Source: SAR92 clade bacterium H921 (GTDB lineage Bacteria; Pseudomonadota; Gammaproteobacteria; Pseudomonadales; Porticoccaceae). From it: a stretch of 64,000 nucleotides of DNA. Where the stretch lies: assembly GCA_025153755.1 (NCBI GenBank), contig JAOALD010000001.1:682001-746000 (forward strand), given 5' to 3'. The notes under the pieces were generated by a model, which was not told where the DNA came from, did no database searches, and saw only the letters and a program-made list of their open reading frames with translations. This document shows, one piece after another, positions 1-64,000 of this stretch (positions within the stretch are counted from its first letter, which is position 1; each line of letters opens with the position of its first letter). A program made the position numbers and the translations under genes.

Positions 1-896
1 CGCCGTATGTCCATCGCACGCCAATATTAGAGAGCCGGGCATTGAATCGAATTATTGGTTGTGAACTATTTTTTAAAGCTGAAAATTTTCAAAAAACAGG
101 TGCCTTTAAAGCGCGTGGTGCCTGCAATGCCGTATTTTCCATGGACGAATCTAGTCTACAAAATGGTCTGGTGACTCATTCTTCAGGCAACCATGGTGCG
201 GCACTGGCCTGGGCTGCCGCACTGCGGGGTGCGCCCTGTACCGTAGTGATGCCGGACAATGCACCTCAAGTGAAAATAGCTGCGGTTGCAAGCTATGGTG
301 CGACCATATCACTGTGCGAACCCAATATGGCTGCAAGAGAGGGCGCGGTGTCGAGGCTAATCGAACATCATAACTACAACTTGGTTCACCCCTATGATGA
401 AGATATGGTTATTGCCGGCCAGGGTACTGCTACCATGGAGCTATTAGAGCAGGTTGATAAACCAGTGGATATTATTATGGCGCCAGTCGGTGGTGGGGGT
501 CTTTTAGGCGGCACAGCCATCTGTGCGAAAAGTACTGGCGATGTCAATGTGATAGGTGCAGAACCTGAAGGGGCTAAAGATGCGTGGCTGGGGTTCAAAA
601 CTGGCGAAAGGCTTGCCGTCTATAATCCCAATACAATTGCTGATGGGCTACGTGCCACTCTGGGGGAGCGTAACTTTGTCGCTATTAGTGAAAATGTCGA
701 TGATATTTTACTCTGTTCCGAGGAGGCTATCATCGAAGCCATGCGCCTAATTTGGACGAGACTCAAAGTAATTGTTGAGCCTTCCTGCGCAGTGCCCCTA
801 GCTGCGATTATGGAGCAGCCAGAGCAGTTTCAGGGCAAGCGAATAGCAATTATATTAACTGGCGGTAATGTAGACCTCGATACGTTGCCTTGGTAA
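1..896 (+). CDS. Threonine/serine dehydratase-like PLP enzyme, 5' end cut by window edge
   Basis: The frame is open from base 3, and codons before the first possible start (TTG at 42) still read like the family (PYVHRTPILESRALN), so the gene begins outside the window. It is a fold-type II PLP enzyme of the threonine dehydratase/serine racemase group. The Schiff-base lysine sits in KTGAFKARGA, the substrate loop is SSGNHG, and the glycine-rich phosphate-binding loop is GGGGLLGG. About 298 residues are visible, close to the full length of about 320 for single-domain members, and there is no C-terminal ACT domain. That argues for a catabolic or racemase-type enzyme rather than biosynthetic IlvA. 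Expected activity is dehydration of L-threonine or L-serine (or a hydroxyaspartate) to a 2-oxoacid and ammonia; substrate cannot be told from sequence. A VOC protein follows 48 bp downstream on the same strand. Confidence 0.85.
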   Translation, partial: PYVHRTPILESRALNRIIGCELFFKAENFQKTGAFKARGACNAVFSMDESSLQNGLVTHSSGNHGAALAWAAALRGAPCTVVMPDNAPQVKIAAVASYGATISLCEPNMAAREGAVSRLIEHHNYNLVHPYDEDMVIAGQGTATMELLEQVDKPVDIIMAPVGGGGLLGGTAICAKSTGDVNVIGAEPEGAKDAWLGFKTGERLAVYNPNTIADGLRATLGERNFVAISENVDDILLCSEEAIIEAMRLIWTRLKVIVEPSCAVPLAAIMEQPEQFQGKRIAIILTGGNVDLDTLPW

Positions 897-944
897 CCAC
901 ATAAATGTACTGAGACTGTCGTTATTTTTAAGGTATTAAATACT

Positions 945-1391
945 ATGACTGAACCCACTTACCCTCGCTTCCATCTAGCCTTCCCAGTTACTGATTTAGA
1001 AGCTGCTCGCACATTTTATGCAGGCATTTTGGGTTGCCCTACGGGCCGCGAATCCGATTGTTGGATTGACTTTGATTTCTTTGGCCATCAACTTGTCGCC
1101 CACTTAGTTGCCCCAGAAGATCATCCGTCCTCGGCAACCAATAGGGTGGATGGTCATGCGGTACCAGCCTCCCATTTTGGTGTGATTATGGAATGGAATC
1201 AGTATCAGCGGGCGGTAGAAATGATGAAGGCCAATGATATTGAGTTTGCGATTGAACCCCATGTGCGCTTTGCAGGGCGAAAAGGAGAGCAGGTAACCTT
1301 GTTTGTAAAAGACCCGAGCAATAACTACCTGGAATTTAAGGCATTTCGAAATATGGAGATGTTGTTTGCCAGAGATTTGGAAAGTGACTAG
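945..1391 (+). CDS. VOC (glyoxalase/dioxygenase) superfamily protein
   Basis: A 148-residue protein with the vicinal-oxygen-chelate fold. It opens with RFHLAFPVTDLEAARTFY, the typical first beta strand with a metal-ligand histidine followed by the FY helix, and ends with NNYLEFKAF, which carries the usual C-terminal glutamate ligand. Another histidine lies in ASHFGV at mid-protein. Two beta-alpha-beta-beta-beta modules fit the length. Such proteins bind a divalent metal and act as glyoxalase, isomerase, dioxygenase or resistance proteins, so no substrate is assigned. It lies 48 bp behind the dehydratase and may be co-transcribed. The next gene (rnfE) is convergent. Confidence 0.8.
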   Translation: MTEPTYPRFHLAFPVTDLEAARTFYAGILGCPTGRESDCWIDFDFFGHQLVAHLVAPEDHPSSATNRVDGHAVPASHFGVIMEWNQYQRAVEMMKANDIEFAIEPHVRFAGRKGEQVTLFVKDPSNNYLEFKAFRNMEMLFARDLESD

Positions 1392-1460
1392 ACGCTATTT
1401 TGCTGACTAGTATGAGGCGATTATTGAGCTGCAACTGTGCCAGTGACAAGATTGCATTGA

Positions 1461-1574
1461 TTTCTTCCGGGCAGGCGACCTGAGAGGATTTTTCTATGGC
1501 TACCAATCAAAGATTCTACTCGGGATATGATTGTGCTGGGTGACCCTAAAGCATATTTAGACGCCAGCTTTTAA
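1461..1574 (+). pseudogene. Possible 3' remnant of a degraded coding sequence
   Basis: Between the VOC gene and rnfE lies a stop-bounded frame with no good start that reads as plausible protein (for example PERIFLWLPIKDSTRD followed by MIVLGDPKAYLDASF, then TAA at 1572). Composition and codon use look coding rather than random, but the family was not recognised and the frame upstream is closed by TGA at 1458. It could be the tail of a decayed gene or chance. Only weakly supported. Confidence 0.2.
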
Positions 1575-1582
1575 CCGCCTAT

Positions 1583-2296
1583 CTAGGAAATATGGCCGGT
1601 GGTTCTAATCCGCTTCGCACCTTTAACTGGCGCATCTTTCTGCGCATCGGTACGACGTTTAATAACTGCATCAATTGCATTTTTAATGGCGATTAAAAAA
1701 CCAGTCACTAAGAAAGCACCCGGAGGTAACACAACAATCAAAAAACTGTAGTTTTCGCCAAAAGGTTGCAATATCCAAGAAGAGGCAAAGGCGCCAAATA
1801 GCAGATGCATATCGGCAAATAATGTTCCGGAGCCGAGCAACTCCCGAATGGCGCCTAGGGCGACCAATACCACTAGAAAGCCCAGACCCATCATCAAGCC
1901 GTCTAGTGCTGCAAGGCCAACTTTATTTTTGCTCGCAAATGCCTCTGCCCGGCCTAGAATGGCACAGTTGGTGACAATTAGCGGAATAAAGATCCCCAGT
2001 ATCTGATACAAATCATAGGTAAAAGCTTTCATCAGCAGTTCTGCGCAGGTGACAAAGGCGGCGATAATAATTACGAATGCGGGCAGGCGCACTGCATCAC
2101 TGACATGGTTGCGGATCAGTGAAACTATGGTGTTGGAACCGACCAGCACTGCCAAGGTGGCTATACCTAATCCCAGAGCATTAACGACAGATCCAGTTAC
2201 AGCCAGCAGAGGACACAGACCGAGCAATTGCACGAGCGCCGGATTATTAGTCCAGAGTCCGTTCTTAACTATCTCGGAGGTGGTTACATCACTCAT
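1583..2296 (-). CDS. rnfE: Rnf electron transport complex subunit E
   Basis: A 237-residue integral membrane protein, homologous to RnfA and to NqrD. With RnfA and RnfD it forms the membrane core of the ferredoxin:NAD+ oxidoreductase (Rnf, called Rsx in E. coli). About six hydrophobic segments are seen. The paired conserved motifs are [14 protein letters not shown] near the N-terminus and [15 protein letters not shown] in the middle; the two cysteines correspond to those placing an Fe-S centre between RnfA and RnfE in the complex. It is the last gene of the minus-strand rnfABCDGE operon and overlaps rnfG by 8 bases. The C-terminal tail (about residues 215-237) is basic and cytoplasmic. Confidence 0.95.
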
Positions 2297-2951
2297 TACT
2301 ACTCTCTCTGGTCGTGTCTAAATTCTCTTTTGCCTGATTCAGAAGTCGCTCGCGGTCTTGGCTAAAGTATTCCAATGTAACGGCTATCTGGTTGATCACC
2401 GCTCGTGGAGTGATGGTAGCACCAGTAAACTGATCATAGGCGCCGCCATTCTTTTTTACGTCCCAGGCAGATGCTTCAGGGTTGACCAGCGATTTGCCAT
2501 TGAAGTCGAGTATCCAGTCGCTCTTTTTAAGATCTACTTTGTCGCCAAGTCCCGGTGTTTCGCGGTGCTCGGTAACTCGCACGCCGGCGATGGTATCGTC
2601 AAAGTTGATACCTATAATCATGGCAATATTGCCGCTATAACCATCTGGAGTAATGGCGGGAATGATGGCGGCTACTGGCATGCCATCGCGGCGGGCTATA
2701 TGAATATCACCACCTTTTTTGAGACCCAGTTTAGCCCAAAAGCGTTGCGGTATTGGTTGTACATCCATCAGCAAGTCATTGTCGTGGCGCTCAATCGGAA
2801 TAATTTCCAGCAGCTTGCGCTGCGCCGCCTGGCGCTCAGATTCGGCAATTTTGTCACGGGTCAGACTGTCTGTGGATGCTAAAATGATAGCTGTTATCAG
2901 AGCAAAAATGGCTAACACAATGGCGTTGAAGCGGATTGACTGCAAAATCAT
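2289..2951 (-). CDS. rnfG: Rnf electron transport complex subunit G (covalent FMN)
   Basis: A 220-residue protein with one N-terminal membrane helix (about residues 8-28) and a periplasmic FMN-binding domain. The flavinylation motif is [11 protein letters not shown] near residue 175; the second threonine (the one preceding P) is the expected site of covalent FMN attachment, as in NqrC/RnfG. The motif ETPGLGDKV upstream is also family-typical. In the complex it passes electrons between RnfD and the RnfA/E centre. It overlaps rnfD by 4 bases (ATGA) and rnfE by 8, consistent with translational coupling. No flavin transferase (apbE) gene is present in this window, so that enzyme must be encoded elsewhere. 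Confidence 0.95.
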
Positions 2952-4015
2952 GCGTCCTCCTCTTTTTCTGTGGCTCTGCGGCGATCCGTGTGGCCGTAGG
3001 TGCGTGGCAAGGTGTAGTTATCGATGAATGGTGCAGCAAAATTGGCTAGTAGGACGGCGAAGGCGACAGCATCTGGATAGTTACCCCAGGCACGAATAAT
3101 ATAAACCAACACGCCAATTAAAGCGCCATAGATTAGCCGTCCACGGTTACTAACTGCAGAGGATACTGGGTCGGTCAGAATAAAAAACGCTCCCATCATG
3201 GATGCGCCGCTGAATAGGTGCATTAGCGCTGAACCAGGACTTTCAGAACTTCCACCGTCCCAAAATATAACCGACATGAGTGCAATAGCGCCGAGCATGG
3301 CCAATGGGCCATGCCAGGTAAAAATACGCGTGGCCAGTAATACAATGCCCCCAGCGAGGAAGCCAAGATTAACCCATTCCCAACCCACGCCGGCAAACAT
3401 AGCTTGGCTAAATAACGGATTGTTCTGATAGATTTGATCGACCACAAGGCCACTGCTGTGCTTAAAACTATCAAGCGGTGTCGCTCCGGTAACACCATCC
3501 GCTGGGCTATAGCCAGCAAAAACAATATTAACGGATTCTATGATACCGGGGTGGCTAACACCGTCGGGCAATAATGACAGCGGGCTGATCCAGGTCGTCA
3601 TCTGAATAGGAAACGAAATCAGTAGGACTACATAGCCAACCATTGCTGGGTTAAAGGGGTTATAACCTAGGCCTCCATAGAGTTGCTTGGCGATAACAAT
3701 GGAGAACATGCTGCCAACTACCACCACCCACCAGGGGGCCAACGGTGGCAGAGCTAGACCCAACAGAACAGCGGTAACCACAGCGCTGTAGTCACGCAGA
3801 TAAAAAGCTACTGGGCGCTTGCGCAGTTTAATAATCGCAGCTTCGCAGATTACGGCGGTCACGACGGCCAAGACAACATTAATTAGGCTACCCCAGCCAA
3901 ACTGAATGGTCAGAGCCGCCAGTCCGGGCACTGTGGCCCATAAGACTAGTCGCATTACCTGAGCAGTATTTTGCGCAGCATGAGCATGTGGTGAGGTGAT
4001 CTGTTTGAACGCCAT
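2948..4015 (-). CDS. rnfD: Rnf electron transport complex subunit D (covalent FMN)
   Basis: A 355-residue polytopic membrane protein of the NqrB/RnfD family. It starts FKQITSPHAHAAQNT, the usual RnfD amino end, and contains about nine to ten hydrophobic helices. The covalent FMN site is the threonine in DGVTGATPLDSFK, near residue 180. It carries electrons within the membrane arm of Rnf and is thought to be part of the ion-translocating path. The start codon shares a base with the rnfC stop (TAATG arrangement), and its end overlaps rnfG. The C-terminal tail is short, charged and cytoplasmic ([12 protein letters not shown]). Confidence 0.95.
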   Translation of the reverse strand: MAFKQITSPHAHAAQNTAQVMRLVLWATVPGLAALTIQFGWGSLINVVLAVVTAVICEAAIIKLRKRPVAFYLRDYSAVVTAVLLGLALPPLAPWWVVVVGSMFSIVIAKQLYGGLGYNPFNPAMVGYVVLLISFPIQMTTWISPLSLLPDGVSHPGIIESVNIVFAGYSPADGVTGATPLDSFKHSSGLVVDQIYQNNPLFSQAMFAGVGWEWVNLGFLAGGIVLLATRIFTWHGPLAMLGAIALMSVIFWDGGSSESPGSALMHLFSGASMMGAFFILTDPVSSAVSNRGRLIYGALIGVLVYIIRAWGNYPDAVAFAVLLANFAAPFIDNYTLPRTYGHTDRRRATEKEEDA

Positions 4016-5775
4016 TATTTCACCTGCTCACTATCCAGTTCTTTGTGTTTCTCTAAATGGTCGGCCAGACGCACCTGAGCCTGCTCTAACTTTTGCTTTG
4101 CGCTTTCCACAGCAGCATTAAGAATATTTGTCTGTTCATCGGTCTGATTGGAAGCGGCTTCAGCGAGCTTTTCTATAGCCATTGTTACGCGCATTTCAGC
4201 ACCGGCAATAGAGCGTTCAAACTTTGCCCGTTGCTGTTCAGGATTGACCTGTTTAGCTGTCGCACGTGCTTGAGCTGCGGCAATGATGTCCGCAGCCGAA
4301 CCTGCCCCGGTCGAAGTTGCTGAATTTGCCTTGGCTTTTTCAGCGGCTTCGCGGCGCGCTGCTCGTTTGGCCTCCTTATCTCTTTCGGCCTGTTCCATGC
4401 GTTGCTGATGAAATTCAAAGCGTTCGCGAGCATGATCTGACTTCACCTTCTCATCACGAGCTTTTAAAATTTCACCCTTGCTATGACGGTAATGTTGGAC
4501 CAGCGGAATATTGCTTGGACAGACGTAGGAACAGGCACCGCATTCTATACAATCGAATAAATTATGGGCTTCGAGACGATCGTGATCCTGTGCCTGTGAG
4601 TACCAAAATAACTGTTGCGGTAACAATGAGGCCGGGCATGCTTCGGCACACATACCGCAGCGAATACAGGGTTGAGCTGGCTCGTCATCGGGGATTTCTG
4701 AATAGCTAGGCGCCAGAATACAGTTGGTGGTTTTAACTACAGGTACGTCAGCGCTGGTAAGACTAAAACCCATCATGGGACCACCCATAACCAGTCGGCT
4801 ACAGGCCGCTTCATTAAAGTTGCTGTGGGCAAGCATATGACTGACGGGCGTGCCTATCAGAGTTTCATAGTTGCGGTTAATACCACAGGCGTTACCGGTC
4901 ATGGTGGTAACACGGGATATTAAAGGCTCTCCATTGACCACAGCCCGCTTGATGGCGTAGGTCGTACCTATATTGATACACACTATGCCTGCATCTGCGG
5001 GCAGTGAACCGCTAGCTAATTCGTTGCCGGTAAGTATATATATAAGCTGTTTTTCGCCCCCTGAGGGATACTTGGTTGGGAATGAAACCACAGAGATCCC
5101 GGTGTCAGCTACATGGGGTTCCAGTGCGGCGATGGCCTCTGGTTTGTTGTCTTCAATACCGAGTAAAATATTGTTTGGGTTGCCAAGTATGTGACTGAGA
5201 ATACCAATGCCTTCGATGATTTCTGCGGCGCGCTCGCGAATGGCTGAGTCATCAGCAGTGATATAGGGTTCGCATTCCGTAGCGTTAATAATCAGAGTGT
5301 CTATGGGGCGCTGATGCCCTGGATTGAGCTTTATCGCAGAGGGAAAGCCTGCGCCTCCCATCCCGGCTATGCCTGCATCAGCAATTATCTTGATTAGCAT
5401 CTGAGGACTGCTGTGTTCGAAATCTGCAATACCTTGGTGGTCAATCCAGGTATCTTTACCATCGCTGGTGATTTCGATGCAGGGTGCCAACATACCAGAC
5501 GAATGGGCGATGGGGCGATCTTCAATAGCGCTAATACTGCCTGAAGTTGGTGCGTGCATAGGCACAGATACGGGCCCTGTGGCATCGGCAATTTTCTGTC
5601 CTTTCAGAACTTTCTCACCCACTTTTACGCAGGCAACTGCCGGTGCGCCGATGTGCTGGCTTAGGGGCACCAGTAATCTTTCTGGGATCGGCAAGTCACC
5701 GATAGGCAATGTCATTGACTGGTGCTTATTCTCTGGCGGATGGACACCGCCTGGGGTTACCCATGTTTTTATCAT
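4015..5775 (-). CDS. rnfC: Rnf electron transport complex subunit C
   Basis: A 586-residue peripheral subunit that holds the NADH/FMN-binding Rossmann-like domain and two [4Fe-4S] clusters. The nucleotide region shows [12 protein letters not shown] (about residues 115-130). The cluster motifs are [12 protein letters not shown] near residue 368 and [12 protein letters not shown] near residue 407, both CxxCxxCxxxCP. After these comes an Ala/Lys/Glu/Arg-rich tail (about 430-586) predicted to be helical or coiled coil. Such a tail is also present and variable in length in E. coli RsxC; here it is shorter. RnfC accepts or donates electrons at NAD(H) and relays them to RnfB and the membrane subunits. 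It overlaps rnfB by four bases. Confidence 0.95.
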
Positions 5776-6389
5776 GCGGCTCTGCCCTCGTCACCTTGAT
5801 GGACTCTATCACTGGCAATCAGGTCTGCTGTCTTGAGGGGCGCTGGCCAATGCCATTGTTTAAGCCCATGCTCAATTGGCAGCATATCAATGCAGTCTAC
5901 CGGGCAGGGCTCTACGCAGAGATCACAACCTGTGCATTCATCGGCAATAACGGTATGCATGAGTTTAGCGGCGCCCAAAATCGCATCTACGGGGCAGGCT
6001 TGAATACACTTGGTACAGCCGATGCATTCGTCTTCGCGAATAAAGGCGACGGTTTTAAGATCAGCCTCTTCGCCGTGTTCGGCATCCAGTTCTGGTGCCG
6101 GCACATCGAGTAAACTAGCGATTGCATTGATCGTTGATTGGCCCCCTGGCGGGCATTTATTGATGGCGTCCCCAGAGGCAATTGATTCAGCATAGGGTTT
6201 GCAACCGGGAAAACCGCATTGGCCGCACTGAGTCTGGGGTAGTAGTTCATCGATCTGCTCGACAATGGGGTCGCCTTCGACTTTAAATTTTTCTGCGGCA
6301 TAACCCAACAGGGCACCGAATATGATGCCCAGCCCGACCAGCGCGATAAGCGCGGCGAGCATGGGTTGCTGTGCAATACTTTCGATCAT
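5772..6389 (-). CDS. rnfB: Rnf electron transport complex subunit B (ferredoxin-like)
   Basis: A 205-residue protein made of a single N-terminal membrane helix (about residues 10-30), a four-cysteine Fe-S module (CGQCGFPGC, plus the preceding cysteine pattern around residues 54-65) and two ferredoxin-type 4Fe-4S motifs, [12 protein letters not shown] near residue 120 and [12 protein letters not shown] near 150. It is the expected docking point for ferredoxin and the entry for electrons into Rnf. Its start lies directly after the rnfA stop with no gap, and it overlaps rnfC by four bases. The length matches short RnfB forms such as E. coli RsxB. Confidence 0.96.
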
Positions 6390-6965
6390 TTACACAAGCC
6401 CAGCAAAGCCCATAAAGGCCAGTGACATGAGGCCAGCGGTAATCATGGCGATTGCGGCACCCTCAAATGGAGCTGGGATATCAGCAGCCGCAAGACGCTC
6501 ACGCATGGCTGCGAAGAAAATTAAAACTAAGGAAAAACCAGCTCCGGCACCGAATCCATACAGTGATGACTGCATAAAGTTTAGGTCCTTGGCCGCATTT
6601 TGTAATGCCACACCCAGTACTGCGCAGTTGGTGGTTATTAATGGCAGAAATACACCCAGCACGCGGTATAGAAGTGGACTGGTTTTTTCGATAAACATTT
6701 TGGTGAACTGCACAACCGCGGCGATTACTAAAATAAAGGCAATAGTACGCAGGTAAATAAGTCCCAGAGGCATGAGCACGAATACATCAACGATATAGCT
6801 GGCCATAGCAGTAAGCGTCAATACAAACGTGGTGGCCGCTGACATGCCAATGGCCGACTCGAGTTTATTCGAGACGCCCATGAACGGGCACAGTCCTAGA
6901 AACTGCACTAGAACATAGTTGTTGATCAGGATAGAGCTGACCAAAATAATGGCGAATTCTTGCAT
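6390..6965 (-). CDS. rnfA: Rnf electron transport complex subunit A
   Basis: A 191-residue membrane protein with about six helices, homologous to NqrE. The N-terminus [20 protein letters not shown] aligns residue for residue with E. coli RsxA (double Asn at 15-16), so ATG at 6965 is chosen over the GTG three codons upstream. Motifs [11 protein letters not shown] and [13 protein letters not shown] carry the cysteines that with those of RnfE hold the intramembrane Fe-S centre. It is the first gene of the operon. The region upstream (6966-7087) separates it from metG on the same strand, and no clear promoter was identified there. Confidence 0.95.
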
Positions 6966-7087
6966 AGCCTGCACGTCTTAAGGTTTTGAATACCATTATC
7001 ATGGAATCAACACCTGTGATTCAACATAAATGGCATGGGGCTTTAGTACTTTTCGATCTATCTCATAAATACTCTTGGCACGGACTT

Positions 7088-9109
7088 TTAGGTCACTCGC
7101 TGACCAGGTTGCGCACCAGAATCTGGCTCTAGAAGGTAAATTCCCTTTTTATCGCCAGCGGCTAGTACCATCCCCTCAGACATACCAAAACGCATTTTGC
7201 GTGGCGCTAGATTGGCCACCATCACGGTAAGTCGACCTTCTAGGTCCTCTGGTTTGTAGGAAGCCTTGATGCCAGAGAAAACATTTCGAGTCTCGCCGCC
7301 AATATCTAGGGTCAGTTGCAACAGTTTTTCTGCGCCTTCGACATGGTTTGCTTTGATGATAAGGGCCACACGCAGGTCTGTCTTAATAAAGTCATCGAAG
7401 CTAATTTCATCGGCTATAGGGTCCTCAGCTAGCGGCCCCTCTATGTTGGCCGTTGATACCTTAGCGGCTTCTTCCTTACTGGCTGCAACCATGGCGTCGA
7501 TACTGTCTTTTTCGATGCGCTGCATCAGCGGTTTGAAGGTATTAATCCTATGCTCTGTCAGTGGTTGCTGCACCGAATCCCAATTGAGGCTGTCATTGAG
7601 AAACTCTTCACTGGCGACAGCCATCGAGGGCAACACGGGTTTGAGGTAGGTCAGTAACACACGAAATAGGTTAATACCTAGGGAGCAAATATCTTGTACT
7701 TCCTGTTGCTTGCCTTCTATCTTGTTGAGTTTCCAAGGTTCTTTGGCTGCAATGTATTCGTTGGCGGCATCGGCCTGAGCCATAATTTCGCGGATGGCTT
7801 TGCTGTAGTCGCGACTTTCGTAATATTCAGCAATTCTGTTCGCCGCTCCACTCACCTGGGTCCAAAGTGCCGGATCCTCAATGTTGGCTGAAAGCACACC
7901 CTCATTGCCGTTGGCTATAAATTTGGCGCAACGGCTGGCTATATTCACCACCTTGCCGACTAGGTCGCTATTTACCTTTTGCTGGAAGTCTTCGAGGTTA
8001 AGATCAATGTCTTCTACGGAGCCTGACAATTTCGACGCATAATAATAGCGCAGGTACTCTGGGTTGAGATGGTCCAAATAGCAACGCGCATTGATAAATG
8101 TACCGCGAGATTTTGACATTTTCTTGCCATTTACCGTGACAAAACCATGAACACAAATCTTTGTAGGGGTGCGAAATTTAGCGCTTTTGAGCATGGCTGG
8201 CCAAAACAGCGCATGGAAGTTAACAATATCTTTGCCGATAAAGTGGTACAGCTCAGTTTTGCTGTCTTTGTTCCAGTAGTGATCAAAATCTATACCTTCG
8301 CGGTCGCACAGATTTTTAAAACTAGCCATATAACCAATAGGCGCATCCAGCCAGACATAAAAGTACTTCCCTGGGGCGTTGGGTATTTCGAATCCAAAAT
8401 AGGGGGCATCACGGCTGATATCCCACTCTTGCAGACCACTGTCTAACCATTCGCCTAGTTTGTTGGCTACCTCAGGCTGAACGGCGCCACTGCGTGTCCA
8501 GTCTTTTAGAAATTCGGTAAATTCTGGTAGCTTAAAAAAATAATGAGTCGATTCTTTTTCTATGGGCGTGGCCCCAGAGATTGCTGACACAGGATTTATC
8601 AAGTCAGTAGATGCGTAGGTGGCACCACAGGCCTCACAATTATCGCCGTACTGATCTTCAGTTTTGCACGTTGGGCAGGTGCCTTTGATGTAGCGGTCGG
8701 CCAGAAAAAGGTTCTTCTCAGGATCAAAGGCCTGAGTAATATCCCGTTTGGCAATATGCCCATTTTTATTGAGACGATTGTAAATCAACTCCGAAAACGC
8801 TCGATTTTCCTCTGAATGAGTGGTGTGATAATTATCCACACTGATTAAGAAATCTTTAAAGTCGGCTTCGTGAATGGCCCGCATATCGGCAATATGCTGT
8901 TCTGCGGTGACCCCTTTCTCGTCCGCTTTTAACATGATTGCAGTTCCATGAGCATCATCGGCAGAAAGATAGTAACATTCGTGCCCGCGCATTCGCTGGA
9001 AGCGAACCCAAACATCGGTTTGGGTATATTCCAGCACATGACCAAGATGTAACGCCGCGTTGGCATAGGGAAGAGCATTGGTGACCAGTATTTGGCGTTT
9101 AGATGACAT
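7088..9109 (-). CDS. metG: Methionyl-tRNA synthetase
   Basis: A 673-residue class I synthetase that charges tRNA-Met. The HIGH signature appears as HLGH in [10 protein letters not shown] near residue 20, the zinc-knuckle cysteines as [18 protein letters not shown] near residue 145, and the KMSKS loop as [10 protein letters not shown] near residue 330. The last ~100 residues form the EMAPII/Trbp111-like tRNA-binding and dimerisation domain ([19 protein letters not shown] onward). Length and domain order match E. coli-type MetG. It is transcribed away from mrp/apbC, the conserved metG-apbC divergent arrangement of gammaproteobacteria. Confidence 0.97.
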
Positions 9110-9180
9110 GAGCAGGTTCTTTTTTTTGCGTTGTTTACGAGCCGCAACTATAGCGATTTTGCACTAACTTTTCATGTGTA

Positions 9181-9196
9181 ATTGCCCTGTAAGGGC
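9181..9196 (+). other. Short hairpin ATTGCCC-TGTAA-GGGC upstream of mrp
   Basis: A GCCC/GGGC stem with a five-base loop, ending 47 bases before the mrp start. A near-identical element (one base shorter loop) sits at 36789, about 53 bases before ndk. Role unknown. Confidence 0.25.
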
Positions 9197-9243
9197 GGGT
9201 AAATGGCTGTTGCAATAAAATCAGTAAAGATTGGGGTGTTTTA

Positions 9244-10047
9244 GTGTTAGACAAGGTTAGATACATTATAGCTGTCGCGTCGGGTAAGGGCGGCGTAGGC
9301 AAGTCGACAACGGCGGTAAATTTAGCGTTAGCGTTGCACGGGATGGGTAAAAAAGTGGGCCTTTTGGATGCTGATATCTATGGCCCCAGTATTGCCATGA
9401 TGTTGGGGGTGCCTGAGGGTACCCGTCCCCAGGCCGCTGATGAAAAAAGCTTTTCACCGATTCAGGCTCACGGCTTAATGACGATGTCTATGGCCTATTT
9501 GGTCACAGAGCAGACGCCTATGGCCTGGCGTGGTCCTATGGCCTCGGGTGCCCTATTGCAGTTACTGCAACAGACTATGTGGGGTGAGCTAGATGTATTG
9601 GTGGTGGATATGCCACCTGGCACAGGCGATATTCAATTAACCATGGCGCAAAAGGCGCAGATATCTGGCGCCGTGATTGTTACCACGCCACAGGACATTG
9701 CACTGTTAGATGCCAAAAAGGGCATTGAGATGTTCCTTAAGGTTAATATTCCGGTACTCGGTATTGTTGAGAATATGGCCATGCATATCTGCGCAAAATG
9801 TGGCCATGAGGAAGCAATTTTTGGCGATGGCGGCGGTGATAAGGTTGCCGATCAATATAGTACTGGGGTACTGGGTAGTCTGCCGTTGGAGCGTTCAATT
9901 CGTGAAAACGGTGATCTGGGGCTGCCCTCAGTAGTGGCAGATCCCCAGGGGACGGTTGCCAAACATTACGGACAGATTGCCGGGGCGGTGATGATCGCGT
10001 TAGAGGCTGGTGAGTCTAGTTCTGGACCGGAGATAGTGTTCGAGTAG
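9244..10047 (+). CDS. apbC: Mrp/ApbC/NBP35-family Fe-S cluster carrier ATPase
   Basis: A 267-residue P-loop protein. The deviant Walker A motif is SGKGGVGKST at the N-terminus, the Walker B-like segment is VVDMPPGTGD, and the CxxC that binds a bridging [4Fe-4S] cluster is HICAKCGHE. It shuttles Fe-S clusters from scaffold to apoproteins in the cytosol. GTG at 9244 is used. Unlike E. coli Mrp (about 369 residues) it lacks the N-terminal MIP18/DUF59 domain; the short form occurs in other bacteria. No closed frame for that domain is visible between metG and this start. It is divergent from metG and followed by dcd after about 150 bp. Confidence 0.92.
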   Translation: MLDKVRYIIAVASGKGGVGKSTTAVNLALALHGMGKKVGLLDADIYGPSIAMMLGVPEGTRPQAADEKSFSPIQAHGLMTMSMAYLVTEQTPMAWRGPMASGALLQLLQQTMWGELDVLVVDMPPGTGDIQLTMAQKAQISGAVIVTTPQDIALLDAKKGIEMFLKVNIPVLGIVENMAMHICAKCGHEEAIFGDGGGDKVADQYSTGVLGSLPLERSIRENGDLGLPSVVADPQGTVAKHYGQIAGAVMIALEAGESSSGPEIVFE

Positions 10048-10196
10048 TCAATGAAGTTTTTGGGTAGCCCCCAGCAGCTTCTAGTAGTTGGTTCGGCCTA
10101 TGGTCCATAGTACGCAAGGATCTCTTGCCCAGCCAGTGTAAATCGGTATCATACCGCCCTTGAAGATTAACCACATTTCAAATGGAGTCACCCTCG

Positions 10197-10763
10197 ATGA
10201 GTATTAAGTCAGATAACTGGATTCGCCGCATGGCCGAGCAAAACCAAATGATCGCGCCTTTTGAAGTGGAGCAGGTACGTTATTCTGGTGACGATCGTGT
10301 GATTTCCTACGGCACCTCTAGCTATGGCTACGATGTACGCTGTGCCGATGAGTTCAAAGTATTTACCAATGTGCATTCCAAGACGGTAGATCCCAAGAAT
10401 TTTGATAGCGATTCGTTTGTCGACATGAAAGGTGACTACTGCATCATCCCGCCTAATTCTTTTGCGCTGGCTAGAACCGTCGAATATTTCAAGATTCCAC
10501 GTTCTGTGCTGACTATCTGTTTAGGCAAGTCCACCTATGCCCGCTGCGGTATTATTGTCAACGTTACGCCGCTAGAGCCGGAGTGGGAAGGTCATGTAAC
10601 CTTAGAATTTTCAAATACTACCAATCTGCCCGCAAAAATTTATGCTAATGAAGGTGTGGCGCAGATGCTGTTCTTTGAATCCGATGAGGTCTGTGCAACA
10701 TCCTATGCCGACCGCGGCGGCAAGTACCAGGGCCAAACTGGAGTAACCCTGCCTAAGACCTAA
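10197..10763 (+). CDS. dcd: dCTP deaminase
   Basis: A 188-residue enzyme that converts dCTP to dUTP for dTMP synthesis; it works as a trimer. The start [15 protein letters not shown] at ATG 10197 matches the Pseudomonas-type N-terminus and has a GGAG at 10184-10187; the in-frame ATG at 10182 lies ahead of that ribosome site and is not used. Conserved stretches include [41 protein letters not shown] and [12 protein letters not shown], the last carrying the catalytic glutamate. It ends [14 protein letters not shown], the usual carboxyl end. Confidence 0.96.
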
Positions 10764-10851
10764 TAGTTTATTCCAGAGTAGGCCCCGATAAGGTATCCCA
10801 GCCAATACAGGGGACGACTAAGCAAGGTCAGGTGTCTGCAAGGTTTCTGTT

Positions 10852-11700
10852 TTAGGGGTTGAGTAAGGCTTCTTTCAGTGCCAATGCCTGCTGCTGAATA
10901 CGCTGGGTGCTTTCTGGCCCAGTACGTAATAGCTGTTTTTGCAGTGGCAACAACGCCTCTAATTCCTTATCGGCAAATTTGTAGGTCACTGAATCTTGGG
11001 CCAATTCAATGCGTTCGACAATAATGGGCGTATCTAAAATATTTTCGATTGCCTGCAATATAATACCGTCCATCTGCCGCGGGCGATAACCCATTTCGGC
11101 AAACGCACTTTCTAGTAGCGGTCTGATAAAGTGAAACATCTGCGCCATCGACTTCATATCTAAGGATGTCAGCACTGCAACTGTGCTGTTATAGCGCTCA
11201 TAGTTTCCGGCGTTGAGCCAAATTATTTCGCCATCGCGATGGGTGGTAAAACGCCCCTCTGGCCCCGTTAAAGGAATTATTTTACTCAGGATCACTCCGC
11301 GCGCCATACCATCAAGGTAACTGGCAAATCGTCTGACTAGATCGTCGGTGTTGAGCCACGTTTTTAGCTCGTCCCTATGTTTTGTCGTTAGTAAACGCTC
11401 ACGTATAAATTGGTCGCTGTCATCAAGTGATGGCAGTCTGGGAGGAGTGATAGTGTTGGCTGCCGAAGGTTTTGCAACCGCTGTCGGTTGTGCTGAGGGC
11501 TCAGGAATCAGGGCCTCGGGAACTGCGGGCTGTTCGCTAACTGACTGTGCAATCTGCTCGGGTATCTGTTGATATTCGAGCCCTTCATCAGTAGCTGACT
11601 GAGCCTGATACAGCACCCCAGCAATAACAGCAATAGCGGCGAGCGAGCCAAGGATAAGAATAAATTTACTTGTACTAGAGTTGCTGCGCGCGCGTGTCAT
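10852..11700 (-). CDS. DUF3014-type membrane-anchored protein
   Basis: A 282-residue protein with a short basic amino end, one membrane helix (about residues 13-32), a Pro/Ala/Glu/Gln-rich linker to about residue 85 and then a conserved globular domain starting LPSLDDSDQFIRERL. This layout matches the DUF3014 family of Gram-negative inner membrane proteins whose domain faces the periplasm. Function is unknown. Its start overlaps the end of the DUF3108 gene by four bases (ATGA), so the two are probably translated together, behind purM and purN on the same strand. Confidence 0.65.
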   Translation of the reverse strand: MTRARSNSSTSKFILILGSLAAIAVIAGVLYQAQSATDEGLEYQQIPEQIAQSVSEQPAVPEALIPEPSAQPTAVAKPSAANTITPPRLPSLDDSDQFIRERLLTTKHRDELKTWLNTDDLVRRFASYLDGMARGVILSKIIPLTGPEGRFTTHRDGEIIWLNAGNYERYNSTVAVLTSLDMKSMAQMFHFIRPLLESAFAEMGYRPRQMDGIILQAIENILDTPIIVERIELAQDSVTYKFADKELEALLPLQKQLLRTGPESTQRIQQQALALKEALLNP

Positions 11701-12443
11701 AGAGTTGTCTCGGTAGCCACTGCTAAAGGCTTAATCGTTTGATTGTTAACTTGTCCATTGAGTATTTTCATCTGATGGCTGTCGCCATTTTCTTTTTGTT
11801 CTAGCCCAACCAATAAAAAGTCCCAGTCAGTTGCCAGCCAAATTGTGGTTTGGCGCTTATTGTCTTTTCGAACCCGCTGAACCTTAACGGTGTTAAGAGG
11901 CCCTAGGGGAGCGGATAAGACTTCATGACCAATAATTTTATAGGTATATTGTTTCAGTTTTCCCCGCGAAATAACAGGGTAAGACAAAATCTCTTTGCCC
12001 GCCTGCAGGTCTCGCCTAAGCTGCAACTTGTGGGTAATAATATCGAACAGACCCACGGTAATTGCAATCGACTCGGTTTTGTCTCCTTTGCTGTAGGTGA
12101 CAGTCTTGTTGGGCCAGTCAAAACTTTGACTCTCAGCACGTTTGATTCCTATTAGTGAGCGCCGATACTTGTACTCTAGGGGAATTATCTGCTGGTCGCT
12201 GGAGATACTAAACAGAGCCTGCTCATCGATATTACCCAACAGGTTGCGGGCTTTTAAGGTCTCGCGATACTGACCAGAGTCTAGTTGCTCAAGGCGATGT
12301 GTGGCCTTGATGTCCATGCCGTTTAACTCGGCACCGTAGGTGGCGGTGTAGCTGCTGAGCGGATTGCCATAGGTCATCGTTGTGAATCCACCAAGTAGTA
12401 GGGCGGTAAACAGAGTATTAGCGGTTATCTTAAATAAAGCCAT
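11697..12443 (-). CDS. DUF3108 domain periplasmic protein
   Basis: A 248-residue exported protein. The start is placed at ATG 12443 (MALFKITANTLFTALLLGG), which gives a normal signal peptide cleaved around residue 25; the longer open frame upstream only overlaps purN. The mature part begins SSYTATYGAELNGMDIKA and holds beta-rich repeats, with RNLLGNIDEQALFSI and TIWLATDWDFLLVGLEQKE typical of DUF3108 proteins, which neighbour purMN in many gammaproteobacteria. Function is unknown; an envelope role is inferred only from export. It couples to the DUF3014 gene downstream. Confidence 0.7.
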   Translation of the reverse strand: MALFKITANTLFTALLLGGFTTMTYGNPLSSYTATYGAELNGMDIKATHRLEQLDSGQYRETLKARNLLGNIDEQALFSISSDQQIIPLEYKYRRSLIGIKRAESQSFDWPNKTVTYSKGDKTESIAITVGLFDIITHKLQLRRDLQAGKEILSYPVISRGKLKQYTYKIIGHEVLSAPLGPLNTVKVQRVRKDNKRQTTIWLATDWDFLLVGLEQKENGDSHQMKILNGQVNNQTIKPLAVATETTL

Positions 12444-12496
12444 AACAGAACAATGCTCGATAATGTGTGTCGCTGATAGGTATAGAGTAGCAAAAC

Positions 12497-13180
12497 TTAT
12501 TTTTGTTCGCTTGTGGTGCCAAAAATAATGCCATTTTCTCCAAGGAATTCGCCGTCTAGGATGGCTATGCCCTCCTTCATTATCAGCCGACCTTGGCAAA
12601 ACCATTGCGCCACCTGAGGGTAAATTTGATGTTCGTACGTCAGTACCCGAGAGGCTAAAATTTCTGCACTGTCATTGCTTTTGATCGGAACCCTGGCTTG
12701 CAGAACCGATGGTCCGCCATCTAACTCTGGGGTGACAAAGTGCACGGTTGCCCCGGCTTCATTGTCCCCTGCATCTATGGCCCGTTGATGGGTATGTAGG
12801 CCAGGATAAGCAGGTAGCAGCGAGGGGTGAATGTTAATCAACTTGCCCAGAAAGCGAGCTACAAAGTCGGCAGTTAAAATACGCATAAAGCCCGCGAGAA
12901 TCACTAGATGTGGATTAAAGCTTTCAATCAGTGTCGCAAGCTCCTCATCGAATTCTTCGCGACTATCAAAGCCGCGATGATCAATGACTATGTTTGGAAT
13001 ATTGGCATTGGCGGCTCGTTCCAGGCCTTTTACATTTGCCTTGTTGCTAATAACGGCGGCAATCTCGGCATTTAAAAATTTATTTTCACAGGCATCGATG
13101 AATGACTGCAAGTTGGAGCCGCCGCCAGAAATAAGCACAACTAGCCGTGCTTTCTCTTTGCCCGTTAAGCTTTGGCTCAT
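12497..13180 (-). CDS. purN: Phosphoribosylglycinamide formyltransferase 1
   Basis: A 227-residue GAR transformylase that uses 10-formyl-THF in the third step of de novo purine synthesis. The phosphate-binding loop is [16 protein letters not shown] and the catalytic region is [18 protein letters not shown], with the general acid-base histidine of the HPSLLP motif, followed by [15 protein letters not shown] with the essential aspartate. It overlaps purM by four bases (ATGA), the standard purMN operon. The C-terminal extension after about residue 205 is a little longer than in E. coli. Confidence 0.96.
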
Positions 13181-14232
13181 TCATCAAGCCCGACAAGCTG
13201 GACCTGTTCCTGACCCTCTGTGCTGGGCTCGATAGTGCCGAGAATAAAGGCATTTTCACCTTTAGTGGTTAAAAACTCGAGGGCGGACTGAGCCGTTTCG
13301 GCTGGTACGCATACAACCATACCTACACCGCAGTTGAGGGTGCGATACATTTCATGTTCATCGATGTTACCGCCCTGTTGTAACCAGTTAAATACAGCTG
13401 GCCTAGTCCAGGCATTGGTATCAATTACGGCTTTAGCATTATGTGGCAGTACTCGAGGGATATTCTCCAATAAGCCTCCACCGGTAATATGAGCTAGGGC
13501 GTGAACCGGTGACTGAGCGATTAAGCCCAGCAGGGATTTCACATAGATCTTAGTCGGTGCCATCAGCAGGTCAATCAATGGTTGGCCATCAAGCTCTGTT
13601 GTAGCTGGGTCTGTATCTGTTACTTCCAGTACCTTGCGGATCAGAGAGTAACCATTGGAATGAGGTCCGCTAGACGCCAGGCCTATCAGTGTGTCTCCAA
13701 CGGCTACTTTAGTGCCGTCAATCAGTTCAGACTTTTCGGCCATGCCGACACAGAAGCCAGCTAGATCATAGTCATCACCTTCGTACATGCCTGGCATCTC
13801 AGCGGTTTCACCACCGATTAACGAACAGCCTGACAGTTCACAGCCATCGGCTATTCCATTGACTACTGCTGCTGCAGTATCAATGTCGAGTTTACCCGTC
13901 GCGTAATAGTCGAGAAAAAACAATGGCTCAGCGCCGCAAACGATAAGGTCGTTTACGCACATGGCTACCAGATCTATACCTACGGTGTCATGTTTGCCAT
14001 GATCTAAGGCTAGGCGCAGCTTAGTGCCAACGCCATCAGTACCAGATACCATGACAGGTTCACGGTATCCTGTGGGTAATTCAAACAGCGCGCCGAAACC
14101 GCCGAGTCCAGCCAATACTTCTGGACGACGTGTTCGTTTCGCTGCACCTTTGATTTTTTCGATCAGGGCATTACCGGCATCAATATCAACACCGGCATCT
14201 TTGTAGCTCAAGGATTTAGTTTTTTCGGTCAT
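13177..14232 (-). CDS. purM: Phosphoribosylformylglycinamidine cyclo-ligase (AIR synthetase)
   Basis: A 351-residue ATP-dependent enzyme forming aminoimidazole ribotide. Conserved stretches are [16 protein letters not shown] at the amino end, [32 protein letters not shown] and [14 protein letters not shown] 14232 is preferred because a GAGGAAG sits seven bases upstream; a GTG two codons earlier is also possible. It is transcribed divergently from the DUF2066 gene and hda, the same arrangement as in Pseudomonas. Confidence 0.97.
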
Positions 14233-14330
14233 GGACACGCTTCCTCTGTGGAGAGGGTATTTTAGAGAGAGTCGGACTAATTTTCATTAAGCACTGGTAC
14301 AATGAAGCAAATTAATTGGGAGAAAAGTTG

Positions 14331-15398
14331 TTGAAACGGATATTTACGCTAATTTTAGTACTTTTTAGCCTGAATTCTCTCGCTGAGGAGGTATCTGGTC
14401 TCTACAGTGCTTTAGTTCCAGTGATTGATCAGTCCACAGAATCTCGACAGCAGGGTGTTCGAGAGGCACTTAATCAGGTTCTTGTTAAGCTTACTGGCAA
14501 TAGTAATGTGTCTCAGTCGCCGACAGTTCAACCTTTTTTGACCAATCCAAATGCATTTGTAGCCGGGGTGGGTTTTCGCAATCTTCCTCAGCTCGATTTA
14601 GGCGTTGAACCTGAACCTGGCCTTCAGGTGAGTTTCTCTCGTCGGGAAATTGACCAGCTTATTCGTCAGGCACAGTTGCCTGTATTGCCTTCAAATAGAC
14701 CTAAATTATTGGTCTGGATTATTCGTGATGACGCCATAGAAGGTAGAGGCTTTATAAATGAATATACTCCAGCGCTGACTATCCCCTCAGTTTTAGAGAC
14801 ATTTGATCAAGCCATGAAAGAGCGGGGTATGCCCTACATATTGCCTGCCTTTGACCTTGAAGATCAGCTGTCACTATCAGTCGATGAGGGGTGGAGTATG
14901 AATGCCAGCTTAATTGCAGAGGCCTCTGAGCGATACAATGCTGATGGTTGGATTGCCCTACGTTTTTATACTACCTCCTCCGGTGAGGTTCGCGGCTCTT
15001 GGTTATATGAGGCATCAGGTCAGCGTCAATTGAGAGATTTTCGTGCTGACTATGATGAGCTTTATATGGCGATTGCCGTGAAAGGGTTGGTCGACAGTAT
15101 TGCGCAACATTTTACCTATGTTCCGCAAATAAATACTAATGAGCTGATTGTGCGCATTAACGGGGTATCATCCTTTGAGGCCTATCGGGCGGTGTTGGCA
15201 CAGTTCAAAAAACTGGAGTTAGTTGAATCTCTTGATGTATATGGTGTCGAGGCCGAGCAATTAACACTTGCCGTGGATGTTGAGGGTGGAGCTACGTTAT
15301 TGCATTCGGCATTAGTGCGCAGTGGCCGGTTTCAGAGCCAAACTGAGCAAGGGACTCTTAATAGTGGGCAGTTACAATTTAATTGGATAGGTAAGTGA
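14331..15398 (+). CDS. DUF2066 exported protein
   Basis: A protein of about 355 residues with a signal peptide (KRIFTLILVLFSLNSLAEE). No ATG fits: the likely start is TTG at 14331, seven bases after a GGGAGAA; TTG 14328 is an alternative. After cleavage come VSGLYSALVPVIDQST and REALNQVLVKLTGNS, the characteristic opening of DUF2066. Function is unknown. The family sits between purM and hda in many gammaproteobacteria, as here, and the gene overlaps the hda start by four bases (GTGA). Confidence 0.75.
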   Translation: MKRIFTLILVLFSLNSLAEEVSGLYSALVPVIDQSTESRQQGVREALNQVLVKLTGNSNVSQSPTVQPFLTNPNAFVAGVGFRNLPQLDLGVEPEPGLQVSFSRREIDQLIRQAQLPVLPSNRPKLLVWIIRDDAIEGRGFINEYTPALTIPSVLETFDQAMKERGMPYILPAFDLEDQLSLSVDEGWSMNASLIAEASERYNADGWIALRFYTTSSGEVRGSWLYEASGQRQLRDFRADYDELYMAIAVKGLVDSIAQHFTYVPQINTNELIVRINGVSSFEAYRAVLAQFKKLELVESLDVYGVEAEQLTLAVDVEGGATLLHSALVRSGRFQSQTEQGTLNSGQLQFNWIGK

Positions 15399-16096
15399 AC
15401 GAATATCAACAACTCAGTCTAGCCATTGCTCTAGATGATCAGGCGACCTTCGATAATTTCTATGCGCCGAATGGCACGCCTCAGCATATGGCAACGTTTC
15501 TATTGCAGGACGAGGGTCGCAAATATGCCTATCTGTTTGGCGCTGAAGGCTCAGGGCTGTCACATCTATTGCAGGCGGTTTGTCAGCAGAGGGTCAGAGG
15601 TGCAGATTCCGGTGCTGTTTACTTGCCGATGGCAGAGGTACAGAAGTACAGAGCCGAACAGGTGCTAGAGGGTCTTGAACACACTCCAATGGTTTGTCTA
15701 GATGATATAGATCTAGTTGCTTATCGACCTGAATGGCAAGAGCCCCTGTTTCATTTCTTTAATCGCTGCCGCGATGCTGGTACGCGCTTGATAGTCTCGG
15801 CGCATCTAGCACCAGACGAACTCGATGTGCAGTTGCCAGATTTGCTGTCTCGGTTAAAGTCTGGCGTTACGCTGCAATTAAATGACTACAGAGATGCCGA
15901 CCGAAGGCGCCTGTTGCAATATCGGGCTAATCGCCGGGGTATTTACCTGTCTGATGAGGTCGCTTTATTTATGTTGCATCGCTTGCCGAGGGACACAGGG
16001 CTATTAATGGACGCACTAGAGAAGTTAGACCGTGCGTCATTACAGGAACAGCGACGTTTAACCATGCCTTTTGTAAAGTCAGTGCTGGGGCTTTAA
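15395..16096 (+). CDS. hda: DnaA regulatory inactivator Hda
   Basis: A 233-residue AAA+ DnaA homologue that, bound to the DNA-loaded beta clamp, stimulates ATP hydrolysis by DnaA and so prevents re-initiation. A clamp-binding motif, QQLSLAIAL, lies within the first twelve residues. Residues AYLFGAEGSGLSHLLQAV form a Walker A-like loop, VCLDDIDLV the Walker B, and SRLKSGVTLQL the sensor/arginine region. GTG start at 15395 overlapping the DUF2066 stop. It lacks the DnaA DNA-binding domain, as expected for Hda. Confidence 0.92.
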   Translation: MNEYQQLSLAIALDDQATFDNFYAPNGTPQHMATFLLQDEGRKYAYLFGAEGSGLSHLLQAVCQQRVRGADSGAVYLPMAEVQKYRAEQVLEGLEHTPMVCLDDIDLVAYRPEWQEPLFHFFNRCRDAGTRLIVSAHLAPDELDVQLPDLLSRLKSGVTLQLNDYRDADRRRLLQYRANRRGIYLSDEVALFMLHRLPRDTGLLMDALEKLDRASLQEQRRLTMPFVKSVLGL

Positions 16097-16100
16097 AGAC

Positions 16101-16123
16101 CCCCAGTCTCGCTAGACTGAGGG
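16101..16123. terminator. Hairpin between convergent hda and sppA
   Basis: CAGTCT-CGCT-AGACTG forms a perfect six-base stem extended by flanking CCC/GGG with one bulge. It starts 4 bases after the hda stop. No uridine run follows, so it may be a Rho-dependent or RNA-stabilising hairpin rather than a classical terminator. Confidence 0.4.
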
Positions 16124-16156
16124 CCTTGATGGTTGAAGTTCCGAGCGCTTTTGTAT

Positions 16157-18007
16157 CTACAGGGGGCAGTTTCCACAATACAGGTACATCCCTCTTGGAT
16201 CATTGAGGGTATCCAATACCTGCAGAGGTTTTAATATAATCTGGGCCTGCTGTTGCAAACTCTCAGGTAGCCAACCACTGATTCCCAGACCAGCGAGTGA
16301 GGCACCGATATTGGAATTCATCTCCATTACTAACCGTTCATAAACAGTTAGTGGCTGACGGCGATAATCTACTTCGTAGTCCTCCAAGTTTGCTAGCTCA
16401 GCTGCCACGACAATGGCGTCATTAAGATCACCTAGCTGATCAACCAGTCCTAATTCCAAGGCTTTTTCGCCCGTCCATACGCGCCCCTGAGCTATTTCAT
16501 GAACCGCTGCTGGCGTTGAGTCGCGGCCATCTGCAACTAATGCAATGAAACGGGTATAGATATTATCTACGCCGGCTTGAAAAATTATTTTACTCTGTTC
16601 GGTCAAAGGCCGACCTAGTTGCATCATGGAGGCTATATCTGTGCTGCCAACACCGTCCGAGTAAATCCCTAGGGCTGCCAGAGAATCTTCAAAAGTGGGA
16701 ACTACTCCAAACACTCCTATAGAGCCTGTTAGGGTAGTAGTCATTGCTAGTACGCGGTCGGCACCCGCTGCTATCCAGTAACCTCCAGAGGCGGCATAGC
16801 TGCCCATAGAGACTACTACTGGGATACCTTTCTTTTGCGTCGCAGTAATCGCATCACGAATAATATCCGATGCAAATGCGCTGCCGCCGCCGCTATCAAT
16901 TCGTAACACTACCGCTTTAATATCGCTATCATTGCGCACCTCGGCAAAAATACCAGCTAAGGTATCGCCACCGATACTGCCCTGCGGTTGGTCGCCATCT
17001 AAAATGGTGCCTTTGGCGACTACCAACGCGATTTTATCTGCTGTAGCAGCGGCACTGCTTGGCGATATTGCGTCAATATGATTGAGGTAGGCGTTCATAC
17101 CAATACTGTCGAATTTACCATCTGTGCCTGGCAGTACCTCGTTGAGATAGGCCAGCATTTGAGTTCGGGTAGCAAGTTGATCAACCAGGTCTTGCTCCAT
17201 AGCCAATGCAGAACTATCGCCATTAATTGCTTTTAGCTTCAGATGTAAATTGTTAGCAAAGTTATCAATTGCACCATCTGGCAGTTCCCGAAGCTGTTCG
17301 ATCCTTGAGCTGTAGAACTGCCACAATGAACTATTTAGTTCAGAGGCTTCACGTTTGACCTGAGCTGACATGTTATTGTTTAACAAGGGCTCTACTGCAC
17401 TTTTGTACTGGCCAACACGAAACACGTTTATATTGAGTTTGAGACTATCTAGAGCATCCTTAAAATAATAATTGTAATTACCAAAGCCGGTTATTCCGAC
17501 AGAACCTAGGGGGTTGAGAAGAATTTCATCCGCATGGGCTGCCAGGAAATATTGTTGCTGATTAAAGTTATCGCCGACTGCAATAATGGGCTTACCGCTC
17601 TGCTTAAAGCGCATCAAGGCCGCACCAATTTCTTCGAGTTTACTGATGCCACCGCCCATCAGATAGTCTGTTTCTAGTACTAGGTGGGTAATGCGGTTGT
17701 CATGGCGAGCAAACCCCAATGCGTCTACTACATCCCTTACTAGAGTTTCGGCGTCTTGCCGTTGGTCGCCTATTAAAATTTGATCAAAGGGGGTGGCATA
17801 GGATTTTTGGTCCACAAGTATCCCGCTTGGAGCCAAATAAAGCGCACCTTTATTTGGAATTGGCTGCATCTCATCGGCAAACATGCCGACAATAATGGCC
17901 ACAAACAGGCCGACAAAAATAAGTCCAAATAAAGAGCGAATTGCGTTTGCTATAAAGCCGATAAATCGAAAGAAGCGACGAATAATGCCCGGTTTTTTTT
18001 GAGTCAT
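16157..18007 (-). CDS. sppA: Signal peptide peptidase SppA, 67 kDa type
   Basis: A 616-residue inner-membrane serine protease that degrades cleaved signal peptides on the periplasmic side. One N-terminal membrane helix (about residues 22-42) is followed by two tandem ClpP-like domains. The catalytic lysine is in VFRVGQYKSAVEPL near residue 204, and the nucleophilic serine is in SMGSYAASGGYWIAAGAD near residue 400, giving the Ser/Lys dyad shared between the two halves. The C-terminal half also has LRIDSGGGSAFASDIIRD and GSIGVFGV. Length equals E. coli SppA (618). It is convergent with hda. Confidence 0.95.
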   Translation of the reverse strand: MTQKKPGIIRRFFRFIGFIANAIRSLFGLIFVGLFVAIIVGMFADEMQPIPNKGALYLAPSGILVDQKSYATPFDQILIGDQRQDAETLVRDVVDALGFARHDNRITHLVLETDYLMGGGISKLEEIGAALMRFKQSGKPIIAVGDNFNQQQYFLAAHADEILLNPLGSVGITGFGNYNYYFKDALDSLKLNINVFRVGQYKSAVEPLLNNNMSAQVKREASELNSSLWQFYSSRIEQLRELPDGAIDNFANNLHLKLKAINGDSSALAMEQDLVDQLATRTQMLAYLNEVLPGTDGKFDSIGMNAYLNHIDAISPSSAAATADKIALVVAKGTILDGDQPQGSIGGDTLAGIFAEVRNDSDIKAVVLRIDSGGGSAFASDIIRDAITATQKKGIPVVVSMGSYAASGGYWIAAGADRVLAMTTTLTGSIGVFGVVPTFEDSLAALGIYSDGVGSTDIASMMQLGRPLTEQSKIIFQAGVDNIYTRFIALVADGRDSTPAAVHEIAQGRVWTGEKALELGLVDQLGDLNDAIVVAAELANLEDYEVDYRRQPLTVYERLVMEMNSNIGASLAGLGISGWLPESLQQQAQIILKPLQVLDTLNDPRGMYLYCGNCPL

Positions 18008-18031
18008 GGAAATTCCTTATCTGATAATTCG

Positions 18032-18376
18032 TTACAAACTATGAACCTGCCTGATGCGCGCATAAACCATTGCTGCGCAAAACAGGATCACTGACAACAC
18101 CAGTTCGACAATATCCAGTATCGCTGGTTCGGGTACGCTTAGGTTTTGTATACCATTATAGAAGTAAAGTAATACTACAAAGCCCATCCATATTAATGTC
18201 CGCAACCTATCGGCCAGCATTCCGGGTATGAAAAGCGCCAGTGGAAGCAAGCTTATTACATAAATAATCCAGGGCGCCTCCTGCAGCCATAGGTGCACGG
18301 CAAGTGTCACCATCAGCAAAGTATAGCTGCTGCGAGTCAAGAATCTGCTAATTGAAAGCTTTAGTTCTGTGGTCAC
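18032..18376 (-). CDS. DUF2069 small membrane protein
   Basis: A 114-residue protein with about four membrane helices (for example TLLMVTLAVHLWL, IIYVISLLPLALFIPG, IWMGFVVLLYFYNGIQNL and IVELVLSVILFCAAMVYARI). The open frame runs further upstream into wrbA, but GTG at 18376, preceded by AAGG and starting about 10 bases after the wrbA stop, gives the normal family length. Function unknown; it lies directly behind wrbA, the usual neighbour, and is likely in one operon with it and the ArsC-like gene. Confidence 0.7.
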   Translation of the reverse strand: MTTELKLSISRFLTRSSYTLLMVTLAVHLWLQEAPWIIYVISLLPLALFIPGMLADRLRTLIWMGFVVLLYFYNGIQNLSVPEPAILDIVELVLSVILFCAAMVYARIRQVHSL

Positions 18377-18386
18377 TGAGGATGCC

Positions 18387-19318
<932 letters not shown>

Positions 19319-19401
19319 GGACTATCCTTTTACTGGGCATATTTTCGAAAACCACATTGTACGATCAAAATGATATAAACCAAACCCAGAGGTATAACTC
19401 A

Positions 19402-20685
19402 GTGCTAAATGGTTTCGCTAAACTCAGTAGTAAAGTTGCAATTGGAGGGCATTTTCTAGCCTATCTGGCCTTTCGTTTTAGTCGTGATGGTTGCCGGCAG
19501 AGCGCGGCAGCTCTCACTTACATGAGTCTCTTTGCCATCGTCCCAATGCTGACGCTGATGTATAGCATGTTTTCACTGATTCCCGCATTTCAAGACGCTG
19601 GATCTCAGGTTGAGGCCTGGTTGTTCGCCAAGGCATTGCCCAGCAGTGGTCAAGAAATTATTAGTTATCTGACCGAGTTCTCCTCCCAGGCACGTAAATT
19701 GAGCTCAGTGGGTGCAGTGATACTGATGGTCACCTCTTATCTTATGTTGGCCAGTATTGAAAAAACGTTCAATCACATATGGGGTACTCATGGCAGTCGT
19801 CGCGGATTGAGTGGTTTCTTACTCTACTGGGCCATTCTCAGCCTAGGCCCTCTATTGCTGGCGGCGGGCATGGTAATGAAAACCTACTTGCTGTCGTTTC
19901 GTCTGATCGTTGATGAGGTGGACGCTCTGGGTATTACTCAATACCTATTCGCCTACCTACCGTGGCTACTGAACTGGATGGCTCTAACCTTACTGTTTAT
20001 TGCAGTGCCTAATTGCAAGGTGCGCGGGCAACATGCCCTTATAGGTGGCCTGGTAACTGCTGTTTTATTTGAAAGCGCCAAAACATTGTTTAGTCTGCTC
20101 GTTGCCTATTCTAGCTATACCGCTGTCTATGGCGCATTTGCTGTGATCCCGCTATTTTTGATTTGGGTCTACTTAATCTGGGTAATTATTCTTACAGGGG
20201 CAGAACTGGTGCGCAGTTTGGAAACATTTCACTTAGATGGAAGGGGACCAAAACTCCCAGATCTGCTGGCAATCATACTGGTGTTATGGCACTGCCGGCA
20301 GCGCCAGCAACAGGGCAATGCGTTGTCTGAGCGATATATTGTTAAAGTGGGTATAGATGATGAACACTGGAAGAGGTTGCGTAATCTTTTGCTTCATCAT
20401 CATGTTCTAGAAAAAACTGCAACTGGCCAATATGTGTTAATCCGCGATTTGAGCTCTATCAGTCTCGTCGACGTAGTAAGTTGGCTGGGCGAAAATATTT
20501 TGAGCTCTACCAAAAATGGGGCAGACAGGTTACTTTCAGATCATCCCTGGTATGAAAAATACGATATGCTGGTAGCCGAGAGTCGCAATCATTTGGAAAT
20601 AAATTTTTCAATAACGCTTGAGTCGTTATTTAAGCAGCAAAATCGACCCCAGCAGGGGCACATGGAGAGCTATGGTAATGGTTAA
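19402..20685 (+). CDS. YihY/BrkB family membrane protein
   Basis: A 427-residue integral membrane protein with six predicted helices in the first ~270 residues and a cytoplasmic C-terminal part of ~150 residues that resembles a winged-helix domain (RYIVKVGIDDEHWKRLRNLLLHHHVLEK). Family motifs are DGCRQSAAALTYMSLFAIVPMLTL near the start and AYSSYTAVYGAFAVIPLFLIWVYLIW. The family was once annotated ribonuclease BN, which is now known to be wrong. GTG 19402 is used, with CAGAGG nine bases upstream; the longer frame upstream overlaps the arsC-like gene on the other strand. It overlaps the TlpA-like gene downstream. Confidence 0.85.
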   Translation: MLNGFAKLSSKVAIGGHFLAYLAFRFSRDGCRQSAAALTYMSLFAIVPMLTLMYSMFSLIPAFQDAGSQVEAWLFAKALPSSGQEIISYLTEFSSQARKLSSVGAVILMVTSYLMLASIEKTFNHIWGTHGSRRGLSGFLLYWAILSLGPLLLAAGMVMKTYLLSFRLIVDEVDALGITQYLFAYLPWLLNWMALTLLFIAVPNCKVRGQHALIGGLVTAVLFESAKTLFSLLVAYSSYTAVYGAFAVIPLFLIWVYLIWVIILTGAELVRSLETFHLDGRGPKLPDLLAIILVLWHCRQRQQQGNALSERYIVKVGIDDEHWKRLRNLLLHHHVLEKTATGQYVLIRDLSSISLVDVVSWLGENILSSTKNGADRLLSDHPWYEKYDMLVAESRNHLEINFSITLESLFKQQNRPQQGHMESYGNG

Positions 20686-21124
20686 AAATCTGATATTTGT
20701 CGGTCTTATTTTGTTTGGTCTGTTGGGCTGTGCCCAAGAGTCGGGTAATTCAAAGTACAGATTGCTGGGTGGTGAAACTATTGATCTTGCGGCGTCTCCT
20801 AAGTTGATATTTATTAATTATTGGGCCGTTTGGTGCGCACCCTGCCGCAAAGAAATCCCCGAATTTAATGAATTTTCCCATCAGTTTGGAGATAGGGTCA
20901 CTGTTCTAGGGGTTAATTTTGATAATTCTCAGGGCGACATATTGCGTACTGAGATGATTAAGTTGGGCATAGAGTTTCCGGCGCTACTGGCTGACCCTCG
21001 CGCTATGTGGGGTCTTGAGCCGGTGGCTGTATTACCCGAAACCTTAGTAATTGGCACCGACGGCAAGTTACTGCACCGCATGATAGGGCCACAAACTATG
21101 GATGCCCTAAAAGCTCTACTGTAA
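20672..21124 (+). CDS. TlpA-like thiol-disulfide lipoprotein
   Basis: About 150 residues. A lipoprotein signal with lipobox LLGC (FVGLILFGLLGCAQES) places it on the periplasmic face of a membrane. The thioredoxin-fold domain follows, with the redox motif WCAPC in NYWAVWCAPCRKEIPEF and the cis-proline region VAVLPETLVIG. It would reduce or oxidise disulfides of periplasmic partners. The start is ATG 20672 or ATG 20678, both inside the end of the YihY gene; GGAG at 20664 serves either. Confidence 0.85.
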   Translation: MVMVKNLIFVGLILFGLLGCAQESGNSKYRLLGGETIDLAASPKLIFINYWAVWCAPCRKEIPEFNEFSHQFGDRVTVLGVNFDNSQGDILRTEMIKLGIEFPALLADPRAMWGLEPVAVLPETLVIGTDGKLLHRMIGPQTMDALKALL

Positions 21125-21237
21125 AAAGTCTAATTAACTCGTTTCACCGCAATAGGGGTATAGCGCTGGCGTTGTCAGCAGTATTACTATTTCTACTCAT
21201 AAAGATCCGCTGCTAGGCAGTATGAAGAGGAATTCGA

Positions 21238-22656
21238 ATGGAAAATTTACGTCAGTTTTATATTAATGGCCAATGGGTAAACCCAGTTCAAGCCAATGAC
21301 CTTCAGGTAGAAAATCCAGCCACTGAAGAAATGGTTGCCACTATATCTCTGGGCGCCGCCGCAGATGTTGAAGCAGCCGTTGCCGCAGCCAAGTCTGCAT
21401 TCCCAGTCTATTCACAATTGGTTGTCGAAGAGCGCATTGCGCTGATGGAGAAACTGTTGCAGATCTATATGGATCGCTATGACGAAATGGCCTCAGTTAT
21501 CTCTACGGAGATGGGCGCACCAATCTCTTTTGCTAGCGCAGCGCAGGCTGACACAGGTCGTGGACATATTTCTACGGCCCTCGAGGCTTTAAAAGTATAT
21601 GAGTTTGAGCGTCAGGTGCTCAACACCCGTATTGTGAAAGAGCCAATTGGGGTCTGTGGTTTTATTACACCTTGGAACTGGCCGATCAACCAGATTACCT
21701 GCAAGGTCGCCCCAGCACTGGCAACTGGTTGTACTATGGTGCTTAAACCTAGTGAAATTGCGCCTCTGTCTGGCTATTTATTTACTGAAATGATGGACCA
21801 GGCGGGCTTCCCAGCCGGTGTTTATAATATGGTTAACGGTGACGGCCCAGATGTTGGTGCTGTTATTTCCAGTCATCCAGATATTGATATGGTGTCATTT
21901 ACCGGTTCAACACGTGCTGGTATTTTGGTTGCCAAGGCAGCTGCCGATACGGTTAAACGTGTAACCCAAGAGCTAGGCGGTAAGTCACCAAATATTATTT
22001 TTGAGGATGCCGATCTAGAAGCTGCTGTGACTGCAGGAGTTAGTCATATGATGGGCAATACTGGCCAATCCTGTAATGCTCCATCGCGTATGCTGGTGCA
22101 CTCCTCCGTGTATGATCAAGCGGTGCAAATAGCCAAGGTAGCGGCTGAACGGGTTCAGGTTGATCAGCCTACCAAAGAAGGTATGCATCTTGGGCCTCTT
22201 TCCAGTCGCGTGCAGTTCGATAAGGTTCAGGGTCTAATCAAAGTGGGAATGGATGAGGGCGCTGAGTTAATCTCTGGTGGCCCAGGTAAGCCCGAGGGAC
22301 TGCAGACGGGTTACTTTGTTAAGCCCACGGTTTTTGCGGGCGTTAACAATAAGATGGCTATCGCTCAGGAAGAAATTTTTGGTCCAGTTTTGACCATGAT
22401 TCCTTTTGACACTGAAGAACAAGCCATTGAGATTGCCAATGACACACCCTATGGGTTGGCAGCCTATTTAAGCACTGGTGATGATGAACGTGCCAAGCGT
22501 GTTGCCGGCCAATTACGGGCGGGTATGGTTAGTCTTAATAGCGCCTCACAAAATTACACCGCGCCTTTTGGCGGCTATAAGCAGTCTGGCAATGGCCGTG
22601 AGTGGGGCGAGTTTGGCTTCGATGATTTCTTGGAAATCAAAGGTATCACGAGCTAA
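21238..22656 (+). CDS. NAD(P)+-dependent aldehyde dehydrogenase
   Basis: A 472-residue enzyme of the ALDH superfamily that oxidises an aldehyde to its acid. The cofactor-binding segment is FITPWNWPINQITCKVAP and GSTRAGILVA, the general-base glutamate is in TQELGGKSPNIIFEDADL (near residue 244), and the catalytic cysteine is in GNTGQSCNAPSRM (near residue 278). ATG at 21238 has AAGAGGA upstream. The sequence does not resemble the acylating (MmsA) or succinate-semialdehyde branches strongly enough to name a substrate. A hairpin with a T run follows at 22702. Confidence 0.9.
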   Translation: MENLRQFYINGQWVNPVQANDLQVENPATEEMVATISLGAAADVEAAVAAAKSAFPVYSQLVVEERIALMEKLLQIYMDRYDEMASVISTEMGAPISFASAAQADTGRGHISTALEALKVYEFERQVLNTRIVKEPIGVCGFITPWNWPINQITCKVAPALATGCTMVLKPSEIAPLSGYLFTEMMDQAGFPAGVYNMVNGDGPDVGAVISSHPDIDMVSFTGSTRAGILVAKAAADTVKRVTQELGGKSPNIIFEDADLEAAVTAGVSHMMGNTGQSCNAPSRMLVHSSVYDQAVQIAKVAAERVQVDQPTKEGMHLGPLSSRVQFDKVQGLIKVGMDEGAELISGGPGKPEGLQTGYFVKPTVFAGVNNKMAIAQEEIFGPVLTMIPFDTEEQAIEIANDTPYGLAAYLSTGDDERAKRVAGQLRAGMVSLNSASQNYTAPFGGYKQSGNGREWGEFGFDDFLEIKGITS

Positions 22657-22701
22657 ATTTTGGGCGCAGTCAGGCATCTGACGTTCGGTCCAAGAGCTTA
22701 T

Positions 22702-22733
22702 GAGGGGTCATATTCTGGCCCCTTACGATTTTT
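22702..22733 (+). terminator. Rho-independent terminator after aldehyde dehydrogenase gene
   Basis: GAGGGGTCA / TGGCCCCTT pair over nine positions (two G-T wobbles) around a TATTC loop, followed by ACGATTTTT. Confidence 0.6.
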
Positions 22734-22806
22734 AAGTTATCAAACTGTGTCTGTTTGTGATCCCATGCTAGGAAAATGGCTCTAGCTCAGATATGTCGAC
22801 TCTGGA

Positions 22807-23637
22807 TTAACTGTACCTGGCCGATTCCCAGGCATGAATCGCATGTTTGCGAGTTTCGCCCCACAGATAGCCTCCAATTTTTCCATTCTGCTGCAATACC
22901 CTATGGCAGGGAATAAAAAAAGCGACTGGATTTGAGCCTATAGCAGTGCCCACAGCACGAGATGCTTTGGGTCTGCCTACAGCTGTTGCAACCTGGCTGT
23001 AGCTATTGATGGCAGCGGGATCGATTTGTAGCAGTGCGCGCCAAACCGCAATTTGGAAATTGGTGCCAGTGACATGTAGTGAAAGTGGACCCTTTACGTT
23101 TTGCTTGCCAGATAAAAGACTCTGAGCATTTTTCATAATCTCAGATGAACTATTTTCTATCTGAGCACCCGGCCAATCTTTTTGTAAATCGCCAATCTGG
23201 TGATTTTTATTGCTGTCCGTTAAAAATGAGAGTCTGCAGATACCTCTGGGGGTGGCAGCAATAAAAATATCACCAAATGGACTAGGTTCGATACTGTGCT
23301 GAATCGTAATCTTGGCTCCACCCGTTTTATATTCCCCGGGTGTCATTGCCTCTAACTGGACAAAATGGTCGTAAAGCCGCGAACTACTACTTAGGCCTAC
23401 ATTTTCTGATACGTCTAGCAGCGGTTTAGACTGAGCTAACAATCGCTTGGCTCGATTAACGGTAAGAATTTGTAAATACTTTTTTGGTGTAACACCAGCC
23501 CAGCGGCTAAAGATGCGTTGAAAATGGAAGGGGCTGAGGTTTATTGCTCCCGCAATATCTTTCAGCGATGGCTGTTGTTGGACATTGGTATTGATATAGT
23601 CGATGGCTTCGGCAATGCGTTGATAGTCAGAGTTCAT
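22807..23637 (-). CDS. Ada-like fusion: AraC-type HTH plus O6-methylguanine-DNA methyltransferase
   Basis: A 276-residue protein with two parts. Residues 1-105 are an AraC-type double helix-turn-helix (IDYINTNVQQQPSLKDIAGAI, FHFQRIFSRWAGVTPKKYL, GLSSSSRLYDHF). Residues from about 110 are a DNA-protein-cysteine methyltransferase with the acceptor cysteine in FIPCHRVLQQNGKIGGYLWG near residue 241. The N-terminal Ada zinc/methylphosphotriester domain of E. coli Ada is absent. It should repair O6-methylguanine suicidally; whether it also switches on genes without the phosphotriester sensor is uncertain. It is convergent with the aldehyde dehydrogenase gene. Confidence 0.9.
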   Translation of the reverse strand: MNSDYQRIAEAIDYINTNVQQQPSLKDIAGAINLSPFHFQRIFSRWAGVTPKKYLQILTVNRAKRLLAQSKPLLDVSENVGLSSSSRLYDHFVQLEAMTPGEYKTGGAKITIQHSIEPSPFGDIFIAATPRGICRLSFLTDSNKNHQIGDLQKDWPGAQIENSSSEIMKNAQSLLSGKQNVKGPLSLHVTGTNFQIAVWRALLQIDPAAINSYSQVATAVGRPKASRAVGTAIGSNPVAFFIPCHRVLQQNGKIGGYLWGETRKHAIHAWESARYS

Positions 23638-23923
23638 GTCGCAAGTATTGCCGACTTGGGACTATTTATCGACCCGAATCTTGCTACATCTTCGCTATGA
23701 GGCTGCAAAAAATCGACAGCCTCGGCTAAAGCAAGTGCGCCTCATACTGCCTGGCCAGAGAATTTTAGCAGGCAGATGACCAAGGCTTTGACCGGCGGAG
23801 TCAGCGCTTCTTTTGAGATCGAGAATCTCTTTGATAGGAAGATGTCTGGTTCTTTCAAGAACGAGTACCGTACCTAATTTAAACACATTGCCTCGAGAAA
23901 TTTTCAAAACTATGGTGACTGTT

Positions 23924-25267
23924 TTATTGATTTCTGGTCTTATTCGCTCTGTCTGAAAGAATGTAAGTTACTGCACCAAGGGCAATAATCCCCAGTCCTA
24001 AAAGTCCCTCTTGGGGTCGTGAAATTAATACATAAGCCAGTGTCCAGACCGTCACGCTCAGATAAATAAGCGGCGCTAAAGGATAGGCGAAGGTTTTATA
24101 GGCCCCAGGTCTATTAAGTCGCTTGTAACGGAGTACGAACACGCCGAGCACCGCAAATAATGTATTAATACCCAGTACAAAGCTGGAGAAAATCAGTACC
24201 GACTCAAAGGTGGCGCTGAGAATAAAAAATACCGCCAAACCTCCTTGAAAAACCACTGCGGTTGCTGGGATTCCCTGCTTATTACATTGCGCAAACTTAG
24301 CGAATACTTTGAAATCTTCGCCTATAACCTGAAGTACTCTTGGGCCAGCGATAGTCATGGCGCTGACTGTGGAGATTAATAGCACAGCCAGCACTGCACC
24401 CATTACTTTGCCCGCGTTGTTGCCGAGAGCGGCATCGGCCACAATGACACCAATTTCTAGCTTGCCTTCCAAGCTAGAAATTGGTGCCGCGCTGAGAAAA
24501 GTAAAGTTAAGCATCAAATACAGTGCCATCACTGTAGCGGTACCGATGAATAATATGATCGGTAGACTGCGTTGCGGATTGTTCATCTCGCCGGTTACAT
24601 AGGTTGCAGCATTCCAGCCCGTATAGGCGTAGTTGACGTAGATAAGGGCAACAGCGAATGCACCGCTAAATAGTAGTTTCTCATCGCCAACCTGAGGTGC
24701 AAAATTTAGGCTTTGTGGGCTAGTGCCCCAAATCAAGATCACCGCGCAAAATAGTATTATCAATATTAGTTTTAGAGCGGTAAATATCTGTTGCACGCTA
24801 CTGCTAGCCTTGCGTGATAGGCAGTGGGCCAACGTCAGTATCGTCACTAGAGACACCGCTGCCAAGGTTCTAGAGAGCTCGGGAAATACAGCGGACAGAT
24901 AGGCACCGAAAGTCATAGCGGCCAGTGCTACCGGTGCGGCAAAACCTACGGTAGCTGATATCCAGCCAGAGATAAAACCAGTGCAGGGATGATACAGGCT
25001 TGAAAGAAAATTATACTCACCACCAGAGCGAGGCAGATTGGCGCCCAGTTCCGCATACGTCAGCGCGCCGCAGAGGGCGGTCAGGCCACCGACAAGCCAT
25101 AGCATCATGAGTACAAAAGGAGAGTGGATACCCAGCAGTTGGAACCCCAGGCTAGTGAAGACGCCGGTACCGACCATGTTAGCGACAACGACCGAAATGC
25201 CAGTGGCCTTAGAAAAATTTTGCATCTTTTTTATGTTAGATTGAGGATTAATAGTACTGTACAGCAC
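23924..25267 (-). CDS. APC family amino acid permease
   Basis: A 447-residue transporter with about twelve membrane helices. The first helix carries the substrate/Na+ or H+ binding motif VVANMVGTGVFTSLG, and LTYAELGANLPRSGGEYNFL is the second conserved APC signature. This places it in the amino acid/polyamine/organocation superfamily, likely the LAT/basic amino acid transporter branch; the substrate is not determinable. GTG 25267 starts the longest frame; ATG 25225 (MQNFSKATGIS) may be the true start, since neither has a clear ribosome site. The 286 bp between it and the Ada-like gene hold no convincing gene. Confidence 0.88.
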   Translation of the reverse strand: MLYSTINPQSNIKKMQNFSKATGISVVVANMVGTGVFTSLGFQLLGIHSPFVLMMLWLVGGLTALCGALTYAELGANLPRSGGEYNFLSSLYHPCTGFISGWISATVGFAAPVALAAMTFGAYLSAVFPELSRTLAAVSLVTILTLAHCLSRKASSSVQQIFTALKLILIILFCAVILIWGTSPQSLNFAPQVGDEKLLFSGAFAVALIYVNYAYTGWNAATYVTGEMNNPQRSLPIILFIGTATVMALYLMLNFTFLSAAPISSLEGKLEIGVIVADAALGNNAGKVMGAVLAVLLISTVSAMTIAGPRVLQVIGEDFKVFAKFAQCNKQGIPATAVVFQGGLAVFFILSATFESVLIFSSFVLGINTLFAVLGVFVLRYKRLNRPGAYKTFAYPLAPLIYLSVTVWTLAYVLISRPQEGLLGLGIIALGAVTYILSDRANKTRNQ

Positions 25268-25401
25268 TCTTGATTTTCGGCAAAGCTTCGCTTCACTAGT
25301 AACTAGATGGAGTACTGCTGAGTCAGATAATAGAGCATTAAAATCGGCTTAAAATCGGTTAAGCTACTTGAATAAAAATATAGCGGTTTAAAGGAGTTAG
25401 T

Positions 25402-27294
25402 ATGAAGTTTGGTCCACTCAAGGTTTTGCAGCCGTTGGCGCTGGTTATGCTGTCAGTCTCCTGCTTTGCAGAGATTGATGATGATCGGCAGACTCAGGTA
25501 TATTTTGGTGATACGCACCTGCATACCTCCTACTCTTTCGATGCTTTCTTAAATAATAACTTCAGTGCCGATCCAGACACTGCCTATCGCTGGGCCAAGG
25601 GTGAGCCAGTTATTCACCCCTACAATCGCGCCCGTGTCCAAATTAATACACCGCTGGATTTTTTGGTAGTCTCAGATCATGCTGAAATGCTCGGTGTGAT
25701 GCGTGAGATTCGCAATGACACTATTCAGTGGGAAGATATTGGTTGGTATGCCTCAATTAAACGTTGGTTGGCAGTTAGGGCCCTAAACAATGCGTTGGAC
25801 GATGATCTGGGTCGCGCTTTCTTTGCGCGATTCTTACCTCAGTCTGCTGCCGAAAAGGGCGGGGATCCAGTTGCAGATGTTCATAATAATATTAATGGTG
25901 TTGCCATTTTTGGTGACACCAGTGGCACGTCTAAAGATGCCTGGCAGGATATTATTGCAGCGGCAGAAAAGCATAATGACCCAGGAAAATTTACCAGTAT
26001 TTTGGGCTGGGAATGGAGCTCAATTCCCACTGGCGCCAACTTGCATCGTGTCGTCTTAACCCCTGATGGTGCTGATAAAGCGAGTCAGTACATTCCCTAC
26101 GGGTCAGATCAGAGTCAGTATCCAGAAGATCTTTGGCAGTGGCTAGATGATACCGCAGCGTTATCAGGTAGCCGTTTTATCGCTATCCCGCACAACTCTA
26201 ATATTTCTAAAGGCTATATGTTTGGTGCTACCACAGTGAAAGGTCAGCCTATTACTGCAGACTATGCACGCACGCGCATGCAGTGGGAGCCAATTACTGA
26301 GGTTACGCAAATCAAAGGTGACAGTGAAACCCACCCACAGTTTTCGCCAGACGATGAGTTTGCCGATTTTGAAACTTACGAGCACTACATCCAAACGACA
26401 ACGAGTAAAACTCCGGTTTCTCGGGGAGACTATGTTCGACCGGCGCTAAAAGAGGGCCTTGCTCTAGGGCAAAAAATCGGTGTGAACCCCTATAAGTTTG
26501 GCTTTATAGGCTCAACCGATGCTCACTCGGGTTTGTCGTCACCGGAAGAGGGCAATTTCTGGGGCAAGATGGCCAAAGACTCCACGCCTGAAACCAAAGC
26601 GCCTGTGCTGGGTAATCCAACCGGTGCTGATGGCTGGGACATGTCAGCCTCTGGATTGGCGGCGGTCTGGGCCAAGGAGAATACACGCGACGCCATTTAC
26701 GCTGCATTCAAGCGCAAAGAGACATACGCTACCAGCGGCCCAAGGTTGCGTGTACAGTTGTTTGGCGGCTGGAATTTCCCGCAAAGCGCTGCGCAAGCTG
26801 AAAACTTTTCGGCTGTAGGCTATGAATATGGTGTGCCGATGGGTGGAGACTTGCAGGCCAATGAGTTGAATACAGCGCCTAGCTTTTTAATGCGTGCGGT
26901 AAAGGATCCCCTCGACGCCAACCTAGATCGACTGCAAATGGTGAAGGGCTGGGTTGATGCTAATGGTGAGCAGCATGAGCGTGTTTACAATGTTGCCTGG
27001 TCCGATGGACGCGAGTTGGATGCCCAGGGTAAACTTCCCCCCGTAGGGAACACTGTAGATCTCACCTCAGCACGCTACACTAATACTATCGGCCAGGCCG
27101 AATTTACTGTGCAATGGTCTGACCCCGACTTTAACCCAAAGCAAGCGGCCTTTTACTATGTGCGGGTATTACAGATACCTACACCACGCAATGGCTTATT
27201 TGATGCCTTGGCGCTGCAGCTAGATGAGCCACCTAAGGGGGCAGCGACAATTCAAGAACGTGCCTATACCTCGCCTATCTGGTATCAGCCCTAA
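25402..27294 (+). CDS. Exported DUF3604 protein, PHP-like metal-binding motifs
   Basis: A 630-residue protein with a signal peptide (cleavage near residue 23, after SCFA). It belongs to the DUF3604 family, which has no established biochemical function that I know of. Motifs that look like a PHP-type metal phosphoesterase site are spread along it: GDTHLHTSYSFDA (H39, H41), VVSDHAEMLG (D92, H93), LGWEWSS near 203, AIPHNSN near 262 and GSTDAHSG near 373. The last third (about 450-630) appears beta-rich. An ATG with AAAGGAG upstream fixes the start. It is followed on the same strand by a PpiC-type isomerase and a HupE-type membrane protein, suggesting a shared periplasmic job. Confidence 0.85.
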   Translation: MKFGPLKVLQPLALVMLSVSCFAEIDDDRQTQVYFGDTHLHTSYSFDAFLNNNFSADPDTAYRWAKGEPVIHPYNRARVQINTPLDFLVVSDHAEMLGVMREIRNDTIQWEDIGWYASIKRWLAVRALNNALDDDLGRAFFARFLPQSAAEKGGDPVADVHNNINGVAIFGDTSGTSKDAWQDIIAAAEKHNDPGKFTSILGWEWSSIPTGANLHRVVLTPDGADKASQYIPYGSDQSQYPEDLWQWLDDTAALSGSRFIAIPHNSNISKGYMFGATTVKGQPITADYARTRMQWEPITEVTQIKGDSETHPQFSPDDEFADFETYEHYIQTTTSKTPVSRGDYVRPALKEGLALGQKIGVNPYKFGFIGSTDAHSGLSSPEEGNFWGKMAKDSTPETKAPVLGNPTGADGWDMSASGLAAVWAKENTRDAIYAAFKRKETYATSGPRLRVQLFGGWNFPQSAAQAENFSAVGYEYGVPMGGDLQANELNTAPSFLMRAVKDPLDANLDRLQMVKGWVDANGEQHERVYNVAWSDGRELDAQGKLPPVGNTVDLTSARYTNTIGQAEFTVQWSDPDFNPKQAAFYYVRVLQIPTPRNGLFDALALQLDEPPKGAATIQERAYTSPIWYQP

Positions 27295-27397
27295 TTAGGG
27301 CAAAATATGGATTACTTACCAACCCTGAGCCATGCCTGTAGGATCTGGTATTATTTTGATCTGAAGCTCTGGGATTGTGTTAACTAAAGAAGGATCT

Positions 27398-28273
27398 ATG
27401 CGTAAATTATTAAAAGAACCTCTAGTGCAGTTTTTATTAATTGCTTTGCTGTTGTTAGGTGGTGAGCGGCTGATTAATGCCGATGACTACGCCAATGAGC
27501 AATACAGGATTTTGGTTGATGACCAGGTGCTTCTACAATTTATGCAGTTGCAGGCAAAGATGTTCAAACCTAGCCAAGCCAAGGCCGTACTCGAGGCGAT
27601 GAGCCCTGAGGATCGCCAGCGTCTGGTTGGAGACTATTCGCGCAATGAGGTGCTGTTTCGCGAAGCCATGGCATTGAATCTAGATAAAAATGATCAAATT
27701 ATTCGCCGTCGTCTGATCCAAAAAATGGATTATCTGGCTCAGGGTTTTTATGACCAAGCCAAGCCAATGAGCGAAGATGATTTGCGTGGCTACTACACAG
27801 AGCATCAAGAAGATTATCAAAAGGCGGCGTCGGCAACGTTTACCCATGTATTTATTTCCACCGATACCCGTGGGACGATCGAAGCCAAAACTATCGCAGA
27901 AACTTTGCTTAAAACATTGATGGCTGATCAGATCCCATTTGAAAATGCGCCCCGTTATGGAGAGCGTTTTCTCTATAATCGCAACTATGTTAATCGTGAT
28001 GATAATGAAATTAGTAGCCATTTTGGCAATGACTTTAGAGACAGCGTATTTGCCTTAGAGGTCACCGGCGACTGGCAGGGACCAGTACAGTCTAGTTACG
28101 GCTGGCATCTGGTTTTACTCAAAAAAAATACGCCGGCCTATATTCCCGAGTTTGATGAAATTAGGTCTGCTGTCTTTGCCGATGTTGAGCGTTATCAACA
28201 GCAGCAGACAAAGCGCGAGGCGATTAACAAACTGATGGCCAAATATAAGATCAGCGATCAGGGCCAGCAATAA
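27398..28273 (+). CDS. Membrane-anchored parvulin-type peptidyl-prolyl isomerase
   Basis: A 291-residue protein with a single N-terminal helix (PLVQFLLIALLLLGGERLI) anchoring it in the inner membrane, an alpha-helical SurA/PpiD-like segment and a PpiC domain at about residues 130-245 (ATFTHVFIST, then DSVFALEVTGDWQGPVQSSYG followed by WHLVLLKK). It probably helps fold or stabilise an exported protein. ATG 27398 is chosen: it has AGGA seven bases upstream, and the frame start 21 bases earlier does not. It ends two bases before the HupE-type gene, so the two are clearly in one transcript; the DUF3604 gene lies about 100 bp upstream. Confidence 0.85.
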   Translation: MRKLLKEPLVQFLLIALLLLGGERLINADDYANEQYRILVDDQVLLQFMQLQAKMFKPSQAKAVLEAMSPEDRQRLVGDYSRNEVLFREAMALNLDKNDQIIRRRLIQKMDYLAQGFYDQAKPMSEDDLRGYYTEHQEDYQKAASATFTHVFISTDTRGTIEAKTIAETLLKTLMADQIPFENAPRYGERFLYNRNYVNRDDNEISSHFGNDFRDSVFALEVTGDWQGPVQSSYGWHLVLLKKNTPAYIPEFDEIRSAVFADVERYQQQQTKREAINKLMAKYKISDQGQQ

Positions 28274-28275
28274 TA

Positions 28276-29277
28276 ATGCGGCTGATTTTTATATGGCTTA
28301 CGCTGCTGGCAATATATTGCCCACCTTTAATGGCCGATGAGGCGCGTCCAGTTTATGTTGAGATAATTGAGCAACAGGACTCGCAGTATTTGTTAAAGTG
28401 GAAGATTCCGCCCGTTATGCCCGACCGCCAAGAGCCGGCTATCGAGCTTCGTCATAGTAACTGTGGTTCGGCCGAGAATCATGTTAGCGGGCGTCCCGCT
28501 GGTTTGGTAGGTAGAAGGCTCTACGTCTGTGACCAGCCTAGTCCAGCATTTTCTATCCAGCTTAGTTATCCGCTTAGTAATCCGGCACTGACGTCATTGG
28601 TTGTTTTCAAACCCTTGGTTGGTGATCCTGTACAGGTGTTTTCTGGTCCTGAAAAAAACATCATTGAAATGCCCCTGGGGTCGTCGGCGAATGATGTGGC
28701 CAAGCAATATACAGTGGCGGGCATAGAGCATATCTTGATCGGTACAGATCATCTCCTATTTGTGGTGTGCCTAATGATGATTGCCGGTAGCTTTAAGCGA
28801 TTGATTCTCACAGTAACCGGTTTTACCCTTGCTCACTCAATTACCCTGAGTTTGGCAACCCTTGATATCTTCCGCCTGCCCACAGAGTTGGTTGAACTCT
28901 TAATAGCACTGAGTATCTTGTTACTGGCGGCAGAAATTATGAAACACAGACGTGATGGTGGGCCAGAAAGTTTCACTTGGCGCTACCCAGTGACTGTATC
29001 GTCGGTGTTTGGTCTACTACATGGCTTTGGTTTTGCGGTGGTATTGCAGGAGCTGGGCTTGCCCGCCTCAATGAAAGTACAGGCGTTACTGTTTTTTAAT
29101 ATTGGTGTTGAACTGGGGCAGTTGGTCTTTATTGTTGCTGTATTGGCTTTAGTAGCCAGTGCAACTAGACTCTCAATTTTTACCAGGCACAGAGATCAAT
29201 TTGGTGACGCTGGAGTCTATGCCATTGGCATATGCAGTGCTTATTGGTTATTTGAGCGCAGTGTATTTTTTATCTAG
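28276..29277 (+). CDS. HupE/UreJ-type membrane protein with exported N-terminal domain
   Basis: A 333-residue protein. A signal peptide (LIFIWLTLLAIYCPPLMA) is followed by a ~130-residue periplasmic domain and then six to seven membrane helices from about residue 155. The membrane part begins GIEHILIGTDHLLFVVCL, the HupE/UreJ signature with paired histidines and aspartate that is thought to bind Ni2+ or Co2+, and also has TLAHSITLSLATL and GLLHGFGFAVVL. Members with this two-part layout (HupE/UreJ_2) are not proven metal permeases. No hydrogenase, urease or cobalamin gene is near, so its metal would serve something else, possibly the adjacent DUF3604 protein. Confidence 0.82.
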   Translation: MRLIFIWLTLLAIYCPPLMADEARPVYVEIIEQQDSQYLLKWKIPPVMPDRQEPAIELRHSNCGSAENHVSGRPAGLVGRRLYVCDQPSPAFSIQLSYPLSNPALTSLVVFKPLVGDPVQVFSGPEKNIIEMPLGSSANDVAKQYTVAGIEHILIGTDHLLFVVCLMMIAGSFKRLILTVTGFTLAHSITLSLATLDIFRLPTELVELLIALSILLLAAEIMKHRRDGGPESFTWRYPVTVSSVFGLLHGFGFAVVLQELGLPASMKVQALLFFNIGVELGQLVFIVAVLALVASATRLSIFTRHRDQFGDAGVYAIGICSAYWLFERSVFFI

Positions 29278-29293
29278 ATGCGTCTAAAAAACG

Positions 29294-30097
29294 TTATTTA
29301 ATATGGCCTAGATGTTTACTGAGGACCTTGAGAGACGGCTTAAAAAGCTTTGGTGTGCAGGCCAGAATGTGCCCGGTATCCATAAACTTCTCACCGCCTT
29401 GAAAGTCGCTCACCATGCCGCCGGCTTCGCGCACGATAAGCACACCTGCAGCAATATCCCAAGGTTTTAAAGACATTTCCCAGAATACATCCATGCGCCC
29501 TGCCGCCAGATAGGCGAGGTCCAAAGAGGCCACACCCATACGGCGAATACCCGCGGAGTTGTCGGCAAATTCATGCATACAGGCCAGATAATTACTCATC
29601 TCATTAAAAGAAGGCGCGCTAAATGGTATGCCGGTGGCATAGAGCGCCCCAGCTTCCTCAGTGCGACCAGAAACACGAATACGGCGGCCATTAAGTTTGG
29701 CGCCGCCACCGCGACTGGCAGTAAACTCCTCATTTTTAAAGGGCTCTAAAATCACCGCATGCTCCAGTTTGCCCTTGATGCGGCAGGCAATGGAGATAGC
29801 GACATGGGGAATGCCGCGCACAAAATTAGTAGTGCCATCCAATGGATCAATGACCCATTCTATATCGCTTTCTAGATTGCCGCTGACCCCGCTCTCCTCA
29901 CCGAGAAAGCGGTGATCTGGGTAGGCTTTCTTGATGTTGTAGATGATAGTCTCTTCCGAGCGACGATCCACTTCAGTGACAAAGTCATGGCGACCCTTCT
30001 CATCAACCTTTACTAGTTCGAGATTATCAGCAGATTTAACAATCATTTCCCCTGCCTGCCGGGCAGCGCGAAGGGCGATATTAACCATAGGTTGCAT
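29294..30097 (-). CDS. suhB: Inositol-1-monophosphatase family protein SuhB
   Basis: A 267-residue Mg2+-dependent phosphatase. The metal-site motifs are LGEESG (about residues 67-72), WVIDPLDGTTNFVRGIP near 84-98 and KPWDIAAGVLIVREAGG near 215-232. In E. coli SuhB also binds NusA/RNA polymerase to support rRNA antitermination. It is divergent from trmJ and iscR, which is its conserved place in gammaproteobacteria. Confidence 0.95.
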   Translation of the reverse strand: MQPMVNIALRAARQAGEMIVKSADNLELVKVDEKGRHDFVTEVDRRSEETIIYNIKKAYPDHRFLGEESGVSGNLESDIEWVIDPLDGTTNFVRGIPHVAISIACRIKGKLEHAVILEPFKNEEFTASRGGGAKLNGRRIRVSGRTEEAGALYATGIPFSAPSFNEMSNYLACMHEFADNSAGIRRMGVASLDLAYLAAGRMDVFWEMSLKPWDIAAGVLIVREAGGMVSDFQGGEKFMDTGHILACTPKLFKPSLKVLSKHLGHIK

Positions 30098-30224
30098 AGA
30101 GCGGTTTCCAAGTGACTTTAAAGAGCGGCGAGCATTGTAACAGAACTACTGTGCCAGAGAAGCCCGATTCTGCTACACTCGCGCCCGAAATTTGGCAGTA
30201 GAGTTAACAGGCAAGAGGCTTATT

Positions 30225-30971
30225 GTGTCCACCATCGATCGTCAGGCAAAAATTCGAATTGTACTAGTCAATACTACTCATCCGGGAAATATTGGCGGTG
30301 CTGCAAGAGCCATGAAAAATATGGGTCTCGCAGAACTATATTTGGTGCAGCCTCGTGAATACCCAGCACCGAGAGCCGTGTGGCGCGCGGCGGGTGCCCG
30401 AGATGTATTGACCAATGCCAAAGTCGTTGAAACCGTCGATGAAGCTATAGTCGGTTGTGGCCTTGTAGTTGGCACCAGTGCTCGAGAGCGAAGGATTCCG
30501 TGGCCGCTAATTAATCCTCGCGAATGCGGAACGCGAATCTGGCAAGAGTCTGAGACCCATGATGTGGCACTTTTATTTGGTCGCGAAGATCGGGGTTTGA
30601 CCAACGACGAACTGCAAAAATGCCACTATCATGTGCATATTCCCTCAAATCCAGAGTACAGCTCGCTGAATCTTGCGACGGCGGTGCAGGTTTTGGCCTA
30701 TGAGGTGCGTATGGCCAGCCTCGCAGATGAAGAGGGTAATCTTCCATCACTGGCCGAATGGGACCAGCCGCCAGTGACCGCAGAGGATCTTGAGTACTTC
30801 CATGAGCATCTCGTGCAGACTATGGAAGACTTGGGGTTCTATGATCCAGAAAATCCTAAACAGCTACTCACTCGCATGCGTAGGCTTTTTAATCGCACTC
30901 GTATGGATCAAATGGAAGTGTCAATACTGCGTGGTCTGCTGTCTTCAGTGCAGCGTATTATTAACAAATAA
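30225..30971 (+). CDS. trmJ: tRNA (cytidine/uridine-2'-O)-methyltransferase TrmJ
   Basis: A 248-residue SPOUT-class methyltransferase that methylates the ribose of position 32 in several tRNAs. The start at GTG 30225 follows AGAGG at the right distance; the frame start 33 bases upstream lacks one. Family motifs are IVLVNTTHPGNIGGAARAMKNMGL, LLFGREDRGLTNDEL and the trefoil-knot SAM loop HIPSNPEYSSLNLATAVQV. The final ~90 residues form the C-terminal dimerisation extension. It lies just upstream of iscR, as in E. coli. Confidence 0.94.
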   Translation: MSTIDRQAKIRIVLVNTTHPGNIGGAARAMKNMGLAELYLVQPREYPAPRAVWRAAGARDVLTNAKVVETVDEAIVGCGLVVGTSARERRIPWPLINPRECGTRIWQESETHDVALLFGREDRGLTNDELQKCHYHVHIPSNPEYSSLNLATAVQVLAYEVRMASLADEEGNLPSLAEWDQPPVTAEDLEYFHEHLVQTMEDLGFYDPENPKQLLTRMRRLFNRTRMDQMEVSILRGLLSSVQRIINK

Positions 30972-30992
30972 CTGATTAAAACATTAAGGTAT

Positions 30993-31025
30993 TTAATTGA
31001 CTAAAATAGTCGGTTATTAGATAAT
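30993..31025 (+). promoter_or_regulatory. iscR promoter with overlapping IscR-type operator
   Basis: TTGACT (30997-31002) and GATAAT (31020-31025) are spaced by exactly 17 bases. The 25-base stretch 30993-31017 contains the inverted GACT-AAAAT-AGTC core and matches the E. coli type 1 IscR site (as remembered) at about 22 of 25 positions. Holo-IscR bound here would cover the -35 box and repress the operon. Confidence 0.8.
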
Positions 31026-31064
31026 TGCACTTTGCTAAATTAGTGCCACGGACAGGATATAGCC

Positions 31065-31541
31065 ATGCGCTTAACAACTCGAGGACGTTACGCCGTGACG
31101 GCGATGCTCGATTTGACACTTCACGCCGAGGATAAGCCCATTTCTTTGGCTGATATCTCCGCGCGTCAGTCTATTTCGCTGTCTTACCTTGAGCAATTGT
31201 TTTCGCGCCTGCGCAAGTCTGGCCTAGTTTCCAGCGTTCGTGGTCCCGGCGGTGGTTATCATTTGGGGCGCAGCAGTGACGGCATATTTGTGGCCGAGAT
31301 TATCGATGCCGTGAGCGAGTCGATAGACACGACAAACTGTCAGGGAAAAGGCGACTGTCAGGGCGGCGACATCTGTTTAACTCACAATTTGTGGAGCGAT
31401 CTAAGCAAGGAAATCCATGGATTTCTAAATGGCATTAGTTTGGCTGATCTAGTCGCGAAACGAAACGTACAACATATAGCTCGGCGACAAGTTGATAAGT
31501 TGCTGGTTATAGATGACAACATGCAGGCAGGCGCCTGCTGA
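31065..31541 (+). CDS. iscR: Fe-S cluster assembly regulator IscR
   Basis: A 158-residue Rrf2-family winged-helix regulator that senses Fe-S status by binding a [2Fe-2S] cluster. It begins [20 protein letters not shown]; the wing is [14 protein letters not shown]. The three cluster cysteines and adjacent histidine are in [20 protein letters not shown] (about residues 92-110). It should repress its own operon when its cluster is loaded, through the operator found 40-70 bases upstream. First gene of the isc operon. Confidence 0.96.
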
Positions 31542-31555
31542 CTTTGGAGTAATTA

Positions 31556-32770
31556 ATGAACCTACCCATTTACCTGGATTATGCGTCCACAACGCCGGTA
31601 GACCCAGCTGTTGCAGATAAAATGATGCAATTTTTGACCCCTACAGGGCAATTTGGTAATCCAGCATCTCGGTCCCATGTATTTGGCTGGCAGGCAGAGG
31701 CTGCGGTTGAAGATGCGCGGAGCGATGTAGCAACGCTGATTGGCGCGGACCCGCGTGAAATAGTTTGGACTAGTGGTGCCACAGAGGCTAATAATCTGGC
31801 GATTAAAGGCTGTGCCCACTTTAACCAGCGTAAAGGCAAGCATGTAATTACCTCTAGGATTGAACACAAAGCGGTGCTGGATACCTGCCGTCAGTTAGAG
31901 CGTGAGGGTTGGGAAGTAACCTACCTTGACCCTGACTCGAATGGACTGATTCAGCCACAGATGGTCGCCGATGCGATTCGCGAAGACACCACTGTTGTAT
32001 CGATCATGCATGTCAACAACGAGTTGGGCACACTTAACGATATTGCCGAGATTGGGGCTGTTTGTCGTGAGAAAAAGGTTTTTTTCCATGTAGACGCGGC
32101 CCAAAGCGCAGGTAAAACTGCAATTGATGTCGAGGCCATGAACGTGGATATGATGTCGTTTTCGGCTCACAAAATATATGGACCCAAAGGTATTGGCGCA
32201 CTCTATGTGCGCCGCAAACCGCGCGTCCGCATTGAAGCGCAGATGCATGGCGGCGGTCATGAGCGTGGCATGAGGTCAGGTACTTTGCCGACCCATCAGA
32301 TTGTGGGTATGGGTGAAGCCTTTAAGGTGGGTTTCCAAAATCTGGCTGAAGAGTCGGCTCGCATTGAAGCGCTGCGCACGCGACTATGGGAAGGCGTCTC
32401 CGATATGGAAGAGGTGCATCTCAATGGTTCTGCAGATCAGCATGTGCCGGGTATCGTCAATATCAGTTTTGCTTTTGTAGAGGGTGAGTCGCTGATTATG
32501 GCTCTGCGCGACCTTGCTGTATCCTCAGGTTCAGCCTGTACCTCAGCCAGTCTTGAGCCCTCCTATGTACTGCGTGCATTGGGATTAAATGACGAGATGG
32601 CCCATAGTTCAATCCGCTTCAGTATCGGTCGCTACACCAGTGAGGACGATATTGATAGAGCTATTGCAAAGGTGCGTCATGCGGTTGAAAAACTGAGAGA
32701 ACTATCGCCCCTTTGGGATATGTTCAAAGATGGCGTAGATCTAAATACGGTAGAGTGGGCTGCGCACTAA
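31556..32770 (+). CDS. iscS: Cysteine desulfurase IscS
   Basis: A 404-residue PLP enzyme that takes sulfur from cysteine as a persulfide and hands it to IscU and other acceptors. It starts [15 protein letters not shown], has the PLP lysine in [12 protein letters not shown] (about residue 206) and the persulfide cysteine in [19 protein letters not shown] (about residue 326), with the family's C-terminal end [20 protein letters not shown]. It is 14 bases behind iscR. Confidence 0.98.
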
Positions 32771-32816
32771 GGCAGTTTGAAAGTAGTTTAAACAAATTTA
32801 AAAAGGAGTCATCAAC

Positions 32817-33200
32817 ATGGCTTACAGTGAAAAAGTAATTGACCATTACGAAAATCCACGCAACGTTGGCAAGTTAGACGATAGTTCAAAAAATGTCGGT
32901 ACTGGCATGGTAGGGGCCCCTGCCTGCGGTGACGTTATGCGTCTGCAGATTCAGGTTAATGATGAAGGCATTATTGAAGATGCTAAATTCAAGACCTACG
33001 GCTGTGGCTCTGCTATTGCCTCTAGTTCGTTGCTAACCGAATGGGTAAAGGGGCAGCATATAGATGCTGCTGCCGATATTAAAAATACTGAGATAGCTGA
33101 AGAACTGGCACTACCGCCAGTAAAAATTCACTGTTCTGTGCTGGCTGAAGACGCCATAAAAGCAGCAGTTCGCGATGTTAGAGAGAAGCAGGGCCAATAA
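32817..33200 (+). CDS. iscU: Fe-S cluster scaffold IscU
   Basis: A 127-residue scaffold on which [2Fe-2S] and [4Fe-4S] clusters form. The ligands are conserved: cysteine in APACGDVM, cysteine in YGCGSAIASSS, and cysteine in LPPVKIHCSVLAEDAIK, which includes the HscA recognition motif LPPVK. A strong AAGGAG lies ahead of the start. It sits between iscS and iscA as in other operons. Confidence 0.98.
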   Translation: MAYSEKVIDHYENPRNVGKLDDSSKNVGTGMVGAPACGDVMRLQIQVNDEGIIEDAKFKTYGCGSAIASSSLLTEWVKGQHIDAAADIKNTEIAEELALPPVKIHCSVLAEDAIKAAVRDVREKQGQ

Positions 33201-33203
33201 GCT

Positions 33204-33527
33204 ATGGCAATCACCATGACCTCAGCTGCTGAGCAGCATGTTGTTAAGCACCTCGAACATCGGGCCAAAGGTATGGGAATCAGGCTTGGTGTGCGCACCA
33301 CAGGGTGCTCTGGTCTGTCCTATGTGTTGGAGTTTGTCGATGATGCTGCTGCAGAAGATCAAGTATTTCTGTGCGGTGATGTAAAGCTTATTATTGACCC
33401 CAAAAGTTTGCTATACCTTGATGGTACTGAGCTTGATTACGTCAAAGAAGGTCTAAACGAAGGCTTTGAATTTAAAAACCCCAATGTCAAAGATGAATGT
33501 GGTTGTGGCGAAAGCTTCCATATCTAA
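33204..33527 (+). CDS. iscA: A-type Fe-S carrier IscA
   Basis: A 107-residue carrier that delivers clusters to apoproteins. The three conserved cysteines are present: [13 protein letters not shown] near residue 35 and the terminal pair in DECGCGESF. It starts three bases after iscU. A gap of 52 bases separates it from hscB. Confidence 0.96.
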
Positions 33528-33579
33528 CTACTTTGACTGATAACGCTGCGGCGCGCTCATAGAATAGGTCCATAGCCTC

Positions 33580-34110
33580 TTGAATCTCTCCAGTGATTTC
33601 TTCGAAATTTTCGCTATTCCGGCCACCTGGCAAGTTGAACCTGGTCAACTGGATTTAAGATACCGCAGCCTGCAGCAAGAGTTCCATCCCGACCGCTACG
33701 CCAACAAAGGTGCTGTTGAAAAGCGTCTTGCAGTGCAGACCGCTTCTTTGATTAATCAGGCCTATGAAACCTTGAAGTCGCCGCTAAAACGGGCCCAGTA
33801 TCTGCTCCAGTTAAAACAGATCGATGCTAGCCAGGACAGCCATATCACCAGCGATGGTACTTTTCTAATGCACCAGATAGAGCTGCGCGAAGAGCTTTCA
33901 GATGTGAGAAATAATGAGGATCCTTTTGCCGCACTTAACAGTTTGCGCACTGGCGTTGAGGCTAGCTATATCGAACAGCAGAGCCAATTCCAAATTCAAT
34001 ATCAGTCACAGGCCTATGATCAGGCCTACGATACAGTGGCTAAAATGCAATTTTCCGCCAAGTTGTTAGATGAAATAGAACAGCTTGAAGTAGATTTAGA
34101 GGACCAATAA
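33580..34110 (+). CDS. hscB: Co-chaperone HscB (J-domain protein)
   Basis: A 176-residue protein whose N-terminal J domain carries the HPD motif in EFHPDRYANKG near residue 36, followed by INQAYETLKSPLKRAQYLL. The C-terminal three-helix bundle binds IscU and presents it to HscA. The start is TTG at 33580; no ATG precedes the conserved DFFEIFAIP segment. Confidence 0.94.
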   Translation: MNLSSDFFEIFAIPATWQVEPGQLDLRYRSLQQEFHPDRYANKGAVEKRLAVQTASLINQAYETLKSPLKRAQYLLQLKQIDASQDSHITSDGTFLMHQIELREELSDVRNNEDPFAALNSLRTGVEASYIEQQSQFQIQYQSQAYDQAYDTVAKMQFSAKLLDEIEQLEVDLEDQ

Positions 34111-34113
34111 CTA

Positions 34114-35988
34114 GTGGCATTACTGCAAATCTCCGAGCCGGGCCAGTCACCTCAGCCCCATCAGCGCAAACATGCGGTGGGTATAGATCTGGGCACTACT
34201 AATTCATTGGTAGCGACAGTGCGCAGTGGTATGGCGGAGGTGCTGGCGGATGAGCAGGGCAGGGAGCTATTACCATCAGTGGCTCATTACACCTCAATGG
34301 GAGTTAGCTGTGTGGGTCACGAAGCCGCCGAGCACAACGTAAGTGACCCGCTCAATACCCTGGCCTCAGTGAAGCGCCTGATGGGTCGTGGCCTGGTGGA
34401 CGTAAAAAGCTTTGGTGATCAGCTGCCCTATGAATTTGCAGCGGACGATGGCGGCATGCCCAAGATAAAAACTATGGCAGGACTGGTAAGTCCAATTCAG
34501 GTCTCTGCTGAAATACTACGTAAGCTGGCGGGTCGTGCTGAGATTGCCTTCGATAGTATGCTTGATGGCGCTGTTATTACCGTTCCTGCCTATTTTGACG
34601 AAGCTCAACGGCAGGCGACTAAAGACGCGGCTACATTGGCTGGTATAAAAGTACTACGCCTGTTAAATGAGCCTACAGCAGCTGCTATAGCCTATGGTTT
34701 AGATCAAGATCAGGATCAAGAGCGAATAATCGCAATTTATGATCTCGGGGGCGGTACCTTCGATATTAGTATTTTGCGCCTTTCTAAAGGTGTCTTTGAG
34801 GTGCTTGCCACCGGAGGAGACTCTGCCCTAGGTGGTGATGATTTCGACCATGCTATTGCCGACTGGTTGCGCCGGCAAATTGGTATGGGTGAAAACCTTG
34901 ATCCCATTGAACAGCGCACTCTGTTGGAAACCGCTAAATCAGCAAAAGAAGAGTTAACTGTTGCAGAGCAGGCCGAGTTAGATGTCTTTGATTGGCAGGG
35001 CACCATTACTCGCCCAATCATGCACAGCCTGATCGATGATTTAATCGACAAGACACTTCGTGCATGTAAGCGTTCGCTTCGTGATGCTGGCCTTAATACA
35101 GCTAGTATAAGCAATGTCATCCTAGTTGGTGGCTCGACCAGAACTCCCAGAGTGGGTGAAAAAGTCGCCGAACTATTTGGTCGTGAGCCTCTGTGTAACC
35201 TCGATCCAGACCAGGTAGTTGCCATGGGTGCAGCGTTGCAGGCGGAAGTGCTAGTAGGTAATAAGTCCGGTGATGACATGTTGCTGTTAGACGTTATTCC
35301 GCTATCTCTGGGTGTAGAAACTATGGGTGGTTTAATTGAAAAAATTATTCACAGAAATACCACTATCCCAGTGGCCAAGGCTCAGGAATTCACTACGTTC
35401 AAGGATGGCCAAACCGCCATGGCCATCCATATCTTGCAGGGGGAGCGTGAACTGGCTTCAGACTGCCGATCTCTAGCTCGTTTTGATTTGCGCGGTATTC
35501 CACCGATGGTGGCAGGCGCAGCCAAAATCCGCGTTGCCTACCAGGTGGATGCCGACGGACTACTGAGTGTCTCGGCTCGGGAGTTAACCAGCAATGTTGA
35601 ATCCAGAATTGAAGTAAAGCCATCCTATGGCTTGGGTGAAGAAGAAATTACCAATATGCTGCAAGATTCGTTTAGTAATGCACGAGAGGATATGCAGGCG
35701 CGAGCGCTACGCGAGCAGCAGGTCGAAGCCGACCGCATGATTGAAGACCTGCTCGCTGCGATCTATAAAGATGGCGATGCTCTGCTAGATAGTGAAGAGC
35801 GCCGCTGCTTAAAAGTGGCAATTGAAGAGTTGCGGGAATTGCGCGAAACCACCAAAGAACATCGCCCATTGGCGCGGCAGATAGAATCCGTAGCCAAAGC
35901 CAGTGAAGAATTTGCCGCCAGACGCATGGACGCTAGCATCAGAAGTGCATTGGCAGGTCAGTCGCTGGATGAAATTGATAAAGGATAG
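34114..35988 (+). CDS. hscA: Fe-S assembly chaperone HscA (Hsp70 class)
   Basis: A 624-residue Hsp70 homologue that helps release clusters from IscU. The ATPase domain shows [29 protein letters not shown] and [16 protein letters not shown]; the substrate-binding domain begins near residue 390 ([17 protein letters not shown]) and ends with an alpha-helical lid. GTG start three bases after hscB. It is slightly longer at the amino end than DnaK, as usual for HscA. Confidence 0.96.
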
Positions 35989-35992
35989 AAGC

Positions 35993-36331
35993 ATGCCTAA
36001 AATAGTATTTTTACCCCATCACGAGATTTGCCCAGAGGGCGCTGTGGTTGAAGCCAATAGAGGTGAAAGTATCTGTGATGCCGCCCTGCGCAATGGCTTA
36101 GATATTGAGCATGCCTGTGAAATGTCCTGTGCTTGCACCACCTGTCACGTGCATATTCGTGAAGGCTTTGCAGAACTGCCCGAGGCGGATGAGTTGGAAG
36201 AAGATTTTCTCGACAAGGCCTGGGGAGTAGACCCAGACTCGCGTCTAAGCTGTCAGGTAATAATGGAAGAGCAGGACCTGGTTGTTGAGATACCTAAATA
36301 CACCATTAATATGGTGTCTGAACGTCATTAA
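35993..36331 (+). CDS. fdx: ISC-type [2Fe-2S] ferredoxin
   Basis: A 112-residue adrenodoxin-like ferredoxin that gives electrons for cluster assembly. The cluster cysteines are in HACEMSCACTTCHV (C-x5-C-x2-C) near residue 42 and LSCQVIM near residue 87. ATG 35993 with AAGGATAG upstream, five bases after hscA, gives the normal length; the longer frame upstream only overlaps hscA. Confidence 0.96.
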   Translation: MPKIVFLPHHEICPEGAVVEANRGESICDAALRNGLDIEHACEMSCACTTCHVHIREGFAELPEADELEEDFLDKAWGVDPDSRLSCQVIMEEQDLVVEIPKYTINMVSERH

Positions 36332-36372
36332 ACATCTATCCAGATCACAGGTAGCGATTGGAGTAATAGACC

Positions 36373-36570
36373 ATGATTAAGTGGACTGATATCAACGATA
36401 TTGCCATAGAGTTGACAGACACTCATCCAGATGTGGACCCACAGTACGTTAATTTTGTGGACCTGCGAAAATGGGTTCTTGAGATTGAGGGGTTCTCTGA
36501 TGATCCGGATCGCTGTGGCGAGAAGATTCTAGAGGCGATTCAGATGGCTTGGATAGAAGAGCAGGACTAG
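36373..36570 (+). CDS. iscX: IscX (YfhJ), Fe-S assembly adaptor
   Basis: A 65-residue acidic protein with the IscX signature WTDINDIAIELTD, HPDVDPQYVNFVDLRKWV and AWIEEQD at the end. It binds IscS and iron and modulates cluster assembly. A GGAG precedes its ATG. It is the last gene of the isc operon here. Confidence 0.95.
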   Translation: MIKWTDINDIAIELTDTHPDVDPQYVNFVDLRKWVLEIEGFSDDPDRCGEKILEAIQMAWIEEQD

Positions 36571-36677
36571 TCAAATCTATTGGCAAGTGGCATGAGTTTG
36601 CTTGGCTGTGGATGTGCGGTAAATGCCTGTGCTTTCGACTCAATACTGTTATCTGACCTCTGGGTCGCGATAAATAT

Positions 36678-36720
36678 CAGCCCGTCTAATTATGTATGCC
36701 ATTCAGGCTGAAATTTTTTT
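36678..36720 (+). terminator. Possible terminator of the isc operon
   Basis: CAGCC (36678) and GGCTG (36706) can pair around a 23-base loop, followed by AAA and a run of seven T at 36714-36720. The stem is short, so support is weak. The 285 bases between iscX and ndk otherwise hold no gene. Confidence 0.3.
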
Positions 36721-36788
36721 GGCAGGTCTTGGTGACCCAGATAATAAAAGCGTTGTTACCGCCTTCTTGTGCAGGTAAAATCCGCGCC

Positions 36789-36807
36789 ATTGCCCGTAAG
36801 GGCTAAT
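36789..36807 (+). other. Short hairpin ATTGCCC-GTAA-GGGC upstream of ndk
   Basis: Four-base GCCC/GGGC stem with GTAA loop followed by TAATTTT, about 53 bases before the ndk start. It resembles the element at 9181 ahead of mrp. Could be a shared 5' leader structure or coincidence. Confidence 0.25.
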
Positions 36808-36855
36808 TTTAACCCTACTACTAACTAGTCTAATCCCCATTTTGGAGAACTCTTC

Positions 36856-37281
36856 ATGGCGACTGAACGCACCCTATCCATTATCAAGCCCGATGCCGTT
36901 GCAAAAAACGTTGTTGGTCAAATCCTGAGCCGCTTTGAATCTGCCGGTCTAAAAATCGTAGCCTGTAAAATGCAGCAACTGAGCCAAGAACAGGCAGAAG
37001 GTTTTTATGCTGAGCACAGAGAACGTCCTTTCTTTGCAGATCTGGTCGCATTTATGACCTCAGGCCCAGTATCTGTGCAGGTACTGGAAGGCGAAAATGC
37101 CATTATGACTAACCGAGATCTGATGGGTGCGACTAACCCAAAAGAAGCTGCAGCTGGTACTATTCGTGCAGACTTTGCGCAATCAATTGACGCCAACGCC
37201 GCTCACGGCTCTGATTCAGCCGAATCTGCAGCACGTGAAGTTGCATACTTTTTTGCAGACAACGAGATTTGCCCTCGTTAA
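36856..37281 (+). CDS. ndk: Nucleoside diphosphate kinase
   Basis: A 141-residue enzyme that balances nucleoside triphosphates by phosphate transfer. It starts [15 protein letters not shown] and carries the phospho-histidine in [12 protein letters not shown] near residue 117. The start has TTTGGAGAA upstream. It precedes rlmN by 34 bases, an arrangement conserved with pilF, ispG and hisS. Confidence 0.97.
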
Positions 37282-37315
37282 ACACAGACATTAGGGCAAT
37301 AAGGCCCTGGAACCT

Positions 37316-38482
37316 ATGCCAAAACAAGTTGAAGTAACAGCAATCGGCGCCGAACCCCAGCAAGCTAAAACTAACCTGCTGGGGTTTTCTGCTTCCAAAC
37401 TCGGTGACTTTTTCGAAGAAATCGGTGAAAAACGCTTTCGTGCGACCCAGATCATTAAGTGGATCCACCAGATGGGTGAGTGTGATCTCGATCAGATGAC
37501 CAATATATCGAAAGATCTCCGTGAAAGACTTAAAAGCATCGCCGAGATCAAGCTCCCAGAGGTGGTGAGCTGTCAGGATTCGGTTGATGGCACCAGAAAA
37601 TGGCTAATTAAAGTCGATGGCGGTAGCTGTATTGAAATGGTGTATATACCCGAACGTGAGCGCGGCACTCTCTGTGTCTCCTCACAAATCGGCTGTGCTC
37701 TGGACTGCAGTTTTTGCGCCACTGGCAAACAGGGCTTTAACCGCGATCTCACCGCGGCAGAAATTATTGGCCAACTGTGGATAGCCGCAGACTCCTTTAA
37801 TCAGTTTGAGCACAAGGCTCCGCGTAGAGTCACTAATGTAGTGATGATGGGCATGGGCGAACCGCTGATGAACTTCGACAACGTTGTCGATGCCATGAAT
37901 ATTATGCTCGAAGACAATGCCTACGGGCTCTCAAAGCGCCGTGTGACCCTGAGCACTGCAGGGGTAGTGCCAGCACTGGATAAGCTTGCCGAGGTGAGTG
38001 ATGTGTCACTGGCAATTTCACTACATGCACCGAACGACAAATTGCGTAATGAACTTGTGCCGATCAATCGTAAATACAACCTGCAGCAATTTATTGACAG
38101 CGCAGCCAGTTATATTGACAAGATGCCGGATAATCGCCGCAAGGCTACTGTCGAATATACATTGATGGATCAGGTCAATGATCGCACGGTACACGCTCGT
38201 GAGCTGGCTGTATTATTAAAAGATTTACCGTGCAAAATAAATCTGATTCCCTTTAACCCCTTTCCAGGTTCCGAGTATAAACGGGTTACCAATACGGCAC
38301 TAAATCGGTTTAGGGACATTCTGGCAGGGGAGGGTTACACTGTGACCGTGCGCACCACGCGAGGTGACGATATTGCGGCAGCCTGTGGCCAATTGGCGGG
38401 CGAAGTTAATGACAAAACCCGCCGTCAGGAACGCTATAAAAAACGGCTAGAAGAGGTGCAGTCAGTAAAAATTATCGAATAG
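37316..38482 (+). CDS. rlmN: Dual-specificity 23S rRNA/tRNA m2A methyltransferase RlmN
   Basis: A 388-residue radical SAM enzyme that methylates C2 of A2503 in 23S rRNA and A37 in some tRNAs. The CxxxCxxC cluster motif is [19 protein letters not shown] (about residue 125), with [13 protein letters not shown] as SAM motif. The second catalytic cysteine is in [12 protein letters not shown] near the carboxyl end. It needs a [4Fe-4S] cluster, so it depends on the isc genes upstream. Confidence 0.97.
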
Positions 38483-38544
38483 ACGATGGTGTTGGAGTCA
38501 CTTAGTCGTTAGCAGTATGTGGCTAGCAAGCAGAGGGACATGGA

Positions 38545-39336
38545 ATGGTCGTAAAAAATCTAGATAGATTTTTAGTAATAATTTTTTTAGGCGTGGCAAT
38601 ACTGGCAGCAGGATGTGTGTCGACAATGTCGCAACCTCGACAGGCAGGAGATCCCGAGGCGGCATACCAGCAGCATCTCAAACTGGCCATGCATTACATA
38701 GGTGCAAAAAATCGGGACCTAGCCAGAGTACATTTAGAAAAAGCAGGTCAGATCGACTCAGGACTTGCTCGGGCGCAGGTTTCGCGGTTATACAATGGTT
38801 ATGCATTGCTCTACCAGTTGGAGTTGGAGACAGAATTAGCTGAGGCTCATTACCGCAAAGCCATAACCAGTAATAAACACGACAGCATGGTGCGCTATAA
38901 TTATGCGGCGTTTTTGTTTAATCAGAGCCGTTTTAAAGAGGCGCTCAAACAGATACAAGTTGCCAGTGACGACCTAGGCTATGGGCGGCGTCCTCAGGCT
39001 TTTTATATAATGGGCCTGTGCCAGTCCAGGCTGGATAAAAGTGAGCAAGCACTGAGCTCGTTTGAAAAAGCAACGCACCTAGAGCCGCGATTTGCAGACC
39101 CATATTTGGAGATTGGAGAAATATACTTTGGGCAGCAGAAATATTTTAACGCCAAACGTGTGCTAGACCAGTATGCTCTGTTAGCTCAGTCTACAGCTAA
39201 AAGTCTGTGGCTGTCTGTGCGGCTGGAAGGCCGCCTTGGTAATAGAGATAAGGCTTCGAGCCAGGGTCTACAATTGAAAAATTTATTTCCGTACTCAAAA
39301 GAAAACGTCGAGTATCAAAAATGGTTGAATCGGTAA
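38545..39336 (+). CDS. pilF: Type IV pilus biogenesis TPR lipoprotein PilF/PilW
   Basis: A 263-residue protein with a lipoprotein signal (lipobox AAGC in LAAGCVSTMSQ, cysteine near residue 24) and about five to six tetratricopeptide repeats (for example HYRKAITSNKHDSMVRYNYA, FYIMGLCQSRLDKSEQALSS). In other bacteria PilF pilots the PilQ secretin to the outer membrane. It lies between rlmN and ispG as in Pseudomonas, but the rodZ-like gene usually found between pilF and ispG is absent. Confidence 0.9.
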   Translation: MVVKNLDRFLVIIFLGVAILAAGCVSTMSQPRQAGDPEAAYQQHLKLAMHYIGAKNRDLARVHLEKAGQIDSGLARAQVSRLYNGYALLYQLELETELAEAHYRKAITSNKHDSMVRYNYAAFLFNQSRFKEALKQIQVASDDLGYGRRPQAFYIMGLCQSRLDKSEQALSSFEKATHLEPRFADPYLEIGEIYFGQQKYFNAKRVLDQYALLAQSTAKSLWLSVRLEGRLGNRDKASSQGLQLKNLFPYSKENVEYQKWLNR

Positions 39337-39344
39337 TTGAGTAG

Positions 39345-40469
39345 ATGTTTAGTAAAACCCCAATAGTAAGACGCAAGTCGCGGCAGATTATGGTAGGCAA
39401 TGTTCCGGTAGGCGGCGATGCGCCTATTTCCGTGCAGAGCATGACCAACACCAGTACCGGGGATGTTGCTGCCACCGTAGAGCAAATAAAACGTATTCAG
39501 CTAGCGGGCGCCGATATAGTGCGAGTGTCCGTTCCCTCGCTCGAGGAGGCCGAAGCCTTCGGTCGAATTCGCAAGCTTGTCGATATTCCCCTAATTGCTG
39601 ATATTCACTTTGATCACAATATTGCTCTGCGGGTAGCCGATCTAGGTGTTGACTGTCTACGCATCAATCCCGGTAATATCACCAGAGAAGACCGGCTACG
39701 TGAGGTGATCGCCAAGGCCCGCGACCTTAGCATTCCTATTCGCATTGGGGTTAATGCTGGCTCCCTGGGTAAGGACCTCTTGCGCAAATACAGTGAACCC
39801 ACCGCCGAAGCCTTGGTTGAGTCTGCCATGCGCAATGTCGAACTGCTCGACAAGTATGATTTCCAAGACTTCAAAGTGAGTGTGAAAGCCTCAGATATTT
39901 TTATGGCTGTGGCAGCCTACCGAGATCTAGCTAAGCGCATTGAGCAACCATTACATCTTGGTATTACCGAAGCTGGTGGTCTCCGCTCAGGCACAGTAAA
40001 GTCGGCCATCGGTCTTGGTGCGCTTTTGCTTGATGGTATTGGCGATACAGTGCGCATTTCATTGGCCGCGGACCCAGCCGAAGAGGCCAAGGTAGCCTGG
40101 GATATGCTACGCAGTTTAAGATTGCGCAGCAAAGGTATTAACTTTATAGCCTGCCCCAGCTGTTCACGGCAGAACTTTGATGTCATTAATACCGTCAACG
40201 AATTAGAGAACCGTCTTGAAGATATTACCGTGCCTATGGATGTGTCCATTATTGGCTGCATTGTCAATGGCCCAGGGGAAGCAAAGGAGTCTGATTTTGG
40301 GCTGACCGGTGGCTCGCCAGCTAATCTAGTTTATATCGATGGTGTGCCCGACCATAAGTTGGGCAATGACAACCTAGTTGACGAATTAGAGGCGCGGATT
40401 CGCACTAGGGCCGCGGCCAAAGAGATTGAGCTGGCCAAAGATGCAGATAACTTAATTGCCAAAGCTTAA
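39345..40469 (+). CDS. ispG: 4-hydroxy-3-methylbut-2-enyl diphosphate synthase (flavodoxin type)
   Basis: A 374-residue [4Fe-4S] enzyme of the MEP isoprenoid pathway that reduces MEcPP to HMBPP. It begins [18 protein letters not shown]. The cluster cysteines are in [12 protein letters not shown] (about residue 270) and [18 protein letters not shown] (about residue 305). The start is eight bases after pilF. Confidence 0.97.
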
Positions 40470-40487
40470 AAGAGTAATAATACAATT

Positions 40488-41762
40488 ATGAAACTTCAAT
40501 CCATCCGCGGCATGAACGACCTGCTTCCCGAGCAGTCGGCAACATGGCAGTATCTTGAGAGAACTGTTGCCGAGGTGTTAGGCCGTTATAGCTACCGAGA
40601 GATACGCTTTCCGATACTTGAACAGACCGAGCTGTTTAAGCGAGCGGTAGGTGAGGTCACCGATATAGTCGAAAAAGAAATGTACAGCTTCGATGACCGC
40701 AATGGCGACAGCCTCAGTCTCCGACCTGAGGGCACCGCAGGCTGTGTTCGCGCCTGCACAGAAAATGGGCTTTTACATAATCAAACCCAGCGTCTATGGT
40801 ACAGCGGGCCTATGTTCCGTCACGAGCGTCCGCAGAAAGGCCGCTTGCGCCAGTTTCACCAGATTGGTGTAGAAGCCTTTGGTTTAAATGGACCAGATAT
40901 TGATGCGGAGCTATTACTGATTACGGCGCGTCTATGGAAAGTATTAAAAATAGATCATGAGGTAACTCTGCAGATTAATAGCCTCGGCACATCAGCAGAT
41001 CGCAAGACTTATCGAGCCGCGCTGGTTGATTATCTCGTCGCCCAGCAAGACCAGCTCGATGAAGATAGTCGGCGTCGGTTGCAGACTAACCCTATGCGTA
41101 TTTTGGATAGTAAAAATGAACATACCCAGGCGCTGTTAAATGAAGCCCCAAAACTGGCTGACTTTATTGACCAGGAGTCCCGAGACCACTTTGAGCAGTT
41201 ATGTGCCGTATTGGATGGCGCTAATATTGCCTATGAGATTAACCCCCGACTAGTGCGGGGCCTCGATTATTACTCCAAAACCGTTTTTGAATGGGTCACC
41301 ACTAGCCTTGGGGCTCAGGGTACAGTTTGTGCTGGTGGCCGCTACGATGGCCTAGTAGAGCAACTCGGTGGAAAATCCTGCCCAGGCGTTGGTTTTGCAA
41401 TGGGTATAGAAAGACTGGTGTTGCTGCTTGACGAGTTGGCCGTTGTCCCCGATAGTATCGCCCAGACTGTTGACCTATACATAGTTGCAGTGGGGGATAT
41501 ACAACAGGAGGCGTTGGTTCTAGCAGATCAACTGCGCAGCCAGTGTCCGAATATTCGTATTGAAAGCCATTGCGGTGGCGGCAGTTTTAAATCGCAAATT
41601 AAGAAAGCAGATAAAAGCGGAGCCGCAGTCGCACTGATACTCGGCGAAGACGAAATGGCATCCGCAACAGTAGGGGTAAAATTTCTCCGCGAAGATAAAC
41701 CCCAGAAAACTGTTGACCAGCAAGAACTGGGCAACTTATTGACGACTTATTTCACTGATTGA
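40488..41762 (+). CDS. hisS: Histidyl-tRNA synthetase
   Basis: A 424-residue class II synthetase. Motif 2 is [13 protein letters not shown], followed by [21 protein letters not shown]. The histidine-specific loop is [15 protein letters not shown] and motif 3 lies in [17 protein letters not shown]-terminal anticodon-binding domain occupies the last ~95 residues. It follows ispG by 18 bases and precedes yfgM. Confidence 0.97.
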
Positions 41763-41771
41763 GGAACACCT

Positions 41772-42482
41772 GTGGCAGACCATCTTTCTGAAGAAGAGCA
41801 AATTGAAGCCTTAAAGCGTTGGTGGGCTGCAAACGGAATACCGACTATCGCAGCCGTGGTTTTGGTAATTGGAGGCTATTTCGGCTGGCAGTACTGGGAA
41901 CAACAGCAAGAGATCCAGACCAATCAGGCCTCTGAGGTCTATTTGGATATGATTGAAATAGTATCGGCAACCGAGGCAGGTGAGCAGCTCGATAGCACCC
42001 AACAGGCGCAAATAAATCTATCTGCTGATCAGCTTAAAGACAATCATAGCGATTCAGCCTACGCACAGTTTGCGGCTATGCTAAAAGCCAAGCTAGCAGT
42101 CGACAATGGGGATTTGGACGGTGCCGTGAACGAGCTTAATTGGGCCCTAAATAATGATCCAGCACCACCTACCGAACGCCTGGTCCGGTTGCGTCTGGCT
42201 CGGGTTGAGGCGGCGCGCGGCAATGTGGATGTGGCATTGCAAATGGTGCAAGGTATTGACACAGCTGAGATGAAATCTTCCTATGAAGAAGCCAAAGGCG
42301 ACTTCTATTTACTGCAAGGTAACAGCGCTGCCGCATTTACCGCCTATGAATCTGCTTTGGCATCAAATGAATCTCGTGATCAGATGGTTGCAAACATACT
42401 GCAGCTAAAAATCAGTCAAGTACGTCCTGCTGAGACTGCTCCAGTTGAAAATAGTGAACAAACAAGAGGAGCTGTGAAATGA
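41772..42482 (+). CDS. yfgM: YfgM/ancillary SecYEG translocon subunit
   Basis: A 236-residue protein with a cytoplasmic amino end, one membrane helix (GIPTIAAVVLVIGGYFGWQYW, about residues 20-40) and a periplasmic TPR domain. In E. coli YfgM joins PpiD at the SecYEG translocon and dampens the Rcs stress response. GTG start at 41772. It overlaps bamB by four bases (ATGA), the usual pair. Confidence 0.9.
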   Translation: MADHLSEEEQIEALKRWWAANGIPTIAAVVLVIGGYFGWQYWEQQQEIQTNQASEVYLDMIEIVSATEAGEQLDSTQQAQINLSADQLKDNHSDSAYAQFAAMLKAKLAVDNGDLDGAVNELNWALNNDPAPPTERLVRLRLARVEAARGNVDVALQMVQGIDTAEMKSSYEEAKGDFYLLQGNSAAAFTAYESALASNESRDQMVANILQLKISQVRPAETAPVENSEQTRGAVK

Positions 42483-43630
42483 GAAATTCTTCACTGATTG
42501 TGATGCTTTTAGCATCTATGCTCATTGGCGGCTGCAGTATTTTTGGTGGTGATGACGATGCCGCGATTACTCCCGCTGAATTAGTCAAATTCAAACAACA
42601 GGTTACGATTAAGCGTGAATGGTCGGCAAAAGTTGGTTCGGGAAATCAAGATTTTCGCAACAGTCTGCGCCCCACGGCGGATACTGAGAGAGTCTATGCT
42701 GCTGATCACGAGGGTACTGTAACTGCCCTCAACATCAGTAACGGCAAAAAAGTATGGAAAGTAGAGCTCGACGTTCAGGTTTCTGGTGGCGTGGGTTACG
42801 GTGCAGGCCTTGTAATGATCGGCACTATTGAGGGCAAAGTATATGCTCTTGAAGCCGATACTGGCGCGGTATTATGGATCGGCCAAGTCAGCTCGGAAGT
42901 TGTTTCTAGTCCCAAATCTAATGGCGAAATTGTTGCGGTGCAAACCATTGACGACAGACTATTTGCTCTGGATGCCAACACTGGCGATGAGATTTGGCAA
43001 CATGACGGCGATGCTCCTATTTTAAGTGTGCGCGGTACCAGTGAATCTTTGGTGACCGACACTATGGTATTGACTGGATTTGATACAGGTAAGCTTGGGG
43101 CCTTTAATCCAGACAATGGTTCCTTGATCTGGGAGTCTCGTCTGGCAGTGCCCAAAGGCCGTACTGAGCTAGAGCGTATGGTTGATATTGACGGTGAGCC
43201 CCTGTTAGTCGGTGACGTTATCTATGCCGTTACCTATCAGGGTCGTTTAGGTGCCCTTTCTCGCGGCACAGGCAGAAGCCTATGGTTTCAAGACAGTTCC
43301 TCTCACCATGCCCCAGCCTTCAGTCTAGACCAGGTTTACGTTACCGAAGACGAGGATGCAGTGCGTGCATTTAAGGCCGGTAGCGGCCAGCCAGTCTGGA
43401 CTAATGACCAGTTATTTTTACGCCAGGTGACAGGCCCAGCGAAATTGGCAGGCACAGTAGCAGTGGCTGATAGCGAAGGTTACCTGCATCTGCTTGACCC
43501 AGTCGATGGCAGTTTTATTGGTCGCAAGAAAGTCAATGGTAGTGGCGTCAGTGCTCCGATGCTTAGCATCGGAGGCAGCCTAATTGTGCAGGCCAACGAC
43601 GGCTCAATAGCAGCTTACGGGATTAAATAA
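42479..43630 (+). CDS. bamB: Outer membrane assembly lipoprotein BamB
   Basis: A 383-residue lipoprotein of the BAM complex, which folds beta-barrel proteins into the outer membrane. The lipobox is IGGC (MLLASMLIGGCSIFGG, cysteine at 19). After it come repeated PQQ-type beta-propeller blades such as VYALEADTGAVLWIGQV, LFALDANTGDEIWQHDG and LGAFNPDNGSLIWES. Eight blades fit the length. Confidence 0.95.
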   Translation: MRNSSLIVMLLASMLIGGCSIFGGDDDAAITPAELVKFKQQVTIKREWSAKVGSGNQDFRNSLRPTADTERVYAADHEGTVTALNISNGKKVWKVELDVQVSGGVGYGAGLVMIGTIEGKVYALEADTGAVLWIGQVSSEVVSSPKSNGEIVAVQTIDDRLFALDANTGDEIWQHDGDAPILSVRGTSESLVTDTMVLTGFDTGKLGAFNPDNGSLIWESRLAVPKGRTELERMVDIDGEPLLVGDVIYAVTYQGRLGALSRGTGRSLWFQDSSSHHAPAFSLDQVYVTEDEDAVRAFKAGSGQPVWTNDQLFLRQVTGPAKLAGTVAVADSEGYLHLLDPVDGSFIGRKKVNGSGVSAPMLSIGGSLIVQANDGSIAAYGIK

Positions 43631-43654
43631 CTAGATGGCCGCAAGGCCATCTAG
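43631..43654 (+). terminator. Strong hairpin right after the bamB stop codon
   Basis: CTAGATGGCC-GCAA-GGCCATCTAG is a perfect ten-base stem with a GNRA tetraloop, beginning at the base after the stop codon. There is no T run directly after it, so it may protect the mRNA end or act with Rho. Confidence 0.5.
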
Positions 43655-43770
43655 CATCAGTATATTGGGCTGTTTTGTTCGACCACATTACCCTGGGTGG
43701 CTATGGCGCTATGGTCAGCTGATTCAAGCGATATATAAAGCTGGCTAAGTCCATCGCCTGGGTTATATCG

Positions 43771-44319
43771 CTAGAAGCTTGGGGGCGAGCAAGCAGTAAT
43801 AAGCTCACATTGGTCGCGGCCGACATTTTTAAAGTGGTGGGGAACAGTGCTTTTAAAATAATAAGCATCTCCAGCTTTTAATATCTTCTTTTCATCTCCG
43901 ACCTGTACCTCTAGCGCACCACTTAGAATGATTCCGCATTCCTCACCCTCATGTTGAATGGCGTGCTTACCTGTATGGCTACCCGGCTGATAGCACTCCC
44001 TCATCATCTGAATAGACCTGTTGTGCAGATGGTTGCCTACCTGTAAATAGGAGACGCCTCCCTCTCCCAGCTGCAATAGTTTGTCGGCACTAAAAAATAC
44101 CTGGTCTGAGAAGCTAAAGTCATCCGCAAAGAAGTCACTCAGGCTGATAGGTATACCTCCGAGTACCTTTTTTAGCATGCCAACCGTAGGGTTTATAGCC
44201 CCGGACTCAATCTGCGAGATAGTGGCATTAGCCACACCAGAAGCTCTGGCAAGCTGACGCTGGGAGAGTCCGGTTTTGCTACGAATCTCTTTTAGTCGAG
44301 CTCCAGTTTCACTGTCCAT
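43771..44319 (-). CDS. XRE-family regulator with cupin sensor domain (PuuR-like)
   Basis: A 182-residue regulator. Residues 8-62 are a helix-turn-helix (RLKEIRSKTGLSQRQLARAS then ATISQIESGAINPTVGML), and residues 105-178 are a cupin (GSHTGKHAIQHEGEECGIIL, GDAYYFKSTVPHHFKN) that would sense a small molecule. Proteins of this build, such as PuuR, repress catabolic genes for polyamines or omega-amino compounds. It is divergent from a class III aminotransferase that is a natural target. Confidence 0.88.
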   Translation of the reverse strand: MDSETGARLKEIRSKTGLSQRQLARASGVANATISQIESGAINPTVGMLKKVLGGIPISLSDFFADDFSFSDQVFFSADKLLQLGEGGVSYLQVGNHLHNRSIQMMRECYQPGSHTGKHAIQHEGEECGIILSGALEVQVGDEKKILKAGDAYYFKSTVPHHFKNVGRDQCELITACSPPSF

Positions 44320-44347
44320 AAAATAATGCCTCTAATAATTAATTTAT

Positions 44348-44377
44348 GTTTAGTATAGTAAACGGTTATATAGTAAA
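44348..44377. promoter_or_regulatory. Candidate operator between XRE-cupin regulator and aminotransferase
   Basis: GTTTAGTATAGTAAAC (44348-44363) is palindromic except at its two inner G positions, and TATAGTAAA repeats directly at 44354 and 44369, 15 bases apart. It lies 29 bases upstream of the regulator start, a good place for autoregulation. Confidence 0.4.
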
Positions 44378-44543
44378 AGTGAATAAAATCAATATGTTAA
44401 TTATTTATAGGTAACTGGTTGTTTAACATGATGGGTGAGCTATAGAGTAACCGCTGATATGGATATGGCCATGCCATCAGAAGCCCTAGGAGTAATTAAT
44501 TCGCTCCTTAAAATAATTATCAAAATTCAAATATGAGTGACTT

Positions 44544-45872
44544 ATGAAAAACCAGCCAACTGCTCAAGCTATGGATGCCTACTGGATGCCCTTCACTGCT
44601 AATCGTGACTTCAAGCAGTCCCCGCGATTAATTGCATCTGCTCAGGGTCACCATTACATCAGTAACGATGGTCGCAAAATTTACGATGGTTTTTCCGGTC
44701 TGTGGACATCAGGGATAGGCCACTGTCATCCAAAAATTGTCGAAGCCGTGCAGCGGCAAGTCGGCGAGTTAGACCTGTGCATGGGTTTTCAGCTTGGGCA
44801 CAACAAGGCTTTTGAGCTGGCAGATAAACTTACTGATCTGGCTCCCCAAGGTATTGATCATGCTTTTTTCACCAACTCTGGCTCTGAGTCTGTAGATACC
44901 GCCTTAAAAATAGCTCTGGGTTATCATCGAGCAAAAGGAGACGCTAGTCGTACCAGGCTTATTGGCCGCCAGCGTGGTTATCATGGTGTCAACTTCGGGG
45001 GGATTTCCGTGGGTGGAATAGCCCCTAACCGCAAAATGTTCAGCGCCAACCTAATCAATGGTGTCGATCACTTACCCCACACCCACAGTCTAGAGCACGC
45101 CGCATTTAGTCATGGCCAACCGCAGTGGGGCGCACATCTGGCAGACGAACTTGAGCATCTGATCGCTCTCCATGACTCCAGTACCATAGCGGCAGTAATT
45201 GTTGAGCCGGTGCCCGGTTCTACTGGCATCTTACCGCCACCAGTTGGATACCTAGAGCGCCTGCGAGACATCTGCACAAGGCACGGTATTCTTTTAATTT
45301 TTGATGAAGTGATAACTGCTTTTGGGCGCGTGGGAGCGCCGTTTGCGGCGCAGCGGTTTGGAGTCACTCCAGACCTTATTACCACTGCTAAAGGTCTAAC
45401 TAATGGTGTGATCCCTATGGGTGCTGTGCTGGCTACGGATGCCATTTATCAGGCCTTTATGCAGGGCCCGGAGCAAACTATCGAGCTGTTTCATGGCTAT
45501 ACCTATTCAGGCCACCCAGTAGCCGCAGCCGCAGGGCTGGCGACTTTGGAGGTCTATGAACAGGAGGGAAGCTTTGAACAGTCCCTGCAGCTAGAGACTC
45601 TATTTGCAGAAGCCATCCATCAGTTTGACGACCATCCGATGGTGATCGATGTACGAAATTTTGGCCTGATGGGGGCGATTGAATTAGCTCCCAGAGAGGC
45701 TCATCCGGGTGCTCGTGGCTTAGAGGTACATAAACATTGCTTTTGGGATGAAGATTTGGTGATTCGTAACAGCATGGATATATTACAGTTTTCGCCCTTT
45801 TTAAATTCAAAGCCAGATGACATAAGTAGCATGTTTGAAAGCGTACGCCGTGTATTAGCTAGTATTCATTAG
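44544..45872 (+). CDS. Class III omega-amino acid:pyruvate aminotransferase
   Basis: A 442-residue PLP aminotransferase. The amino end AYWMPFTANRDFKQSPRL is typical of beta-alanine/omega-amino acid:pyruvate transaminases. Other motifs are FFTNSGSESVDTALKIA, LLIFDEVITAFGRVGAPFA with the aspartate that contacts PLP nitrogen, and the Schiff-base lysine in LITTAKGLTNGVIPMG near residue 284. Likely substrates are beta-alanine, taurine-like or other omega-amines. The semialdehyde dehydrogenase often found beside it (mmsA) is missing here. A terminator follows at 45950. Confidence 0.9.
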   Translation: MKNQPTAQAMDAYWMPFTANRDFKQSPRLIASAQGHHYISNDGRKIYDGFSGLWTSGIGHCHPKIVEAVQRQVGELDLCMGFQLGHNKAFELADKLTDLAPQGIDHAFFTNSGSESVDTALKIALGYHRAKGDASRTRLIGRQRGYHGVNFGGISVGGIAPNRKMFSANLINGVDHLPHTHSLEHAAFSHGQPQWGAHLADELEHLIALHDSSTIAAVIVEPVPGSTGILPPPVGYLERLRDICTRHGILLIFDEVITAFGRVGAPFAAQRFGVTPDLITTAKGLTNGVIPMGAVLATDAIYQAFMQGPEQTIELFHGYTYSGHPVAAAAGLATLEVYEQEGSFEQSLQLETLFAEAIHQFDDHPMVIDVRNFGLMGAIELAPREAHPGARGLEVHKHCFWDEDLVIRNSMDILQFSPFLNSKPDDISSMFESVRRVLASIH

Positions 45873-45949
45873 AACCAATTGTTGGAAATGCAAGGTTACC
45901 TGATCATGCTTGATATTCTGGGGTGTTAAGCACAGCAAACTAAAGTAGA

Positions 45950-45978
45950 ATGCCGCAATTAAAACCTGCGGCATTTTT
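45950..45978 (+). terminator. Rho-independent terminator immediately upstream of der
   Basis: ATGCCGCA / TGCGGCAT is a perfect eight-base stem with a nine-base loop, running into five T (45974-45978). It ends only six bases before the der start codon. Confidence 0.8.
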
Positions 45979-45984
45979 TATCCC

Positions 45985-47391
45985 ATGATTCCTGTTATCG
46001 CTCTTGTCGGACGCCCTAATGTTGGCAAATCTACGCTGTTCAATCGACTCACTAAAAGTCGAGACGCGCTTGTGGCTAACTATTCCGGTTTGACCCGCGA
46101 TCGTAAATACGGCGACGGAGAGATGTATGATCGCCGCTTTATGGTGATTGATACAGGTGGTATCAGTGGTGAGGAAGAGGGTATTGATGTGGGCATGGCC
46201 GAGCAGTCACTGCTGGCTATGGATGAGGCAGATGTGGTCCTGTTTATTGTCGACTGTCGATCTGGGCTACTTGCCGCTGACTATATGATTGCTGAAAAGT
46301 TGCGCCAGAAAAACCGTAAGGTTTATTTGGTGGCCAATAAGATTGATGGCCTTGATCCAGCAGCAGCGCTGGCAGATTTTTATCAGCTGGGTTTTTCAGG
46401 GATGTTTCCTACCACAGCTACCCATGGCCGAGGCGTGCGCTCGATGATGGAAGAGTTACTGGAGCCTTTCCCTCAATTTGTTGAACCGGACAATAGCGGC
46501 CTAAACAATATCAAGATCGGTATTGTTGGTCGTCCCAATGTGGGCAAGTCTACTCTGGTTAATCGTCTGCTCGGCGAAGACCGTGTAGTGGTATTTGATG
46601 AGGCGGGTACTACCCGAGACAGCGTTTATATTGATTATGAGCGCCATGGTCAGCACTACACCTTGATTGATACTGCGGGCATTCGTAAGCGCAAAAATAT
46701 CAAGTTGGCAATTGAGAAATTCTCAATTGTCAAAACGTTGCAGGCTATAGATGATGCTAATGTGGTGGTGCTGATGGTAGATGCCCAAGAAGGGCTGGTC
46801 GATCAAGACCTTCACCTGATGGGTTCGGTGATTGATGCTGGCCGCGGCCTAGTTGTTGGTATTAATAAGTGGGATGGGTTGGCACCGGAAAAGCGCGAGA
46901 AAATAAAAGCGGATATTAAACGTCGCCTACAGTTTGCCGAGTTTGCCGATGTGCACTTTATCTCTGCATTGCATGGTACAGGCGTGGGTAATCTCTATGA
47001 CTCTATTGGAGCAGCCTACTCTGCGGCCACAGATACATTGAGCGCCTCCCGTTTAACCAAGGTGCTTGAGGGAGCGGTGGAAGAGCATCAGCCACCAATG
47101 GTGCATGGCCGCCGTATCAAGTTGCGCTTTGCTCATGCCGGTGGCCGTAATCCGCCGGTAATCATTATTCATGGTAATCAGACTGATTCTGTGCCTGCGC
47201 AGTACACCCGTTATTTGGAAAAGATCTTCCGTCGTGAGCTGGGTCTGCACGGTACGCCAGTAAAGGTAGAATATCGGACTGGTGACAACCCCTATGGCAA
47301 TAAGTCCAAAGCGGGTGAGAAACCAGTATTTAAGCGCAAGAAGGTTATAAAGTACGCTAAGCGACATGACGCTAACAACAGGAAGCGTTGA
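45985..47391 (+). CDS. der: Ribosome assembly GTPase Der (EngA)
   Basis: A 468-residue protein with two tandem GTPase domains and a C-terminal KH-like domain, needed for 50S ribosomal subunit maturation. P loops are GRPNVGKSTLFNRL (residue 8 on) and GRPNVGKSTLVNRLLGED (about 180 on); DTGG/DTAG and NKID/NKWD motifs are present in both. The start MIPVIALVGRPN equals the family N-terminus. No Shine-Dalgarno sequence is seen because the space is filled by the terminator at 45950. In related genomes der directly follows bamB; here two genes intervene. Confidence 0.97.
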   Translation: MIPVIALVGRPNVGKSTLFNRLTKSRDALVANYSGLTRDRKYGDGEMYDRRFMVIDTGGISGEEEGIDVGMAEQSLLAMDEADVVLFIVDCRSGLLAADYMIAEKLRQKNRKVYLVANKIDGLDPAAALADFYQLGFSGMFPTTATHGRGVRSMMEELLEPFPQFVEPDNSGLNNIKIGIVGRPNVGKSTLVNRLLGEDRVVVFDEAGTTRDSVYIDYERHGQHYTLIDTAGIRKRKNIKLAIEKFSIVKTLQAIDDANVVVLMVDAQEGLVDQDLHLMGSVIDAGRGLVVGINKWDGLAPEKREKIKADIKRRLQFAEFADVHFISALHGTGVGNLYDSIGAAYSAATDTLSASRLTKVLEGAVEEHQPPMVHGRRIKLRFAHAGGRNPPVIIIHGNQTDSVPAQYTRYLEKIFRRELGLHGTPVKVEYRTGDNPYGNKSKAGEKPVFKRKKVIKYAKRHDANNRKR

Positions 47392-47434
47392 TACCTCTGT
47401 TGCCAATGTCGTCCTGACTGAGTATAAAAACAAC

Positions 47435-47914
47435 CTATATATGATTCAGAGGAAGCGCAGTTCTCTGCACTACCTGACGTAATACAAAACTGGTTCTAAT
47501 ACTACTCACGCCCTCAATCTGGTTTAGCTTATCGAGCAAGAATTTCTGGTAATAATCCATATCAGGCATGACCACTTTTAACCAATAATCCGTATCACTG
47601 CCAGTAATTAGTGAGCATTCAACGACCTCTGGCCAATCAGTGACTTTGCTATCGAAGTTTTTTAGTCGCTTTGGACTTTGATGATCCAGACTCACAGAAA
47701 TATAAATGCTAATTGGTAGCCCCACCTTCTTTTGATCTAGCACTGTAATCTGACGGCTAATAATGCCGCTTTCGTATAGCAGTTTCATGCGCCTGGCACA
47801 GGGTGAGGGAGATAGCCCGACCCGTTCGGCCAACTCCAAATTACTAATGCTGCCATCAGCCTGTATTTCCTCTAGAATCCGGCGATCCATACGGTCTAGT
47901 TTAAAATTTGGCAT
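47435..47914 (-). CDS. Lrp/AsnC-family regulator, divergent from methionine gamma-lyase
   Basis: A 159-residue protein with an N-terminal helix-turn-helix (DRMDRRILEEIQADGSISNL, LAERVGLSPSPCARRMKLL) and a C-terminal RAM ligand domain (VVECSLITGSDTDYWLKVVM). Its divergent position next to the lyase matches the mdeR-mdeA pair of Pseudomonas putida, where MdeR activates mdeA in response to methionine. Ligand and sign of control here are inferred. Confidence 0.9.
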   Translation of the reverse strand: MPNFKLDRMDRRILEEIQADGSISNLELAERVGLSPSPCARRMKLLYESGIISRQITVLDQKKVGLPISIYISVSLDHQSPKRLKNFDSKVTDWPEVVECSLITGSDTDYWLKVVMPDMDYYQKFLLDKLNQIEGVSSIRTSFVLRQVVQRTALPLNHI

Positions 47915-47927
47915 AATTCACCTTCAA

Positions 47928-47946
47928 TTCACATTAATTAAGTGAA
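47928..47946. promoter_or_regulatory. Palindrome TTCAC-N9-GTGAA, candidate Lrp-type operator
   Basis: TTCACATTAATTAAGTGAA is palindromic over 19 bases except for the paired positions 6 and 14, with an A/T-rich centre. It starts 14 bases upstream of the regulator gene, in the 134-bp divergent spacer. Confidence 0.5.
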
Positions 47947-48013
47947 TATAGCTATTATTTTAAATTTCAGCAAACTTAAAAGAGAGATTTGACCCTGATA
48001 GTGGCGTTATTCT

Positions 48014-48030
48014 TGACACTTAATTAGTCA
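48014..48030. promoter_or_regulatory. Palindrome TGAC-ACTTAATTA-GTCA near the lyase start
   Basis: A second A/T-centred inverted repeat in the same spacer, sharing the TTAATTA core with the one at 47928. Its left arm belongs to a consensus -35 box (TTGACA, 48013-48018), but no matching -10 lies at the right distance, so its role is uncertain. Confidence 0.35.
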
Positions 48031-48048
48031 TTTTTGATGAGAAACACC

Positions 48049-49248
48049 ATGTCTTCCGATAATGAATATAGGCTCTCCTTTGCCACTCGCTCCGTCCACG
48101 CCGGCTATGATTGTAAGGCTAATGAGGGTTCCTTAAATCCACCAATTTACATGACCTCTACCTTTGCCTTTGACAATGTTGAGCAGGGAGCCGGCCGCTT
48201 TGCTGGTGAGCAACAGGGCCATTTTTACAGCCGTATTTCAAATCCGACCCAGGAGATTCTTGAGGCGCGTCTGGCTGATTTAGAAGAGGGCGAAGCGGCA
48301 TTGGCAACTGCATCTGGTATGGGTGCTATTACCGCCACGCTCTGGACTCTGGTAGGGCCAGGTGATCAAATTCTGGTAGATGAAACTCTCTATGGTTGCA
48401 CCTTTTCATTTTTGGAGCATGGCCTCAAAAAATTTGGCGTTGATATTTGTTATGCGGATTTCACTGATCATGCCGAGGTAAAAGCCAAACTAACTGACAA
48501 AACCAAGGTAGTTTATTTTGAGTCTCCAGTGAATCCAAACATGCGAGTTATTGATATCGAAGCCCTCAGCGTCTTAGTTAAAGATTTCAGCACTAGTATC
48601 ACAGTAATGGTGGATAACACCTATTGCACACCGGCATTACAACGTCCCCTGACCCTAGGTGCAGATATTGTGGTGCATTCAGCGACTAAGTATCTAGGTG
48701 GTCATGGTGATTTGATTGCCGGTGCTGTAGTGGGCGATGCTGACATCATTCAGCAGATTCGATTATTTGGTTTAAAGGACATGACAGGTGCGGTGATTGC
48801 ACCAATGACAGTATTTTTGATTTTGCGAGGGATTAAAACATTGCAGTTGCGCATGGAGCGTCACTGTCATAATGCTCAGAGGATTGCAGAGATGTTGGAG
48901 CAGCATCCGGCAGTTGATCAGGTGTTTTTCCCCGGTTTAAAAAATGACCCTTGGCATCAGGTTGCCTGTAAGCAGATGGATGGTTTCGGTGGCATGATTG
49001 CCCTGGAGCTAAAGGGGGGCCGCGAAGCGGGGGTGCGCATGCTAAATAGGCTCAAGTTGGCGAAATTAGCCGTCAGCTTGGGTGATGCCGAAACGTTGAT
49101 TCAGCATCCAGCCAGTATGACACATTCGGTTTATACCCCAGCAGAGCGTGCTGAACACGGCATTACTGAGGGTCTGGTGAGGATATCTGTTGGACTTGAG
49201 GCAGCAGAAGATATTATTGCTGATTTGGATCAGGCTTTGGCTGGCTAA
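48049..49248 (+). CDS. mdeA: Methionine gamma-lyase
   Basis: A 399-residue PLP enzyme of the Cys/Met metabolism family. It should split methionine to methanethiol, 2-oxobutyrate and ammonia. The assignment over cystathionine enzymes rests on the cysteine in TLYGCTFSFLEHG (residue ~116, the position that marks methionine gamma-lyases) and on LFGLKDMTGAVIAPM. The PLP lysine is in VVHSATKYLGGHGDL near 212. ATG 48049 is chosen with GAGA about eight bases upstream; TTG 48034 and ATG 48037 are in frame too. The divergent Lrp regulator supports the call. Confidence 0.85.
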   Translation: MSSDNEYRLSFATRSVHAGYDCKANEGSLNPPIYMTSTFAFDNVEQGAGRFAGEQQGHFYSRISNPTQEILEARLADLEEGEAALATASGMGAITATLWTLVGPGDQILVDETLYGCTFSFLEHGLKKFGVDICYADFTDHAEVKAKLTDKTKVVYFESPVNPNMRVIDIEALSVLVKDFSTSITVMVDNTYCTPALQRPLTLGADIVVHSATKYLGGHGDLIAGAVVGDADIIQQIRLFGLKDMTGAVIAPMTVFLILRGIKTLQLRMERHCHNAQRIAEMLEQHPAVDQVFFPGLKNDPWHQVACKQMDGFGGMIALELKGGREAGVRMLNRLKLAKLAVSLGDAETLIQHPASMTHSVYTPAERAEHGITEGLVRISVGLEAAEDIIADLDQALAG

Positions 49249-49331
49249 TTAGAGTTCAGAAAAAGGCCGGGTGCAATCCTTTTGCTGTAGCGAGAACCCC
49301 ATCTAAGTTTCGATGATTTCCTCAAAGACAT

Positions 49332-49363
49332 AAAAAAACCCCAGCACTTACTGAGGTTTTTTT
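49332..49363. terminator. Bidirectional terminator between methionine gamma-lyase and tRNA-Phe
   Basis: A seven-base A run, a CCCCAG-CACTTA-CTGAGG stem and a seven-base T run are symmetric, so the element can stop transcription of the lyase (plus) and of the tRNA (minus). Confidence 0.8.
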
Positions 49364-49369
49364 AGATTA

Positions 49370-49445
49370 TGGTGCCCGGTCTCGGAATCGAACCAAGGAC
49401 ACGAGGATTTTCAATCCTCTGCTCTACCAACTGAGCTAACCGGGC
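49370..49445 (-). tRNA. tRNA-Phe (anticodon GAA)
   Basis: Minus-strand 76-base cloverleaf with the 3' CCA encoded. The acceptor stem is GCCCGGT/ACCGGGC, the D arm contains AGCTCAGTTGGTAGAGC, the anticodon arm is GAGGA-TTGAAAA-TCCTC giving GAA, and the T arm has GGTTCGATTCC. It lies downstream of asmA-mutY-yggX on the same strand, as in Pseudomonas. Confidence 0.97.
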
Positions 49446-49515
49446 GTCGCAAACTACTTGAGTGCAACTTGCGAGAGGCGCGTATTAAAGCGTCTGATTT
49501 GCGGTTCGTCAAGGA

Positions 49516-49788
49516 TTATTCCTCAGGTGGGACGTATCCTTCAGCCTGATCGACATCTTCGCCATTGAAGAACTTTTCACGCTGCTCTGATAGATAGGTG
49601 CGAGCGGTCAGATCCATCATATTCAAACGCATTTCATTGATCAATGTGGTCTGATGAGTCATCCATTCGGCCCAGGCTTCTTTAGAGATATTATTGAAGA
49701 TTTCCTCGCCTTTGGGGCCGGGAAAAGGGGCCATATCTAAGCCCGGGAGTTCTTTTTTAAGCTTGCGACATAAAACCATACGCGGCAT
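49516..49788 (-). CDS. yggX: Fe(2+)-trafficking protein YggX
   Basis: A 90-residue protein linked to iron handling and protection of Fe-S clusters from oxidants. It has the early cysteine ([15 protein letters not shown]), [20 protein letters not shown] and LNMMD typical of the family. It starts 24 bases after mutY, whose product carries an Fe-S cluster; this pairing is conserved. Confidence 0.96.
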
Positions 49789-49812
49789 AACTAACCTCTG
49801 TGTAATATTTGC

Positions 49813-50877
49813 CTATGTGGGATGTTTTTTAGCATTTATCAGCAACGCTTTAATGGGCGCTGGCATTCCTAATGATAGTGGTTTCTGCGGGTTATACCAG
49901 ACTTGATTCTGACTATCAGCAACCTGCAGTGCAGATAGTCCTCGACTGTTGATGGTAATTTCTATGGGTTGGTAGTCAAGGTGAAAGTGACTAAAGGTAT
50001 GACGTCTAACCTCAAGAATTTTCTGACTTTGAGGTTTGATGCCTAACATTATAAATGTCTTTTCTAACTGCTGGGGTGTCTCGCATTGAGGAAACACCCA
50101 CAGTCCACCCCATAGACCCACGGGTGGATTTTGCTGCAGTAATAGCTCCCCTTCGGTATTGCGAATCATTAAAAAACAGGTGTTGCGAACAGCTAGTTTT
50201 TTCTTAGGTTTTTTTCCCGGGTAGTCTTGAGGATTGCCCTGCTCATGAGCCATGCAGCTTGTGATCAGGGGGCACTGCTCGCAGTTAGGTGAAGACCTAG
50301 TGCAAAGTGTGGCGCCTAAATCCATCATCGCCTGGGTGTAATCGGCGATCCGGTGATACGGCGTGTAGGTCTCGGCGGCGAGCCACAGCTGTTGTAATAC
50401 TTCGCTTTTACCCGGCCAGCCTTCGATAGCCGCAAATCTGGCCAACACTCGCTTTACATTGCCATCTAGAATGGTCGCCTGATTTTGAAAGGCGATAGAG
50501 CTAATGGCGCCAGCGGTCGATCGACCAATACCGGGCAACGCACAAAGTTGTGCAACATTGTCGGGAAACTCTCCATCCAAATTATAAGCTACTTGCTGAG
50601 AGGTCTTATGCAGATTGCGTGCTCGAGCGTAATAGCCTAGCCCTGTCCAATGATGCAAGACCTCATCTAGAGGCGCCGCGGCCAGTGACTGGACTGAGGG
50701 GTAACTGGCCATAAATCGTTCAAAATAAGGTATTACAGTGGTGACTTGAGTCTGCTGTAACATGATTTCTGATACCCAGACTCTGTAGGCACTTATATCT
50801 TTCTGCCATGGCAGGTTAGTTCGACCATATTCATCGAACCAGTTGAGTACTGCCTGCTGAAACTTGGCTGGAGTCAT
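49813..50877 (-). CDS. mutY: A/G-specific adenine glycosylase MutY
   Basis: A 354-residue base-excision repair enzyme that removes A opposite 8-oxoG. The helix-hairpin-helix is LCALPGIGRSTAGAISS, the catalytic aspartate follows in ILDGNVKRVLARF, and the [4Fe-4S] ligands are in CTRSSPNCEQCPLITSC (about residues 192-208). The C-terminal Nudix-like 8-oxoG recognition domain spans about 230-345. It begins three bases after asmA. Confidence 0.97.
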   Translation of the reverse strand: MTPAKFQQAVLNWFDEYGRTNLPWQKDISAYRVWVSEIMLQQTQVTTVIPYFERFMASYPSVQSLAAAPLDEVLHHWTGLGYYARARNLHKTSQQVAYNLDGEFPDNVAQLCALPGIGRSTAGAISSIAFQNQATILDGNVKRVLARFAAIEGWPGKSEVLQQLWLAAETYTPYHRIADYTQAMMDLGATLCTRSSPNCEQCPLITSCMAHEQGNPQDYPGKKPKKKLAVRNTCFLMIRNTEGELLLQQNPPVGLWGGLWVFPQCETPQQLEKTFIMLGIKPQSQKILEVRRHTFSHFHLDYQPIEITINSRGLSALQVADSQNQVWYNPQKPLSLGMPAPIKALLINAKKHPT

Positions 50878-50880
50878 AAC

Positions 50881-52740
50881 TTATCTAAGGTTTTTCTTCA
50901 GCAAATCTTGGAGCAGATTTTGCACTGGGTTTTGGTCATCATCTGAATACTTAAATAACTGCTCGCTGAGTTTATCAACGGCACTGTTTTTTAGTAGGTC
51001 CTTAAGTGCGCGCTCGTCTGGCTTGCAAGAGGCAGAGGTACTTTTACTATTGTGATTTTTGCCTAAGCTGCCCTTACATATAAAGGGTATGGGTCGGTTT
51101 TGTAAGCGTCTGTTGACCGAGCAACCATTGTTGCTGGTGGTTGAGCTACTCAGTAGTGTATTAGCTTTTAAGTTATATTCCTGCTCGAGTATGCGCACCG
51201 TAGCATTACCATCAATGGTTAGATTTCCTGTCGCAGCACTGTAGTCACTGATAAGAAGCTTGCCGTTAGTAAATCGAAAGCGACCATTCATTTCATCCAA
51301 CTGAGTACCCTTAGCCCAACGTTGGGCTGGTTGATTGCTACCACCAAATAGTGACGCGGCAGTACAAAAAGTCTGTTCTAAATTAATCTTGGCGTAGTTG
51401 GGACTAACAATATCGAACTGCCCATCGCCGGTCAGGGATTTAACTATGGCTGGGTGATTATTTCCCGAGCCTTGAATATTGGCTTGCAGGCTTAGGCTTC
51501 CGGTTACATCCGCGTTACCTGCCAAGTTGATCAATGCAGGAGACAGGTCAATGTTTGTTAATGAAGGCTGAATATTAAAGCTGGGTGTTGTCTGTCGCAT
51601 ATCGAGTTTAGCAATAGCATTGATTTGGCCGCCAAATAGGTCTGCATTTAGCGAGGTCAAACGCAATACTCTGTTGTTGCCGAAGACATTACTGTAGAAA
51701 TCATTTAGAGCAAAACCGTTAAATTCAATGCTGCCTATAGTCATCTCTACCTGGCTCCGGCCACGCCAAAGTGCAAAGGGAATTGCCAGGGGTGCAAACA
51801 GTCCACTGTTGTCTGTGTTACTTCCGGGTTCGGGTAGATAATCAGATGCCCTGATAACATCAGCCGCAACAATTGTGGTTAATTTGTCCCGCGGGTGATC
51901 TATTTCCAGATCAACCTCAATGGTTTGGCCGTCAAGTATCATTACATTACTAATATCTGATAACGCCTCGGTATCAAGGGTGAAGCTACTGTGGACACTA
52001 AGCTCGGAGAGGGCTGCGGAATTAGCCATCTTGGGCATACTGAAAATAGGGAGTATTTTCGCCACGAGTTGTAATTGGTTGGCGAGGCTAAAGGTATTGG
52101 TTTGTAAATTGCCCTGAATAAAGCGCAGACTGTTGCTGGCGTCAATATTGCCATTAAACTCTATGTCATTCAGACGAAGTCTGAGATTGGCGAGACTCAG
52201 GCTTTGTACTTTGTCATTGCTAGCGACTATTGCAATATCGGTATCTATGGCGAATTGCTGACCACCAAGTGCCTCCATAGATGCGGTGATTGGGAAAGAG
52301 GCGCCGTCCAAACCGATACTGCTAGTTTTTACGTGAATGTTGTCTAGTCTGACCGGCAGACTATTAGGCACTCGATAGAGAAGTTCGCCGCCATTGACCT
52401 GCACAGAGGCTCCTTGAAGCCGATTGATATGGCCACCTGATATCAATAAATCAAGCCAACTTACAGCCAGGGTTAGGCTGTCTATGTTACCGGAAACGAA
52501 ACTCTGGTCCGCAAAGCGTAAACCTTTTATGGTGATGCCCGGCCGCGGGAAAAATGCCCAAGCTAGGCCGTCTTCAATTGCAATATCCCATCCCTGCTGG
52601 CGAGCTTGAGTTTCAATATCTGGTTTAAAGCTGTTGATATCGACAGCCATTGAGACGTAGATTATTGCGGCAGAAACTAAAGTGACCACGGCAATAACGC
52701 CAGTGGTCACCCATTTAAATAAAATTGTCACGATCACCAA
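50881..52740 (-). CDS. asmA: AsmA family envelope protein
   Basis: A 619-residue protein with an N-terminal membrane helix (VTTGVIAVVTLVSAAIIYVS) and a long periplasmic beta-rich part. AsmA-like proteins are thought to bridge the envelope and move phospholipids to the outer membrane. Family features include the opening DINSFKPDIETQARQQ and, near the C-terminus, DGQFDIVSPNYAKINLEQ. The longest frame starts with TTG 52740; GTG 52737 and GTG 52731 are alternatives, none with a clear ribosome site. It heads the asmA-mutY-yggX unit. Confidence 0.88.
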   Translation of the reverse strand: MVIVTILFKWVTTGVIAVVTLVSAAIIYVSMAVDINSFKPDIETQARQQGWDIAIEDGLAWAFFPRPGITIKGLRFADQSFVSGNIDSLTLAVSWLDLLISGGHINRLQGASVQVNGGELLYRVPNSLPVRLDNIHVKTSSIGLDGASFPITASMEALGGQQFAIDTDIAIVASNDKVQSLSLANLRLRLNDIEFNGNIDASNSLRFIQGNLQTNTFSLANQLQLVAKILPIFSMPKMANSAALSELSVHSSFTLDTEALSDISNVMILDGQTIEVDLEIDHPRDKLTTIVAADVIRASDYLPEPGSNTDNSGLFAPLAIPFALWRGRSQVEMTIGSIEFNGFALNDFYSNVFGNNRVLRLTSLNADLFGGQINAIAKLDMRQTTPSFNIQPSLTNIDLSPALINLAGNADVTGSLSLQANIQGSGNNHPAIVKSLTGDGQFDIVSPNYAKINLEQTFCTAASLFGGSNQPAQRWAKGTQLDEMNGRFRFTNGKLLISDYSAATGNLTIDGNATVRILEQEYNLKANTLLSSSTTSNNGCSVNRRLQNRPIPFICKGSLGKNHNSKSTSASCKPDERALKDLLKNSAVDKLSEQLFKYSDDDQNPVQNLLQDLLKKNLR

Positions 52741-52742
52741 CA

Positions 52743-52797
52743 GTTTAAGGGTTACTAAATCGCACTTATATTACATTAAACAGCACAACCCTTAAAC
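52743..52797. repeat. Eleven-base perfect inverted repeat between tonB-receptor and asmA genes
   Basis: GTTTAAGGGTT (52743-52753) and AACCCTTAAAC (52787-52797) are exact reverse complements separated by 33 A/T-rich bases. It could form a stem-loop at the end of the receptor mRNA or be a paired protein-binding site near the asmA promoter. Confidence 0.5.
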
Positions 52798-52817
52798 ATT
52801 GGCAAATGCCTAGGTGT

Positions 52818-55088
52818 TTAAAACGAATAGCTCGCTCTGATACCCAGATTTCTGCCGGCCAATGGCACTTCATCCTTAACAAACGAGGTATGATTTCTAG
52901 CCACCTCATCCAACAGATTTTTACCAAACACCGCCAGGGTAAGGGCATTACCCGAACTGGACTCAATTGTTTTTGAGAGGTTGATGTTTAGCATTTTAAA
53001 TCCATCGCTGGCAGTTTCGTTTGCGGCCGTATCATTCTGGGCTGACACATCTTTAAGAGACAGTAGAAACTTAAGGTCGTCTGCTATGTAAACGACCTTA
53101 TAGAGGTCTCTTTGCGGTGTCATGCGTGAAATATGCTGTTCATCTGTGAACTCTCCTGACACGGAATCTCTTCCGAATGCTAGGGTCAAGGCACCATGAG
53201 CGAGGTTAAACGTTTTGCCTATTTCAAGTTCATAACCTTTAAATTTAGCGTCTCGCTGAAGATAGTTGGCGAGGACTAGATCGCCGTGATGCTCGTCTTC
53301 GTCATGGGCGTCATGGTCTGCTTCAGTCTCATCCATAAGATAGATGTAGTTGTCCACCTCATTGTGGAAGAAAGTTAGACCAGCATAAAGGCCATCGTTG
53401 CTGTAGTTAAAAGTCAGGTCAATATTGTTTGATTGTTCGGCCACAAGATTAAAATTACCGACCTCAAATCTGCCTGTTGCCAGATGAGGACCATTCATTA
53501 GCAGCTCCACCGCCGAGGGTGCTCTTTCTACAGAAGAAAGCCCTACATTAATTTCGAGTGACTCGTTGAGATCTCGGCTCAATGCAAGAGCATAGCTAGT
53601 GCTATTGATATCTCGATCAAAAAACTCTAATTCCGTTTCATGCTCATCACCATGTTCGCCTGCGTGGTCCTCGTCATGCAATTCCTCATGCTCCTCTGCA
53701 TGACTGACAGAGCCTTTCCTGGATTTGCGATCGTGCCGAATGCCAAAGTCGATGTGGAATAGGTCGAGATCTTTACTCAGGTAGTAACCAAGGGTCAATT
53801 CTTTGCTTTCGGTTGGGTTGATAAAGGCCTCTTCACCAATAATAGCAATCTCCTCAACCACATAATTTAGAGCGATTTTTTGAGACAGCGAGTCATTACT
53901 TAAATCAAAGATGCTGCCATATTCTCTGGCTTCATTACTAAAGGTTGTTGGCCCCTCTTCATGATGATCATCTTCTTCATGACCCTCTTCCTCAGCATGT
54001 TGCTCAGTATGAGAATAATCAGAATCTCTAAAGTTGTAATCGATTCTTTTTAGCCAGCTATTTCCCAGCAAAAAGGAGCCCTCAAGATTGACGACGCTAG
54101 ATTCAATTTTGGAGAAGATCCTTTCACCCTCATGCTCGCCTTCGCCCATATGCTCATCTTCATCAGCATGGTCATCATCATGGTCATCATCATGGTCATC
54201 ATCATGCTCATCATTGTGACCTTCGTGGCCTTCGCCGTGATAGGGAACACCGAATAGATTTTCGGTCTCGACAACAGATAGACCAAAGAAACCCCAATCT
54301 CCGGTTTTGGATATCCCTAGCCGTTTAGACCTGGACTCGGCATCCGAATTTGGTAAATAACCTAGATCTTCCTCGTGATCTTCCTCGTGATCTTCCTCGT
54401 GATCTTCTTCGTGATCTTCTTCGTGATCTTCTTCGTGATCTTCTTCATGATGAATAACTGCGCCAAGTGGAATATCAAAGTCACCAAACTTAGAGTCTTT
54501 ATAGGCAGCGCTGATATTTAAGCCACCGATATTGTTTTGGAAAGAGAAGTCATGGGAGTCGCCATCATTGACTGACTGAGCCTCTAAGCCCAGTTTAAAC
54601 CTCGATTCTTCAAAATCTGTTCGGGCAATGGTGTTATCAACAATATTTACAATACCGCCGATGGTGCCGTTGGCGTAGAGAAGTGATGATGGGCCGCGAA
54701 CAATTTCGATCTGCTGAATATTATTTAAATCAGCATCATTGGCATGGTCTGGTCCCAGACCTGAGACGTCTCTGATCACTATGCCGTTATTCAGGATCTT
54801 CACTCGGCTTCCCGACATGCCTCTAATAATAGGCTGACCAACAGCGGCGCCATAATCGCTGGAGGATACGCCCACCAAGCCATCAATGCTGGCTCCAATG
54901 CTTTGGCTTGCATCAGTCGCGACCGACTCACCATTGACAACATGTAGCGGGTTCGATATCTCCTTTGACGAGGCATCAATCAACGATGCGGTAATAATAA
55001 CTTCTTCCATCTCCTGCGTGAGAGCACTGCAGGACAAACTTACAAGGCAAGCTGCCAGGGGCAACTTAACAGTATTTAGCTTCTTCAT
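52818..55088 (-). CDS. TonB-dependent receptor with His/Asp/Glu-rich loops, probable zinc uptake (ZnuD-like)
   Basis: A 756-residue outer membrane receptor. ATG 55088 with GAGGAA upstream gives a clean signal peptide; the longer frame adds no signal. The TonB box is MEEVIITAS, the plug runs to about residue 150 (GQPIIRGMSGSRVKIL, IEIVRGPSSLLYANGTIGG), and the rest is a 22-strand barrel ending LGIRASYSF with terminal Phe. At least five loops are crowded with His, Asp and Glu: seven HEED repeats (about 214-241), HDDD repeats (295-306), and further tracts near 360-380, 460-482 and 585-601. Such loops are found in zinc receptors like Neisseria ZnuD. Zinc is inferred; nickel or copper are possible. 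A small exported protein lies upstream. Confidence 0.88.
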   Translation of the reverse strand: MKKLNTVKLPLAACLVSLSCSALTQEMEEVIITASLIDASSKEISNPLHVVNGESVATDASQSIGASIDGLVGVSSSDYGAAVGQPIIRGMSGSRVKILNNGIVIRDVSGLGPDHANDADLNNIQQIEIVRGPSSLLYANGTIGGIVNIVDNTIARTDFEESRFKLGLEAQSVNDGDSHDFSFQNNIGGLNISAAYKDSKFGDFDIPLGAVIHHEEDHEEDHEEDHEEDHEEDHEEDHEEDLGYLPNSDAESRSKRLGISKTGDWGFFGLSVVETENLFGVPYHGEGHEGHNDEHDDDHDDDHDDDHADEDEHMGEGEHEGERIFSKIESSVVNLEGSFLLGNSWLKRIDYNFRDSDYSHTEQHAEEEGHEEDDHHEEGPTTFSNEAREYGSIFDLSNDSLSQKIALNYVVEEIAIIGEEAFINPTESKELTLGYYLSKDLDLFHIDFGIRHDRKSRKGSVSHAEEHEELHDEDHAGEHGDEHETELEFFDRDINSTSYALALSRDLNESLEINVGLSSVERAPSAVELLMNGPHLATGRFEVGNFNLVAEQSNNIDLTFNYSNDGLYAGLTFFHNEVDNYIYLMDETEADHDAHDEDEHHGDLVLANYLQRDAKFKGYELEIGKTFNLAHGALTLAFGRDSVSGEFTDEQHISRMTPQRDLYKVVYIADDLKFLLSLKDVSAQNDTAANETASDGFKMLNINLSKTIESSSGNALTLAVFGKNLLDEVARNHTSFVKDEVPLAGRNLGIRASYSF
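54170..54217. repeat. 12-bp tandem repeat, three exact units plus one degenerate
   Basis: Unit GGTCATCATCAT starts at 54170, 54182 and 54194, with a changed unit at 54206. On the minus strand it encodes HDDD repeats of the TonB receptor. Confidence 0.85.
54365..54448. repeat. 12-bp tandem repeat, seven units
   Basis: Units start every 12 bases from 54365 to 54437: three of GATCTTCCTCGT, three of GATCTTCTTCGT and one ending CAT. They encode seven HEED repeats in the TonB receptor. Unit loss or gain keeps the reading frame. Confidence 0.92.
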
Positions 55089-55163
55089 AGGGTATTCCTC
55101 TAAAAAATAATATGTGCACCGAATGACCGGCACAATTCGTCCCAAATATGGGATACAAACTAT

Positions 55164-55433
55164 TTAGAGGTGGTGAGGCGGGGCTCGAGCATGTTGGCAA
55201 CCTCTGATACGGTTGCTGATAGCCGTAGAGGCATGAACTATGCTCGGGGTTGTGGCTCGGGTTATAAACGTTCTGCTGGCTTCAGTTGCAACTGCTGCTG
55301 AGGAGTTCTGTAATACAGAGACCGAACAGCTGGTATCCTCATGATCAGCGTGACTGTGGGCAATAGCCGTCACCGAACCAAGCCCGATAATCAGGGATAG
55401 CGCGATGGCAAACATTGTGTGAAAGCGATTCAT
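55164..55433 (-). CDS. Small exported His-containing protein next to the TonB receptor
   Basis: An 89-residue protein with a signal peptide (MFAIALSLIIGLGSVTAIA) and a mature part starting HSHADHEDTSCSVSVLQ. The closely packed histidines and aspartate look metal binding, and the end (CQHARAPPHHL) has the R-x-P-P finish seen in small DUF2946-like proteins often encoded beside zinc receptors. ATG 55433 is used; the longer frame only overlaps hisB on the other strand. It ends 75 bases before the receptor gene, so they may share a transcript. No clear ribosome site. Family assignment is tentative. Confidence 0.6.
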   Translation of the reverse strand: MNRFHTMFAIALSLIIGLGSVTAIAHSHADHEDTSCSVSVLQNSSAAVATEASRTFITRATTPSIVHASTAISNRIRGCQHARAPPHHL

Positions 55434-55479
55434 TGTAAATCTGAAGCCCAGTAAATATAGATGACTAGAATGGTCGGGG

Positions 55480-55507
55480 ATTTTAACCCTTTTTAGCAAT
55501 GTAGCAA
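55480..55507 (-). promoter_or_regulatory. Candidate promoter for the exported protein/TonB receptor pair
   Basis: On the minus strand TTGCTA (55502-55507) and TAAAAT (55480-55485) are 16 bases apart, about 47 bases before the start. No recognisable Zur box was seen over it. Confidence 0.35.
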
Positions 55508-55521
55508 CCACAAATTTGCAG

Positions 55522-55527
55522 TATAAT
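55522..55527 (+). promoter_or_regulatory. Candidate -10 box of hisB
   Basis: TATAAT, a perfect -10 hexamer, lies 32 bases before the hisB start. The -35 region 17 bases upstream is poor (ATGTAG). Confidence 0.4.
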
Positions 55528-55559
55528 GCCGTTTGAAAAAGTATAGCTTGGAGAATCTC

Positions 55560-56153
55560 ATGGCTGATCGCATTGCGACAGTGACGCGCAACACGCTCGA
55601 ATCGCAGATAACGGTGACCGTAAACCTGGATGGAACAGGCCGTGCAAACTTTGCGACGCCAGTGCCTTTCCTTGAACATATGATGGACCAAATTGCGCGT
55701 CACGGTTTAGTGGATCTAGACATTCAGGCCACAGGTGATACTCACATTGATGATCACCACACGGTGGAAGACATAGGTATTACCCTGGGCATGGCGATTG
55801 CCGAAGCTATTGGAGACAAAAAAGGTCTGACTCGTTACGGTCACGCCTATGTCCCGCTGGATGAAGCGTTGTCCCGTGTCGTGATGGATTTTTCTGGCCG
55901 CCCGGGTCTAATTATGAAAGCGGACTTTGTGCGTAGCCATGTGGGTACCTTTGATGTCGACCTAACCCGTGAATTCTTTCAAGGCTTTGTAAATCATGCG
56001 CTAGTTAGCCTGCACATTGATAATCTGCGTGGCGCCAATGCGCACCACCAGGTCGAGACTATCTTTAAGGCCTTTGGTCGCGCCTTGCGCATTGCGGCAT
56101 CTGCTGATGAGCGTATGGCAGGTGTAATGCCTTCTACCAAGGGTACGCTTTAA
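55560..56153 (+). CDS. hisB: Imidazoleglycerol-phosphate dehydratase
   Basis: A 197-residue monofunctional dehydratase of histidine synthesis (no fused phosphatase, unlike E. coli HisB). Metal-binding histidine motifs are [27 protein letters not shown] and [22 protein letters not shown] 55560 has GGAGA upstream and gives the standard amino end [12 protein letters not shown]. hisH follows 42 bases later. Confidence 0.97.
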
Positions 56154-56164
56154 AAAGCGTACCC
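56141..56164 (+). terminator. Hairpin spanning the hisB stop codon
   Basis: GGGTACGCTT / AAGCGTACCC pair over ten bases, with the TAA stop codon in the loop. There is no T run. It may reduce read-through or adjust hisH relative to hisB. Confidence 0.4.
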
Positions 56165-56195
56165 CTAACTTCCCGTTAGCCTGTGATACTAATTT

Positions 56196-56846
56196 ATGAG
56201 TGATTTTCGTAGTCATATTGCCGTGATTGATTATGGAATGGGTAATCTCCATTCTGTTGCTAAAGCACTAGAGCATGTCTGCCCTGGCGCCAGGGTGTCT
56301 ATTACCTCAGATCCAGTGCTTGTCGAAGATGCAGACCGCGTTGTCTTTCCTGGTGTGGGCGCGATTCGTGACTGCATGAGTGAAATTCAGCGTCTGAATG
56401 TTGGCGATGTGGTGAGTAAGGCGATGAAAACTAAGCCCGTGCTGGCGATTTGTGTAGGTATGCAGGCACTGATGCGGCACAGTGAAGAAAATGGGGGCGT
56501 CGATTGTCTGGGCTTGCTTCCCGGTGAGGTAAAATTCTTTGGTAATCAGCTTATTGATGGTCAGGGTGCTAAGTTAAAAGTACCCCATATGGGCTGGAAC
56601 AGGGTTCAGCAAACCTTAGACCACCCACTTTGGCAGGGTATTGAGCAAGACAGCCGCTTTTACTTTGTGCACAGCTATTATGTGGATGCCCTGAATAACC
56701 CCAATGTTTCAGGAACCTGCGACTATGGATCAGATTTCGCTGCCGCCCTGAGCTACAACAATCTTTTCGCAGTGCAGTTTCATCCAGAAAAAAGTGCAGA
56801 TGCGGGGCTGCAGTTATTGCGTAATTTCTGTTATTGGATGGGTTAG
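56196..56846 (+). CDS. hisH: Imidazole glycerol phosphate synthase glutaminase subunit
   Basis: A 216-residue class I glutamine amidotransferase that supplies ammonia to HisF. The nucleophile cysteine is in [11 protein letters not shown] (about residue 85) and the catalytic His-x-Glu is in [14 protein letters not shown] (about residue 195). It begins [19 protein letters not shown]. Its partners hisA and hisF, normally next, are not in the window: rnpB follows instead. Confidence 0.96.
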
Positions 56847-56965
56847 GGCTTAAGCGTCGCCTGAGCTCATTTGTTGCAATCATTGATCTAATTTTCGGGT
56901 TTTTTTGTAAAAATCTCATGGCATCTAACACCCTGTTCGTCTCAATCCATGCTATTCTCCCGCTT

Positions 56966-57343
<378 letters not shown>

Positions 57344-57360
57344 AGCTTTTTGCAGTGCTT

Positions 57361-57396
57361 AAAAAAGGGCTAGGGAGAAATCTCCAGCCCTTTTTT
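57361..57396 (+). terminator. Rho-independent terminator of rnpB
   Basis: GGGCT-AG-GGAG and CTCC-AGCCC form a stem with an AAAT loop, flanked by AAAAAA and TTTTTT. Starts 17 bases after the RNA's P1 helix. Confidence 0.85.
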
Positions 57397-57596
57397 ATTT
57401 CTTTTTGATCTTAAAGCTACCAAAATTAAATACAATTATTCTTAAAATCCCGCCAAGCTAGAAGTTACTTTAACTTGCGGTCTTAGCTCTATGTTTTATA
57501 GCGCTAAATATTTCCCATCATCGCCAGTCTCTAATTCAATCTTGTGACTATCATGGAACTTACTGATTTTATTAAGTTTTTTACCCTTTATCGGGC

Positions 57597-57625
57597 TTGA
57601 CTTTGATCTGTGCGAGCAATAACCT
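57597..57625 (+). promoter_or_regulatory. Candidate mra (dcw) promoter
   Basis: TTGACT (57597) and TAACCT (57620) have exact 17-base spacing. The MraZ-type repeats begin eight bases after the -10. The bases between the rnpB terminator and this site (57397-57596) hold no visible gene. Confidence 0.5.
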
Positions 57626-57632
57626 GCGCAAA

Positions 57633-57666
57633 TGGGTAAAAGTGGCGAAAAGTGGATAATTTTGGC
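57633..57666 (+). promoter_or_regulatory. MraZ-type operator: four TGG repeats at 10-bp spacing
   Basis: TGGG (57633), TGGC (57643), TGGA (57653) and TGGC (57663) recur exactly every ten bases, the first three within a repeated AAAAG-TGG context. This is the layout of the sites where MraZ rings bind and repress the dcw operon. Confidence 0.75.
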
Positions 57667-57702
57667 TATTTCGAACCAAATAATAACAAGGTGGGGATAA
57701 AA

Positions 57703-58170
57703 GTGTTTAGAGGTAGTGATCCAATCAATATGGACGCCAAGGGCCGGATGGCAATTCCGACCCGCTACCGCTCCCTGCTCGATGATATTTGTTCCAACGA
57801 CCTAGTTATAACTATAGATATGAAGTCTACCTGCTTGACGCTGTCACCGCTTCCCGAATGGAAAAAATTCGAAGAAAAAGTAGCAGCCTTGCCTGCCATG
57901 GATGAGCTGGGAGAGATGTTGAGTCGTTTCGTTGTGGGTCAGGCTAAAGATTTGCAGGTTGATAGTAGTGGTCGAATTCTTATTCCCACCGAATTGCGCG
58001 GCTATGCTGAGCTAGAGAAAAAGTTAGTGCTAGTGGGTCGTACCCAGCGTTTAGAGATCTGGTCTGAGGATAACTGGAACGCCGAACGTGAAAAATCTCA
58101 AGAAAATTATCGCGGCATGTTGACCAATAAAGACAACATGTCAGATGCACTAAAAAACCTCTCTTGGTAA
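57703..58170 (+). CDS. mraZ: Transcriptional regulator MraZ
   Basis: A 155-residue protein with two AbrB-like beta-barrel modules, each with the D-x-x-G-R signature: NMDAKGRMAIPTRYR near residue 10 and QVDSSGRILIPTELR near residue 88. It forms rings that bind the repeats upstream and represses the division cluster. GTG 57703 (VFRGSDPINMDAKG) with GGGGA five bases before it matches the family; the longer frame begins inside the operator repeats. Confidence 0.95.
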   Translation: MFRGSDPINMDAKGRMAIPTRYRSLLDDICSNDLVITIDMKSTCLTLSPLPEWKKFEEKVAALPAMDELGEMLSRFVVGQAKDLQVDSSGRILIPTELRGYAELEKKLVLVGRTQRLEIWSEDNWNAEREKSQENYRGMLTNKDNMSDALKNLSW

Positions 58171-58198
58171 CACAGAGATATTACAGGCAGTGAAACTG

Positions 58199-59137
58199 AT
58201 GGCTGAAGAGGCAACTGAGCATACAACGGTACTTTTACATGAGGCAGTAGATGCCTTGGTAAATGACCCTGCTGGTTGCTACGTCGATGGCACCTTCGGC
58301 CGTGGCGGCCATACTGCCGAACTACTGGCTAAGCTATCGCCAGCCGCTTCGGTAGTAGCTATAGATAAAGACCCTCAGGCTATTGCTGAGGGTGAAATAA
58401 AATTTAACTCAGATAACAGATTACAGCTGGTGCACGGTACTTTCGCTGATTTAGGCGAGATTGTGGGGCAGATGGGTAAGTTTGGGCAGCTGTCTGGCGT
58501 TTTGCTGGATCTGGGAGTGTCGTCCCCACAGCTCGACCAGGCTGAACGTGGTTTCAGTTTTATGCGTGACGGGCCCTTGGATATGCGTATGGACACCAGT
58601 AAGGGTTTGTCTGCGGCCGAGTGGATTGCCACGGCCGATGAACAAGAAATAGCGCGGGTCATTAAAGAATACGGTGAAGAGCGCTTTGCACGGCGTATGG
58701 CCAGCGCTGTTGTTAAAGAGCGCGCCAAAACCTCGATAACAGGCACAGTGCAGTTGGCGGGAATATTAGCGGCAGCGCATCCAGCTTGGGAGCGGGGCAA
58801 GCATCCCGCAACTAAGGCGTTTCAAGCTATTCGCATATTTATTAACCGTGAACTAGACGATCTTGAGGATGTTCTAGGGCAGACCATAGATGCCTTAAAG
58901 GTGGGCGGCCGACTGGTTGTTATCAGTTTCCATTCCCTAGAGGATCGTCGCGTAAAACGCTTTATTCGCGATCAAGAAAAAGGCATTAAATTGCCGAAAA
59001 ACTTACCTGTGCGAGATATTGATCGCGGCGTACGGCTAATTAAGGTTGGTAAGGCAATTAAGCCGACAGCCGATGAGGTTGGTGGCAATGTCAGGTCACG
59101 CAGTGCAGTGATGCGCATTGCCCAAAGAGTTGCCTAG
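58199..59137 (+). CDS. rsmH: 16S rRNA m4C1402 methyltransferase RsmH
   Basis: A 312-residue SAM-dependent methyltransferase (formerly mraW). It begins TEHTTVLLHEAVDALV and has the SAM site YVDGTFGRGGHTAELL, then LLDLGVSSPQLDQAERGFSF and the C-terminal VISFHSLEDRRVKRFI. ATG 58199 is favoured; a GTG three codons earlier is possible. It is followed directly by ftsL. Confidence 0.97.
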   Translation: MAEEATEHTTVLLHEAVDALVNDPAGCYVDGTFGRGGHTAELLAKLSPAASVVAIDKDPQAIAEGEIKFNSDNRLQLVHGTFADLGEIVGQMGKFGQLSGVLLDLGVSSPQLDQAERGFSFMRDGPLDMRMDTSKGLSAAEWIATADEQEIARVIKEYGEERFARRMASAVVKERAKTSITGTVQLAGILAAAHPAWERGKHPATKAFQAIRIFINRELDDLEDVLGQTIDALKVGGRLVVISFHSLEDRRVKRFIRDQEKGIKLPKNLPVRDIDRGVRLIKVGKAIKPTADEVGGNVRSRSAVMRIAQRVA

Positions 59138-59407
59138 ATGGCTGGTCCGCTGCGAATTGCGGTGTTGTGGCTGCTGGTTGTTGTTAGTGCGCTGGCAGTG
59201 GCATTTGTCAGCCACCAGTGCCGCGAAATGTATGGGCAACTGGCAGCTTTGGAGCGTCAGGCCAATCAGCTCGATCTAGATTACGGTAAGTATCTTCTTG
59301 AGCAGAGTGCCTGGGGGTCATTGCAAAGAATTGAAACAAAGGCGGCCAGCAGTTTGCGAATGCGCAGTCCGCAACCTGACGAGATACTGATGATTAAGCG
59401 TCAATGA
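59138..59407 (+). CDS. ftsL: Cell division protein FtsL
   Basis: An 89-residue bitopic membrane protein of the FtsQLB divisome complex. It has a short cytoplasmic amino end, a membrane helix (VLWLLVVVSALAVAFVSHQ) and a periplasmic coiled-coil (YGQLAALERQANQLDLDYGK). The start immediately follows the rsmH stop. FtsL is poorly conserved, but size, topology and position between rsmH and ftsI make the call safe. Confidence 0.92.
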   Translation: MAGPLRIAVLWLLVVVSALAVAFVSHQCREMYGQLAALERQANQLDLDYGKYLLEQSAWGSLQRIETKAASSLRMRSPQPDEILMIKRQ

Positions 59408-59489
59408 ATGCTTGGTCAGAAGGGTAGTAAAAAGGGAATGGATAGGGCTTGACCAAGGCTCTCAATAGATAAAAAGGTAAGGCACAAAC

Positions 59490-61244
59490 GTGGCCAAAAA
59501 ATCGCTAAAGACTGTTATACCGCGCTGGCGTTACTATTGTGTAATGCTGGTCTTGGTCTCCCTGCCGATTGTGGTTTTAGTCAAGGTCGCGCAGCTCCAG
59601 GTGCTTCCCGATGAAGAGCGCGGTGTCGATTTTCTCCAAACCCAGGGCGATAATCGCGCCATACGTAAAGAAATTATTCCCGCCTATCGTGGCCTGATCA
59701 CTGATAGGAATGGAGAGCCTCTGGCGGTCAGTACGCCAGTCACATCCTTAATTGCTGACCCTTTGCTCATGCAAACGGAAGCAGCGCCCCACCATATTAT
59801 TAAGCTTGCCGACGCCCTAGGTGTCAGCCTGGCTAAGTTAAAGGCGGATCTTAAGCGCTATCGCAATAAGTCATTTATGTATCTCGCCCGACAGATGCCC
59901 TCTGCTGAAGCCGAGGCCGTGCTCAGACTAGAAATCCCCGGTGTTAGTGCGCGCAAAGAGTACAAGCGCTTCTATCCTGCTGGAGAGGTAACAGCTCAGT
60001 TAGTGGGTTTTACAGATATAGATGACAGCGGCCAAGAGGGAATGGAGCTCGCTTATAACGCCTGGTTAACTGGTGAGCCTGGTGCAAAAAAGGTGGTTCA
60101 AGACCAAGCTGGTCGCGTCATTAAGGATATTTCACTGATCAAGCCTGCTCATGCTGGGGACTCTCTGCGTCTAAGTATTGACCTGCGGGTCCAGTATGCG
60201 GCCTATCGAGCGCTAAAGGCCGCTGTGCAGAAACATCGTGCTAAATCTGGATCGGTAGTGGTGCTGGATGTTAAGACTGGTGAGGTTCTGGCTATGGCCA
60301 ATCAGCCTTCGGTCAACCCTAATGACCGCTATAGTTTACAGCCTGGGCTCATTCGCAATCGCGCGGTAACAGATATGCTGGAACCCGGCTCTACCGTAAA
60401 GCCTTTTACTGTTCTGGCTGCGTTGGAAAGTGGTAGTTTCGAGCCTGATTCGTTGATTGACACCAGCCCCGGCTATATTCGGGTAGCCAATAAAGTGATT
60501 AACGATCCTAATAACTATGGCGTTCTGAATGTGGCTGGTGTGCTGAGGAAATCAAGCCAGGTTGGTACCACTAAAATAGCCCTTGCTTTAAATCCGCATA
60601 GTACTCGTCGACTCTTTGAGCGTATGGGGTTTGGTGAGCCAGTTGGCAGCGGTTTTCCGGGTGAAACTCTGGGGAACTTACCTGCACATCGAAGCTGGCC
60701 TAAGGTTACTCAGGCCGCTTTTGGCTATGGATACGGGCTAAGTGTGTCTTCACTTCAGCTAGCGCGAGCCTATACAATACTGGCCAATAATGGCTACCGT
60801 AAAGAGGTCTCTCTAATCGCTATAGATTCCGAGCCAGAGAGTACAAAGGTAGTTGATGAGAACTTGGTTAGAGCTGTGCGTGGCATGCTTCAAGCGGCCA
60901 GTGGTGAACAGGGCACTGGCAAGCGTGCCATGATCGAGGGATACTCGGTCGGTGGAAAAACCGGCACTGCGCGCAAGACCAAGGTCGGTGGTGGTTATGA
61001 CGAAAATCGGCATATGTCAGTGTTTGCCGGGCTGTCTCCGATCAAAAAGCCCCGTCTAGTCACAGTTGTTGTGATTGATGAACCCAACGAAGACCTATAT
61101 TCCGGTGGTCTGGTCGCTGCGCCAGTTTTTTCTGAGGTTACCGGCAATGCCCTGAGGCTTCTGCAGGTGACTCCAGACCAGTTAGATACTGGTCGCACAG
61201 TCGCCAGTCTGTTGCGAGTCCCAATAAAGCGGGAGGACTCATGA
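59490..61244 (+). CDS. ftsI: Septal peptidoglycan transpeptidase FtsI (PBP3)
   Basis: A 584-residue class B penicillin-binding protein that crosslinks septal peptidoglycan. One N-terminal membrane helix (YYCVMLVLVSLPIVVLVKVA) is followed by the pedestal (IIPAYRGLITDRNGEPLA) and the transpeptidase domain: active serine in EPGSTVKPF (about residue 300), the second motif near KSSQVGT and the KTG box in GGKTGTAR (about residue 489). GTG start with AAGG seven bases before. A gap of 82 bases after ftsL contains an inverted repeat (CTTGGTCA 59411 / TGACCAAG 59450) that could shape the leader. It overlaps murE. Confidence 0.97.
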   Translation: MAKKSLKTVIPRWRYYCVMLVLVSLPIVVLVKVAQLQVLPDEERGVDFLQTQGDNRAIRKEIIPAYRGLITDRNGEPLAVSTPVTSLIADPLLMQTEAAPHHIIKLADALGVSLAKLKADLKRYRNKSFMYLARQMPSAEAEAVLRLEIPGVSARKEYKRFYPAGEVTAQLVGFTDIDDSGQEGMELAYNAWLTGEPGAKKVVQDQAGRVIKDISLIKPAHAGDSLRLSIDLRVQYAAYRALKAAVQKHRAKSGSVVVLDVKTGEVLAMANQPSVNPNDRYSLQPGLIRNRAVTDMLEPGSTVKPFTVLAALESGSFEPDSLIDTSPGYIRVANKVINDPNNYGVLNVAGVLRKSSQVGTTKIALALNPHSTRRLFERMGFGEPVGSGFPGETLGNLPAHRSWPKVTQAAFGYGYGLSVSSLQLARAYTILANNGYRKEVSLIAIDSEPESTKVVDENLVRAVRGMLQAASGEQGTGKRAMIEGYSVGGKTGTARKTKVGGGYDENRHMSVFAGLSPIKKPRLVTVVVIDEPNEDLYSGGLVAAPVFSEVTGNALRLLQVTPDQLDTGRTVASLLRVPIKREDS

Positions 61245-62794
61245 TGAGTTTATCCCAGCACTGTTCTATGACCCTGCCTGCGTTGGTTGCAGGCTTTGTT
61301 AATGAAAATGAGTGCCCCTGCATAGCCATAAACGGTATTGCACTAGATAGTCGTCAGGTGCAAGACGGTGATTTATTTATAGCAATTAAAGGGACTGAGG
61401 TGGATGGCGCTAATTTTATCCCTCAGGCTATTGATAAAGGCGCGGCGGCCATCTTGATTGAAAAAGATCGCGCTATAGAAACCTTAGTTAATCCGACGGT
61501 GCCAATTGTTGGTGTCGAAGATCTGGCAAAATATGTATCGCATATCGCGGGTACATTTTATGGTCATCCATCCAAGCATATGGCCCTAACTGCATTTACT
61601 GGCACTAACGGCAAAACTACCTGCTCACGGCTCTATGCCGAGTTGATAGAAAAACTAAGCAATAGCTTGGCTGGCTTTGTTGGAACCCTTGGTTATGGTA
61701 TGGCGGGCATCAGTGCTGGTAAGGATATTCCCCTGCTTGGCAAAGATGGATTAACGACACCTGACGCAGTGGCCTTGCAGCGTCTTCTTGCGCAACTAAG
61801 GGGTGTAGGTGCAGACACTATAGCCATGGAGGTCTCCTCCCATAGCCTAGTTCAGCATCGCGTTGCTGGGTTACAGATAGAGACAGCTGTATTTACTAAC
61901 CTCAGTCGCGATCATCTTGATTATCATGGTGATCTGGCTACTTATTCTGAGGCTAAATCTCGGCTATTTTCCATGCCAGGTTTGCAAAATGCAGTTATTA
62001 ATATAGATGACAGCGTTGGGCGTATGATACTGGCCAAGCTGGATCCTCAGATTAGGCCCATTACTTACAGCGCTGAGGGGCAGGACGGTGGTGGTAAGGC
62101 GGATATATTCTGCCACACCGTAGGAATTTCACCAGAGGGTCTGCGTGCTACTATCCATACTCCCTGGGGTAGTGGTGAGTTGATATCTCCATTGCTAGGT
62201 CGATTTAACCTAGCCAATTTATTGGCCGTTATTGGTGCCGCTATTGCTCAAGGTTTCTCCTTGCATGATATTTTACAGCTAGTGCCTGAGTTGCACGCCG
62301 TTCCCGGACGAATGGAGTTAGTTGATGCCGGTACATCTCCTTCGGTAGTAGTCGACTATGCCCATACGCCAGATGCGCTGGAGAAAGCCTTGCAGGCATT
62401 GCGAGTGCACTGTCAGGGCAGATTGTGGGTCGTATTTGGCTGTGGCGGTGATCGTGATGTTGGTAAACGTGCTGAAATGGGAGCTATTGCTGATACCTGT
62501 GCCGATCAGTTGATTATTACCAGTGACAATCCCCGCAGTGAAGATCCACAGCAGATTATTGACCATATTGTTCAGGGTGTCAGTCGTCAGGTACTTGTCG
62601 AGTCTGACCGCCGCGCTGCTATTCGCCATGCCGTGTTAGAGGCGGACAAAAATGACGTGGTGTTAATCGCAGGAAAGGGCCATGAGGATTACCAGATACT
62701 AGGTGCGCAGCGTCTCCCCTTTAGTGATCAGGGTGAAGCAAGACTAGCTCTTCGCGCTCGACAAGCACTTAGTCTCAAAGGGGGTTTGGCGTGA
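61241..62794 (+). CDS. murE: UDP-MurNAc-tripeptide synthetase (meso-diaminopimelate adding) MurE
   Basis: A 517-residue Mur ligase that adds meso-diaminopimelate to UDP-MurNAc-L-Ala-D-Glu. The ATP loop is AFTGTNGKTTCSRLY (about residue 120), the central domain has SSHSLVQHRVAGL, and the C-terminal DNPR motif (ITSDNPRSEDPQQI) marks meso-DAP specificity. It overlaps ftsI by four bases and murF by at least one. The N-terminal domain carries DSRQVQDGDLFIAIKG. Confidence 0.96.
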   Translation: MMSLSQHCSMTLPALVAGFVNENECPCIAINGIALDSRQVQDGDLFIAIKGTEVDGANFIPQAIDKGAAAILIEKDRAIETLVNPTVPIVGVEDLAKYVSHIAGTFYGHPSKHMALTAFTGTNGKTTCSRLYAELIEKLSNSLAGFVGTLGYGMAGISAGKDIPLLGKDGLTTPDAVALQRLLAQLRGVGADTIAMEVSSHSLVQHRVAGLQIETAVFTNLSRDHLDYHGDLATYSEAKSRLFSMPGLQNAVINIDDSVGRMILAKLDPQIRPITYSAEGQDGGGKADIFCHTVGISPEGLRATIHTPWGSGELISPLLGRFNLANLLAVIGAAIAQGFSLHDILQLVPELHAVPGRMELVDAGTSPSVVVDYAHTPDALEKALQALRVHCQGRLWVVFGCGGDRDVGKRAEMGAIADTCADQLIITSDNPRSEDPQQIIDHIVQGVSRQVLVESDRRAAIRHAVLEADKNDVVLIAGKGHEDYQILGAQRLPFSDQGEARLALRARQALSLKGGLA

Positions 62795-64000
62795 TGTCCC
62801 AGTTGCGACTTACCGATGCAGCCGTGCGCTTTGGCGGTACATTAATTAATCCAGATTGTCACTTTGATGCTGTCGCTATCGATAGTCGCACCGTCAATGA
62901 GGGCGATTTGTTTGTTGCTCTTGCCGGGGATCGATTCGATGCGCACCTGTTTCTAAAAGATGTAGCTGAGAAGGCCTCTGGGTTGGTGGTAGCCAAGCCT
63001 GACAAGAGCCTGCCTCTGCCACAATGGGTGGTTGCAGATACTACTAAGGCACTGGGTGATCTGGCTAGATTACGTCGCGATGAGTTCACTGGGCCACTGA
63101 TTGCAGTTACCGGGAGCACTGGTAAAACCTCGGTCAAAGAGTCGATTGCAGCAATCTTGCGTCAGACCGGTTCAGTGCATGCCACAGCAGGCAACTTAAA
63201 TAACCATATCGGTGTGCCGCTGACATTACTATCTATGAACGATGACACCGATGTCGCTGTAATTGAAATGGGTGCTAGTGCTGCTGGCGAAATAGCTTAT
63301 CTATGCGATATGGCCAAACCGGATATTGCATTAATTAACAATGTACAAAGTTCCCACATTGAGAGTTTTGGTAGTGTTGAGGGTATTGCTAGCGCGAAAG
63401 GCGAAATCTATGTAGGCCTGAAGTCTTCGGGCACCGCAGTCCTCAATCTGGATGAGGTCTGGTGTAACCAGTGGCAAGAGTTGATAGCGGGTAAAAACCT
63501 AATTACATACTCGTTCGCTGATACAGGTGCTGATCTTTTTGCCCGCGATCCCCAGTTACTTGGCAATGGTTGTTACCAGTTTGTGCTCTGTGTTCCGGAT
63601 CTCGCTGAACGGCCTGACTATGAGCAGCCTATCAGCCTATCGGTACCGGGCGCTCATCAGATAAACAATGCTCTTGCGGCGGCGGCCTGCGGTTTAGCAG
63701 CCGGCGCTAGCATGCAGCAAATTGCCAGTGGTCTTGGTTCGCTGTCTGCGGTGGCGGGTCGTTTGGATATTAAACAGGCGCGCAGCGGTGCCACTGTAAT
63801 CGATGACAGCTACAACGCCAGCCCAAGTTCTTTTGAGGCCGCCATAAATGTGCTGGCTAACTACCCCGGTCGTCGAGTTTTGGTGATGGGTGATATGGCT
63901 GAGCTAGGTGATGATGCTGCCAAGCTCCATTCTCAGGTCGGTATCTATGCCCAGCAGGCTGGAATTGATGCGCTCTACAGCCTGGGTGATCTAAGTGCCC
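62794..64000 (+). CDS. murF: UDP-MurNAc-tripeptide D-Ala-D-Ala ligase MurF, 3' end cut by window edge
   Basis: The frame is open from ATG 62794 (or GTG 62791) to the window end, about 402 of roughly 450 residues. It attaches D-Ala-D-Ala to complete UDP-MurNAc-pentapeptide. The amino domain has AIDSRTVNEGDLFVALAG, the ATP loop is AVTGSTGKTSVKESI, then AGNLNNHIGVPLTLL and IEMGASAAGEI, and the C-terminal domain starts VIDDSYNASPSSFEAA. The start overlaps the murE stop (ATGA), so the two are coupled in the dcw cluster. Confidence 0.95.
   Translation, partial: MSQLRLTDAAVRFGGTLINPDCHFDAVAIDSRTVNEGDLFVALAGDRFDAHLFLKDVAEKASGLVVAKPDKSLPLPQWVVADTTKALGDLARLRRDEFTGPLIAVTGSTGKTSVKESIAAILRQTGSVHATAGNLNNHIGVPLTLLSMNDDTDVAVIEMGASAAGEIAYLCDMAKPDIALINNVQSSHIESFGSVEGIASAKGEIYVGLKSSGTAVLNLDEVWCNQWQELIAGKNLITYSFADTGADLFARDPQLLGNGCYQFVLCVPDLAERPDYEQPISLSVPGAHQINNALAAAACGLAAGASMQQIASGLGSLSAVAGRLDIKQARSGATVIDDSYNASPSSFEAAINVLANYPGRRVLVMGDMAELGDDAAKLHSQVGIYAQQAGIDALYSLGDLSA

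Follow-up and report, generated by a model that had tools for sequence, protein, structure and literature searches.

How periplasmic metalloenzymes obtain the right metal is, to our knowledge, an open question, and it is raised here by a three-gene locus in a 64,000-nucleotide stretch of DNA (the window; positions 682,001 to 746,000 of contig JAOALD010000001.1) from SAR92 clade bacterium H921. A sequence-only reading had proposed that an exported DUF3604 protein, a membrane-anchored PpiC isomerase and a HupE/UreJ-type membrane protein form a metal-dependent periplasmic system. Its gene order, three collinear plus-strand genes, was confirmed by ORFs and Pfam profiles, as was its two-base spacing between PpiC and HupE. 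DUF3604 occupies 25402..27294, PpiC 27398..28273 and HupE 28276..29277, with signal sequences judged by eye. The PpiC ORF opens at a GTG (27377), and the in-frame ATG at 27398, preceded by AAGGA, is the likelier start, giving a gap of 103 bases to DUF3604. The unit is flanked upstream by a divergent gene for an amino-acid permease and downstream by an inositol-monophosphatase gene on the opposite strand, and no hydrogenase or urease genes were found among the ORFs read by eye at 20-36 kb of the window. The recurrence of these three genes, described below, suggests a dedicated system that folds DUF3604 and supplies it with metal.

The window DUF3604 protein is a clear family member (PF12228, 785.6 bits against a gathering score of 20.4, covering profile positions 3-591 of 591), and its AlphaFold2 model (pLDDT 92.4) matches PHP proteins by predicted fold. 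A PHP-like domain (residues about 30-447; 25489..26742, plus strand) is followed by a C-terminal beta sandwich (residues about 448-630; 26743..27291, plus strand). The histidine and aspartate motifs noticed earlier are all present, running from H39-x-H41 (25516..25524, plus strand) through D92-H93 to D373-x-H375 (26518..26526, plus strand), and are invariant in all 67 aligned sequences. The same holds for the full set H39, H41, D47, H93, E204, H215, H264, D373 and H375, candidate ligands which we take to be the nine-position PHP metal-ligand pattern. The confident model and these invariant positions thus back the PHP-like nature claimed for the protein, which is probably an exported, metal-using enzyme and, we infer, a hydrolase. 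DUF3604 appears to have the fold and the nine candidate positions in common with the PHP superfamily (TM0559, BVU_3505, RNase AM, the PolIII alpha PHP domain), but differs in being exported, in its extra beta sandwich and in travelling with its own parvulin and HupE. Its predicted catalytic fold and the two partners that recur beside it make the function of DUF3604 testable.

The PpiC protein has an N-terminal hydrophobic anchor and a parvulin domain (PF13145, Rotamase_2; 55.1 bits against a gathering score of 27) at 27770..28165, plus strand, residues 132-263 of the GTG-started ORF. Among metalloenzyme accessory proteins, NifM is related to PpiC; the NifM model matches this protein weakly, at E 2.4e-4 and 21 bits where the cut-off is 168.2. 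The HupE protein scores 149.7 bits against PF13795 (HupE_UreJ_2; gathering score 24.5; model pLDDT 87), its permease core spanning residues 145-296 (28708..29163, plus strand), and H152, D158, H159, H187, H249 and E279 within it are invariant in 27 chosen sequences, an alignment that omits degenerate HupE proteins. Ahead of the core, after the signal peptide, lies a periplasmic beta domain (residues 21-135; 28336..28680, plus strand) whose predicted fold resembles ZrgA, PA4063 and perhaps Ang-1. Its predicted mature N-terminus, with the cleavage site placed from the alignment, is Asp21; in the aligned column 38 of 52 sequences have His and 14, including the window protein, have Asp. Of 52 HupE proteins from pairs with PpiC, 49 group apart from 21 others with a support of 94/73, just below threshold. 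Taking the first possible codon as the start, 16 of 41 PpiC-HupE pairs have frames that overlap by exactly 4 bases, and in 35 of 41 the spacing falls in the range -50 to +26 bases, an arrangement that fits translational coupling.

Co-occurrence across genomes had been set beforehand as a test of the proposal, and it proved very strong. In 378 genomes of Pseudomonadota (E<=1e-40 for PpiC, E<=1e-20 for DUF3604 and HupE), the PpiC subfamily and DUF3604 each occur in 24 genomes and together in 23 (Fisher p 1.5e-34), one of these holding a DUF3604 remnant only; HupE occurs in 78. All 29 PpiC genes have a HupE gene within 1.04 kb, and 28 of 39 DUF3604 genes lie within 5 kb of PpiC, counts that include two own-genome DUF3604 places that we added and that merge two pieces from one genome (G340). 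Elsewhere the partners are further apart, with the nearest DUF3604 41 kb from the pair in one genome and on another contig in a second. Counting against a partnership, one genome keeps the pair with no DUF3604 at E<=1e-20, and G340 has a divergent DUF3604 and no pair. The samples used here overlap somewhat: genome G000 of the class sample is also in the phylum sample, a genome contributing a named locus (L058) is among the 47 discussed below, and further overlaps may exist.

A survey of 229 genomes of the window's class is in keeping with this, with DUF3604 in 23 genomes, HupE over its cut-off in 63 and both in 17 (Fisher p 1.3e-6). Within 10 kb, DUF3604 accompanies 15 of 100 HupE genes and HupE accompanies 20 of 51 DUF3604 genes; here seven HupE rows that fell short of the curated cut-off were excluded, pieces of single genes were merged and own-genome DUF3604 places were added from a separate search. 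PpiC is present at 14 of the 15 places where DUF3604 and HupE meet, the sole exception (L019) being one ORF that contains pieces of the two families, and the subfamily is absent from all 20 HupE-only loci fetched (of 85 such genes). All 16 rows of the PpiC profile at E<1e-52 adjoin DUF3604, HupE or both, the next row being at 2e-31, a result which is partly circular because the PpiC model includes members from G000, from other class-sample genomes and from loci L058-L130. Twelve of the 16 class genomes with DUF3604 at E<1e-40 have PpiC; the other four, which are 97, 90, 72 and 81% complete, count against the partnership.

The link looks weak in a survey of named loci until whole genomes are searched. 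Among the 80 DUF3604 loci nearest the window protein among the matches listed, many of which end at contig ends, 27 have PpiC, 25 have HupE and 25 have both; the 47 listed loci that are flanked on either side by at least 3 kb comprise 19 with both, one with PpiC only and 27 with neither. Some loci that seem to lack the pair may have it past the contig end. In the 47 genomes behind 50 of the 53 listed DUF3604 loci without the pair, PpiC is found in 40 at E<=2.8e-38 and in 42 at 1e-20, including all eight with NZ_ accessions, and 38 have a PpiC gene with a HupE_UreJ_2 Pfam match within 1.5 kb. These genomes hold at least 326 DUF3604 matches, with a median of 5 in each, and 49 pairs, figures for which 59 of 68 PpiC rows were used (the other nine being second pieces or weak extra matches) and second HupE pieces were dropped, the DUF3604 counts being raw matches, pieces included. 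In the fetched pair loci of two genomes (L168, L169) DUF3604 was not found. Since the pair often lies elsewhere in the genome and is outnumbered by DUF3604, it behaves like an accessory that the paralogues of one enzyme family have in common. Against a partner role are the five genomes without PpiC at 1e-20, all of them MAGs, and the 10 of 59 PpiC rows with no HupE_UreJ_2 match within 1.5 kb.

The source genome (2.57 Mb in 13 contigs) follows the same pattern. Each of its three HupE_UreJ_2 genes has a DUF3604 gene and a Rotamase_2 gene beside it, and four of its seven DUF3604 genes lie within such units. The two further units run TonB-receptor-PpiC-HupE-DUF3604-DUF3604 (L013) and TonB-receptor-PpiC-HupE-DUF3604 (L017).

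The proposal that we favour is that the PpiC-HupE pair is a biogenesis partner dedicated to the exported DUF3604 proteins. These would be exported by signal peptide, would adopt the fold of PHP-type hydrolases once in the periplasm and would require a multi-metal site; the parvulin anchored in the membrane may aid this folding, while the periplasmic domain of HupE may capture a transition metal which, once handled at the inner membrane, would fill the DUF3604 site. A single pair could then serve several paralogues encoded elsewhere. That PpiC folds these hydrolases and HupE helps to metallate them, in trans where needed, has in our judgement about an even chance of being right. The metal would most likely be zinc or cobalt, a guess that follows from the overlap between the metals of ZrgA and PA4063 (Zn, Co), HupE (Ni, Co) and PHP enzymes (Mn, Fe, Zn, Co). 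If the proposal holds, the unit would be a tractable model for the metal loading of exported metalloenzymes.

As regards the metal itself, the earlier suggestion that HupE brings or senses it has fared unevenly: the predicted fold of the N-domain and the ZnuA and ABC genes described below support a link with metal, whereas delivery from HupE to DUF3604 is a step that we infer. No Rfam riboswitch match was found in the window and no Zur-like box above chance, both of which count against the favoured proposal. Urease and hydrogenase have accessory sets of dedicated metalloenzyme helpers, and the accessory genes follow the enzyme family there as they do here, although here the partner is an exported PHP-like protein; some HupE/UreJ-2 proteins may have a role besides supplying nickel to these enzymes. 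The HupE of Rhizobium leguminosarum is described as a nickel transporter required for hydrogenase (PMC12537917), but import into the cytoplasm would not alone metallate a periplasmic enzyme, which counts against the model.

Two known systems come close. Anglerases carry Ang-1 or Ang-2 domains on HupE/UreJ-2 permeases, as described in a paper whose main text does not contain PpiC, peptidyl or DUF3604 (PMC12537917). The window N-domain is shorter (about 115 residues compared with the 168-residue chain of 9gce), has no sequence match to 9gce, and has Asp in place of the N-terminal His that marks anglerases, as do 14 of the 52 in all, which again counts against the favoured proposal. The Zrg and PA4063-PA4066 systems have a core of a MacB-type permease and an ATPase, are tied to the transport of zinc (or of cobalt-pyochelin) rather than to an enzyme, and no HupE fusion, PpiC or DUF3604 is mentioned in the descriptions consulted (PMC9820375, PMC11481552); the word HupE is absent from the former paper. 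In the window, the ORFs read by eye at 20-36 kb, six of them also scanned by profile, include no MacB-type permease or ATPase gene of the kind that accompanies ZrgA. The structure of PA4063 has reportedly been the subject of one published study.

Genes of the Zrg type are, however, present at three Bacteroidota loci, in Christiangramia gaetbulicola (L088), Carboxylicivirga marina (L130) and a Robertkochia species (L160). At each, the third gene has kept the N-domain and acquired a C-terminal one, and behind it come genes for an ABC ATPase, a MacB-type permease and ZnuA (132.5, 128.3 and 148.8 bits). Its HupE part is under the cut-off in L088, over it in L130 (43.8 bits, with the motif partly lost by our reading) and absent along with any other Pfam match in L160. 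A further locus (L110) keeps PpiC and the N- and C-terminal domains and lacks the permease domain, which counts against the partner model; its stretch yielded no relatives when searched with the ABC and ZnuA genes, and its opposite-strand neighbour is of the chromate-transporter family. HupE is intact at another locus (L113), which belongs to a MAG titled Flavobacteriaceae. Taken together, these variants make metal handling by the unit likely and indicate that the HupE core is not indispensable. The fuller reading, in which a dedicated maturation machine in the periplasm combines a parvulin with a HupE permease whose ZrgA-like domain catches metal and loads it in trans into the exported PHP-type hydrolases, a large family, and in which some Bacteroidota have a decayed core beside ABC-ZnuA, is one that we hold tentatively, at a little short of an even chance.

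The same loci can be read in other ways. The unit might serve metal acquisition, with DUF3604 hydrolysing an external metal-binding compound, HupE or ABC-ZnuA importing the freed metal and PpiC folding the exported parts. The ABC-ZnuA genes behind the pair at three loci would suit this, as would the TonB-dependent receptors near L013, L017, L085 and L131 and the TonB-ExbBD genes adjoining the Ruegeria unit. A TonB-receptor cluster, however, lies within 6 kb of only 12 of 125 DUF3604 loci (own HMM and reading), and catabolism better fits both the multiplicity of DUF3604, with up to at least 21 matches in one genome, and the sulfatase (14 of 125) and DUF1254/1214 (9 of 125) clusters within 6 kb, which were matched by Pfam in two scanned members each (PF00884 for the sulfatases). 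We therefore consider acquisition unlikely. Just as doubtful, in our view, is a reading in which DUF3604 has its true partner in PpiC, and the third protein acts as a scaffold or transports, for example, a reaction product, with no delivery of metal. The missing permease domain of L110 and the third gene of L160 point this way, as do five loci (L035, L079, L158, L159 and L164) where DUF3604 and PpiC are neighbours with no adjacent HupE, which also count against a three-way partnership; on the other side stand the 29 of 29 PpiC genes of the phylum sample that adjoin HupE, the HupE metal-motif residues invariant across an alignment without degenerate members, and the resemblance of the modelled N-domain to metal-binding proteins.

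That the genes are merely inherited together as a cluster, with no functional link, seems very improbable indeed. Quick trees of 46 complete units are correlated (r 0.866 for DUF3604-PpiC, 0.823 for DUF3604-HupE and 0.863 for PpiC-HupE, with none of 999 permutations as high), and a second lineage (L017, L021 and L024) forms one clade on long branches in all three. Transfer of whole operons could alone yield such correlation, but co-occurrence persists where the genes are not adjacent, and patchy distributions within families still coincide, eight label families of the phylum sample containing both carriers and non-carriers.

Literature searches, with thin coverage of subscription papers, returned only a mutant-table entry for DUF3604 and no mention of its accession names; no mention of the PF13795 names, nor a joint one of 'HupE UreJ' and 'peptidylprolyl isomerase', was found. 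In public annotation, DUF3604, peptidylprolyl isomerase and HupE/UreJ genes are consecutive in Rhodobacter sp. CZR27 and Ruegeria sp. AD91A, and have one hypothetical gene between them in Neorhizobium petrolearium. A Salipiger plasmid carries DUF3604 with no pair within 6 kb. Among 72,556 plasmid records, the DUF3604 and PpiC queries, counted separately, each match 78, mainly from Rhizobium and Sinorhizobium.

Four of the searched genomes (G595, G597, G610 and G640) carry an unusual expansion of DUF3604, with at least 20 or 21 matches per genome among the best 21 of 31 to 39 candidates. At a separate locus, L099, broken DUF3604 fragments (L099:11790-12413) are flanked on both sides by intact genes of the same family.

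The third gene of the unit also varies, and its products at three Bacteroidota loci (L088, L130 and L160) and at L110, where the HupE permease domain is absent, have in common a domain at the C-terminus, roughly 150 residues long and unnamed in Pfam, which either extends the HupE part or substitutes for it. In genome G012, a single minus-strand ORF (L019:8037-9023) matches DUF3604 at the beginning of that family and HupE at its end, and is broken or chimeric. One of the units in the window's own genome, L017, has an additional SurA_N-like piece of 158 residues between PpiC and HupE (L017:10163-10639, minus strand).

The whole contig of L058 is labelled as a Flavobacteriaceae MAG, but this label is probably a misfit, because some of its genes, TrmJ-like and IscU-like, cluster solely with those of the window. 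The window itself also encodes a class A RNase P RNA (window 56965-57348).
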